Shown here in pieces: positions 1 to 64,000 of a stretch of 64,000 bases of DNA. A model generated the notes under the pieces. The model ran no database searches. It was given only the letters and a program-made list of their open reading frames with translations, and was not told the DNA's origin. Source of the stretch: Sipunculus nudus. Its lineage: Eukaryota; Annelida; Sipuncula; Golfingiida; Sipunculidae. Position numbers and translations under genes: made by a program. The DNA is taken from positions 30,673,339-30,737,338 of the forward strand of contig CM049316.1 of assembly GCA_026874595.1 (NCBI GenBank). The letters run 5' to 3'. How positions within the stretch are numbered: the first letter of the stretch is position 1; every line of letters starts with the position of its first letter.

Positions 1-148
1 TTACGTATGCATTTTACTAAATTACATTAATTGTAAACAGGGCTCCTCAGCTGATACCTCAGTGCTGCCACTCTGGAGCAAAATAAGATACGAGATCTCG
101 CATGAAAGAAGTATTAAATTGTCTGGAAAAAGTATGAGAAAGTATAAT

Positions 149-1000
149 TCAAGTCTGAGTCCAGGCCTCAAGTCCAAGTCTGAGTCCAAACCACTCAAGT
201 CCAAGTCTGAGTCCAGGCCACTCAAGTCCAAGTCTGAGTCCAGACCACTCAAGTCCAAGTCTGAGTCCAGGCCACTCAAGTCCAAGTCTGAGTCCAGGCC
301 ACTCAAGTCCAAGTCTGAGTCCAGGCCACTCAAGTCCAAGTCTGAGTCCAGGCCACTCAAGTCCAAGTCTGAGTCCAGGCCACTCAAGTCCAAGTCTGAG
401 TCCAGACCACTCAAGTCCAAGTCTGAGTCCAGGCCACTCAAGTCCAAGTCTGAGTCCAGACCACTCAAGTCCAAGTCTGAGTCCAGACCACTCAAGTCCA
501 AGTCTGAGTCCAGACCACTCAAGTCCAAGTCTGAGTCCAGGCCACTCAAGTCCAAGTCTGAGTCCAGACCACTCAAGTCCAAGTCTGAGTCCAGACCACT
601 CAAGTCCAAGTCTGAGTCCAGACCACTCAAGTCCAAGTCTGAGTCCAGACCACTCAAGTCCTAGTCTGAGTCCAGGCCACTCAAGTCCAAGTCTGAGTCC
701 AGGCCACTCAAGTCCAAGTCTGAGTCCAGACCACTCAAGTCCAAGTCTGAGTCCAGACCACTCAAGTTCAAGTCTAAGTCCAGGCAACTCAATTCCAAGT
801 CTGAGTCCAGACCACTCAAGGCTAAGACCCAATCCATGCCACTCAAGTCCAAGTCTGAGTCCAGGCCACTCAAGTCCAAGTCTGAGTCCAGGCCACTCAA
901 GTCCAAGTCCGAGTCAAGTTCCCCATAGTCCAAGTCTGAGTCCTTGAGGTCCAAGTCCAAATCCACCTTTGAGTCTGAGTCATTTGGAACTTGAGTCCAA
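149..1000. repeat. 27-bp tandem satellite (about 27 copies) with degenerate tail
   Basis: Near-perfect tandem copies of a 27-bp unit built from AAGTCC, AAGTCT, GAGTCC and a variable AGACCA/AGGCCA hinge, from about 150 to 905, decaying to about 1000. As 27 is divisible by three and the unit has no stop, long open frames appear on both strands (KSKSESRPL on plus, SGLDSDLDL on minus). These are satellite artefacts, not genes. Related CAAGTCTGA words recur at about 1285-1370, so the whole 1-1375 stretch may be one repetitive element. Confidence 0.9.
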
Positions 1001-1622
1001 TTCCAATACAAATCTTATTATTTAAAGAAATTTGAAAAGGATATTTAAGAATATCAGTTAAATTTTGTGTTAGTTTACAAGTGTCCTGTACTTGAAATGT
1101 TTTATTACGTTTAGCTCCAGATGAAGAGCTAAAACTTTTTATGTAAAGTTTTTTTTTGGTTATTTATTATGTTCATAGTTCACCCATGTGCACAGCCTTT
1201 ACATAATATGTGACAAAATTTTCTTTTCTGCTGGACTCAAGATGACTTTGGCCTGATTCTTGACAAGGCCTGACAAGGCCTTACCTCCAAGTCTGAAAAC
1301 AAGTCTGAATCCGACTCCTGGTCCTTAAAAAAGGGGACTTGGGTCCAAGTCAGGACTCGAGTCTTACATCACTGGATTTTACTGTGTGTGTTGCTTCAGG
1401 AAATGCAACAGGTTTGATATTTGGAGTTATTAAGAATTTATAACACCTGAATCCTGAATACTTCATATTTTTGACCACCTTAAAAGCCAATCTTCGCAGA
1501 TAAAATGTCACTGTTATGAAATGCTGACACAGCATATCTATCGTATATAAAAGTTCTGAAATATATGAATATAGAGTAGAAAAAAATCATCCTGAAGATA
1601 CAGGTTTGAGAAAAAATTTTCT

Positions 1623-3360
1623 ATGCCCCCGCCACAAAGTGGCCGGGGCATATAGTTTTACCCATGTCCGTCATTCCGTCCTTCCGTCATTCCGAAATCA
1701 AACAGTTGTACGGACTTTTTTTTGCAATGCCTGCAGATATTGGCCTGATTTTTTAAGTGTGGGCAGATATAGACCAGTTACAGATGGAGTTCGCGTTTCA
1801 TCCCGGTTGACCTACTTTTGACCGTTTTACGGCTCCTAAACTTAGAAAATTTCATGAAAAATAGAAATATTCAATTGACAGATACACATGTACGGACTTT
1901 TTTTCGCAATGCCTGCAGATATTGGCCTGATTTTTGGTGTGTGAGCAGATATAGACCAGTTACAGATCAAGTTCGTGTTTCGTCCCGGTTGACCTACTTT
2001 TGACCGTTTTACGGCTCCGGAACATAGAAAATTTCATGAAAAATATGAAATTTCATGACAAATACACATGTACGGACTTTTTTTCGCAGTGCCTGCAGAT
2101 ATTGGCCTGATTTTTGGTGTGTGGACAGATATAGACCAGTTAAAGATCGAGTTCGCGTTTTATCCCGGTTGACCTACTTTTGACCGTTTTACGGCTCCTA
2201 AACTTAGAAAATTTCATGAAAAATAGAAATATTCAATTGACAGATACACATGTACGGACTTTTTTTCGCAATGCCTGCAGATATTGGCCTGATTTTTGGT
2301 GTGTGAGCAGATATAGACCAGTTACAGATCAAGTTCGCGTTTCCTCCCGGTTGACCTACTTTTTACCATTTTACGGATCCTGAACATAGAAAATTTCATG
2401 AAAAATATGAAATTTCATGACAAATACACATGTAAGGACTTTTTCTGCAATGCCTGCAGATATTGGCCTGATTTTTGGTGTGTGGACAGATATAGACCAG
2501 TTACAGATCGAGTTCGCGTTTCATCCCGGTTGACCTACTTTTGACCGTTTTACGGCTCCTAAACTTAGAAATTTTCATGAAAAATAGAAATATTCATGAC
2601 AGATACACTAACAATAGATACACTTGTACAGACTTTTCTTCACAATACCTGCAGATATTGACCTGATTTTTGGTGTGTGGGCAGATAATGACCAGTTACA
2701 GATCAAGTTTACGTTTTGTCCCAGTTGACCTATTTTTGACCGTTTGACGGTGCTCTAACATAGAAAATTTCATAAAAAGGTGCACATGTATGGACTTTTT
2801 TTCGCAGTGCCTGCAGATACGGGCCTGATTTTTGGTGTGTAGGCAGATAATGACCAGTTACAGATCGAGTTCTTGTTTTGTCTCAGTTTACCTACTTTTG
2901 ACCATTTGACTGCTCCTGAACATAGAAAGTTTCATGAAAAATATAAATTTTCATAACAAATGCATATGTACTGACTTTTTTTCCTCAATGCCTGCAGATA
3001 CCACCCTGATGTTTTTTGTGTGGGCAGATAATGACAGTTACAGATCGAGTTTGCGTTTTATCCCGGTTGACCTACTTTTGATTGTTTTACGGCTCCTAAA
3101 CATAGAAAATTTCATGAAAGACAGAAATTTTTATGGAAAATGCACATGTATGGACTTTTTTTCACAATGCCTGCATATACTGGCATGATTTTTGGTGTGT
3201 TGCTTGATAATGACCCGTTACAGATCGAGTTTGCATTTTGCCCTTGTTGACCTACTTTTGACCATACGACACCTCCTGAACTTAAAAAATTTTCCAAATT
3301 TACAAATGTTTCTAATTTGCCCAAGGCGGGGGCATTCGTGTCGTTCCAACACATCTAGTT
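1623..3360. mobile_element. Non-autonomous element with inverted ends and nine ~181-bp internal repeats
   Basis: Left end ATGCCCCCGCC (1623-1633) is exactly inverted at the right end, GGCGGGGGCAT (3325-3335). The left end also forms its own hairpin (1623-1651: 7 + 5 bp stem around AAA). Between them are nine copies of a ~181-bp unit, marked by GGACTTTTTTTCGC and CTGCAGATATTGGCCTG; markers start at 1711, 1893, 2073, 2255, 2435, 2629, 2791, 2971 and 3151. The first copies alternate 182/180 bp, suggesting a ~362-bp dimer. No transposase frame is present. Bivalve genomes are known to carry short elements with internal tandem repeats; family assignment here is unproven. Confidence 0.7.
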
Positions 3361-3739
3361 TTAAAAAGTATCAATACCTGAAAAATTATGAAAAAAGGTA
3401 CAAAAACAAACCTTTCCTTAAATATTATAATACTCTTAAAATAATATAGAGTGGCAGCACTGACACCTGTACTTATATATACACAGCTGACTAAGAGTCT
3501 GAATTAAAAAAGGGCCTGGGCAGTCAGGGGAGATACATATGGTTCTCTCTGCTGGCAACTCAGCTTTTATCCCCAGTGTGGCTAAGAGAGTTTCTTGTAA
3601 TGGCCTGCACAAGGCCAATGATTGGGCTTCATCCACCTCTGGACACCACCAAATGCTATGACCAGAGCCATGGAGAGTGCTTGATTAGTTGTGATAGCTA
3701 TTTGAACAGTATATGTAAAATAGATTTGCAGGTTTTTAG

Positions 3740-3995
3740 CTCAGCTGTCTATAAGTCATCTGAGCTATATAGTCGTGGTCTTTTGTCTGTCGTCCGTCCG
3801 GCTGTCCGTCCATTAACAGGGCACGTTTTAAAACCATTGGACCTACGAATCCAAAATTTTGCATACAGTTAGATGTCCCTAAAATCTCCTTGGATACTGA
3901 AAATTGGGTCACTAGGACTTCGTTCCTTTTAGATATTAAGGAAAAATCTCTTTTTTTTTCCATATATAAGCCATTGTTACACTTCAAGGCTGCCT
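3740..3995. repeat. Dispersed repeat fragment with GTCCGTCC motifs
   Basis: The stretch from about AAGTCATCTGAGCTATATAG through TCGTCCGTCCGGCTGTCCGTCC to the A/T-rich end is unlike the flanking AT-rich DNA and resembles a common invertebrate dispersed repeat, recalled from general familiarity. It shares CCGTCC words with the left end of the preceding element (about 1667-1690). Confidence 0.4.
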
Positions 3996-5979
3996 AATAT
4001 CAAAACCACTGATCTGTTTTTTGTTCATATTGACTATACATATTCTTCTATACATTTTCTATGGAAATAGCAAAAATTAGGTCAGTATTGCATATTGTTT
4101 TGAAGTAATGGTCCCAAATATAATGCAATTTTTAAAAAATCAGGAAATATATTTACTCACTTGACATGAGAATTGCTGAAGCTGGAGACTTTTTCTCAGG
4201 GGTATAACTTTATTTAATTAAGATTCAGTAGTTTTCCAAATATTAGATCTGAATTTTGCAAGTTTTTCAAGTTATTAGCATAAATAAAATATCAAGACCT
4301 TAAATTTTGTCCAACTTTGGCAATGGCACGTTTTTTTCACTGTAAACACTGTTGATTTAATATTCACAGCATATATACATTAGGATTTAAATAGATTAAT
4401 GTTATAATTTTCTGTATTAGATTCATTCTTATTCTAGGCTGTGCTACATTTTAGATTTTGTATTGTACCACCAGGGTTACAATGATTAGGGTGCACATTT
4501 AATTGTGTCCACAAAGTGGTGTATTGCTTTGAAAGTGTGGATGTTCATCGGAAAAGTAATTCCTTACTTCAGAAGAGTAAAAACTTTACAAGGTGTGAAA
4601 TTGACTATTAATTCCAGTAATAAATTATAGCTGAGATAGTAATCAGCAGAATGATATTGTCTGTCTCTCATTCAACCAACAGTGTGCATACTTTATTTGA
4701 AAAGATGTTTTTATTTATCAGATTTACTCAATCTTTTATTCCAGTGAATAAAATACAGCATGAACTGAAAACCCAAGTGTGCAAAACTTTTAAAAGTGAT
4801 TCAAGGAATGTTGTGGCATTATTTTCTGTTAAATTCAGTTTAAACATTTGTGATTTAAATACCCCAAACAAACAAAAAATAAAAAAAAATTAAAAAAAAG
4901 AATGTGAATCCTTGATCCAGTTTGTGTTTGGAAATTTCCAAGAGTTTAGAGGTCAGATGATTATACATTTACGAATATTCATGAATGGTATTCTCCTCAA
5001 GTTTTGGGTTAGATTTTGATTGTGAATTGATGATAAAAATTGAGTCCTTTAGTACTGAAGTTTGTAACAGTAAATTAATTCCTATTTTAAGGGTTTTGTC
5101 ATTAAATGTTAGTGTCTGCTAGTTTTCTGTTGATGAACAGCTCATTATCAGTCATGGGTTAGATTATCTTATGAAACCAATTAATTTATATTTTTGACCA
5201 ACATTTTATTGTAATATCAGTGGAAAAACTCTTAACAGTTAATCACCATGCCTTTATTTTAACCTTCATGTTTTCCTATCATATCTACTTGAGTTCGAAA
5301 TGTCATGTAACCCATGACAACCATGTGTAGGTTCACATTTTATTGTGTAAATATAATGTTCTGCAAATTAAAAATGATATATATAATATAAAAATTAATC
5401 ATGGAGCATAATCCATTGGACAGTATCTCATACTTAACCTCATTCATTAATAGTATTGCCATACACACAGACACACACTCAGACACAAAACAGTATAGCC
5501 ACCTGTTTACTAAGGAAATATTGGTCACGCTTATATAATCAGTTTTCACGTGACCAATGGATGGGTACTCTTTACCCAGGGGGGTCTGTATCTTATCTGC
5601 TTTGGATTTCCTTTTGATTATTTCAAGGTGTGTATTCCCAGTGCCACAGGAAGGGCCAGCCCTTGGAACTGATTACACTGTAATTTACAGGTGATAAAAT
5701 GTAACAGCCTGTACACTGACCATCTCAGGTCAATCAACTGGTTTCTGATAGTGTTTATTTTGATCACAGCAAGACAAGACAGTTTGGGGAGTTCAGGGGT
5801 TAAAAAGAAGGACTGTTATCAGTGACTGATTCCCTGCTCGACACGTATTCTACAGATCTTAGACCTTCTTGATTCCCTAATCAATAATCTTTCATTGGAC
5901 TTTACATACTACCACAGTTTCCTGCTCATTAATTAATGAGTTTTGTTCAAATGACTCGCTCTCTAAGCATGCTAGTCAA
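3996..5979. other. AT-rich non-coding stretch
   Basis: No exon, RNA gene or repeat structure that I can support; only short chance open frames. Confidence 0.6.
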
Positions 5980-6161
5980 CAGGGGCAGGTCCAGGATTTT
6001 GGAACGGAAGGGATTCCAATCAAGGAATACCTTGAAAAGGCCCATAGGTCCTTGAAACAAGAGGGTCTATGCGACAAAAAGCGATTTTTAACCCTTAAAG
6101 GAAAAAGGATTGCCCCAACCCCCCACCCCTACCCTAAGCTTCTGGAACCGCTACTGCTCTG
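5980..6161. mobile_element. Foldback element, degraded copy
   Basis: Starts CAGGGGCAGGTCCAGGAT and ends with the approximate inverse (…CTTCTGGAACCGCTACTGCTCTG). The ends match those of the better-preserved element at 54890-55090. Internal C-rich stretch; no open frame. No clear target-site duplication. Confidence 0.5.
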
Positions 6162-9100
6162 ATCGTAAAATGAAAACTTGATCTTTAGTTTATGTATTTT
6201 TAACTTGAGGAATTTGGTCAAAACCACACAGACCCCTGCCATTTGAAATTCAGCAGCACTTCCTAGACACAAAATAAAAAAACAAATAAAGAAATATACA
6301 GAAAAAAGACATCTGGAATATTCTCAGACTCAAATACAGAAATGATAAAATCCTGATGGCAAATCAGAGGGGACCACAAGAGCTCAGAAAGATCATGACT
6401 GCTGCAGTGCTGCTACCTAGTGGTGGAGCAGAGAATCAAAATTAATCTCTAGCAGTCATGGCCAAATCAGTGAATTCTTAAACTGAGAAAAACTAAAAAG
6501 TAATAAATAAAATTAAATAAAAAGAAATTGTAAAGTGGCAAAAAAAATGTTTGAATACTATAAATTTTAATTTTCTTTAATAATGAATGTATTGTTTGGA
6601 TGATTTTATCCATATTTAGGATATGATGGAACCTGGCGGACTGACTGAAGATGAGTAACGCTCCTGGAGCACTTACAATTTGACAGTGGTCTAAAAATTT
6701 TCAAAACTTTGAAGTCTGTTCTGTTCTGGAGTTGACTGGTGACAATTCTGCCATTTTACAATTTACATTTTACAATTTTTTCTCGGTGAACATTGTTTTA
6801 TGGTACCTTAAATTTAATAATCTGATAATTATGAAAGTATTAACTAGACCCACATCAGATGGTCTTTTGTTTATATATACCTTGTACATTTTGTTTCTTT
6901 TTTCCCTCCAATCTCATCTTCTGCCTCTGGCCCTCAGGTGCCTTTGCAATGGACATTGATATGGTACATCAATGTAAGGCAGACCCTTGGGGCCTTAAAA
7001 TCAATGTGCACATTCAAATCTATTCCCAGGTCACAAGCAGCCAGAAATTATCTGTCAGAAATAAAAGAGTCATTCGAGAAAAAAGGGAAAATGTCTCATA
7101 TTTTATGTTGTCCTTTGTGTGTCTGACATACAAGGCTGGTTGCTGGTGAATTGAGATTAAAATTATTATTTTTTTTCTATGTTACTTGTATTACAGATTG
7201 AAATTTGTAGTTTACATTTTTCACTGGTGTGTTTTAACATGAAAAATCTTGTGTCATCATCTATACAGTATTTTCAGCTTGATCAAAATCCTGAAGTTAT
7301 AATTGTAATTTATTCAGCACTATTCATTGTCTGTGGAGGAATTTTAAATAATCAGTTGAGTAGTAGTTAGGGATTGTTTAATACATTAGTGTATTCTGTA
7401 CTATTGGTACAGAAAATCTCTGTGCTATTTTGCAATATTTCAAAGACAATATGCGCTGTCATACCCAAATATAGCTCTATCATATAGAGTCCTGAATTTA
7501 AAAAAATGATAAAATGACACATACTGTTTTATGAAATATCAATGTTTGCCAGGATACAGAAGAATAAAAAAACATGGAGAACAAATTCAAAAGAAACACT
7601 TCTGAAAAACATAGTTTTAAACAAATCACATGGCTGAGTGGCCAACACTGCTCAAGGTTGTGTGTAAGGGTTAAGGAAACCCAATAGGATATGAAAATTT
7701 AAATGGGCAGAACTAAGCCACAGTATGCGTACATGAGGCAGATTCCTTTTAAAAATATGTAGGAACAAAATCTGGAAGAGATGATTGTTATATAGCTGTA
7801 TGTACTTGAGTTATTAAGTAGTTGTTAGTGTTTTCATATACCATATATGTTGCTTTTGTCATGTATTTTATATGGGCGTGGCCATGGAGTGGGGACAACC
7901 TCGTAAACAGGATAGCTTAAGTACCTATGCTTCATTGATTTAGGGGCCCTAAATGTTATTTTTAATGTTGGAAGGGATTTATAGAGCAATCTATCTATTA
8001 TTGTCCTGAACTAGGAATTTCTCAGCGCTATACCTTTTTCGCTGGCTATTTCCTATTGATAATAATACATTTATTCCAGCTTATCTGTCACGTCTGTAGC
8101 GACTGATACCACTGTATAAATCTCCCATATTATAAGCTCCTGTGCAGTAATGACCTGCTGAAAAACTGGTTAATGAGCAAATGATTGCCATGAAAGAAAT
8201 GGCAAGTATAAACATCATGTACGAAGATCATATTAATGATACAGTTGGTAAAAAACACATGCATTAAGTGTAAACTCTCCCTGCTTTTCCCACCAGTGAA
8301 ATATGGCAGGTTCTGGATGCTTTATTAGCAAGATATGCAGGGTAGTTTATGGTATTCGCATTATGATTTATGGTATTTACAGATTGATTGCTACACTCAA
8401 AACTCTTGTTTAATGCCCCATCAAGTTGTTTTACACATATTTTTCTGGAAGTTTTTTAGCAATAATTTTTCATGAGACTGCAATAGCCCCGCATTTGCCC
8501 ATTGTTAAGATTATAAAATCCCTCTGAGTGCTAGTCTTGTTTTTTTCCCCCCAATTGTCACTGTACCTTGAAGAGTGATGACTAAGATCAAATGCATTTG
8601 GAAATTTTGACCACTTCTGAGTAGTCTTTTGCCACATGAAACCTTTCCCCATGAAAGAAGGATTTCAACTCTGATGTTATCATTAAGATGAGCAAAGGAA
8701 AAAGGTAGGAATTTTATAAATTGTATACATGCTTAATCCCTATTTTCAGGATGTATTCTCTGGCAAAGGATTCTAAGTTTCCAGAAGTTCAAATAATGTA
8801 AAACCATATTCACAAAGAGTTCAATGTTTGCATAAATTTGCAAAGAAGCTATTTGAAAATTCAGAGTTCAGGCTTAAGTGCTGTGTTTTTTTTTATTATT
8901 GTTATTAATTTTTGGTCAACAGAGTCATTAAAGTGATACAAAAACGGTTTAAAAAACATTTTGAAGTCATTTGAAGCGTAATTTCAGGATATCACTCAGC
9001 CAGCAGTAAAGCAAATGTAAAGTTGGTAACTATAAACAACATTTTAATTAATATCATACTTAAAAATATATACACAAATCAATTCCTTTTGAGATTCATT

Positions 9101-9542
9101 GAAATTTATGCATGTTAAAATGTCACAGAATCCAGATATATTAAGTAGTTGTTATTGAATGTCTTTAGATTTATCACATAGGACATCATGTAGACAGGAT
9201 TAAAGCTCGACAAATTTGAGTGGCGGCTAAATTTACGGATATTGACGAAGCAAGCGGAGTTGGTCATGGCAGGGGGTCCAGGGGCCCACCTTATCTATGT
9301 GTTGTTCTTTGTGTTACAACTGTTTTTTTTTTTTAATGATCATTTTGGCTCTCAGGTGTTCATTTTTGTAAACACATATGAGGTACAAAATAAATGCAGT
9401 TTTGGGTAAAAAAAATAACCAAGGTTTCATTGCTGTTAGCTGGTTTTTTGATTATCTGTAAGATCTTTTGTGATGGTCAGTGGGTTGCAAATGTTAGCTT
9501 TGTGCAGGCTGGCAGAAGCCCGTCCTAGCTCCACCACCCCCA
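6162..9542. other. Non-coding AT-rich stretch
   Basis: No supported gene. An attractive pyrimidine tract with CCCTCAG at about 6900-6937, followed by an open stretch to 7146, was considered as an exon and not accepted (see rejected list). Confidence 0.5.
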
Positions 9543-9563
9543 CCCCCCCCCCCCCCCCCCCCC
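9543..9563. repeat. Poly-C tract
   Basis: Twenty-one C in a row inside a longer C-rich stretch (9533-9570). Similar C or G runs recur at 10000, 13750, 21985, 29386, 37389, 41403, 41438 and 55060. Confidence 0.9.
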
Positions 9564-10039
9564 ACCCCCTACCAGTATGGACTAGAGTGGCATAACCCTG
9601 CATGCAGATAATCATCAAGGAATTCTTTGATGTTTAGAGGTGATGAGAGAAATACTTGAACTCTTGTCAGTATACCAATATTCCTAGCTTCTCTTCTGAG
9701 TGGTTGAGTGCCCCACCCCCACAAAGTTCTGTTCTGGTAGAGATGCAATGAGACAAATGCCTGTATCTCTCCCATCTCATCTCCTCAAATAATCTCCTTT
9801 GGGGCCTCAGTGAGATGCTTCATTTTATGTTCATCTTAACATTTGATTAACCTTTGCTTATGACTAATTTTCACAGCACAGATGTGATCAAATCATAACT
9901 TGCTTGCATTGGTGCCAGTTCAACTGGGTTGGCCCAAATTAGGCCTTCATGCATTAGAAATCTATATCCAGTGTACTGCATCCTCTTCTGCCCTCCCCCC
10001 CCCCCCATCAAGATATATTGGAATATAATGGAACAATTG

Positions 10040-10710
10040 ATGTTGAAAATCTTAATATATTGTCCACTTCTAAATATTAGAGATATAGGTAGAAATAATT
10101 TACTTTTCCCAGGATCAGTATAACCAGTCAAAATATTGATACATGGTATTGTCCCAGGATCAAAATTAGAGATAATAGTTGTATTTTATTGTAGAGTTCC
10201 AAGAAGCAGTACTAGTTTCAGAGATATATAGATTCATTACACTATTGGCAAGTCAAATATTAGAGAAATAAATATGTTTCACTGTTCCTGTTACCAGTAT
10301 TTGAGATACATAGATGCATTAATTGTAACATTCTCACAACCAGTATATATATCTAGATCTTCTATTGCTGTTCACAGGACCATGGATTAGAATACAGATG
10401 TATTCTTCTGTCCCCAGAGTAATATACAAGATATTTATGTTTTGTACTGTTCACATGACCAGTATTGGGTTTGAAGATGCATTCCTCTGTTGCCAAGATG
10501 ATCAGTATTTGAGATACAGATAAAATGCTCTGTTCTCAGATTCATGTCAGAGATATAGTTGCAAAGTACCTTATCCAGAAACAACACTACAGATAAATAT
10601 AGATGTGCTGCATTTTTATAAGGCTATAGTACATGTTTCTGATAAAGTGGATTGTACCTTGATATGTATGTTCCCAGGACCAATAAAAGATACATTATTG
10701 GATGCTTTCT
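10040..10710. repeat. Degenerate minisatellite, period about 44 bp
   Basis: About 13 diverged copies of a unit with the theme TGTTCCCAGGACCAGTAT, then GAGATACAGATGCAT. Clear copies start near 10149, 10283, 10370, 10449, 10490, 10532 and 10670. Heavy divergence indicates an old array; no coding potential. Confidence 0.55.
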
Positions 10711-10737
10711 ATTTCCATGTCAGGTGCCCTTGGTTGA

Positions 10738-11078
10738 TAAGGCCAAAAAAAAAGATAGGGTTCTCAGGCACCGTGCGTGTCAATTTTAACCCCCTGCATC
10801 AAAAATTTTATTTTGATTTCCAATAGAAACTTACCAATTTTGAGCTCCAGCCTCTCCGATATTTCTTTCATGAAGATAAAATAATACAATTTTGATCAAA
10901 GTTCCTATGTAATGTAGTGCTTTTACCTGTTTAGCTAAACAATTCTGGTATTATCATGCTTTCCCCTAATATATACATTTTATCAAAACATACATAAAAA
11001 GGTAAAAATAAAAACGCCCTTGCGCACTGATTTCTGAAAAAAAGTGCCTGAGAAACTAACCTTTCCTTTTAGCCTAAC
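10738..11078 (-). mobile_element. TIR element family 1, copy 1 (reverse orientation)
   Basis: About 340 bp. Ends read TAAGGCCAAAAAAAAAGAT…GGTTCTCAGGCAC and GTGCCTGAGAAACTAACC…AGCCTAA. Internal sequence is the reverse of the copies at 21749 and 55931 (CTTTCCCCTAATAT, GCATCAAAAATTTTATTTTGA). No open frame; behaves like a MITE. Confidence 0.7.
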
Positions 11079-11150
11079 AATTTATTTTCTTTACAATTAT
11101 CAGGTGGGGTGTTAACTGAGAATACATGTGATAATTTAAAAATCAACACT

Positions 11151-11480
11151 TAAAGCCAGCTATTCACCAAGCTTTTTCTATAGAATTTATGTGATTTCTT
11201 ACTTACTCTACTTACATATTAACATAGTCTAGGTAATTCCTTTTATGAAAAGTTCTTGTGATGCCTTTGTGATTGATGTATGAGCTTGTTTATATACAAG
11301 CTGTTAGTAAACACAGCAGTGTTTACAAACAGAAAAAACCATGGTTATTGCATATGTGTGATTAAAGATGCTAAAAATGCCCTTTGCAAAACTGGTGTGT
11401 CGGACTTGCCATCAGTTGTCCTTGATAAACATATTCAGATTATTTGGTGCCCCCCACATGTTATAAACACATGGATATAA
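11151..11480. repeat. Dispersed repeat family 2, copy 1
   Basis: Begins TAAAGCCAGCTATTCAC and runs through TGTGATTTC, CCCTTTGCAAAACTGG, GGACTTGCC and GTTATAAAC. The same landmarks occur in the same order at 58371-58700. Possibly a non-autonomous element; ends not defined. Confidence 0.6.
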
Positions 11481-12800
11481 ACAAAACAAACAGCCTGTGT
11501 GTGGTTGGATTGGCATTTTCTGGCCTATTTTTATAAAAGGTTCAAGGGATTATCTGTAGTTAATAAACATCAGAATAGATCCCTTAAAATACTAGGTAAT
11601 TTTGTGTGGCAACTTTTTTATTAAGTCAAAATGAACCAATAGCTGAAGATAATATGCATGGTGGCAAGAGATTAAGTACCTTTTAAAGATTTTAATAATC
11701 ATCCCTTTGGCAGGACCAATATAAGACCATGCATTGCACTGTAGATTCTGTGCCTCGGGCTATAAAATCAGAGACACAAGGGAATGCCACCAATTCCATG
11801 ATCAGTTTTTATACTGACTTTTTTTGTTTGATTAAAAGAATCAATTTTTTTTCATCAAATAAGCCCACTGCAGTTTTCCAACATTTCTTAGAAAATATAT
11901 AATAATGTAACTACTTAATTCACTGCTCAACTTTAATACTGGACCATTTAAGGGAAGCCTTTCCCAAATAAATTCATATTCTTCTATGTATACGGTAGTA
12001 TTAAATCTTAGGCAGAACTCCAGTGCTTATCATTTGATAAATCATTGAGCACAGACCACAGGATGAAAAAAATGCATCCAGGTTCATAGGTCCTACAAGT
12101 GTTACTAATGTCCATATTACACATGTTGAAAACAAACCCTGCCGCAAAGCCCACGGACCAAAGTGCGTCCAACAGTGGAAATAAAATATCAAGAGGAATG
12201 GCTAACTGGAGGTGACCTCTGCGGTTTCTATGACGTCCAGATGGAATTTAGCTTTCCTTGTCAACTAGGAAGATATTTTCAAGCCCCCAAGGTCAAGGTT
12301 GAGGGAGATTTTTATCGCAAAGGTTGTCAGGTAATTTCAAGCAAAGGGAAATAAACATGTTTATACCAATTGCTTTTTATCTGGGGGTCATGGAAAACTC
12401 ACTGGATGGAGTTATGGTCATAGGGATATAAATGAAAACCTGGGTAAAATATAATGTTCATCATGTGTTTTGACTTAGTCTGCTGAGCTTTAGTGATACC
12501 CTTGTGCCAGATCAACCACTTCAAGGCCAGGTTAGCAAAGCAAATAGTTTGATTATTAATACATATTTTGCTCATTTATAAACTTTTTAAGCAGAAAAAT
12601 TTAATATATGGCCTCATGGCATAATTCTACCAATATATAAGTTAAACTATATATCTGAATCTATTTTAACAGATATGCTTTAATAAGAATGGTCATTTGA
12701 TAGACTTCTAGAGTTTTTGTTTGAAATTCACTAAATCCTTGAGACAGATCTGTTGATATAAATATTATTCGGATTTCTAAAATGTTTTTGTACTTCCTTG

Positions 12801-14415
12801 TAGGGCTGTATCAATATAGCAATATATTGATGCATATCGATATGCCACACTGATATGGTTACGGATACGCACTTTGCATGCTGTATCGTTGTATTAATGA
12901 AACACATTTTCTGCTAACAAAAATATATACAACCTTAACCTAAACTATAACATGAACTATTTTTAAAGCTTAAGCTACTTTTGTTTCTTATGTTGGTTTA
13001 ATAAGACTAAAGCAAGATCACTCGATGATCAACTGTAGATGAGGGATAGACAACACTTGTCAGTGCTTCTATACATTACAAGCAGGCACGTGTGAGCGAT
13101 GATAGACAGATATTGTGAACAGTCCTCTTTAGTGTTGAAATATTTAATTCATGTTTTTTCATTTTGTGTTGACAGTAATGCATGTATTTCATTTTATTAT
13201 CCATTATTTTATCTCTGTTGAAAATGTAAGCAAAGCAGTTTCTCAAGGTCAGTGGTGTATGATTAAGGTGCAGGGCCACCTTATGATCGAGAGGTTGTGA
13301 GTTCAAATCCCGGTGAGACCCTCACGGTGCCAAGATATTTGGGCAAGGTCCCAACCGCAAGTGTGCCTTTTTCCACCCAGCAATAGAAATGGGTACCAGT
13401 AAAATCCTCGGAAGGTAACAAGAGATTGACCATAGCATCTCATGCGGATGATATTAGCTCCTAAGTCGCTTCATGCTAACCTGGATAAATAAGCTTCGAC
13501 CTGATGAGCCAGTGGGCTCGTGTGTAGAGGGCCGTAGCCTGCGTAAAGTCTAGGGAGCGTGCAGTAAATGATTTGTCAGAGTGAAGTTTAACGAGGGATG
13601 TTGCCCACAAGGGGGAAAGGGTGTGGGACAGTGTTGAAAATTTTTAAAATACTTGCTATAAATTGACTTTTCTGTGGGTATTTTCCTTATAATATAAGCT
13701 TTAAGGTGCTTAAGGGTAACTAAATGATAGTCACTGCTCTTAGTCACTGCCCCCCCCCCCCCCCCCCCTCCCCCGAGGCTACAGTATTGTATGGTACTTT
13801 AACTTTTACTTTACGTTTGACAGCACATGAAAAGGTAGTCAAAACCTTGAGAAAAAATGGTTTACTAGGGGAAATGTGATTATGGGGATTTACATTCAGA
13901 GAAACATACAAAACTGTGTTATTACAGGAAACATAATGTGTGACCTACAATCTTGAGGGGTTGAGCCAAGGCCCAAAATCGAGTTTGGAATTTCACTATC
14001 CTATATTTAATAACATTTTAAGCATACAAGGTTAGAGAAAAAGGAGATATTTAATATCTAAATATTTCATATCTTATTACATTTATAATCAGAAGAGTCA
14101 GTCATTTGGAATGAGTGCCTACCAACCCCTGAAGTGGACACTGGAGCGCTGAGATTGGGGCATCACTGATATGTGGCTTGCCCATTTGAGTGAAACATAA
14201 GAATACGCCAGCTTGAAATGGGGTGATATAGCTATATATGATAAATATTATATGCAAGCCATGCATATATGTACACACACATTATATATAAATATTTATA
14301 TATAATTGCCTTTTTTATTTGTTTACGAACAAACTTAAGTGTATTGTCAATACGTAGCTTTACGTGTATCAGAATACGTATTGTACCTGAATAGGCTGAC
14401 TCATACCCAGCCCTA
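12801..14415. mobile_element. hAT-type non-autonomous element with 8-bp target-site duplication
   Basis: Left end TAGGGCTG (12801-12808) and right end CAGCCCTA (14408-14415) are perfect inverses. They are flanked by CTTCCTTG (12793-12800) and CTTCCTTC (14416-14423), an 8-bp duplication with one change. Eight-base duplications and short TIRs of this kind are the hallmark of hAT elements. Internal sequence (1.6 kb) has no transposase-like frame but holds a nested tRNA-derived SINE and a poly-C tract. Confidence 0.75.
13248..13560 (+). mobile_element. tRNA-derived SINE nested in the hAT-type element
   Basis: The head reads like a degenerate tRNA: AGTGGTGTATGATTAAGG (D-arm/A-box-like), then GTTCAAATCCCGG (13301-13313), a clear B box/T-arm. 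A GC-richer body follows, including GAAATGGGTACCAGT, typical in style of conserved SINE central domains, to about 13560. No flanking duplication was resolved. Confidence 0.65.
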
Positions 14416-14423
14416 CTTCCTTC

Positions 14424-15540
14424 ATAATGTCATAAATAGATAAAATGGATCTGTTCAATAGGATTTTGAGTAAAAATTGAAAAAGGATATGAATTTCATA
14501 TTTTTTGTAGAATATATTCAATAGCTTTTGTGGGGATAGCAGTCCTCATTTTGACTGGTTTGAATCTTGATAACATTATTGTACAGCTTACAAAGTGTTA
14601 AGATTTTACAGCAATTATATGTATCAAGGCCCATCCCCTCATGCCCTTACTCTTTCATTTCCAAATCATTGACCTGGATTTTCCTCTTAGAAACCGTGTC
14701 CAGTTTAAGCCACTGACTTCAGTGATTCTATAGTTTATCAAATCTTCTATATTTTGATGGAAATATGGATTTATTCAATTATTAAATGCTATTACAGGTA
14801 GTAACTTTAACATCTGTATTATAAGTTTTTTCAATTTTTTTTATAATTTTCATGTTATTTCCAGAAATACCTAATTTTGAATTAACATAAGAGCCTGCGT
14901 CAGCATATAAGTCCAAATAACTGAGATTTGGTGCCATTTCTGTTAATCCACTTAAAAATCCATGCCACCATACATAACAGTAAAAAGCAATGTGATCATA
15001 AACCTGTTATGGTGGCCATAAGATAAGAGAGTTATACCAAATAAATGGCTCACAAATGAGTATATATTTGTTGCAGTAAGTATAACTTAACTGTTTCAGG
15101 TGTAAAAAATCAGGAGTTGTAAAAATAAAAATGTTCAGAATCTGTGTCAGTAGAAATGTAATCTCATTTCAGCAGTACTTAATGGCCGTTATATACAGCC
15201 AACGAAAAGGACATAAAGAAAGCTTTACATTACATATAATGGTATTCCCAATATGCCCAAGTGTCACAATTGTTCTTCGGCCACAGGTTTTATGGTTAGC
15301 AGCTTTATGTGCGGAGAGTGCATTAGTTTTGCAATGAGTACCAAATAGTTGGATCTGCCCGGAGCCTAATGGAAAGCTGTCTAAGCTTGATTCAGTTCCA
15401 TTAATCTGCGAAATAAAGTGGCTGTCCACGACGCCATATCAGGGAATGGCCCAAAAAGACAAGCTCATATCCATCACATGTGGTATATAGTAGTGCTGAC
15501 TGGCCTTGTGTAAGGAGAGAATGAATTGCACAAATAAATG
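14424..15540. other. AT-rich non-coding stretch
   Basis: Nothing identifiable as gene or repeat between the hAT-type element and the GATA-rich block. Confidence 0.55.
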
Positions 15541-15586
15541 TAGAACTGGCCACCAGTAATGTGGAAATGCAGGCCTGTGTGCGGGG

Positions 15587-15931
15587 TGATAATTCGCTAT
15601 CACTGGTCGTAGCTAGCTGGGGTCTGGCAATCTATCTCGGGTCCATATCGGGCTGTCACCACAATGAGTCTGGTGGAAACTGATAGCAGATAGACCTCAC
15701 ACTTCCCACGTGATTAATGGTTTCAAATAGACCTATTGCATTCACAGATAAACAGTGTGTGAATGTGATCACAGCTTTCCCTGCTCAGTCCATCAGCGCT
15801 GTACCAGCCAGCCAGGAAGCTCTTCTAGGAACCTGTATACTTTCCTAGAACTTGTAGCTTCTCCCATTTGCTCTTTTCCAGGAACATTTTCCAATGGCAC
15901 TGTGTGCTTTTCTTATATAACCTTCAGATAA
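15587..15931. promoter_or_regulatory. GATA-site cluster upstream of a candidate FOG promoter
   Basis: Seven WGATAR motifs, both strands, in 345 bp: 15587, 15597, 15632, 15681, 15688, 15746 and 15926. About 1.3 would be expected at this base composition (my estimate). A CACGTG E-box lies nearby at about 15708, and the stretch is less AT-rich than its surroundings, as enhancers often are. The last site sits 6 bp after a TATATAA box. Function is inferred. Confidence 0.4.
15914..15920 (+). promoter_or_regulatory. TATA-box-like motif of a candidate promoter
   Basis: TATATAA followed 250 bp later by an ATG with a short open frame and a GTAAGA donor. TATA-like words are common in AT-rich DNA, so this is suggestive only because of the GATA cluster before it and the ATG-donor pair after it. 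Confidence 0.25.
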
Positions 15932-16167
15932 GAACTTTTTTGCTTCCCTCGTTTGACTGAAGATCCGAGTTGCTGAACAAACAACTATGGAAGTGTTTTA
16001 GGTTTTCTGACTGTTTTTACTCCCGTTGAGGTGACTGTCAATTTCTGCTTGGGAACATTTTGTTCCTGTATCATAGCTCAACCCACCAGTGAAACAGGAG
16101 TACGGCTGGCCTCCGTAAAATTTCTTGTACATAGTGGACATATATGTAAATAATTAACGCTTTTACT

Positions 16168-16189
16168 ATGGACCTCTTGACCTGGCCAG
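16168..16189 (+). CDS. Candidate alternative first coding exon of FOG
   Basis: ATG with an in-frame stop (TAA, 16147-16149) upstream, then MDLLTWP and a strong donor, CCAG|GTAAGA. The donor is phase 1. It therefore cannot join exon A (phase 0) in frame, but it can join exon B at 22926 in frame, giving MDLLTWPGESSIWC and skipping the first visible half of the PR-like segment. Only seven codons long, so coding status cannot be judged from sequence; it may also be part of an untranslated exon or chance. Confidence 0.22.
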
Positions 16190-19100
16190 GTAAGAATGAT
16201 TCATCATTGATTTATTTTTTTTCTCAAACATAAGAATATAAACTTTTAGGAGCGATCCCTGGCAAAGAAAAGAACTTTTAATGAATGATCCTTGCCATAT
16301 TCTGGATGATCAACCATTGTGTTTAGCTAATTTTCAATAAAAAAGGTGTACTTTTTATAATATTTTTGCTAGTGGGCAGGTGTTACTAGTAAAGTAATTT
16401 TTTATGAATTTCATTTAAAATTAAAAAAAGGTTCTGATATTGATGCTTTTAAAAAGTTTGTTTATAAAATTTCTGATAAAACTGTAATAATGAAAATAAT
16501 AATGAAAATAATGCTAACGATTATAGAGAGGTCATTTTTATTATTACATACCTTTATGATATTTTTATCATTTAGGGGGTCAGATGGATGGGGCGTGCAT
16601 TTGATAAGTAGTAATATCATTTATAAAATTAAGACTTGAATTATATTCAGTATTTTTAAATATATTCAGCATATCAAACATAACTTATTTCTTATGTTAC
16701 AAAATGTGTTTCAGCATAATTATATATAGTTTCTAAGCTATATTGCATATAAACCAGTTTGTCTGTAATCATGTTGAAAAACAAGTATGGATGAATGAGT
16801 CACATTGTCTTTGTTATCCATGGTCCTTACCTGTCTGTGAATTGTGGACACTGAAAATTAATGTCACTGCTGACTCAAGTTGATATCACCACTGACTCAG
16901 GTCTGTGAGTGTGGGTGTCCTGCTCGGTGATAAAAGAGGTGGGCAGGCCTTCAGGGAAGGGGGAGGATATGTTAATTATCAATCATTGGCCCATGTTCAG
17001 TGATCTGTTATCATTAAAACTAGGGCTAAATATTGTTTTAGTTGTTATTGCCTCATATATATCTGGTTCATTTTGAATGAGAGTTGTACAAAGAGTCCTT
17101 TTACCTGCAATGTTAGATTTACAACACATTGCCTTCAATTTATGTATGTAACTCTTCATTATGGCATCAACAGGCCCATTTGATCAATATTAAAAGTGAT
17201 AATATCAGTTAATGACTGGAGACTATAATAAATATATATTGGTATTTTTATTAAGGGGGTTCTGTAAAGTCTATTTAAATTACCAACTCTGGCAACAGAT
17301 TTCATTAGTTAAACAAATATAGATTTTATGTGTATATTTAAAGGGAACTACAAAATGAGATCATGTTTTAACTTCAGTTAAATTATAACTTTGAATGGAA
17401 CATAGTGAGAGCTAGACTCTAACAACCAGTATTACAATGTTTCCTATGTTTCCCATGTAATACAGATGCAATGCAGAATAATCTAAACATTCAACAAATG
17501 TACCTATAAGTTTAACTAAAATCTACAAGTATATACACTGTAGATATTTATACAGTCTCTCACACAGATCAAATTTTGACCATTTTATCATTTAAGGGAC
17601 AATAGATAATCTTATCTGGGTGTATGTTTTCATTAATTATACTTTATGGGCCTGTACTGTCATTTGTGATTGAAAGGGATGTCACATGACCATGTGATAA
17701 TGTCACATGACTGATTAGAAGATGAAGAATAATCCCGTATATGTTTCCTAAGGAGATATAACTGTCAATTTAACATTTATTTTTTATCCTTTTGAGTATT
17801 TTTGGCAGTTTTTATCAGACATGTCAATCAAGTTATAAATTTAATAAATTTATTATCAAGCTGAAATGGCCACTGCCAGATCTATAGTTAAGGGGTTTGA
17901 CAGGCAGTCAGTCACATGGACAATTTTTGATTCAGGAGATGATGGGTCTACTGCATGTTTTGTATTGGACATTCTCAAAATATCTAAATATTATAAATAT
18001 TAGCACATTTTAAATATCTTCACTTTAAAATATATATTGGTACTACCATACCCTCTTCTAGCCATACATGCCCTCTCCCCTTGCAACTGATGGTGACTGT
18101 CCCCAGTGATTATAGCCCTAGGCCATTTTACCCTAAAATTTCAAAACCTACCCTTCCCCTTTCTTCATGCTTTATTGGAAATAACAAGTATAAACAATAT
18201 ATTTCCTTACATAATATTTCAATATAATTCAGAATGGGTAAAAGCCTATAATTTATGAACACTCATAAATATTATGATACACTAAAAAATATTTATGCTA
18301 AATAAGTAAACAAACTTTCCTTACAAATGTTGTGAATCAAGTATAAAGTATCTTGGTATCTGAATGGTTGAAATTATTTTACATTGATATAAAATGTTCA
18401 TTCTTTGAAAAATGATATGATAACAGGCCCTAATCAAAAACTTAGACATTCCACTTGAACATTATTCTACTCTCATCACCTTTTAAAACATTGCTTTAAT
18501 AAAAAAAAAAGACTTAATTATTAAACACCGAACTCACATTTTTAAGTAACCTCTATATGTTCAGGGATACATAATTCAAGAATAAAAGATAAAGATTTAA
18601 GAGTTATGTGGAAAGAATTAAAGAGTGTCACCTCTCCAAGCTTATCAGTTTAAGACAAGCAGCTCTCTCAGTGTTTTGATGGAGGTTCCAATAAATAGAT
18701 TACAATAGCAGAGCACTAAAAATAGCACAAAGCACAATAGCTTAAAATAGCATAAGACTTAAGCCCACTCCATTTCCTTTTTCCCCCTCTCCCTATATTT
18801 ATCCCCATATTTTTAATACTTAAGTATATAAACCCCTGCCAGAAATATAAGAACTTTACCTTATTCATTATATAATCAATTTTATAAAATAAATAATGAA
18901 AAATCATGTTGTTGAAAAAGTTAAAAACTGAATTGATTGAAATCTCAGCTACTGTTTGTGCAAATATTTATTATAAGCTTGCTCCTTTTTATGGATCACT
19001 TGCAAATGTTGTTTCAAGTGAATTCATGAATAAAAGATCAAGATTTAAGAGTGATGTGAAAAGGTCCTAAAAGAATGTCAAGCCCTCGCCTCTTTCACCC

Positions 19101-21748
19101 CTTCTTATCAGTTTGAGGCAAGCAGCCCTCACAACAGGTTGTCTGAGTTGCTCATATACCTAATCTTGATACCGATATTGGTCAGCCCTTATCGGTGCTA
19201 ACAGACTGTAAATCGTCCAGTTTTATAACAGCCTGGAGACTTGAGGAAGATTGTGGGCTTTTTATGTGACAGTTTTATCGTGTGGATTATCTGATTTTGA
19301 ACACCTGAACAAGGCAGACCTGTTTGGTATATGATAAAGCACAAACTGACCTCAGGTATGACGATGTTAACAAAGCTGGTAGAACAGCTGTTGGTCTGAT
19401 CAGCCTCAGCATCTTATACATCAGGTTCTGTAGATATTGTACTGCATATAAGGTAATGTTTGATCATTTTCTGTAGGTAAAACATTTGGTTAATTTAATG
19501 TGTACTTTTGCTATAAGTCAGATGGGAAACCATATTTTATTATTCAGAATATCAGAATACAGGACATTGTATTGACATTTTATTGATTTTACACAAAATA
19601 TGCCGGGCTATGGCATTCTTTCAGCTTCAAAGACATTGCTTTTTCTGTATTTTTTATAACAATGGTAAATTCATTAAGGGAAGATTTATTTCATATTAAA
19701 TATCTGAATATATTTCTTAATTTTCTTTAAGTTAACATGAACAGAGTTTCATGTACATACACATGTTTTTTTTTAAGTTCTTTTGTAAGTTGTAAATTAC
19801 ATGTTTGACCTACATTTTATAGGGAATATGTGTATTTTTATCTAATTATATTACTCCTTTAATTATCCTGTTGGCATGTCTTTTCAAAAAAGAGCTACCT
19901 CAATTATTCAAGTCTGTGTCTCAAGCTTTTGGTACATGTGCACCTGTTGGCTCTGAGTGGTGCCCTCAGGGCTATGTTTTGCACTGACTACTTTACTCAA
20001 ATACTCAAGCTACCAAAGCATAATAAAACAGCTGACCTTAAAAAGAATATACTGTTCTTGCAAACCAAGGATATCATAAGGTGTACAGCTGAATCTATAC
20101 AATTCCTACCTGGAATTAATAAGAAAATTTTTTCCTAATCTTTCAACAAAGGCATATGGTAAATTGGTAAGTTGCTGTTGTAATAAGTTTAATGTAATCC
20201 TTGTGTAAACGCTACCTCAGCACAGGAATGAAAAACAAAAGTTACAGCCTTTATAATAAAAAAGCTAATTTTTAACTGTGTCAGTTTTCAATCTCTTCCC
20301 CAAATGGGTGCCCATGGCTGTTTGCAACAATTTATTAATGCTTTTATTTTGGTCTTATATTTTTTACTGTGATGAAGAGTGTGGAATTTTGATGACAGGC
20401 CTATAGATGGAAACAGTTAAAATATACAAAATGTTTAATTTTATGCTTTATAAGTTTGCTTCTTTGTGATATATCTTTGCTGAATGAAACCTTTCTTTTT
20501 ATAAGTGGTTTTCCCAGAAAATTTATGATACTAACATCCAATCAGCAAATGTGTCAAAGTTCATGCTTTCTTGTTTAGAGTGTACTAAAACTTGCCAATA
20601 TCAGTCAATTTGATTTGAAAAATAGACCGATTTCTCTAATATTATATATAAAAAAAAATAACTGTTACTATCTGTAAGGTATGGTGTTCCTTTTAAACTA
20701 TTGTCACAGGATCTGATTCACCACAGAGCAAGAAAAAATCTTTTTATACTCTCCCTCATGTTTGGAACCCCTTGGTGAAACAATACTATAAATAATTTAA
20801 ACACACCTTTGCTACCTTTACTATAGGCACACATTTCTACCTGTTTAATGTAAGGTAAGGGTGGTAGGGTTACAGGTATTTCAGGTCAAAACTTAATGAG
20901 CTCACATCCAGGCCAGCCCTATCTTAATTGTTTTGAAGATCTTGATTACAGTGAAGATAGCCTATAAATTTGTTAAGCTGCTTTTAACTTACTTTAGCAC
21001 TAGTTTTACACCTTACATATCAAATATATCATTATTATCAAATGTCTGTTGATAAATTCCACTCTTTGTTTGATAAAACAAGGTCTTCTGGCAATTTATG
21101 AGAAGGGTACCAGACCATTGTATATTTGTTTAGTTTATTTGTAAATGACAGAGTATATTCAATTTGATTCATTTCCCACAATTCTGCTGTGGCTGGAGGA
21201 GATATGTGCAGTGTAATGCAACCAAATGTGAAACATGGAACCAATCTATATGAAAATCTGAGTGACAGTTAACCTGCGACTTAAAATATGCTATGATAAC
21301 CTTTTTATATAAGTTTTGCATTGCTTGTCAATGCAGCAAGGAGCTATCATTGTTTACTAGTAGCATAGTCATTATACTCACAAGTACTGAAGAGGATATG
21401 AAGAATTTTCAAACCTTAAACATTTAGTATTGTTATGTATAAAGCACCTAAATCTATTGATTGAAATTGGAAAAAAAACTCTCTACTTATATTGTTATGG
21501 CAACTGTAGTTTCAAAGTTTTCAAATTTTTCAAAAAGATAATTTGTTGTTAAAAGCATGTGTTGCTGATTGGTTGAGGGTGCTTTTAATTAATATTATAT
21601 CACTGTAAAAAGACCCCAAACATGTCTCTTGCAATGGATGTAAGAAAAATTATCCAATATTTGAGATAAATTGCATGTCAGTTACTTTCATTTGGTCCAT
21701 TGATACAACCATGGGTTAGTCACCAATGTGGTTGTAATTTAAACCTGT
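16190..21748. other. Non-coding stretch upstream of FOG exon A
   Basis: Would be intron if the candidate first exon at 16168 (or a more distal one) is real. AT-rich; contains a local duplication (18570-18680 and 19015-19130). No exon for the first half of the PR domain was recognised. Confidence 0.5.
18575..19135. repeat. Local ~100-bp duplication carrying a GATA site
   Basis: Copies at about 18575-18672 and 19024-19130 share AATAAAAGAT, AAGATTTAAGAGT, then TTATCAGTTT and CAAGCAGC in the same order and orientation, about 450 bp apart. Both keep a TTATCA (GATA) core. Confidence 0.55.
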
Positions 21749-22047
21749 AATGCCAAAAAAAAGGTTTGGTTCTCAGGCACTTTTTTCATAAACTAGTGCG
21801 GGCGGGCGATATTTTATTTTATTACCTTTGTTGTATGCTTCAATATAAATGTCATATGATCAGGGAAAAGCATGAAAATAACAAATAACATGTAAAAACA
21901 CTACATAACAAAGGAAATCCTATCAAAATTGTATTATTCAGTCTTATTGAAAGGTGAAAATCAAAATCAGACTTTTTGATTGGGGGGGGGGGTTAAAATA
22001 TACATGGGAGGTGCCTGAGAACCATACCTTTTATTTTTTGGGCCTAA
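21749..22047 (+). mobile_element. TIR element family 1, copy 2, abutting FOG exon A
   Basis: About 299 bp. Left end GCCAAAAAAAAGGTTTGGTTCTCAGGCAC-like and right end its inverse (GTGCCTGAGAACCATACC…GGGCCTAA). It contains GTGCGGGCGGGCG and GTCATATGATCAGGGAAAAG, shared with copy 3. The element ends 45 bp before exon A, so it lies at the expected branch-point region of that intron. Confidence 0.75.
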
Positions 22048-22092
22048 TTTAAATTTTTTATCACTGTATAATCAATATTTATTTCCTTTCAG

Positions 22093-22204
22093 TTCACGGA
22101 CCCAGAAAAGATAGTCATTGGTCTGGGGAGTCAAAAGGGAGCATGGTTATCCCTACTTGAGACGAGTAACCATGACGACAGCAACGCCATTATCTATGTT
22201 TGTG
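22093..22204 (+). CDS. ZFPM: FOG/ZFPM exon A: PR-like domain segment (partial gene)
   Basis: Exon of 112 nt encoding 37 residues, from FTDPEKIVIG to AIIYVC. It is flanked by an acceptor (pyrimidine-rich ...TTTCCTTTCAG) and a donor (G|GTCAGT). It starts in phase 0 and ends in phase 1. Joined to the next exon it reads GAWLSLLET ... NAIIYVCGESSIWCEISRNI, which matches the second half of a PR (SET-like) domain: a W-x-x-x-L strand, an N-x-x-x-Y strand, then a strand with WC. An N-terminal PR domain is known in vertebrate FOG1, so the fit supports a Friend-of-GATA protein. The exon for the first half of the domain and the true start codon were not identified in the window. A TIR element ends only about 45 bp upstream of this exon. 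Identification rests on in-frame joining to the zinc-finger exons; the PR alignment itself is weak but well placed. Confidence 0.8.
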
Positions 22205-22925
22205 GTCAGTATCATTTCTAAGTATATTTAATCTTATCGTTTGTTTAACATATTTTTTTTAGGTATTTTTAACCATGTTCTTTATAACACTAACAGTTAT
22301 GTACTACATTATAAAAATATAGGAGCAACATAGTCAATGAGTATAATATACCAAAAAATATGTGCACTATGCTCAAGTCCACTAAAGTATTTAGTGTATA
22401 TATGTTTCATGTATAGTTTTGTGTTAAAGTTGCTTATCATATTCAATATACTTTGCTGTAAATTAAGTTATTGTGAAATGAATTATATTTAAGATAATTA
22501 AGTGTACTTTATTTAGAAATTATATATCATATGTATTTTTTTGTACAGTAAACTTTTAGTTCAGTAATCCCAAAAATGTTTATCAAGTACCTTTATCCAG
22601 CACCTTTAAAAAATAAGCTTATTTCAACTGTGTGAATGAAAATAAAGTAAACTTCTAACCTAAATAAAACATGTTGATACTGTCTAAATTAAGGTAGCAT
22701 TCTGAGGCACTTTTCCAATGTAATGATTTGATTTGTATGACCATATTATGTGTTTAATTTGATTTAAATATGAAATTTGATGCTAGATACCAGCCATAAT
22801 GACTGTCATGCAGTAACACTCTGCCAGGGTTAGCAGCTGTCTGGCTCAGTTGAGGTGATATGATACATGCAATGCCACCTATTGAATAGCAAAAAAAATG
22901 ATATTAGTTTAAAACTGAATTTCAG
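22205..22925 (+). other. FOG intron between exons A and B (721 bp)
   Basis: GT (in GTCAGT) to AG, phase 1. AT-rich, with no repeat or conserved block that I can see. It interrupts the PR-like domain between the C and G of YVCGESS. Confidence 0.85.
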
Positions 22926-23699
22926 GGGAGTCATCAATCTGGTGTGAAATATCCCGTAACATAGATGATGACCAGAAACTTGTAACATCCTACGGTGGGT
23001 GTATAAAGCTAGCGACAGAGGCAGACTCTGAATCAGCCTCCGCTCAGCTGGAAACCAGCCCTGTGTATTCCCGGTCGTCAAGTCCAGTTTCTAATGAAGA
23101 AATGAACAGCACTGAAAAATACAGCCATCCTGCTCTCAACACAGATGATGACAGATACAGCCCAAAGCTAAAAGACACTGACTCTGATGTTGAATCGCAA
23201 AGTGCTACAAAGTGCCACCATAGACAAGAAAGATCAGAACTTTCCCCAACTGGAGATAGAATTAGTAGATTCCCACAATTTAAGGATAGTGGTCCAGAGT
23301 TTCATTTGAAAGAGGAGTGCACACAAGCTTTTAGCACCAGGAGGAGCAGTATTACAGAATTTCCGTCAAGAAAAAAAAGTACCCCTGAATTTGAAAACAG
23401 GAGGTTTAGTTACTCAGAAGTCTCGGTGAAGGAAGAGAGTGCATGTCACAGTCAGACGGACAGTGTTCCAGAATTCTCAGCAAGGAGGGACAGCATTAAA
23501 GACTCTTACTGCAGAACTGATAACATAGACATGATGAAAAAGAGCTCCCATTCAAATCCTTCATCATGGGGACAAGAGTCAAACCCTCCTGAAAATGAAC
23601 TTGGTGTACCAACTAGCCCCACAGGTCTGCACTATAATCGTGTAAATCCAAGGGTTGAAGAAATGGAATCAGCATCTAAAAGTCAAGGACCCATGTACC
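22926..23699 (+). CDS. ZFPM: FOG/ZFPM exon B: end of PR domain and Ser-rich regulatory linker
   Basis: Exon of 774 nt (257 full codons). The acceptor is ...GAATTTCAG and the donor TACC|GTGAGT; both boundaries are phase 1. Its first 25 or so residues (ESSIWCEISRNIDDDQKLVTSYG) complete the PR-like domain. The rest is low-complexity, Ser/Glu-rich linker between the PR domain and the first CCHC finger. The linker contains a decapeptide repeat (23270-23503) with RRxS motifs, and two LKEE/VKEE motifs that fit the SUMO consensus. No membrane segment or signal peptide is visible; the protein is expected to be nuclear. The reading frame is open from the acceptor to the donor without any ATG near its 5' end, so this is an internal exon. 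Confidence 0.88.
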
Positions 23700-24074
23700 G
23701 TGAGTATTCATTTTTCACCGACTGACCTATTATGTTCTCTTAATACAATGGGGTACTTCAAAATGTCTTCATTACTGGTAGTAAATGCAGTACTACCACC
23801 TATGCTACTATGGCCCATCTGGTGGTCATTTCATGAAACACAAACCTGTGAGACAAATTTACAATAGATCTACATATAATTCCATTGTATATTCGCATAA
23901 AATAAGTAAGATTACAAAATTCAACAAAATCAAGAATTTTTCAGGTGAAGAATATTTTTTAAAGAAAAAATATTGAAACATCTTTGGCATCTAAAATATA
24001 TTTTTTCTTTATTGTGTTTAAAAAGAAAGGGATATTACCGTTAATAACAATGACATTTAAAGGTACCCCATATA

Positions 24075-24493
24075 GTGTATATACACTTGGTTTCTGACTC
24101 TGTGAATCTGAATCATTCAAACAAAAGATTTATTTTTGTTCAAACTTTTCCTGCATGCAAAGATCCCTGGCCAAGGTCTTTGCCACAGGAGATAATCTCT
24201 TCACCCAGTAGTGAGTTCGGAGGGATAGAAGAGCTTACCTTGGAACAATCGTTATGGGCCATGTTTGTTAATAAAAAAATGAGGGGGATGATCCACAGGA
24301 AAATCGACAGAATCCCCGTCCCCCTCCTGAATAGAGGATTCCTGGTCAGAATTCCTGAACAAGCCCCCATCCCCAAGACAAGCAGGATGAAATCCCTCTT
24401 CAGTAATATCATGATTTTCTGAACGACCACCTTATATTCTGAAGAGTATATTTTCATCTTACAAAAATTATTTTTGCTAAGTCTACAGTACAC
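24075..24493. other. Less AT-rich block, open on both strands, no known match
   Basis: Open on plus (24075-24422) and minus (24140-24493) for more than 110 codons each. Base composition is less AT-rich than neighbours. The minus frame has a hydrophobic segment (LSIFLWIIPLIFLLT) and an AAG|GTAAGC donor-like site. I recognise no family; it may be a conserved non-coding element in the FOG intron or an unknown exon. Confidence 0.25.
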
Positions 24494-24629
24494 TATTATT
24501 CAAAATTTACTTTTGATTTAAACATTCAATCACGGGCTAATATATACACTGTTCCATGATGCAGTTGATTGACATATGTCAGTCCTAACATTTCTCATTA
24601 TGAGATCTATGCATGACTGAAAAATTATT

Positions 24630-25100
24630 GAGAAAAAACTATAAACTTATTGATGGAATTATCTCAAAATTCAAAAATTTGTTTTATTCTCTAAAAATTA
24701 GGGGGAGACCATATGTAATTAAGGTGAGACTAAAAATAGAACCTGGAATTCAGAATATATCACGTCTTTCGTATAACATGTTTTCCCTTAATCTCTATTG
24801 CATGACAAGGCCACAGAGCTATACCTTAATAATTTGTTCTCTGTTCAACAAATACCTGAGTTACCATTGTCAGAGTTTATAACAATTTTATTACTGTGTG
24901 TACGTCTGTGTGTGTACAAAGCCATCCTTGAATATGTCAGGTTTTCATATAACAGCACTGTTACTTATAATGGTTTGAGTTTTGCTTGTGGTAGAAAAAG
25001 GTCACTCTTTATTATTTAGAAAAATGTGACAAAACTATAAACTTATTGATGGAATTATCTCGAAATTTGAAAAATATGTGTTTAATTCCATTGTAGTTAT
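24630..25100. repeat. Short local duplication
   Basis: ACTATAAACTTATTGATGG followed by AATTATCTC occurs at about 24640 and again at about 25034, same orientation, about 390 bp apart. Confidence 0.6.
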
Positions 25101-25850
25101 TATAGATAGGTTGATTTTGCCGTACAAATAAATTGGCAGGTGTAATAAATGTAATGACAGTGATACAAATTATCATATCATCTGACCTCTGACCTTGTGG
25201 TTTTCATGTGTCCACATAAATGCATAGCATAAACTTAGCATTGCATACTATCTGACATGCCTGGCTGTCACCATGGTTACATAAGATCTATTCTGATAGA
25301 CCAATATCTGATGGTTATAAAACTACACAATATCAGGGAGATCAAATTTTAGAGGACTGTGAAAACACTGTTACCAGTTGTGAACACTTCACTGGACCAG
25401 ACGTATCAATTATGAACAGACCTTAAAGTCCCAAGGGCTTTAGAAGATGGATGTCAGTCAGTCTGTCTGATAAGAACAAATCTAATCTAAGGTGATATTT
25501 TATGTTCTATATTACTCTCAGAAGTAAAGAGCAAAAGTAAAACGGATATTGACAAGGGAATACAGGGGCAGATCTAGGATTTAAATAGATATCATTTTAG
25601 AAAGGAAGACTAATGAGGAAGCTTTTAAATGGTTCTGAGGTTCAGAAAGGAGGAGGGAGGGGAATAGGCCATTTGAAACCAAATTCCAGTTAAAAAACAC
25701 TCAACAGGCATCATGGCTCGGCCCATAGCTGCGCTTCAAGTGCACTCAAGTGGTTACTCTTAGTAAAAAAAGTCAAATTTTAATGCTCCCTCTACGTTCT
25801 TGCATCATCGACTGATTCGATTATGACATTAGGACTATGTTAGCATATCC

Positions 25851-26258
25851 ATGTATCCGTTTGCCAGCAAAATGGAAACCAGCCAGCGAGGTGTGCACGG
25901 AACCTATGTTGTTTCATTTTGTTTGAATTACGGCTCACTGGCTGGGCATCCTATGTACACAAGGACCTGTGAAAACCATGTGTGGGGCCATTTTCTCCGA
26001 GCCTGTCGCATGTTCAGGGCAATGAGCTGTCACTCAAAACGAAATGAACAACATTGGCACTGTGTATTCCTTGCTTGGCTGGAAAACCCTTTTGTCTTCC
26101 AGCACAGGAGCTCATCTGCTTGGACCAAAAGACAGTGCTCCCCTCTCGTGTGTAGCGATTCAGGATACGAGGTCAAAACAAACAGCGCTTACAATATAGG
26201 TAGTAGGCCTGTAGGTAAAGTCCTGTGTGAAGAGTGTAGGCGTTCATCTGAAGTTTGA
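25851..26258 (+). other. 135-codon open stretch in intron, no recognised homology
   Basis: Longest non-satellite intronic open frame (25851-26258), with ATG, in a block of raised GC content. The product (Cys- and His-containing, no domain I know) lacks repeat or motif support. The block could equally be a conserved regulatory element. Splice signals are not convincing. Confidence 0.2.
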
Positions 26259-26264
26259 AATTTT

Positions 26265-28439
26265 AGCATATTAAAGGTGGCACTGCCTGGCGGAAAAGGG
26301 GTAAGTCCAGACACACCCTCTGGACCTGCTTCTGGAATATGAAACTGTCATTGGTTGTAGGAATGATGCAAGACAAAATGTAATTAATGAATACATGTTA
26401 TATTGTCAAAACTTAAAATGTACACCAAGGGTCACAATTTAGATATCTTTCTCATATAGTCCATTTTACTACCCATGTCCACCTGTTTTTTTGTGATAAT
26501 TTTTGGTCATGCAGACTGGTGAAGTAAAACTTGCAGCATAGCCAGAAAGAATTTTGAAATGCATAGTCAAAATTCCTTTCATAAATTTGAACTCCAACTA
26601 GGCATTGAGGCATCATTTGCTTAAACACGGGTCTGTGTGAAGTTATAAAAGTTTGAATTTCAGTGGGCACCATTTCGGGAGTGGACCATAATAATTCTTA
26701 TGACAGGATATAATCACATTTACTGGGTAAGATTTTATCAGAATCCTTTATTACAGACCTACAGTATATAAATAAATGTCTATAAGACAATTTACATAAG
26801 TAGAAAATAAAAAACGGGAGGGGAGGAATATAGATTAGAAGTCACACAGAATTATTGAACAACTTGACATAGATATGATCTTCCCAGTATCAGTCTTTTG
26901 GGATGTAGCTTTTTCCATTGATAAAAATGTCTCAGACCAGGTCTGACAACAGCAGATATTATTGATGGAAATTCCTATCTTATATCAATAAGAAAGATAG
27001 CTGTAGATACTATGAGTATTAGTAAATATGTGTTTCAGTTGCCAGTTACTGATACAGAAGATCAGCATGGGTCTTGTCATCTGCTGTCTCCTTTTGATAA
27101 GATATCACACTCTCGCTTTTAGTCAACGGCCAGCTCTGTCATACAAATGTTCATAAATGCAGTAACTGAATAAAAAAAAACTCTGTCATTCACATATATA
27201 TGATTAAAGTAAATCAGTGAAAAATAAATTGGTAGGTCTGTCATGCAAATGTTAATTAGTCAAGTAAACCAGAAATACTGGTAAATACATCAACTTTTTT
27301 CAGGATAGTCATATTTCAAATAGTTGAGAGTGTCTCTTGAATGAGGATTACAATACAAACATGATAAGGATGATTATTGTATTATTCTGGACTATACATT
27401 GAGGATTTGAAAATCCCAAGTTCATAACATGTAATAAAGACATGAGGGCAGACCTGTCTTATATAACCATTTATAATTATGGCTCTGCACTGGTTTATAA
27501 AAGTTACAGAAGTCGTAGTATGTAAATGTATGGCATTAGGCCAGACCTCATGATTTTTTTAAGGCTCTGCATGGGACTTTGAAAAATCTAGAACTCAGAA
27601 CATGCAGTTAAGACATTATATGACAATAGATGAAGGACTTAGCATGGTACTGAAGGTAATGGAGTTCAGAACAGAAGGTCTCTGGTGGGAACCTAGCTGG
27701 TGACTCAAAAGCAACATGCTGAAATCTCTGTAGAACTGCAGAGATTTGCTCCAGTACAGTGTCTTTAAGACAGGTTATGATTGGATTATTCCTAGCATTA
27801 AAAAAACCTGAAATCCAAAGGCAATAAAAATAAAAATACCATATAACTCTTATCATATGGTTGTCTCTGTCTTCATTCAATAGACAATGCCACCAACAAG
27901 CTGTGGACCTGACCTTAAAAAAATAAGACATTAATAGAATAGACCATAGACTTAATTATTAGAATTGCATAAAGGCTCCGGTTGATTTTTAAAGTTCCTG
28001 AGTTTAATGCACTGCACTTAGTAATTCTTCACTTTTAAACAAAACAAAAAAATTATCAGATTTTGTATTTGGTTATGAAGTTGACAATGGTTGTTCAAAT
28101 TATGTGTCAATCACTGAAAAAAAATTGTTATGTGCACATGGGATTAAATGCATGAATCTTGGCATTTTTGCAGTTAACATTCATTGATTATGTGAAACAT
28201 GTAATCAATTTAGTATATCATATTTTCATTAAAAATAGTTAAAAAAGATCTGATGAATTTTTAAGAAGATTATGCAAAAAGTTTAAAAAACTGCACTTTT
28301 AAATTCATTATTTCTATCCCTTTGAGTAAATGAGCTTTCTTAGGTCCTAGTCAAAGGCATTAGGGATATATATTATGGCAAGGGTTCTTTAACCTTAATG
28401 GATTGAAAAGCAAATAGAATCATATATGATTTCTGGTAA
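26265..28439. other. Intronic AT-rich stretch
   Basis: No supported feature; short chance open frames only. Confidence 0.55.
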
Positions 28440-28960
28440 CTCTACAGGAAGTTATCAGTGCAGCCAGTGGGCAGTGTAAGGATGATAACAAACTTAATGT
28501 GGGTATCTCTTACGGTTTTCTTCAGATCGGTCCGCCGAAGAACATGGCATAATTGAGCAGGCCCTTACAATAGTCAATATTCCATCTTCCACACCAAGTA
28601 TAGTATATTAGAAATCAATTAAGGCTGCGTTTGATTAATGGCGGTCCCGGTGACATGTTACACTCACCGAGTAACATTTAGAGCCCTTTTCATTCCTCTC
28701 AAAGGAAGTATATGCTGCTTGAATGCTCCTAGGCCACTGTCCCAAATCTAACATCACCGCATAATCTTTCCCAAACAGCCGTGCTTAGAGATGCATTTGG
28801 GGCTGCTATATATTGCCTCTTCTCTTTGATACTGAGTTTAATTGGATTTACATTTTCCATTATCTTGGTCTGTTGGGAGTTTCGAAAACCAACCTGCTGT
28901 GCAGAATCAGATTTTACCAATCTTGTGTCACTGAGAACAAATCCCACTGACCTTTATGTT
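28440..28960. promoter_or_regulatory. Candidate conserved non-coding block in FOG intron
   Basis: Markedly less AT-rich, complex sequence with TTATCA, TGATAA, ATCAATTA and GATTAATGG words (GATA- and homeodomain-type cores). It is bordered by simple AT-rich DNA. Judged by composition only. Confidence 0.25.
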
Positions 28961-29385
28961 TAATTAGTGATAGTGCTATTAAAAATATTTGTTTATAAAA
29001 ATATAAAATGAGGAATTATTTAAAGAAAAGTATTGGAGTAAATCTTTGTGACCCTTTATAAATGTTATAAAAATGACCTGTTTGATGAAATTGATTGATT
29101 TTGAAAACACCTGAAAAATCCACTGAGGAATAGTGGAGAATCTTATCAATTTTTGAAGAAATTTATGATAAGGACAATAATTAAAAAAAAACTTTTGTAG
29201 CTAATTGAATTAGAAAATATAAAAGTATATTTGTAACAAATTAAATGGGATATGATTTGATCTACCCTATTAAAGGGTCAAGGATCTGTACATTATAGAT
29301 TGTTGGTGTTGAACATAGAAAGCTTTTCAATAGATTTCATACCGATAAAATATTGTAAAATTAATATGGGGAATCAAGGAGCAGT

Positions 29386-29400
29386 GGGGGGGGGGGGGGG
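29386..29400. repeat. Poly-G tract
   Basis: A run of about 15 G followed at once by an A/T-rich stretch, just before the large satellite. Confidence 0.9.
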
Positions 29401-29544
29401 ATTTTTTTTATCAACCTCTAATTATTTTTTTTATTAAACCTCATTCTTGTTCCAAGACTCCCAATTTTCTAGGGAATGAGGGAGGAAAAAACAATATGTA
29501 GAGTTGATTTTTTACCACTAGCACATAACCAAGGTATTTACTGA

Positions 29545-32500
29545 AGATCCTCCTCAGTATCAGAGATATCCCACCACAACACCAAGGCCTATATGGTGAA
29601 GATTCACTTCAACATCAGAGATATCCCACCACAACACCAAGGCCTATATGGTGAAGATTAACTTCAACATCAGAGATATCCCACCACAACACCAAGAGAT
29701 ATAGTGAAGACATACAGTGAAGATTCACTTCAACATCAGTGATATCCCACCACAACACTAAGACATATAGTGATGGTTCACTTCAACATCAGAGATATTG
29801 CACCACAACACCAAGACATATAGTGAAGATTCACTTCAACATCAGAGATATTGCACCACAACACCAAGACATATAGTGAAGATTCACTTCAACATCAGAG
29901 ATATCCCACCAACACACCAAGGCATATAGTGAAGATTCACTTCAATAAGAGATCTTCCACCACAACACCAAGACATATAGTGAAGATTCACTTCAACAAG
30001 AGATCTCCCACCACAACACCAAGACATATAGTGAAGATTGACTTCAACATCAGAGATATTGCACCACAACACCAAGACATATAGTGAAGATTCACTTCAA
30101 CATCAGAGATATCCCACCACAACACCAAGACATTTAGTGGAGATTCACTTCAACATCAGTGACATCCCACCACAACACTAAGACATATAGTGATGGTTCA
30201 CTTCAACATCAGAGATATTGCACCACAACACCAAGACATATAGTGAAGATTCACTTCAACATCAGAGATATCCCACCAACACACCAAGACATATAGTGAA
30301 GATTCACTTCAACAAGAGATCTCCCACTACAACACCAAGACATATAGTAAAGATTCACTTCAACATGAGAGATATCCCACCACGACACCAAGCCATTTAG
30401 TGAAGATTCACTTCAACATCAGTGATATCCCACCACAACACTAAGACATAAAGTGATGGTTCACTTCAACATCAGAGATATTGCACCACAACACCAAGAC
30501 ATATAGTGAAGATTCACTTCAACATCAGAGATATTGCACCACAACACCAAGACAAATAGTGAAGATTCACTTCAACATCAGAGATATCCCACCAACACAC
30601 CAAGGCATATAGTGAAGATTCACTTCAATAAGAGATCTTCCACCACAACACCAAGACATATAGTGAAGATTCACTTCAACAAGAGATCTCCCACCACAAC
30701 ACCAAGACATATAGTGAAGATTCACTTCAACATCAGAGATATTGCACCACAACACCAAGACATATAGTGAAGATTCACTTCAACATCAGAGATATCCCAC
30801 CAACACACCATGGCATATAGTGAAGATTCACTTCAATAAGAGATCTTCCACCACAACACCAAGACATATAGTGAAGATTCACTTCAACAAGAGATCTCCC
30901 ACCACAACACCAAGACATATAGTGAAGATTCACTTCAACATCAGAGATATTGCACCACAACACCAAGACATATAGTGAAGATTCACTTCAACATCAGAGA
31001 TATCCCACCACAACACCAAGACATATAGTGAAGATTCACTTCAACATCAGAGATATCCCACCACAACACCAAGACATTTAGTGGAGATTCACTTCAACAT
31101 CAGTGACATCCCACCACAACACTAAGACATATAGTGATGGTTCACTTCAACATCAGAGATATTGCACCACAACACCAAGACATATAGTGAAGATTCACTT
31201 CAACATCAGAGATATCCCACCAACACACCAAGACATATAGTGAAGATTCACTTCAACAAGAGATCTCCCACCACAACACCAAGACATATAGTGAAGATTC
31301 ACTTCAACATGAGAGATATCCCACCACGACACCAAGCCATTTAGTGAAGATTCACTTCAACATCAGTGATATCCCACCACAACACTAAGACATATAGTGA
31401 TGGTTCACTTCAACATCAGAGATATTGCACCACAACACCAAGACATATAGTGAAGATTCACTTCAACATCAGAGATATTGCACCACAACACCAAGACATA
31501 TAGTGAAGATTCACTTCAACATCAGAGATATCCCACCAACACACCAAGGCATATAGTGAAGATTCACTTCAATTAGAGATCTTCCACCACAACACCAAGA
31601 CATATAGTGAAGATTCACTTCAACATCAGAGATATTGCACCACAACACCAAGACATATAGTGAAGATTCACTTCAACATCAGAGATATCCCACCACAACA
31701 CCAAGACATTTAGTGGAGATTCACTTCAACATCAGTGACATCCCACCACAACACTAAGACATATAGTGATGGTTCACTTCAACATCAGAGATATTGCACC
31801 ACAACACCAAGACATATAGTGAAGATTCACTTCAACATCAGAGATATCCCACCAACACACCAAGACATATAGTGAAGATTCACTTCAACAAGAGATCTCC
31901 CACCACAACACCAAGACATATAGTGAAGATTCACTTCAACATGAGAGATATCCCACCACGACACCAAGCCATTTAGTGAAGATTCACTTCAACATCAGTG
32001 ATATCCCACCACAACACTAAGACATATAGTGATGGTTCACTTCAACATCAGAGATATTGCACCACAACACCAAGACATATAGTGAAGTTTCACTTCAACA
32101 TCAGAGATATTGCACCACAACACCAAGACATATAGTGAAGATTCACTTCAACATCAGAGATATCCCACCAACACACCAAGGCATATAGTGAAGATTCACT
32201 TCAACAAGAGATCTCCCACCACAACACCAAGACATATAGTGAAGATTCACTTCAACATCAGAGATATTGCACCACAACACCAAGACATATAGTGAAGATT
32301 CACTTCAACATCAGAGATATCCCACCAACACACCAAGGCATATAGTGAAGATTCACTTCAATAAGAGATCTTCCACCACAACACCAAGACATATAGTGAA
32401 GATTCACTTCAACAAGAGATCTCCCACCACAACACCAAGACATATAGTGAAGATTCACTTCAACATCAGAGATATTGCACCACAACACCAAGACATATAG

Positions 32501-34600
32501 TGAAGATTCACTTCAACATCAGAGATATCCCACCACAACACCAAGACATATAGTGAAGATTCACTTCAACATCAGAGATATCCCACCACAACACCAAGAC
32601 ATTTAGTGGAGATTCACTTCAACATCAGTGACATCCCACCACAACACTAAGACATATAGTGATGGTTCACTTCAACATCAGAGATATTGCACCACAACAC
32701 CAAGACATATAGTGAAGATTCACTTCAACATCAGAGATATCCCACCAACACACCAAGACATATAGTGAAGATTCACTTCAACAAGAGATCTCCCACCACA
32801 ACACCAAGACATATAGTGAAGATTCACTTCAACATGAGAGATATCCCACCACGACACCAAGCCATTTAGTGAAGATTCACTTCAACATCAGTGATATCCC
32901 ACCACAACACTAAGACATATAGTGATGGTTCACTTCAACATCAGAGATATTGCACCACAACACCAAGACATATAGTGAAGATTCACTTCAACATCAGAGA
33001 TATTGCACCACAACACCAAGACATATAGTGAAGATTCACTTCAACATCAGAGATATCCCACCAACACACCAAGGCATATAGTGAAGATTCACTTCAATAA
33101 GAGATCTTCCACCACAACACCAAGACATATAGTGAAGATTCACTTCAACAAGAGATCTCCCACCACAACACCAAGACATATAGTGAAGATTCACTTCAAC
33201 ATCAGAGATATTGCACCACAACACCAAGACATATAGTGAAGATTCACTTCAACATCAGAGATATCCCACCAACACACCAAGGCATATAGTGAAGATTCAC
33301 TTCAATAAGAGATCTTCCACCACAACACCAAGACATATAGTGAAGATTCACTTCAACAAGAGATCTCCCACCACAACACCAAAACATATAGTGAAGATTC
33401 ACTTCAACATGAGAGATATCCCACCACAACACCAAGACATTTAGTGAAGATTCACTTCAACATCAGTGATATCCCACCACAACACTAAGACATAAAGTGA
33501 AGATTCACTTCAACAAGAGATCTCCCACCACAACACCAAGACATATAGTGAAGATTCACTTCAACAAGAGAACTCCCACCACAACACCAAGACATATAGT
33601 GAAGATTCACTTCAACATGAGAGATATCCTACCCCAACACCAAGACATTTAGTGAAGATTCACTTCAACATCAGTGATATCCCACCACAACACTAAGACA
33701 TATAGTGATGGTTCACTTCAACATTAGAGATATCGCACCACAACACCAAGACATATAGTGAAGATTCACTTCAACATCAGAGATATCCCACCACAACACC
33801 AAGACATATAGTGAAGATTCACTTCAACATCAGAGATATCCCACCACAACACCAAGACATATAATGAAGATTAACTTCAACATCAGAGATATCCCACTAC
33901 AACAACAAGGTATATAGTAAAGATTAACTTCAACATCAGAAATATCCCACCACAACACCAAACATATAGTGAAGATTCATTTCAACATCACAGAGATCCT
34001 ACTACAACGCACAAGGCATATATGGTGAAGATTCAGTTCAACATCAGAGATGTCCCACCACAACACCAAGGCATATAGTGAAGATTCACTTCAACATCAG
34101 AGATGTCCCACCACAACACCAAGGCATATAGTGAAGATTCACTTCAACATCAGAGATGTCCCACCACAACACCAAGGCATATAGTGAAGATTCACTTCAA
34201 CATCAGAGATGTCCCACCACAACACCAAGACATATAGTGAAGATTCACTTCAATAAGAGATCTCCCACCACAACACCAAGGCATATAGTGAAGATTCCCT
34301 TCAACATCAGAGATGTCCCACCACAACACCAAGACATATAGTGAAGATTCACTTCAATAAGAGATCTCCCACCACAACACCAAGGCATATAGTGAAGATT
34401 CACTTCAGTATCAGGGATATCCCACTACAACGCACAAGGCATATATGGTGAAGATTCATTTCAACATCAGAGGTATTCCACCATGACACCAAGGCATATG
34501 GTAAAAATTCATTTCAGCATGAGAGATATTCAAACACAACACCAAGGCATATAGTGAAGTTTAACTTTTACAACAGAGATATCCCAACAAAACCGCAAGG
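29545..34600. repeat. 5-kb intronic satellite, 53/51-bp units in higher-order repeats
   Basis: About 95 tandem units of 53 bp (CACCACAACACCAAGACATA, then TAGTGAAGATTCACTTCAAC and a variable end) or 51 bp (variants with AATAAGAGATCTTCC or AACAAGAGATCTCCC). Units are ordered: a 208-bp block (53+53+51+51) repeats back-to-back at 30534/30742 and 33003/33211. Larger blocks recur almost identically at 30218, 31162, 31794 and 32687, with 316-bp steps between sub-blocks. Edges (before 29850, after 33850) are more diverged. Each unit has the near-palindrome AGTGAAGATTCACT. Open frames here are by-products of the repeat. Confidence 0.95.
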
Positions 34601-38325
<3,725 letters not shown>

Positions 38326-39459
38326 TGATAGTTAACAACTGTTTCTTATCATCTTATCACTCTATCAGTCATGTTTCCTTATTTCAGTTTATATCAGTAA
38401 ATTGATGTAAAAGCATTATTTAATCAATGTATTGGTAAGTATTTACTATAAATTATCTTTGATTTTATCTGATAAGAAACAAGTTGATGTGTTGGCAGGA
38501 TAATTATATATATTTCCTTCATCATGTCCTGTGCATTTAAGCACCAACAGCACAGATATGGCCTTTGTTGCATAAAAGAGAAAAATATAATAATCTGCAT
38601 CCTGATTTGATTTTTGATAACTTATCTCTTATTCATGAATTAATTGGTGACTTATCATACATTATTACTAGTTCATGTGACCTCAGAAATTACTTCCTGA
38701 AACCATGGTGGCTAGTGCTTTCTCTTGATTAATCTGTTTCATTTAATTCTGGGATTATTTATATAAAATATAGCTATTCTGTGGGTATTAAAATACAGGT
38801 CCTGAGATTGAATGCTAAATAATGATAGAGAAGAACTTATCTGTTCCCTGGCAGCCAAGAGATAAGAAACTAGCCTGGAGATGCTAAATGATGCAGATGA
38901 GTTATCAGCCTGTAATTAAAACCACCTGCAGGAATGGGGAGTAAACAGATTGCCTCATGCAGCAAGGGTGCTGATGGGGGCTAGTGGCATTTGGTGTGAT
39001 AACACAAATAGTTCATGTAATTATATAGCAGTGATACAATACAGTACAGATAAGGTTATAACCCACTTAACCCTGGCACCCACACATACTACACATGGGC
39101 CCATAGGTGCTGACCACTGGGGTACCATATTTCTCCACCGCTTATCAGTGTTACTGATAGTTTGATTGGGGTCACTATCATATCAAAGGACGTGGTATCA
39201 GCACGTAGGTATTTATACGGCTGCTATCAGGGCAGGCTTTGGATTCTGATGATACAGTCTGTAGTCGGGGACTATCACCAAACAGCTGTGATGGTGTGAT
39301 AGTGGAGAGTCAGAGCTGGATGGTGGATGCAGAATCGTATCACAGCGTACAAGGACACGTTAGGCCCCCTTCAATTACTGGAATTGAACTAGATTAGATT
39401 ATCAGCCCAAAGAATGCATGGCGGCTGGAAATGGGTGGAAGCACGGCCGCTGAAGATAA
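38326..39459. promoter_or_regulatory. Dense GATA-site cluster in the FOG 22-kb intron (candidate enhancer)
   Basis: Twenty-four WGATAR motifs on both strands in 1134 bp. Left part: 38326, 38346, 38354, 38362, 38453, 38465, 38470, 38615, 38622, 38652. Right part: 38823, 38838, 38860, 38902, 38997, 39048, 39142, 39155, 39175, 39224, 39272, 39297, 39399, 39454. About 4-5 would be expected at 65% AT (my estimate). One pair (38465-38475) is a palindromic double site, TTATCTGATAA. The right part is also clearly less AT-rich than the surrounding intron. FOG is a GATA cofactor, so feedback control by GATA is a natural reading; activity is inferred. Confidence 0.5.
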
Positions 39460-39959
39460 CAGTTAGCCATAAAAGCTGTGCTGGCTCTGCGATAACACTG
39501 ATTAGATGCACTCCACTATATGTGGCCCTTCTTTGGCCGTATGAAGGCGGACAAACAGAAGAACCTGTGACTGGGAACCCCGTGGATGCTGTGGTTGAGA
39601 GTACTTGATCAGTCACAGAGTTCTTATTAGATCATAACAAACTGGATAATGTTTTAAACTTATTATGGATTTAACTATGGGCACCAGGAACAACTCAGCA
39701 GGTATGTTCACAATCTGTTATACTGTTAGTCAGATTGATACATTATCGATTAGACTTTATCTGGGGATGAATAGTCAGTGAAGGTTGAAAGAGGCAAATT
39801 GATATTCTGGTTAGTATATGTGCACAATTAATTAATTAATTGTGAGGCTTGTATGTGATTTATTTGTTTTGACATTGATACTTACCAGGTAGAGAATATT
39901 AATAATTGCTCATTAAAATTTATTTGACTTAATTTATAACCCTAGATTTTCTTATCAAG

Positions 39960-40019
39960 CTCTCTCTCCCTCTCTCTCTTTCTTCCTCTTTTTTTTCTCT
40001 CTTTCTCTGTCTCTCTCTG

Positions 40020-40051
<32 letters not shown>
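39960..40051. repeat. CT-rich tract followed by (TA)n
   Basis: Imperfect TCTCTC/TTCCTC run (39960-40019) then TA dinucleotides (40020-40051), the same order as at 36189-36282. Confidence 0.9.
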
Positions 40052-40052
<1 letters not shown>

Positions 40053-40504
40053 AACTAACTTATATGACTTAAGATTAGGCCATTTTAGTAATTAATTCAT
40101 TTAAGCAATAAATAAAGTCAAGACCAAATGAAATTACATCGTGGAAGTGACACATGACCATCTCAGTTAAGAAAAAAACATTTTATGGTAACATTTGTAT
40201 TCCATTTTAAATTTGTTTTGATAACAGCAAGATTACATCACTTGTAAGACCAGTGTAGATCAGATAAGAGCGGCTTTACTGATGTATCAATTGCCAGGTC
40301 TTTCACACTGAGCCAAGCTATTTGAAGTAGCCCATTAAATGAATCATGTATCAGAAGTGTATTATTTTTATGCCTGTACCTGTGGCTGTACATATGTAAG
40401 TGTTACATTTATATATTGTAATGTCAAGCTTGGTGAAATGATACATGATATGTATCAGCTGGGATACATTGATGGATGAAGTATTTTAGAAGATATTTGA
40501 CTGA

Positions 40505-40508
<4 letters not shown>

Positions 40509-40588
<80 letters not shown>
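40509..40588. repeat. (TA)n microsatellite
   Basis: About 40 TA dinucleotides. Confidence 0.97.
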
Positions 40589-40589
<1 letters not shown>

Positions 40590-41402
40590 CAGTCGGCTTT
40601 ATATTCACCAGGCTGAATTTTCACGATTTCTTCATTTTGAACGTTTTGCGAGGGTTTCATTTTTGGGATTGCACCAGAAACTTTAAAATCAAAGTACAGT
40701 GGTATTTTTATTGATTTCAAAGTTTACATGTATCCTACAATACCTCCCTAATCATAGGTTCAGTCAGTAACTTATAACTTTTATCACAGTCCATATATAG
40801 TCTCTGTGAGTATGGCATGTAATTAATGTTTGGATGTATGGGCCAGTTTTGATTCCATACACAGATAAGGTTGCTGATCAGGTTGTTTCCAGATGTCATC
40901 TTAGTTGATGGGACATCTTATTCTCAAGGGTTTCATATTTTCTATTATTTCACATTCTCAAATATTAAAACCCTCGCAAAAAAAAGGCAACCACAGAATA
41001 TAATGATAAATAACAGTCCAAAATATATTTATTTTATTTTGTATGCTGGCCCAGCACATGCAAGGTTTCCTTTTCCTAGTATTAGTGCTCATGTAACTGT
41101 ATTGTTTCAGCCTAACATAATCCATAAAATACAGAAACAGGCTATATATAAGAAGGCATGCATGAGCTAATGTACACTGGAAAGGCAAAAGGAAAATTTC
41201 TACATTTCCCGTATTCCACTCGCAATCATGATAATTAACTCTTATTTGGTCAGACACTTGTATGTCACCCAAGTGTATTGTGCTACGTGATTTGTGAATT
41301 TATAACTGTGTTTTTCTTCTTGGGAACCGTATGGTAGACTGGGTTGACAGGGTGTTAAATAACATCAAGTTTGCTTGTTCAATTGGCTATGTCTCCTCTT
41401 GT

Positions 41403-41460
41403 CCCCCCCCCCCCACAGGTGTCAGACAGTTTGTGAAAGGGGGAGGGGGGGGGGGGGGGG
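41403..41460. repeat. Poly-C and poly-G tracts in inverted arrangement
   Basis: Twelve C (41403-41414), 23 bp of unique sequence, then a G-run of about 23 with one A (41438-41460). The strand could fold into a G:C hairpin. Confidence 0.9.
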
Positions 41461-41899
41461 TTACAACATATAATACCCACTTCTGGAGGTCAAGGTCATT
41501 GGTCACATGCAAAAATAGCCTAAATTGACAGTTGTTGATTGGATGATTTCATGTAAATACTCAAAAAAAATATTTAACAGTTAAAACAAAGAAGGCTACT
41601 CATGCAGGGACACATCTGATCTGACAGATCATCGGGAAGAAACCAAACAGTTGTGAAACATTAACTGGGGCATTATTGATAAATATAAACTTTTAAGAAA
41701 ATTATCTTAAAAAAAACAGGTGGACACAAGTTGATAAAATGGAGTATAATGACCATCAAACTCTCCCAGCATATACATTCCCACCTTCCGACTTTCCAAG
41801 GAGGACTTTCCATTCTTATTTCCATGCCCTTATCAAACCCTGACCTTGTACAAATTTCAAAACCATTCATTGGAACTGCCATTTTGAGTACAGACTAAA

Positions 41900-42120
41900 A
41901 AGGAAATATATGAATGCAGAGCTTATATCTCCACCAAGGTTAATAGTCTGATTGGATCTAACCTATAACCCAGAGCTGCACCAAAATTTAATTTAGTCTT
42001 CCCTAACTCACATGCCACCCCTCCACAAAATTTGGCTGAAATTGGATTACTAGGTAGCTGTTTTTGCATTAAGTGCTGCTATCAGATAAACAAACAAACA
42101 TACTGACACAGTAATTATCC
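41900..42120. repeat. Dispersed repeat fragment ending in AAACAAACAAAC-like tail
   Basis: Shares the theme CTGCACCAAAA, AATTTGGCTGAAATTGG, GTTTTTGC and a terminal AAACAAACAAAC run with 43070-43270. Repeats of this sort are common invertebrate retroelement tails; the family is not certain. Confidence 0.4.
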
Positions 42121-43069
42121 ATGGCATGGGTATTTGTTATGATGATTTCATTTGTTTACTCCTCTGTTTCTAGCTCCCTATGTGACCAAATATTTGGTTA
42201 GAATAAGATGCCAGATCAAAAATGCACCAGCTGACGTGGAAATATAATGTAACTAAGACTGTATTTATACATGTGAATGAGTGCTAGCTTTGGTGAAGAG
42301 GATATGGGTTAATTGATATAGACTGGTTATGTGGTTTATCTTATTGGCTTAAGGTGATAAAACCTATAGCAGTGTACAAAAGCCCACTCTGTTCCAGTTC
42401 CCATATCTTACATCAGCCTAATTAAATTATGAGGTACATGATCTAATTGATATCATGTATTGCAGGATTATAATATAATGTAGCTAAGGCTCCGGGGAAG
42501 CAAGTCATACAGAGCTGGTACACAGTGGGTAAAGTTCAGATGCTTTTGATATTGGAACTCACTTTATTAAGGCTGCTTATGGCTATATAAATTTATACTG
42601 GGGATAATGTTAGGTGTGTGTTTTTATGCATGCTAAAAAAACAAGGTATCAGGTGAGGTATAAGGAGGGCTCCTTTGCAGCAGTACCTCAGAAATGCTGT
42701 ACATGGTTTTAAACTGTCTGGTATGATGATAAGTGTGTTCTCAGCAGTAATTTTCCACATTTTCCCCATAAACCTTGAGAAATTTGACATTATTTTTCAA
42801 AGCCTTAAGGCCAAGGTTTTCGCAGTGCTATCTATCAGAACCTAGGCTATAAATGTCCAAAGGAAAGAGAACACAAAGACAATATACTGAGGGTTTGAGA
42901 TCTAAAATTATAGGAACGTATGTTGAAACCATATGATCAGGAAATGATATTAAGAAAGATCAGAAGGTAAGTTTTATTGAATAAAATGAACTTTTGTATA
43001 TGAATATATCAAAACATGTATGAGACAAAATCTGCTGTGTGAATACCAAAGAGCATTCAGGAGAGGTTA
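42121..43069. other. Intronic non-coding stretch
   Basis: Mostly unique sequence with scattered GATA cores (42336, 42355). No gene seen. Confidence 0.45.
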
Positions 43070-43270
43070 ATTACCTCTGCCAATGAAAAAAATTCGTTTT
43101 TGATCAGGCCCTTTCTCTTGATCTGCACCAAAAGTATCAGGCTCTTTCTCTTTATCTGCACCAGAAATTAGAGTTTCTTCCTTGGCCAATGTTCTGCTAC
43201 TTTACAAAGTTTTGTTGAAATTGGTTGAGTTATTTTTACCTACGAACAAACAAACAAAAACATCTTACAG
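43070..43270. repeat. Second copy of the AAACAAAC-tailed dispersed repeat
   Basis: ACCTCTGCCAATG start, two internal CTGCACCA words, GTTTTGTTGAAATTGGTTGAG, then an ACAAACAAACAAA tail; same order as 41900-42120. Confidence 0.4.
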
Positions 43271-44866
43271 GGGGTCCCGTGAGTATTACATGTGGACTGA
43301 AACCCGAAACAACTTTTAAATATAATAGAAATTGACAATAATCTGCAGGATGTTCAGTTGATTACCAGTGTAAAATGGGTCTGGTTTGGAGAATGCAAAG
43401 AGCTGATTTTAAACTTGTGCAGTTTTGTGCACTTGTAACTGGGGAGCAGTTGTATCCACTCTGCAGGCCATAGTACACTTTTTTATCCTTGTCACTACTG
43501 GTAGACCTGTTTGAAATAAGTTGCAGCACCTAAAATGGTGTTGTTTACACGGCACAGAATCAAGAGAAATATGAAATATATTTAACTGGATAGATCAAAT
43601 TAAAATCCATGCAAACTAATTACATCTTTATTGACTTTGTTTATCCATTAGATTGCCATTCTTTTGTTTTATCTTGTTCAGTTACAGTGTTTCAGATAAA
43701 AATATAGATATTAATTCAGTTTTTCAAAAAAAATGCAAATGAGATGGCTAAAACTTGTACTTGGAATACAAGATAACAGGATTTCACTTTAATTTAGAAT
43801 AGGACTATGGCCACCATTATGAGCTCAATATTGATTGACAAAAACAATAACAATAACAAAAATGATTTGAAATTTCGTCTTACTTTCTAAAATTTTCTCT
43901 TTTGTTCCCTTTGTACTGTCTCTTGTCAGAATAACTAACCCACCAAAAAGGTATGCATTCTCAGAAAAACAAGGTTTAAAACAGACCAGTACCACTTTGA
44001 ATAGAGTCAAGCCTAGAGTATATTAACATATTGAATTTCATTTGCATATCAAGAATTACTTTAAGGCTGTAAAATATGTGAAGACTCTGATACATTCCTT
44101 ATGAAGTATTACCAGTAACCCATATATATTGTGTGTGAAATTATGCATAGACTTTGCGATAAAAATCATGGCTGTATCTTAAGTGTGTCTGAAAATGTTG
44201 GCACAAACACTTGGTGAAGTCTGTTGATGTTTACTTTTGCATGGCTGCTGACAGGGTTTCTGCATGGTGCATTTGCCTACAGATACAATGTTAAATAACT
44301 GTTTCAGATAAAAATCCTGTTTTTTCTGGGGATGGGACGGATGATTTGCATGTTTTTCTTGTCATATTTTTCCAGAAGTCTCCACCTATTTTGTAAGAGT
44401 GACTTCCCAGACTAGCGGTTTAGAGTCAAGTGAATGAGGATTTAATGGAGGTCAAATGTTTCAGGCCAGGGTACTTGCACTCAAGTCTTGAGGTGTATAT
44501 ATTTGGTAGAAACATTTATGTAAAATTTAAATTGGTTCTCTTAATAGCCAATGTCTGAGTCATTTTGTATAACCCTTGTTACAAACAAACAATAAGCTTT
44601 TGAGCCATTCTGGAAATCAGGCAAACCCTCGAAAATGAGATTCCTATTTTTTTCAGTCAGGGAAAGAAATTTATTAATTTTTAGAAAATCTCTTAACTCA
44701 GGGAAAAGTCAGGGACTTTGATTAGCTCAAAAGATAAGTTATAGTTTGTCTTTTGCGCAAACAGAGTACCCACGGGGATGATTGGTGATTTTGGCACATA
44801 GTGTTGAAAAAGATTGATGTAATGATCCAGGAAATTTAAAAATTCATCATGGAAATGAAAGAAAAA
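43271..44866. other. Intronic non-coding stretch
   Basis: AT-rich; no supported gene or repeat array. Confidence 0.55.
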
Positions 44867-44892
44867 CTGGAAAATGAGACTTCATTTTCCAG
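44867..44892. repeat. Perfect 11-bp inverted repeat (hairpin)
   Basis: CTGGAAAATGA, loop GACT, TCATTTTCCAG. It lies in a stretch with repeated CAGGAAATTTAAAAA and GAAAATGAGA words (44640-44935), so it may be part of a degraded element. Confidence 0.7.
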
Positions 44893-45039
44893 TCAGGAAA
44901 TTTAAAAAAAACCCTCTTTAAATCAGCAGAAAATCCTTTGGGAGGTAATAATGTATGTCATGTATAATATTTCCATGCAGTGACACAAAGAACATTTACT
45001 ACTGTTGCTAGACAATGTGAGCAAAAAATTCTGTTGCAT

Positions 45040-45195
45040 GTGCATTAGATAATTCTCAGATGAACAAGTGAATCTACAATTCCTCTCAACAATCTATGTA
45101 TCTATAATCTTTTGTAAATCTGTGAACCTGTGTGAAACTTCTGTGTTTACATTGCATTTGTGTTTGATATGCGTGTGCATTAGATAATTCTCAGA
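45040..45195. repeat. Direct repeat pair
   Basis: TGCATTAGATAATTCTCAGA at 45041-45060 and again at about 45176-45195, separated by 115 bp. Confidence 0.75.
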
Positions 45196-45845
45196 GATAA
45201 TTGATGAAACAAGCTCCTAACTATATTTTGCATCAGTTTATCAGCAGAAGAATATCAAGATAATAGGTAATTGACAGAACTACTCTACTTCGCCACTTTG
45301 ATGCTGAAGTGATTTAAAAGATGAAAGAGTATTTCCACCTATCTTTACATCTATATTCCACTTGCAGGATACACAAAGTCATTATTGTCCTTCCCTGATC
45401 CTATCTTAAGGAATAATTCTTTAAAGGGGTCAGAAATTTTCTTGCTGTTTTCCCACAAACTGTCACATTTAACCACAGGTACTCAAATTTCAGTGAATTT
45501 GTGATAGGGATCTGTATGGGCATCAATTTGTTAAATATCTGAAGGTCTGACAGCTTACATGAGTGTAGACTGAAACCTGACACTTTATTTTTTAAATCAC
45601 TGGTCTAGCCTATCAAGCAGGTTTATGTCTCTCTTTTGTGTGTGGTACTGATTTCTGATCAAAGAATGTCACAGTACTATTTGTTTAACAATTAATCTGA
45701 AAAGAGATGGAGCAGACACCATATTTGCAAAAGACGTCATGCCTGAACGAATAACAAGATGTATATCTTAGTTTATCTTATATGCTGAGTGTATTATGTT
45801 ACTCAACCTGCTTGCATTATACTTATTGTTTGTATATATTTTCAG

Positions 45846-46106
45846 CTCTGATTTACATTTGTGTCCACTGCGGCGTCAAGTTCAGCAGCCCAAGCACACT
45901 GGAAGCTCACATGATGTTTTACTGCCACAAACGGCCACAAGAGGGCACCACCAGTACCACTACACAAAGCTCCAAACAGATGAGCCCAGCCAAGCCAACC
46001 TCCCCTCAGATACATTCATCTCCGCAGAAGCCTGGCAGCGTTCCTGCACCAGTGCATCCAGAAAGTTCAAATCAAGGCCACAAAGAAGGGTCTCCTGAAC
46101 AAATGG
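45846..46106 (+). CDS. ZFPM: FOG/ZFPM exon C: first CCHC zinc finger
   Basis: Exon of 261 nt between a strong acceptor (TATATTTTCAG) and donor (ATGG|GTGAGT). It is in phase with exon B (a Pro codon is split across the 22-kb intron) and with exon D (a split Asp codon). It encodes a CCHC finger, C-x2-C-x12-H-x4-C (nt 45860-45925, YICVHCGVKF ... HMMFYC), followed by a Ser/Pro/Thr/Gln-rich stretch. CCHC fingers of the H-x4-C type are the GATA-binding fingers of FOG proteins, and in vertebrate FOG1 the first finger after the PR domain is also CCHC. Two overlapping frames look open here; only the one giving the finger agrees with splicing on both sides. An (AAT)n microsatellite begins 12 bp after the exon. 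Confidence 0.93.
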
Positions 46107-46114
46107 GTGAGTAA

Positions 46115-46117
<3 letters not shown>

Positions 46118-46155
<38 letters not shown>
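46118..46155. repeat. (AAT)n microsatellite next to the exon C donor
   Basis: About 12 AAT units starting 12 bp after exon C, followed by GAT-rich and ACT-rich runs to about 46205. Confidence 0.95.
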
Positions 46156-46599
46156 CATTGATGATAATGATGATGATACCATTACTACTACTACTGATAA
46201 TAATAAGAATAAGAACAGCCTCTACAGGACCCTAATCAATTTATACAGGAAATGTTTGTCACCTTTCAACAACCCTATTCACTGGTTAATGCTATTTTAG
46301 TGGCTTTAGGTAAAGCCATTTGTCCCAATAGAAAGAAGCCTTTGAATGAAAAAAAAATTGATGGTGATCCAGATTACCTCCTAAAAAAATAATAATAATA
46401 ATCATAATAATTGTATCCACTAAAACAGAGTAGTGGATATTATGTTTTCATGGGGGTTCTGCTGCTGCTGCTGCCATGTTTTTTTTTTGGAGAACTTCTT
46501 TGAGACCCTTGGACTAACCTTTCTAAACCCAGCATAATCATCTGGTCACATGTGAAGTGGTTCGTAACAAGGACTTGTGTTGCCAACTGCAATCCTTTT

Positions 46600-47450
46600 C
46601 ATGCAGTATGAATTGGGGTGTCTTAGTGATAACAGCCCTTATTTCAGGAGTGGTTCAGTGTATTGGACTGAAATTGTGCATGTCTATAGATCTTGTATAC
46701 CGCCATCTCATACTCGAGACTGGTGGCACCATCTAAAATCATTTTCATGTGGCATTCATTGATGCATTTGCTTTGGGTGAAAAACACTCATATCTCAGGA
46801 CTGGTTCAATGTATTGGTCTAGAATTTGGCATGTCCATCCATCTTGGAGAGCTTATTTTCATACACCAGACAGGTGGTGCTACCAACTTTCCCATTTTCG
46901 TAGAATTCATTGATGCCCTTTCTCAGGTGTAGTTTGCATATTGCGTTGAAATTGTGTATGTCCATAGATCTTGGTTACCTCCATCTTGTACTCAAGACTT
47001 CTGGTGCCATCTGTAATTGTTTTCTTGTGGTGTCCATATGTGTGTTTGCTTTGGGTGAAAATTGCTCATATCTCAGGAGTGGTTCAATATATTGGTCTAA
47101 AATTTTGTATGTCCATCCATCTTGGAAAGTTTTCTTGTAGACCAGACAGGTGGAGCCACCTACCTTCCCATTTTCATAGAATACATTGATACTGAATTGT
47201 GAATGTCCATAGATGCACAGTACTCATGACTGGTGGCTCTATCTGCTCAAAAAATTTGCATATCCATAAATCTTGGAACGATTTATCTTGTATACAAGAC
47301 TGGTTGGGCCACCTACAGTCAATTTCATCTCATATCCATCTGCAGATCTGTTTTTGGTGAAAGCTGCACCTATATGAGGAGTGTAATTAACGTCTCTGAT
47401 GCCATGAATTTGGAGTCATGTCATGTCAGTGACATTCAAGGCCTTGCTTT
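46600..47450. repeat. Degenerate tandem repeat, 150/126-bp alternation
   Basis: The theme CTCATATCTCAGGAGTGGTTCA, broken here as ATCTCAGGAGTGG then TTCAATATATTGG, CATGTCCATAGATCTTGG and ACTGGTGGCACCATCT, recurs near 46646, 46796, 46922, 47072 and weakly near 47374. Spacings of about 150, 126 and 150 bp suggest a ~276-bp dimer. Overlapping open frames here are repeat by-products. Confidence 0.6.
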
Positions 47451-47799
47451 ACCCATGCCTCTGTGATTTGGTGGATACCTGACTGGCCTTTTTCTAGCTT
47501 AAATTGAAATTATGGATCACTGCCACATTCTTTTTGCCCTCTGCTTTTAATGGTTGCAGTGTTCCAATATTACAAACTTAACTGTCAGTATACAAACCAC
47601 AATCAGTCAAACCAAGTACTGGTCTTTTATTTGTAATTATCTGTGCAGAATAACCTATTTAGGTTCCATGTTTAGCTTGCTGTAAAAATATTGATAAACA
47701 TACTTGTAATATTTCTAAGACATCCTTTTTGAAAAAGTGCAGCACTGTATATGTCAATGAAACATGTGCCTCAAAAAATAATTATTATAATTATAAGAC

Positions 47800-48095
47800 A
47801 GAGCTCTACATTACCTTTGAAAGTATTTGCCAAGTTGGGCAAGAGACAACTGGCTTTTACTTGCCCTACCGGTACATGAATTTTTACTTGTCCCAAAAAA
47901 AAAATCAGTAATCATGGCCACAACCAAAAAAATGTGATCCACATGGTTATTTTGTTGAGTATATTTCTCTTTGGTATTTGCTTAGGGGCACCCACCTGCT
48001 CAGTTGGGCAAGTGGAAAAACACTGTTGGTTGCCCTACCACCATTTTTACTTGCACAGGGCAAGCCTTTTACCATAAATGTCAAGCCCTATATGA
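47800..48095. repeat. Dispersed repeat with GGGCAAG motifs
   Basis: TTGGGCAAG and TTGCCCTACC words recur in both orientations, ending near GTCAAGCCC. A related stretch beginning GCAGGGCTTGAAATAAAG is at 52195-52560. Probably a TIR element; ends not resolved. Confidence 0.4.
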
Positions 48096-48547
48096 TATTT
48101 CAGTGTACTTAGGGGAAAAAAGAACTCTTTGCTTAATGGTACATGTTAATAAATACTTCTCTTTTCCAGAGCTTGGCTCATCCTATCTTGTGTCATCTAA
48201 TCTTATATACACCCATCTTATCTAATCTGATCTGGTCATATCTTATCTATCCTGTTTCAGTAGGTCTCAGAATCATTAAGAAAAAAATACATCAAAATAA
48301 TTTTACAGACAAAATAATTTAGTATCACAGGTGTTATTTTATAACTGTTGTGTGTTAAGATGAAAATGAAAGAAAAGGTAAAATGCTAATTTTTCTGTCA
48401 CATAAAAGAACATCTGTCAAACAAATAACTGGGATTAAAATTTTAAATAAATCACCAGTTCAGATGTTTACAATAATGCCATATTTCTCTATGTGGTATG
48501 GAGTTTTGAGATTCTGTTAATTGAGAAATGTTTATCATTTTCTGCAG

Positions 48548-51087
48548 ATATAATTAAAATTGAACCAAAGACACCAAGCCCACCAATGACTCCTGTCAAC
48601 CAAGATCGCAGCATCACCATGGCAACACAAAGGTCACCAAAGAAGCGTGATTATTCTCACATAGCTGAGGGGAAAGAGTCCACGGAAATGTCACCACAAA
48701 AAATCCCGAGAGTAGAAACAATTTTAAGATGTCCGAACTGTCCCTTTGCCACAGACTCACAGGCCGTGTTTGAGGCACATATGTTGGAACATTCACCCGG
48801 AATGTCAGGTTTCAATGGAAATTTCCTTTGTGAGGATGTAACTTATTGCAAAGAGTGCAATATCCAGTTCTCTTCAAAAAAGACCTTCAATGGACATAAA
48901 GAGTTTTATTGTGAAAAGCGCAGGAGAAAGCCTTCGCAATCATCAAGAAGTCCTGCTTCTCATGAAAGTCCAAAAATGCTGTCCCCACCAGCAACCCAGC
49001 CAATCAGAATCAGCCCATTGGGCCCCGGATCAAGCATTAGGCCAAATCATAACCTTCCCACCATTCCTGTTCCCATGGTGCCAGCACCAGGATTGGTTGT
49101 TACTAATGGTCTGATCCAGCAGTCACCTACTGTTGTCTTGGCAGCACCAATCATTACTCAGCAACCATTGACCAATGGCGGCCCTCTAAATGTGCCTACA
49201 GTCATAATGCAGCCAGTTATATCACTGCCTGATCCCGCCCATGCACATCATGTGACCTCAACAGGCAGAACTTCTCAGAATAGAAATAACACAGAAGAGA
49301 AACCATTAGATTTAACAGTGAAAAGAGAAAGCAGAGAAAACAAACCAGATACACAAGCTAGCTTGAAAATTAGAGAAAAGACACCAAGTCCTGTCAGGTC
49401 AAGCCCAGAGAAACGAGAGAGTGTACACGTCTGGAAGGATCGGTCACCGGTACATGCTGGACCACCTGCCCTGGTCAGATGTCCAAGTTCACCACTGCAA
49501 GGCCCACCAGTTACCAAAGTCAGCGGTTCCCATGAAAAGCCAGCTGTTCCAACAATGAGCACAGAGTGCCACAATTGTAAGATTAAATTCAGCAGCGTGG
49601 AAATTTATCTTATTCATAAAAAACATTACTGTAGGGGATCATCTATCAAATATAAAGAGGAGGAAAACCCCAGGAGGTCACCCATGGCAACCACAGTGTC
49701 TGCACTCAATGGATCGTATCCAGTGATGCTTCCAGGGATGAGTCCATCATCAGGACCACTGGTGCCCCCTAGTGCCAGCATGCTGTACCAGTCATTTTTC
49801 CGGTATTACTGTATGCACTGCAAAATTAAATTCAGTAGCACAAGCACCCTGCAGGCTCACCAAAATTTCTACTGTCCAATGCGTAAAATGAATGAACCAG
49901 AAATGTCAAATAAATTATCGTCGGACTCAAGTCAGAAGCCTGTAAGGTCCCCAGTTCAGGAAGAACGCAGCCCACCAAGTCATGTATGTCAGTACTGCCA
50001 TATTGAACTCAGCACTGCACAGCACCTGGCAGCCCATCAAAAAGCATGTGCCGAGTCCACTGCTAAAATTTCCCACCTGCCCTGCTTGTATTGTTCTTTC
50101 ATCGCTTACAATGAGACTGCACTGGCCGAACATGTTAAGACACATGTACCGACAAAATCGTATATGTGCCGACTGTGTGGTTACCGTGGCAACACAATGC
50201 GTGGTATGAGGATGCATGCAAAAGTTCATGTAGACTCCGCAGAGACATTCACAGATGATTGTATACTTGTATTGAGTGATGACGGAGTTCCCATACAGGA
50301 TCACAACGGACCCGGTATTGGGAATGGAGTCAGTGTCACCCACTACCGGGATAAAGACATTCCACACAGAGCAGCTGAGAGTATTCCAAGCTCTCATTGG
50401 TTGAAGGAAAGAAAAGACAGTGGCAGCCCTGAGAGGCATATGTGCATCATATGTGGTGCTGTGTTCTCTAGCCAGTCTATGCTTGAACAGCATGTAGTTA
50501 TACACAAGAAAGACAGGGAAGTGTTCCAGTGTAAACTCTGTCGATTTGAAAGCCATGAACAATCTCAGCTGTTAGAACATATGAAACTAGTTCATAGACA
50601 AACACCAACTCATGAAACTGACTCTAATGAAGAAATTAAAGTGTCTGTTGATGAATTATCCAATCAAGAACAGCCTTTGAGTCCGGGAGAGATTCGGAGA
50701 ACAGATTTTCAAAAAAACAGTGACAGTTTCTCAGTATCTTCAGAAACTAAAGAAAACTTGACTGTTTCCACAGTTCGGGTCAAACAAGAAGCCAAAGACA
50801 GTGACTCAGGTGATGCGAGCCAATCACCAAAGAGCAATGAAAATCTACCGCCAAATGAACGTATGTTTAAACCACTGCCTGTCGGGCCAGTGGCTCCCTT
50901 GAGTCCAGTGATGTCACATAACGTATCCGTCAGTGACAGCTCAGGTCAACTACAGTCAAATAAATGTGAAAAGGTTGGTGCCAAATACTGCAAGCAGTGT
51001 GACATCACGTTCACTTATTTATCAACCTTCATAGCACATAAAAAATACTACTGTACAGCAAATTCTGCAGAAAAAGCTGCAACTTGA
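48548..51087 (+). CDS. ZFPM: FOG/ZFPM terminal exon D: ten zinc fingers and CtBP-binding motif
   Basis: Large 3' exon (845 residues, stop TGA at 51085-51087). The acceptor is TTTTCTGCAG; the open frame continues upstream into the intron but those ~18 residues are not coding. Fingers in order (nt): C2H2 48730-48792; CCHC 48847-48912, 49567-49632 and 49810-49875; an atypical CCHC with H-x3-C 49987-50049; C2H2 50083-50145, 50167-50229 (CGYRGNTMRGMRMH, a signature FOG-type finger), 50443-50505 and 50530-50595; a final CCHC 50989-51054. PLDLT at 49303-49317 is a PxDLS-type CtBP-binding motif, matching the PIDLS motif of vertebrate FOGs. IKIE (48553-48564) and VKQE (50779-50790) fit the SUMO consensus. 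Alternating CCHC and C2H2 fingers plus the CtBP motif identify Friend of GATA: a nuclear cofactor binding GATA N-fingers and recruiting corepressors. With exons A-C the visible protein is about 1228 residues, against 1006 and 1151 in the two human paralogues. Confidence 0.95.
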
Positions 51088-52210
51088 TATACTATTGATT
51101 CAGTCATAACCTAATTGTAGTCATGTGATAGTACTTAATGATATGTGCTTCTATGATTGTATTGTGCAATGGTGAATGAGGTAATATTTAAGGAAAATGT
51201 ACTGTTAAACACTCTCTGTGTATATATGCATTTCTCAAAGTGTGCTTTTTTTCTATACAGATTACACAAACATTCTCAACATCATATATTATATCAGTGT
51301 ACACATATAACACTTTAATATTGTGCCTATACTCAGCAGAAAACAAGTTTTTTTTTTCTAGATTTCACACTTCACACTCTCTTTTTTACTTGAATATAAA
51401 ATATTCACCAGTATTTCATGAAACTAACTGCCAACTTCATTTTAGCATCCTCTAGGACCACTTACAGTCTTTACAGGTACATTTAATTAGACAAGTCAAA
51501 AGTTATTTTGCATAGTTGTCTCAAACTTGACAGGTTCAGATATTTCTGCCTGTAGTGTCTTATTTAGAAGAATATACACACATGTAGTAACAATTTCATG
51601 ATTTTAAATTGACTAGAAAAGATAAGATAATGATATTTAAATTTTCAAATACATTAATAGTATTAAATTGTCTTCCAAAAAAATGGGTGAAGAAAAAAAC
51701 ATTTGAATATGGCGTTGTGGCTAAATTGCCCTTTACCTTAATAATTTCAAACATTTCATTCATATACAATACAATTAATTTCTGATAATATCTGATATGA
51801 TCAGGTTTTTAGATGTTTTCAAACTGGTAGTCGAGTTCACAACAAATAAGGTTTGGCATTACCACTGGTTTTGTCTTACCTGTTCCACTCTTTTAGAATA
51901 TAATCCTTCATATTTTTATTTCATTTAAATGACACAAGAACATTTATAGTGCATCCATTTCTTACTGCCATTTCTATTACTCAGTAACAGGGATTTCTTG
52001 TAAAGTCAGTAATTTATATTAGTTAATTATTATTTATCATCAAAAACTAAATGGCTGATAACAGTTATTACAGTTAATGTTATCAATTTGTGATTTTGTT
52101 ATAGACCTTAAATTCCTTTGACAACATCTACAGTTTGGCTATACTTTTGTTGCCTGGTCAAATAACCAAGAACAAAATAGTCTGAACTTTGATGCAGGGC
52201 TTGAAATAAA
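51088..52210 (+). other. Probable 3' UTR of FOG
   Basis: AT-rich sequence directly after the FOG stop codon, with no open frame of interest. The first canonical AATAAA I find is at 52205-52210, close to the start of a dispersed repeat; an ATTAAA variant is at 51662-51667. Which is used, if either, cannot be told from sequence. Confidence 0.4.
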
Positions 52211-52560
52211 GTAAACATCTTCAGGGGCAAGTATACAAAAAAGTGGTTGCATGGGAAGATATCTCTTTCTTACCCTGCAAGTGCAGTCGACATAAAATTC
52301 CTCATTATCTTAGATTACCTGTATTTTTTTATGATATATTAAAAGAGAAATATTTAATTAAAAAGCAGTTTAAAAAATGTCTACTGTTTAACATGCAATA
52401 GAGCATGCAACACATTCATGTGGAATACAGTTTGCATTTGTGGTCATAATTCATTTTTGTGTGCTGGTACAAATTTATATAGGGAAAATAAGTGTTAGAA
52501 GTATACTTACCAGAGGGGGCAAGTAATTTCAAAAGTCAGCACTGAGATACATTCTAGTCC
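52195..52560. repeat. Second GGGCAAG-type dispersed repeat
   Basis: Begins CAGGGCTTGAAATAAAG and ends GGGGGCAAGTAATTTCAAAAG, then TCAGCACTG; the outer bases are roughly inverse (CAGGGCTTGAA against TTCAAAAGTCAGCACTG). Confidence 0.4.
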
Positions 52561-54118
52561 AGCTATGACAAAGGTCATTAAACCCAGTATTATTGACAGT
52601 TTTCTACAATTATATGTAGCATCACATGACCTCTAATAGAATACCTGTATCTTTACCGGAGAATAATGTGACATATTAAACATGACATCCGTTACTTGAT
52701 ATTGATGTTTTAGTATTAGGCACATACACATTGTTATATTGAAGATTTTCAAGAAAAAATCCTGTTTTTTTTTCAGTTATCAGTTCACCAAGGGTTCACA
52801 TACACAACCATGCCCATTTTGACATATTTATGACATACTCCTGATAAAATCAGCTTCAGTATTTAAATAAACCCTTTTACCTTAATAATACCTGAAATAT
52901 TGGTTGGTGCGATAGTAAATATTCATATAAAGAAATTGATGCTGAACTAATCAAGCAGTGTAGACTTCAGATTCTAGAAAACAAAGATTGAAATTCGCTT
53001 CTGCAGTTCTGTTAAAAAAAAATAATCAACAAAAATTGAAACTTTGAATCTCAAGGTATAAAGCTTGCCTATTCTATAAGCTGTCGCCATCTGGGGATTT
53101 TGCGCAGTACTAGAAGTTGATGAAATCTCCCTCCCCCTCCATACCCAGTTTCTGAGTGCAATATCAGCTGAACCAATGAAAGAAAGTCTTTCTATGGGCA
53201 TTGACAATATCCGTTAAAAATTCCTGTCACTTTAATTGGCATATTTAGGTATGTCTTGCGGCATAGTAACTTAGACCAGATGTAAGTATATGAACATGTA
53301 CATTTATCAATTCCAGTCTTGGACGTCTTTGTATTTTCTTCTACCGTAGATGTACACCAGTGAGTAGAGATGACATTTTGATAATCTTGCCGGTACCTAA
53401 CCATGTTAAGCTTACCATGTCATTACTGCAAGTGTTCTTATACCCATAAGTCTAGGAACACTAAAATGAATAAATCTGTTATACAAGAACATTATGACTC
53501 CATGTTTGTGATAGAAAATGCGAGTGTTTGTGGCGTCTGCATGCATGGTACTAGTTAACCAGAACTTTCTGACATTTGGATAATAATTTACGCTTATACA
53601 GCGCATTTGAACGTCCGTCTAAGAGAATTTATTTTTTTTCCATAGATATTTTAAGTGCACATGTTCAAGAGTGTAATAAGATACGTTGGTTATATTATCC
53701 TTTGTCTAAGTCATATTCATAAGGAAATGTATCATATATTAAAGGAAAGGCCATTATAGCAATTTCCCGGCACAGAGACTATATTTGCGCTTGCATTTAG
53801 ATCTATCACAGTAGGCCTATCAGTACATACTATGTAATTAGTTTAACTAAGTATATTTGTTCGAAATGTAAATTTTCGAATGATTGTACAAACACGACGA
53901 ATTTACGCCGATTGCTTCTCCTTGCGGTGTCCCCCGCCCTCCCGACCAATCAAATAAATATAAGATCTTTATAATTTGATAACGAGTCTGTTTATTATAA
54001 TTGCTGTATACCTTACTTTTCCCGCATGATCGTTAATATTCAATCTAGATTTATTTGTGTGGGTCGGTAGACTTCATCAAATGGACAGTTATCCTCAATT
54101 GTATTTTTAAATTAAAAC
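52561..54118. other. Intergenic AT-rich stretch
   Basis: No supported gene between the two convergent genes here; the longest open frames are under 80 codons. Confidence 0.55.
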
Positions 54119-54294
54119 GTGCATGTATAAAAGTCCGTCCTCTTACCCGTGTCCGCAATATTTTAGGGATAATTATTTTTAGAATATTCTTTAAAAATGC
54201 CCTTTTCAATGCATTATTAAAGAATATTCGTAAAACAGTTATCGCGAAAATACACATACGAACAAGTGGTTTGGAACAGATTATATGCATGCAC
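54119..54294. mobile_element. Long imperfect palindrome (foldback element)
   Basis: Two ~83-bp arms, 54119-54200 and 54211-54294, are imperfect inverses around a 10-bp centre (54201-54210). The inner 19 bp match 18/19 (GAATATTCTTTAAAAATGC against its inverse). The outer landmark GTGCATG at 54119 matches GCATGCAC at 54287. As a result both strands give a similar peptide (RIFFKNAL… and RIFFNNAL…). This is symmetry, not coding. Confidence 0.7.
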
Positions 54295-54889
54295 AAATCC
54301 TGTCCATTGTTTCATAGCATCAATAGCTTTTCAAGATAAAATGTTAAATATCCTGATGTTTATGCATGGTAAACTTTAGTCTACATTAATTTTACATTTT
54401 TTATATATTACACTTATAAAACACCTTACTGTAATGGTGAGCTTCTTATGAAGTCTTTATCTTGAAGCGTCTTTCACTCAACAAAACCCGCACATTGCTC
54501 ACCACTTGGACCCGAATACGGCAGACGATCAATTAGACTTGTTCCCGTATCCTACAAGAACTTCGAATTTTGCAAGACATTGTAAGAAAGGGTGCGTGAA
54601 CCTGACTAACGGTTATTGAGCGTAATGTGCACGCTTTGGGAAAAGGGCCTGTTCTCTTAATACCTGATAGCAAAATTTAGTCTCAACTTCATTTGATTTT
54701 ACAAATGTGTTTTAAAATACAAGTGAAACAGTTCATGACATATTTTTTTGTTTGTTTTTGTTAATAATTCTAGGGCGAGCCTAATATAACCTTCTGCTTG
54801 AATCGTTCTTTTAGTATAGGCCTGCGTAACATTCGTCTAGTAGATTTTATGCATTTTAAGATAACTTGTCATGACTGACTTTGAATCCT

Positions 54890-55090
54890 CAGGGGCGGAT
54901 ACAGGATTTAGGAAAAGGGGGGGTCCAACCCAGGAGGACAAATGAAAACCCAAATAAAAAGGTCCTCAGGTCTGAAAAAGGGGGGGGGGGGGTCAAGGCG
55001 GCAACATTGTCTGAAGCCCTTAAAAAACGTTTCTGATGAAAAGGAGGGGGGGAGGGGTCCGGACCCCCCCCCCCCCTGGATCCGCTTCTG
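54890..55090. mobile_element. 201-bp foldback MITE with 5-bp target-site duplication
   Basis: Ends CAGGGGCGGATACAGG and CCTGGATCCGCTTCTG are inverse at 13 of 16 positions. It is flanked on both sides by ATCCT (54885-54889 and 55091-55095). The interior has G- and C-rich runs that extend the inverted pairing. Degraded relatives at 5980, about 25566 and about 63718. Confidence 0.75.
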
Positions 55091-55226
55091 ATCCTATAAT
55101 TGAGGAAACTATATCAGAGCTATATAGACACTGATATTCATATCTTAAATCCAACATACCGAATTTCTTGGTTTATGATTAATTTAAATTTCACTTTTTC
55201 ACTTTTATGGTTTTCTGTTTATTCAG

Positions 55227-55303
55227 TTTACAACTTGCGCTCAAGAGCAAGTTCACGTGTGGGCGGGAAATCTGCAGTGTTTATAAACTGTCCGCCAGAT
55301 GCC
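55227..55303 (+). other. Exon-like 77-bp segment, no known gene
   Basis: A good acceptor (long pyrimidine tract ending TTTATTCAG) and a consensus donor (GCC|GTAAGT) bracket 77 bp of locally GC-rich sequence, open in two frames. It contains GTGGGCGGG. No neighbouring exon was found and no domain recognised, so it could be chance or part of an unannotated non-coding transcript. Confidence 0.2.
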
Positions 55304-55930
55304 GTAAGTTTGTGCAGTTCTAAATTTCCCCTAAAATATACAGAGTTAAATATAAATGTTTATGTAGGCCTATGAATGGACACACGCAGGACCAGGAACA
55401 AGGCTTTTTTCCCCCATATATGTCGAACTATAAATACTGTATTGTACAGTTATCAGAACGTCTTTGTTTTGGCTCTAACTTCTAAGTGTTATCTGACAGT
55501 CCATGCACAATCAAACAAACATAAACATTAAAACATGACGTCACATTGGACAGTAAAGATCTAATGGTCAGAGCTTTCCTTTGAAGTATTCAATTTATGG
55601 CTCAGGTATGACATAAACATTATTTTTCTTAATTGGAACAGTAGTATAAATGGATAGCGGTAATGACGTAAAAAGTATTAGTGCGCATTGTACGAGCTTG
55701 TTTGCACAGGTGCACCTTGCCATAAAAAAAAGTTTTCATACGCCGGTTACTTTATTATAAAAGTTTAAGGGTATATACTCATATCCAAAAATAATTGTAT
55801 AATCTTACACTATAAGTTCATTTTTAGCTGAAAACAAATTTAAAGTGTCTCATCCCGGTACACGGACTTACTATTTCCAGTTCACTTGTTATGGTTCTGT
55901 GTTGATGAACACATTCCAAGTGTTCCCAAT

Positions 55931-56217
55931 TAGGCCACAAAAAAAAGGATGCTTCTCAGGCACCTTTTTTTCAGAAATCAGTGCGGGCGGGCGGTTTTTT
56001 ATGCATTACCCTTTTTTGTATGTTCGGTAAAAATGTCATATGATCAGGGAAAAGCATGATAATAACATAATTTTCTTTCTAAACAGGTAAAAAAGCACTA
56101 CATAATAAAGGAAAACTTATCAATATTGTTTTATTTTATCCTCTTGAAAGATAAAAAATCAAAATAAAAATTTTTGATGCGTGGGGATAAAATAAACCAT
56201 ACCTTTTTTTGGCCTTA
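55931..56217 (+). mobile_element. TIR element family 1, copy 3
   Basis: 287 bp from TAGGCCACAAAAAAAAGG to CCTTTTTTTGGCCTTA. It shares GTGCGGGCGGGCGG, GTCATATGATCAGGGAAAAG and the GATGCGTGGGG region with the other copies. No coding capacity. Confidence 0.75.
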
Positions 56218-58370
56218 CTGAAATAAGGATAAGTGCGATCTTGCATGACAACTCAAAAACAAAGAGAAGTAAGAGGAAAGAAGAAGACGCAGAAAAAGCA
56301 CCTCAGGCCTTCCAAAGGTAAATGGCCGAAAAAAGAGTATGTGCTCCGGAAAAAAAAGAGTAGACTTCTTTGCAATAAAGAGTGAAAATGAATGAATTTA
56401 ACGTCGATCCCCCATTTTTTTTTATCAAAGACTGGAAAAAAGATATATATATATATCGACGCATATCGTTTCTAATGTCAGAAACAAACATGGCGCACAT
56501 CCCCAAGCATGAAGATGGTAGGACACATGACATTTGATCACATACACACACACACAAAATTGCGAAATGTCCCCGTTCTTGTTCCAACTGGACTTTTAAA
56601 GCAGGAGAGAAATAGATAAATCAACAAACCCAGCAGCTGCTGACACCTAACGGCTAAACACGGTACTAAACTGGAAAAAGGATTTGGATCAATGTTTTAT
56701 CATATGAATTGCTAAACTGGGATCAAAGTTATTATCTACTTTAATGAAAAAAACTGTTTAAGTTAAAGACTGTTTAAGTCCCCCATGTTCCGTTTTTTCA
56801 TAAGTAAATACCCTGAGGTAAATGGTGGAAAATGGTAATAAAATCTGATATTTTAACACTTTTCGGTTGTTCTCACTTTGAAAACAGACTGATGAAAATC
56901 ATTATTACCTATTATGTTAACGAAAATATCGGAAATATTATCCCTTATCAAATTTAATAATCCGTTGATTTCACGTCGCGTGAGTCTGAGTACTATTTTA
57001 TATATAAACCTTTCATTTATTTGAAAGTATAAATAACACGCATTGAGGGAGTATTCTTTATCATTAGTGGAAAAACTAGTAGATATAGACGGTACTTTGC
57101 CAGGCTTCGTCATCGTCATTGCTGGTCTATAGTTATATTATTCTTTAAAACAGGATTTCTCACAGCATTTCTGCTGGATGGATAAACTATTATCTCACCA
57201 TGGCTATCATACGCGCTCCAGACTTTCACAAAGTATATGCGGGTCGTAGAGGCTTTTCGCAGAAAAATTTTGAAGAAAAAAAAGTTTTAACACACAAATA
57301 GTATCGAAGAAATTTATACTTTCCAAACATTGATGTTTACTCTGAATTTATTATATGGATTTATATATCAGACTATATCATAATTGTTGTTTCTGCAAGA
57401 TCTCGCCTTTGCATAAATCAATTTAATACCAAAATCAGCTGGTAGATGTCACCAAATACAAGCCAGCTGACATTTCAGCTTGGACTGTTGTTGCCATACA
57501 TATCAATCGATATATAGCCTTTGGCTGCATTTTATGGAAATGGCACGATTTAATCGAAATTGATATTGACTTGTTAATTATCAAAAACCAATACGTTGAA
57601 CTCCTGCGGCTGCCAAGAACAATAGCAGATCAATTGAAAGTAGTGCAGCGGCAGGGAACACAACGCTTCACTGTAGAAGACAACCAGGGACAAAATTAAT
57701 TAGTTTTTAACAAAAATCCTCAGATTTGTAAGAAAGGAAACAAAAAGTGAGAATGGCATACATTGGTTATTTTAAAGAAAACATACAATCTGTAATATAG
57801 AAGTTAAAAAAGTGACCTCATGGATTTTAATTTTTCCTGGAACATGGTTACAGAGATATAGTTCTGAATGATAAAAATTATTATATACATGTATTATTCA
57901 AGGCAAATTAGCTGCCTACACTGCTTAAATGTGAAATAACTGTAGACTTTCTGCATAATTCTAAAAATAGGTCAGTACATCTGCTGATCATGGATTGGAT
58001 AAAGGAAAATCAATATTATAAAGATTTCCCCGACTTTTACAAATTATAATTGAATTTCATATGCTCTGACATTTGGAAATTCTCTTCACAAAAACATTCT
58101 ATGGTGACAGGGATATAGGATTGACGGATACACATTTCTACAGCACAAATGAAAGATGCTTATAAATTTAGGATTTTTCACTTTGCAGCTTGCAGAAAAT
58201 ACATTTACCAATTGTTGGGTTTCTTTGAAGACTTCACGTGGAACCGTCTGGATATCAATTTTGAAATGGTAGTTATAATCCAAACCATTGATAAGGAAGA
58301 AAAATGGCAGGAAAAAAGATGATGGATAAAAGTGGACCCATCGGTACAGATAACAAAACTGAAAATAAAT
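56218..58370. other. Intergenic stretch, one composition-distinct block
   Basis: No supported gene. The minus-strand open frame 56853-57119 (88 codons) has no recognised domain. A block at about 57430-57690 is less AT-rich, with TTAATTA and ATCGATAT words, and may be a conserved non-coding element. Confidence 0.35.
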
Positions 58371-58700
58371 TAAAGCCAGCTATTCACGTACCTTTTTTAG
58401 TAGAATGTATGTGATTTCAGGCTTACTCCGCGTACACATTAACGAACTCGACGTAAACACGCTACAGCGCCATGTTGAAAAATACTATTCATGCGTCAAT
58501 GTTGGAAAATTAAAAAAAAAAGTTACCAGGGGTGTTTGGTCGCATTTGTGCGGAGGTTGAAAGGTCACTATAGTTGCAAAGCGCCTTTTGCAGAGCTCTG
58601 GTTCGTCCGACTTGCCTCTAGATGTCCTTGTTAGATGTATTTGATTTAAATTATTTTGCCCCCCCCCCCAGCGTTATAAACGTTATAGACTATTTATAGA
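58371..58700. repeat. Dispersed repeat family 2, copy 2
   Basis: Same start word (TAAAGCCAGCTATTCAC) and the same ordered landmarks as 11151-11480, diverged by many substitutions. It carries a poly-C tract near its 3' part. Confidence 0.6.
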
Positions 58701-61095
58701 TAATAGACTCCAGATATAGGAATAGGCCCCTTTTAAGCTAAAACATTTACTTCAAGACAGGCACAGAAAGAATCACGTTTCTGAATTAATTTTCAAAGAA
58801 GAAAAAATAAAAAACCAATAAGTTATAAATACAACAACTAGGATGTACATACATAAAAAATCTTTAATAGGATCAGGAAAAAATTAACATAATCTTCTTT
58901 GAGAATGCTGCATACAAAAGTTCAAATTACTTTAACAAAAGACAAAGGTCTTGATACTACTTACAATTACTTGTATGAGAAGCAAATATTAGTAAAATGT
59001 AACCAAAGCTGTGTTAACAGTGGTCCTAACAAGAGACATGGAAGTTATCCTTTCTCTAATGTAACTCTGACAAACACTGCTTTGCTATAAAGATGTCAGG
59101 TTCCTTGTGCAGTTTATCCTGTAAGGAATAATGCCCATACATTGATTCCATGCTCAAACACACAGTAAATGAAATAATGAACAGTACCCGAGTTCACAAG
59201 AAAGGCAAGGAAAAGTACACACTATATAATGCCCTTACGTATGTGCTTTTGTGTCATTTTCGTTCAATGTATTTTGCATTAGTGTTCCATATTTACAGTT
59301 ACTCACATACATATATATTGAGTAAAATTAAGGCCTGCCGACAATTAAGTGTTCATATTAGTAAGTGAGAAAGCCAAGTTAGAAGTTTATGACAAGCAGA
59401 TTGAGGGGTGACTTGGGCAAAACCAGTGGTTGTAAAACCAGAATGGTCACTGAGACATGTAATGTTTCATGAATAAGCCTACTACATTGTATTATGTTGT
59501 GGTTCAACTTCTTCTCACAAATGCAAGTATGTTTTGTCCAAATGATATATTTTTCAACTTTTGTATTCAAATTCGTACCAAGCCCTATATTTCCATTTCA
59601 TTCCCTCAAAAAATTTCATATAGGTAATTTTTTTCTTCTTAACTTTGTAACCAAGGATATTTGCTAACAAAGAAAGATGCCTATACATGCAAGATATATA
59701 AGGAAATCCTTAAAAATTACTTTGATTTGGTGAAGAATAACTGGACAGTAAATGTAGTTCCATATTCAAAACATTCACCATGATATTGATCTTTCGTATA
59801 TATGTACAGTATATATTGTAATTATACAATACCTCCTGCACCTGCTTCATGTTAAAATCCACATTCATACACAGCAACCACTACACATACTTAATAATCA
59901 TTAACTCCCTTGGTTGCAATTTTATAAAGAAAAGGGGAACAAATAACATTCATGTATTACCACATTTAATATTTGTAAATATATTCCTTGCATTTATTAA
60001 TTAGCTGCTCAATGTACACATTATATACAGATGAACGTAACAAAACAAGAGATTAAACTCAACAGATACTCATCTATTTACTTGTAAGCTCACATCTTCC
60101 CACAGCCTTCAGGGGCAAAATAAGCAAATTAAATATCACAGTTTTAGATGGACAAAAATTAAAATTACACCAATACAAACCTACTGCTCACATGTCCTCC
60201 TATCTTGGCTAATGTCTAAACACATTTTTCTAATTTGGCCAAAATATAAATCTTCATTGATAAGTCTAATTGGCCATAATTAACATATCTATATAGTTCT
60301 GAGCTAAATATTTTGATCTCTAGCTATACATAGGTCATGCAAAGCTAACATACTGTTATTCAGTATATTTATTTTTTTACAATTTATATATTATGTTATA
60401 AAACTAACAAGTGGAATCACATTATAATTACTATTGATAGTTTACTTTTAATTCATGAAATTACTTAAAGACTGATGATTTAAGTTATTATCATAATAAA
60501 TATAAAATTATCATATTAATTATCAAATAAGTTATTATTATTTAAGTTATTCTCATCCCAAGTTGAATTGGAACCACTAACTGATGGATAAGGCTATAGT
60601 ATCAAAATATCAGTAAACTTTTGATGTCAAACACATAACTATACATGCAGTTAAGGATTTAAGCTAATTGTCAAAACAACGAAATTACAATTTATTTAAG
60701 ATTAAAAATGTTCAAGTCAGTATGTGTCAGGAGTTTTAAAAGTTGGTGACCAAATGTAACTAATGAATCTTTCCATATATATACTATTGCATTATACCCA
60801 TAAATTGTACAGCATATATATGTACTGTACTATAATTTTATTTTACTGATAAATTTGTGACAAACTGGTATCAGCAAGTGGTTCCATCTTGTGAATGTTA
60901 TGAGAACTGTAAATCTGGCCTTTTGCTTTGGTTGGCCTGTTGCATATTTCTTAGTTTACTTAAATACAAGATGATGCTGGTAATTACACAAGGGATTGTT
61001 TATGCAGGTAAACAATAACCTGACCAAATATTCCTGTCTTTAAAGACACTGAGGCAATCATGCTACTTGATCATTTAAAATTAAAGGTCCTTTTT
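58701..61095. other. Intergenic AT-rich stretch 3' of the BTBD17-like gene
   Basis: Very AT-rich, with no gene, RNA or repeat array that I can support. Confidence 0.55.
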
Positions 61096-61101
61096 TTTAT
61101 T
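61096..61101 (-). terminator. Candidate polyadenylation signal for the BTBD17-like gene
   Basis: Canonical AATAAA on the minus strand about 685 nt beyond the stop codon. It is the first clear one I see, but in AT-rich DNA it can occur by chance. Confidence 0.3.
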
Positions 61102-61785
61102 TGTTTTTCACCTGTTTCTTTTTTTTTAAATATAATTAATTTTCATCTGTAGTATTATCATGGTAATATTGCATTATAAAATTTCAAATGGTGCAATTAT
61201 CATAATATTTTGCTATATTACAGTTCCTTTTTTAAATATTTTGTCAATTCTTTTAGTAGTATTCATACCATTGAGCAGCATGCACTTCTTAAAATCAGTA
61301 ATGTAAATAAGTCAGTAAATTCTTTTAAAATATTTTCTAATTTTCTCTGATAAGTATTAATCATGCAACAGGACAACGTGCCTTGAAAAAAAAAAAAAAA
61401 CAAAGAGCAAAGTGGTGGGGCCTTTATCAAATTTGTTCCAAATGTAGTTGTTTCTGTTCCAACTGTATGACCCTTTAAGCTTTGACTACGTGGAGATAGC
61501 AACAACATTTTTAGTTAGACCTGCAGTTCTGTGTGTGGTACTAGGTGGTGAAGCATTCAACACAGCACCCCCTATCTGAGCCATGATACAATACCATCAC
61601 AATGATACACTCGTTTGACTAAGGCATTGTACTTAGAGGTGTATGACATTTTTAGTGAAGTGTCATTTCTTTCTTCAACTACTCCTGGATCAGTCTTCTT
61701 CAACTACCATATCTGTCTGGTTGAAATATGGTTTATAGTCACAGCCAGGACTTACAGAAATATGCACATTTCTTGACAATTCGGC
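61102..61785 (-). other. Probable 3' UTR of the BTBD17-like gene
   Basis: Sequence immediately 3' of the stop codon, less AT-rich near the coding end, with an A/T homopolymer at 61385-61400. No other coding signal is seen. Confidence 0.35.
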
Positions 61786-63269
61786 TCATAAGGGTTTAAT
61801 GATAATACTGACTTGTACAGAGTCACCCTCAGGTCCACTGAGGTATGGCGAGTTCAAGCTGTTCAGTTCATCATATGGCACAATGTCATCAAGATTACAT
61901 ACTTTATCCCGTTGGAAGTTGATAGTCCTTGACACCATGTGTCGCTGGTACTCCACTCCATCCTGTACTCCCGTGACTAGTATCACAACCTGAACTTTTC
62001 CAGCTGTTGGTGTTTTTGCTGTCAATGTAAGTCTAACTGTGTTGTAAGTTGCACCAGACACATCAAGGTTTCTCCACAGTCCAATCATAATACAACGTTT
62101 AAACTGCACTCCTTTGGGATACAAATCAACATTCCACTCTAAACATCGATGCTCATCAAGTTTTGCACCACTAATTGGACTTGAAAAATAAAGGGGCCGA
62201 ACATCATACATTGGTAATAACGAATATTTATCAATCACTAATGATGTGCTCCATATGTCATTTGTGTAGTTCCGTGGTTGGAAATGCAGGCTTTCACCGC
62301 TTATGCTGGCAAGCATTTGTTTCTGTTCAACTCCTAGCTGATGATAATGAACTGCTGTGGAAATTCGTTCGGTAAAGAATTCAGGGAAAATTTCAACCAT
62401 TGGATCTTGCTGCAAAGCATGTAACTGAGCCAAGGTCATCATGGGAAACCGGATAAGAGAGAGTAAATCCAGCACGAGTTTCTGCAGGAGCTGTTCGTCA
62501 TGACGAAGTTGTATCTGTTGATGTTGTATCCAGCGCATGCTGCACTGGTAGAGAATATATTCATCTGGGATCACCAGGTGGCAGTTTTGCATAAACAATA
62601 GAAGCAACTCACGCTCCATGCATAAGAAATCATGCGTAGACGCCACCTTGTGGAAGTTCAGCAAAATAAACTGTTTGCATACTACTGCTACTTTGTAATG
62701 ACCGCAGAGCTGGGCATATTGTAACCAAGACACTGCATGGTTGTGTTCGACCAACGACACCACATGGTCCGTCATGTATCTTAAACAAACATCCCTGAGA
62801 TCGCAGACATTATATTTGTCCGCTAACATGAGCAACGGAAGCACGTTGTGATGATTCAGATGCACTAATCCTGTATAGAGATAGCCGAGAAAATAGTCAA
62901 AAACAGCAATGCATTCTGGTTCTTCTTTCAGGAAGATTTTATTTCGCTGTGACTCAGGCCAAGTTTCACTCATAAGCATCACTTTGAAGACATCGCTAGA
63001 ACAACACAAGATCAGTTTGTGTGCATAGAACAATTTATGGCCAACAGCGATTTGTATATCACTGAGCTCTGTGTCATGGAACAAGTGACTCAATTTGGCA
63101 AGGAGTTGTGACACGTTGTTGATTTTTTGGCCTGTATCATGACAGAAGGGTTTAGGACAGGTACAAGGACATCCTCCCGATGCGCTGCCACCATTGTCAA
63201 GACAGTGGTGCCCTCTACAGCTAAAGTCCTCATGGCCCGTTGCAGCGCTGGCCCCGCTTGCAAATGGAT
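61786..63269 (-). CDS. BTBD17: BTBD17-like BTB-BACK protein, terminal exon (5' end missing)
   Basis: Open frame of 493 residues ending in a TGA (61786-61788) and running up to a splice acceptor on the minus strand (TTCCTTTAG, 63270-63271); phase 1. Residues about 52-165 are a BTB/POZ domain (DTELSDIQIAVG, FYAHKLILCCSSDVFKVML, YLYTGLVHLNHHNVLPLLMLADKY). A BACK domain follows (to IRFPMMTLAQLHALQQDP), then a C-terminal half with FQPRNYTNDIW, LEWNVDLYPKG and a final SIIIKPL. The same landmarks occur in the same order in vertebrate BTBD17, a galectin-3-binding-protein-like family. The exon extends 51 residues N-terminal to the GTG-initiated frame at 63114. That stretch has six Cys and no Met, so the start codon is in an upstream exon beyond or near the window edge. 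Length is close to the family's ~480. Function is poorly known; vertebrate members have a predicted signal peptide. Confidence 0.85.
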
Positions 63270-64000
63270 CTAAAGGAACAATGATATTTATGTATCATTA
63301 AAAGAATAACTAATACAAATATGTATTTGTGACTATCATTATTAAGATGGTATCTTTTTGAAAACCCACATTTTACATTACAAATTTATTTATATGGAAT
63401 TTAAAGCTGAAAAGAACTCTAGTTAGATTAATTCTAACCAAGCACTTTAAAAAAAGGATTTGAGTATTTGGAGACATTCATGTATATATGTAGCTAAAGA
63501 ATAGCAGAGTATTAATAGAGTATTTGGGTCAACAATATAAGAGTACTCATATGATGTACCCACTTTAGCCCAAATTTCAGCCCAATTGGAGGTAAACAAC
63601 TTCTGTGAGTGTACATACTTTTCCTCACATACATGGTACCAATAATACCAGTGGTATGTATTTACCTATAATTTTGTATCAGATCACCATGCAGTGAATT
63701 AAAGGCTGCTTGGATTCAGGGGCAGATTTAGAGCGGGTATAAGAAGCACATCATCTCCCCCACCTTCCCTTATTCAACAAAGATGATCAAGGAAATTTAA
63801 AAAATACAATATTAATACATAAAAGCAGATTGTGCATCTCACATCATTTATTTTCACTACTTTCTTCTGTATGCAAGAGTCACATAAAATCTACTTGCAT
63901 TGCTGGCACACTTGTTAAAGGGGCCAAATCACCAATCTGACCTAAATAAACTAAAGGTAATCCCTTGGAGCTTTTACAAAAATAGGCCAGGAAATGTGGA
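63270..64000 (-). other. Intron 5' of the BTBD17-like exon, running off the window
   Basis: No convincing upstream exon or start codon. A fragment starting CAGGGGCAGATTTAG at about 63718 resembles the ends of the foldback elements at 5980 and 54890, followed by a C-rich stretch; the rest is AT-rich. Confidence 0.5.

Follow-up and report, generated by a model that had tools for sequence, protein, structure and literature searches.

In Drosophila, the Friend-of-GATA (FOG) gene ush is regulated directly by Serpent, and ush modules are driven by Serpent together with Lozenge (Muratoglu et al. 2006, 2007, as cited in the available extracts of PMC6366919 and PMC4862636); free Serpent upregulates ush and thereby raises the GATA:FOG complex (extracts of PMC4862636). 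In mammals, GATA-1 activates its own cofactor FOG-1 (Zfpm1), as part of a circuit of GATA-2, GATA-1, and FOG-1 (according to the extracts of a Boolean-model paper, PMC3154193). Homotypic GATA1 clusters in mouse erythroid cells comprise several bound positions at most 500 bp apart, and the genes nearest to them change expression more on average (PMC4702602, in the sections available). Among the papers listed in literature searches, none dealt in its title or abstract with FOG regulation in molluscs, which is no evidence of absence. Because GATA-driven FOG expression is documented for Drosophila ush and mammalian FOG-1, the regulatory logic considered here is already known; what is new in the present case is the animal lineage, together with the extremely high homotypic density of GATA sites.

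We analysed a stretch of 64,000 nucleotides from Sipunculus nudus (hereafter, the window), in which an earlier note had pointed out 24 GATA sites in 1.1 kb of an intron of a putative FOG gene and had proposed a feedback enhancer through which GATA factors set the level of their own partner.

Results

The assignment of the host gene to the FOG family is borne out by its predicted protein. An 878-aa frame (48451–51087) matches PF25445 CCHC_ZFPM2 in two stretches at 65.9 bits (Pfam cut-off 27), and its 59 PDB matches, most of them general C2H2 proteins, include the Drosophila U-shaped fingers 1fu9, 1jn7, and 1fv5. By these predicted FOG-type CCHC fingers, the host gene is a FOG (ZFPM/U-shaped) gene. 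Its recognised exons lie on the plus strand: 22093–22204, putatively part of a PR-like domain (AG/GT borders, reading phase); 22926–23699, putatively the last portion of the PR-like domain together with a charged/serine-rich region (AG/GT borders, phase); 45846–46106, which carries the first zinc finger recognised (AG/GT borders, in phase with the upstream exons and the next exon); and 48548–51087, the main exon, with the zinc-finger array, the C-terminal CCHC_ZFPM2 finger, and the stop codon at its end. The exon phases agree: one base is left over from the upstream pair, and the zinc-finger exons read through to the final stop in just the frame that this requires. From these borders and phases, the GATA-site cluster is placed within a plus-strand intron of ~22 kb (23700–45845, in which small unrecognised exons may lie) between the PR-like and the first zinc-finger exon, ~14.6 kb past the former and 6.4 kb ahead of the latter.

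The best Pfam match of the joined upstream-exon peptide is FOG1-like_PR (E 0.013, 15.8 bits, under the 27-bit cut-off), followed by PRDM2_PR (E 0.026); searched singly, the upstream exons gave no Pfam match, and a PDB search of the PR-like peptide gave one unrelated weak match only (E 0.87). An N-terminal NuRD-binding motif was not found in the three plus-strand frames of the window; the 5′ exon may fall outside the window or may have been missed. No second FOG copy was found among the 52 of 503 genomic candidates scored, since the next-best match, a zinc-finger stretch, is only 26% identical. For viral contigs, two stretches fitted a pattern for a FOG relative and neither was confirmed.

Other features of the window are a satellite-like array inside the same FOG intron (29707–34593, 4.9 kb; 53-bp unit, ~93 copies, 89% match), tandem arrays near the window start (150–943 and 1707–3292), one with a 27-bp unit in ~29 copies and several open frames, the second with a unit of ~180 bp, and a BTBD17-like gene (61786–63294, minus strand; BTB, BACK, and TRAF_BTBD17 domains) downstream of FOG and in opposite orientation. 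No Rfam match at the gathering threshold was obtained for 35000–42000.

A motif count over both strands of 38326–39459 gave exactly 24 WGATAR/YTATCW sites (10 plus, 14 minus; 9 TGATAA, 8 TGATAG, 7 AGATAA), the number reported in the earlier note, with the outermost sites at its bounds, 38326 and 39459; the window as a whole holds 276. This homotypic cluster, a candidate GATA-responsive intronic regulatory element, and the parts described below are annotated without strand. The left sub-block (38326–38660) carries 10 sites in 335 bp, among them three minus-strand sites spaced 8 bp apart (38346, 38354, 38362), at a GC content of 27.8% and a CpG observed/expected ratio of 0. The right sub-block (38823–39459), with 14 sites in 637 bp, is indeed less AT-rich, as had been noted: its GC content is 45.7%, compared with 27.8% in the left sub-block and ~36% window-wide. 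Its CpG observed/expected ratio (0.34) is near that of the window (0.30); two 300-bp bins in 39101–39700 have ratios of 0.51 and 0.45. The palindromic pair that had been described at 38465–38475 was found there, as a head-to-head arrangement, TTATCTGATAA, with one base common to both sites. Such pairs (YTATCWGATAR) are not rare, another lying at 42079 and two in a 200-kb genome sample (20 stretches of 10 kb drawn at random from this 1.43-Gb genome). The spacing of the cluster sites has no peak at periods of 10–10.75 bp, i.e., no helical phasing at ~10.5 bp; at 9.0 bp, one of 13 periods tried, R is 0.39, slightly above the guide value of 0.35.

The density of GATA sites in the block exceeds what composition and genomic background provide. 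Dinucleotide shuffles of the block (n = 5000) gave 4.66 ± 2.11 sites with a maximum of 14, none reaching 24, and their mean agrees with the 4–5 sites that had been estimated beforehand. Because the location of the cluster was picked for its density, a fairer null comes from shuffling the whole window and taking its densest 1134 bp (n = 200; mean 10.65, maximum 14). Real genomic sequence is a harder null for GATA density than shuffles: the densest 1134 bp hold 12 sites in the window outside the cluster, 11 in the genome sample, and 10 in 25 loci near other zinc-finger or GATA-finger exons (81 kb; L003–L027). In 160 fixed 1134-bp windows of the genome sample, the mean is 3.35 sites (variance 4.33), and a negative-binomial fit gives P(≥24) = 5.6e-9 per fixed window, a rough guide that extrapolates far past the data. 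The earlier note named a density no higher than in shuffled intronic sequence as refuting its claim; the observed 24 lies above every shuffle and every genome-sample value.

The cluster is specific to the GATA-factor consensus and not to look-alikes. Of the GATA cores in the block, 24 of 32 are full WGATAR sites; the corresponding counts are 244/585 for the remaining window, from which tandem arrays plus 200-bp margins were omitted, and 601/1822 for the genome sample (block vs. the two others combined, Fisher p 6e-6). Of all 256 W-NNNN-R motifs, the block is most enriched in GATA (24 vs. ~3.4, 7.0-fold), and the 12 one-letter core variants within W....R total 43 against 44.8 expected; single variants are somewhat raised (GATT 9 vs. 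3.4, GATG 6 vs. 2.7, TATA 11 vs. 6.9) and others lowered. GATA factors prefer a G following WGATAA, a position that had played no part in the earlier note. In the block this base comes next in 9 of 16 cases, compared with 35/187 for the remaining window and 58/432 for the genome sample (93/619 together; p 2e-4); for a G next after any WGATAR, p is 0.029, and a C preceding TGATAR (7/17, p 0.058) is suggestive only. Together, the exact motif and the following G support the sites as candidate true GATA binding sites.

The remainder of the window is also enriched. Without the block and the arrays, it holds 244 WGATAR sites against a first-order Markov expectation of 182.5, while for the genome sample 601 sites compare with 632 expected, i.e., no enrichment; the density in 3301–64000, again without arrays and block, is 1.5-fold that of the genome sample. 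GATA is there the second of 230 common W-NNNN-R motifs, behind GGGG, and the WGATAR share of GATA cores is higher there than in the genome sample (244/585 vs. 601/1822, p 1.5e-4). From this enrichment it follows that the whole window leans to GATA sites, with the block as its peak.

Counts of 25 consensus patterns of possible partner factors in 38301–39510, among them RUNX and E-box, revealed no clear enrichment; the lowest p, 0.024 for an Otx-type pattern, is uncorrected, and so no claim of a partner motif is made. The one RUNX-like site (0.8 expected), at 38321, shares a single base with the first GATA site. GTGCTGA, which resembles a Maf-type half-site, occurs at 38968, 39107, and 39198, i.e., three times in the right sub-block against ~0.1 expected, and is not significant once the number of words is corrected for.

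Discussion

The block is best read as a homotypic cis-regulatory element for GATA factors, most probably an enhancer, that sits in the large FOG intron and ties the level of FOG to that of GATA; we give this reading a probability of about 0.68. GATA factors would occupy several of the 24 sites simultaneously, and their occupancy would drive FOG transcription where GATA factors are abundant; the FOG protein would bind the same GATA factors and redirect or restrain them, which would close the loop and couple the FOG level to the GATA level. For the feedback enhancer of the earlier note, the FOG host, the density, the exact motif, and the following G stand in its favor; the enhancer role, FOG as the target, and the feedback we infer, as we do the occupancy and activity of the block and the sign of the loop.

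Motif clusters are not always bound, and GATA enhancers usually contain partner sites, so the lack of partner-motif enrichment counts against the enhancer reading, as do the window-like CpG ratio of the right sub-block and the lack of helical phasing. GATA factors that might act on the block are probably encoded: the GATA finger family has 16 genome matches, 16/16 over the Pfam cut-off, which are finger exons, the weaker ones perhaps not belonging to GATA factors. The finger exons form two local groups (L012–L022; contig C5 at ~54.04–54.16 Mb and contig C1 at ~86.84–86.92 Mb), an arrangement suggestive of GATA-factor genes duplicated in tandem. GATA1 is reported to bind head-to-head palindromic GATA motifs bivalently, its N-finger taking part (available portion of a review, PMC5220053); as the pair at 38465–38475 has one base common to both sites, behavior of the bivalent type may be considered there only as a possibility. 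A stronger version of the enhancer reading, conceivable but unlikely, makes the block an unusually strong sensor of GATA dose, in which many near-equivalent sites, among which no recognised partner motif is enriched, would read free GATA, set FOG proportionally, and hold the GATA:FOG ratio.

It is rather improbable that the cluster is an accident of sequence evolution, namely a tandem array rich in GATA that has decayed, or a transposable element that carries GATA motifs, in either case without a regulatory role. Tandem arrays are present elsewhere in the window, but Tandem Repeats Finder reports no row in the block, direct repeats in 37800–40000 are at most 21 nt long, and when 38101–39800 was compared sensitively with the remaining window and the 200-kb sample, the single match, 30 bp long, fell outside the block; by these results a tandem-repeat or microsatellite origin is ruled out. 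The right sub-block, its base composition unlike that of the flanks, would suit such an accident, yet a DNA search of the 1.43-Gb genome found the block to match itself only, and so detected no multi-copy element; this search skips very common words, so that an old high-copy element could have escaped it. At the level of words, a few short ones recur in 38301–39510, for example ACTAGCC (three times) and CAGCAC (five times), these two being at best marginal when corrected for how many words there are, and the mildly raised GATT would also fit an accident; the one-letter neighbors of the core are, however, unenriched in sum, and the G after WGATAA is enriched. Since decay should leave a halo of near misses, the lack of an overall near-miss enrichment fits maintained sites and not a decayed array.

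Less probable again is a GATA-dependent element with another output, either an internal alternative promoter, whose shorter FOG isoform would lack the PR-like part, or an enhancer of a neighboring gene, for example the BTBD17-like gene at 61786–63294. The block does lie between the PR-like and the first zinc-finger exons, Drosophila ush has alternative promoters giving different N-termini (extracts of PMC7891773), and the BTBD17-like gene follows downstream; the window-wide enrichment of GATA sites, however, fits FOG as the target, although it spans sequence beyond the recognised FOG exons and introns. Least probable is a GATA-FOG-bound silencer, with the cluster repressing FOG as GATA-FOG complexes build up (pure negative autoregulation): its sign is not readable from sequence alone, and fly Ush-bound regions are strongly enriched in GATA motifs and Ush works with NuRD (PMC7891773, in the parts available), but the relation documented in fly and mammal is activation of FOG by GATA.

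Should the proposed GATA-responsive enhancer work, there would be a candidate element, defined by its sequence, for the control of FOG by GATA in one more animal lineage, and how the GATA:FOG ratio is set in animals other than vertebrates and insects could be tested directly on a fragment of 1.1 kb. Being so extremely homotypic, the element would also offer a clean test of whether GATA sites almost alone make an enhancer. If the dose-sensor version were true and recurred in relatives, it would point to an ancient bilaterian GATA-to-FOG loop, built here almost solely from GATA sites.

As far as the extracts of the cited sources go, Drosophila ush resembles the proposed case as a FOG gene under the direct control of a GATA factor that is bound by its product; ush has a RUNX co-input (Lozenge), whereas the S. 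nudus block has a single RUNX-like site against 0.8 expected. Mammalian FOG-1 is GATA-driven, as proposed here, in a different lineage, and the extracts describe no comparable cluster of sites for it. The mouse erythroid GATA1 clusters have ~2 bound locations each, and the S. nudus block has 24 in 1.1 kb, these being motifs and not measured binding.
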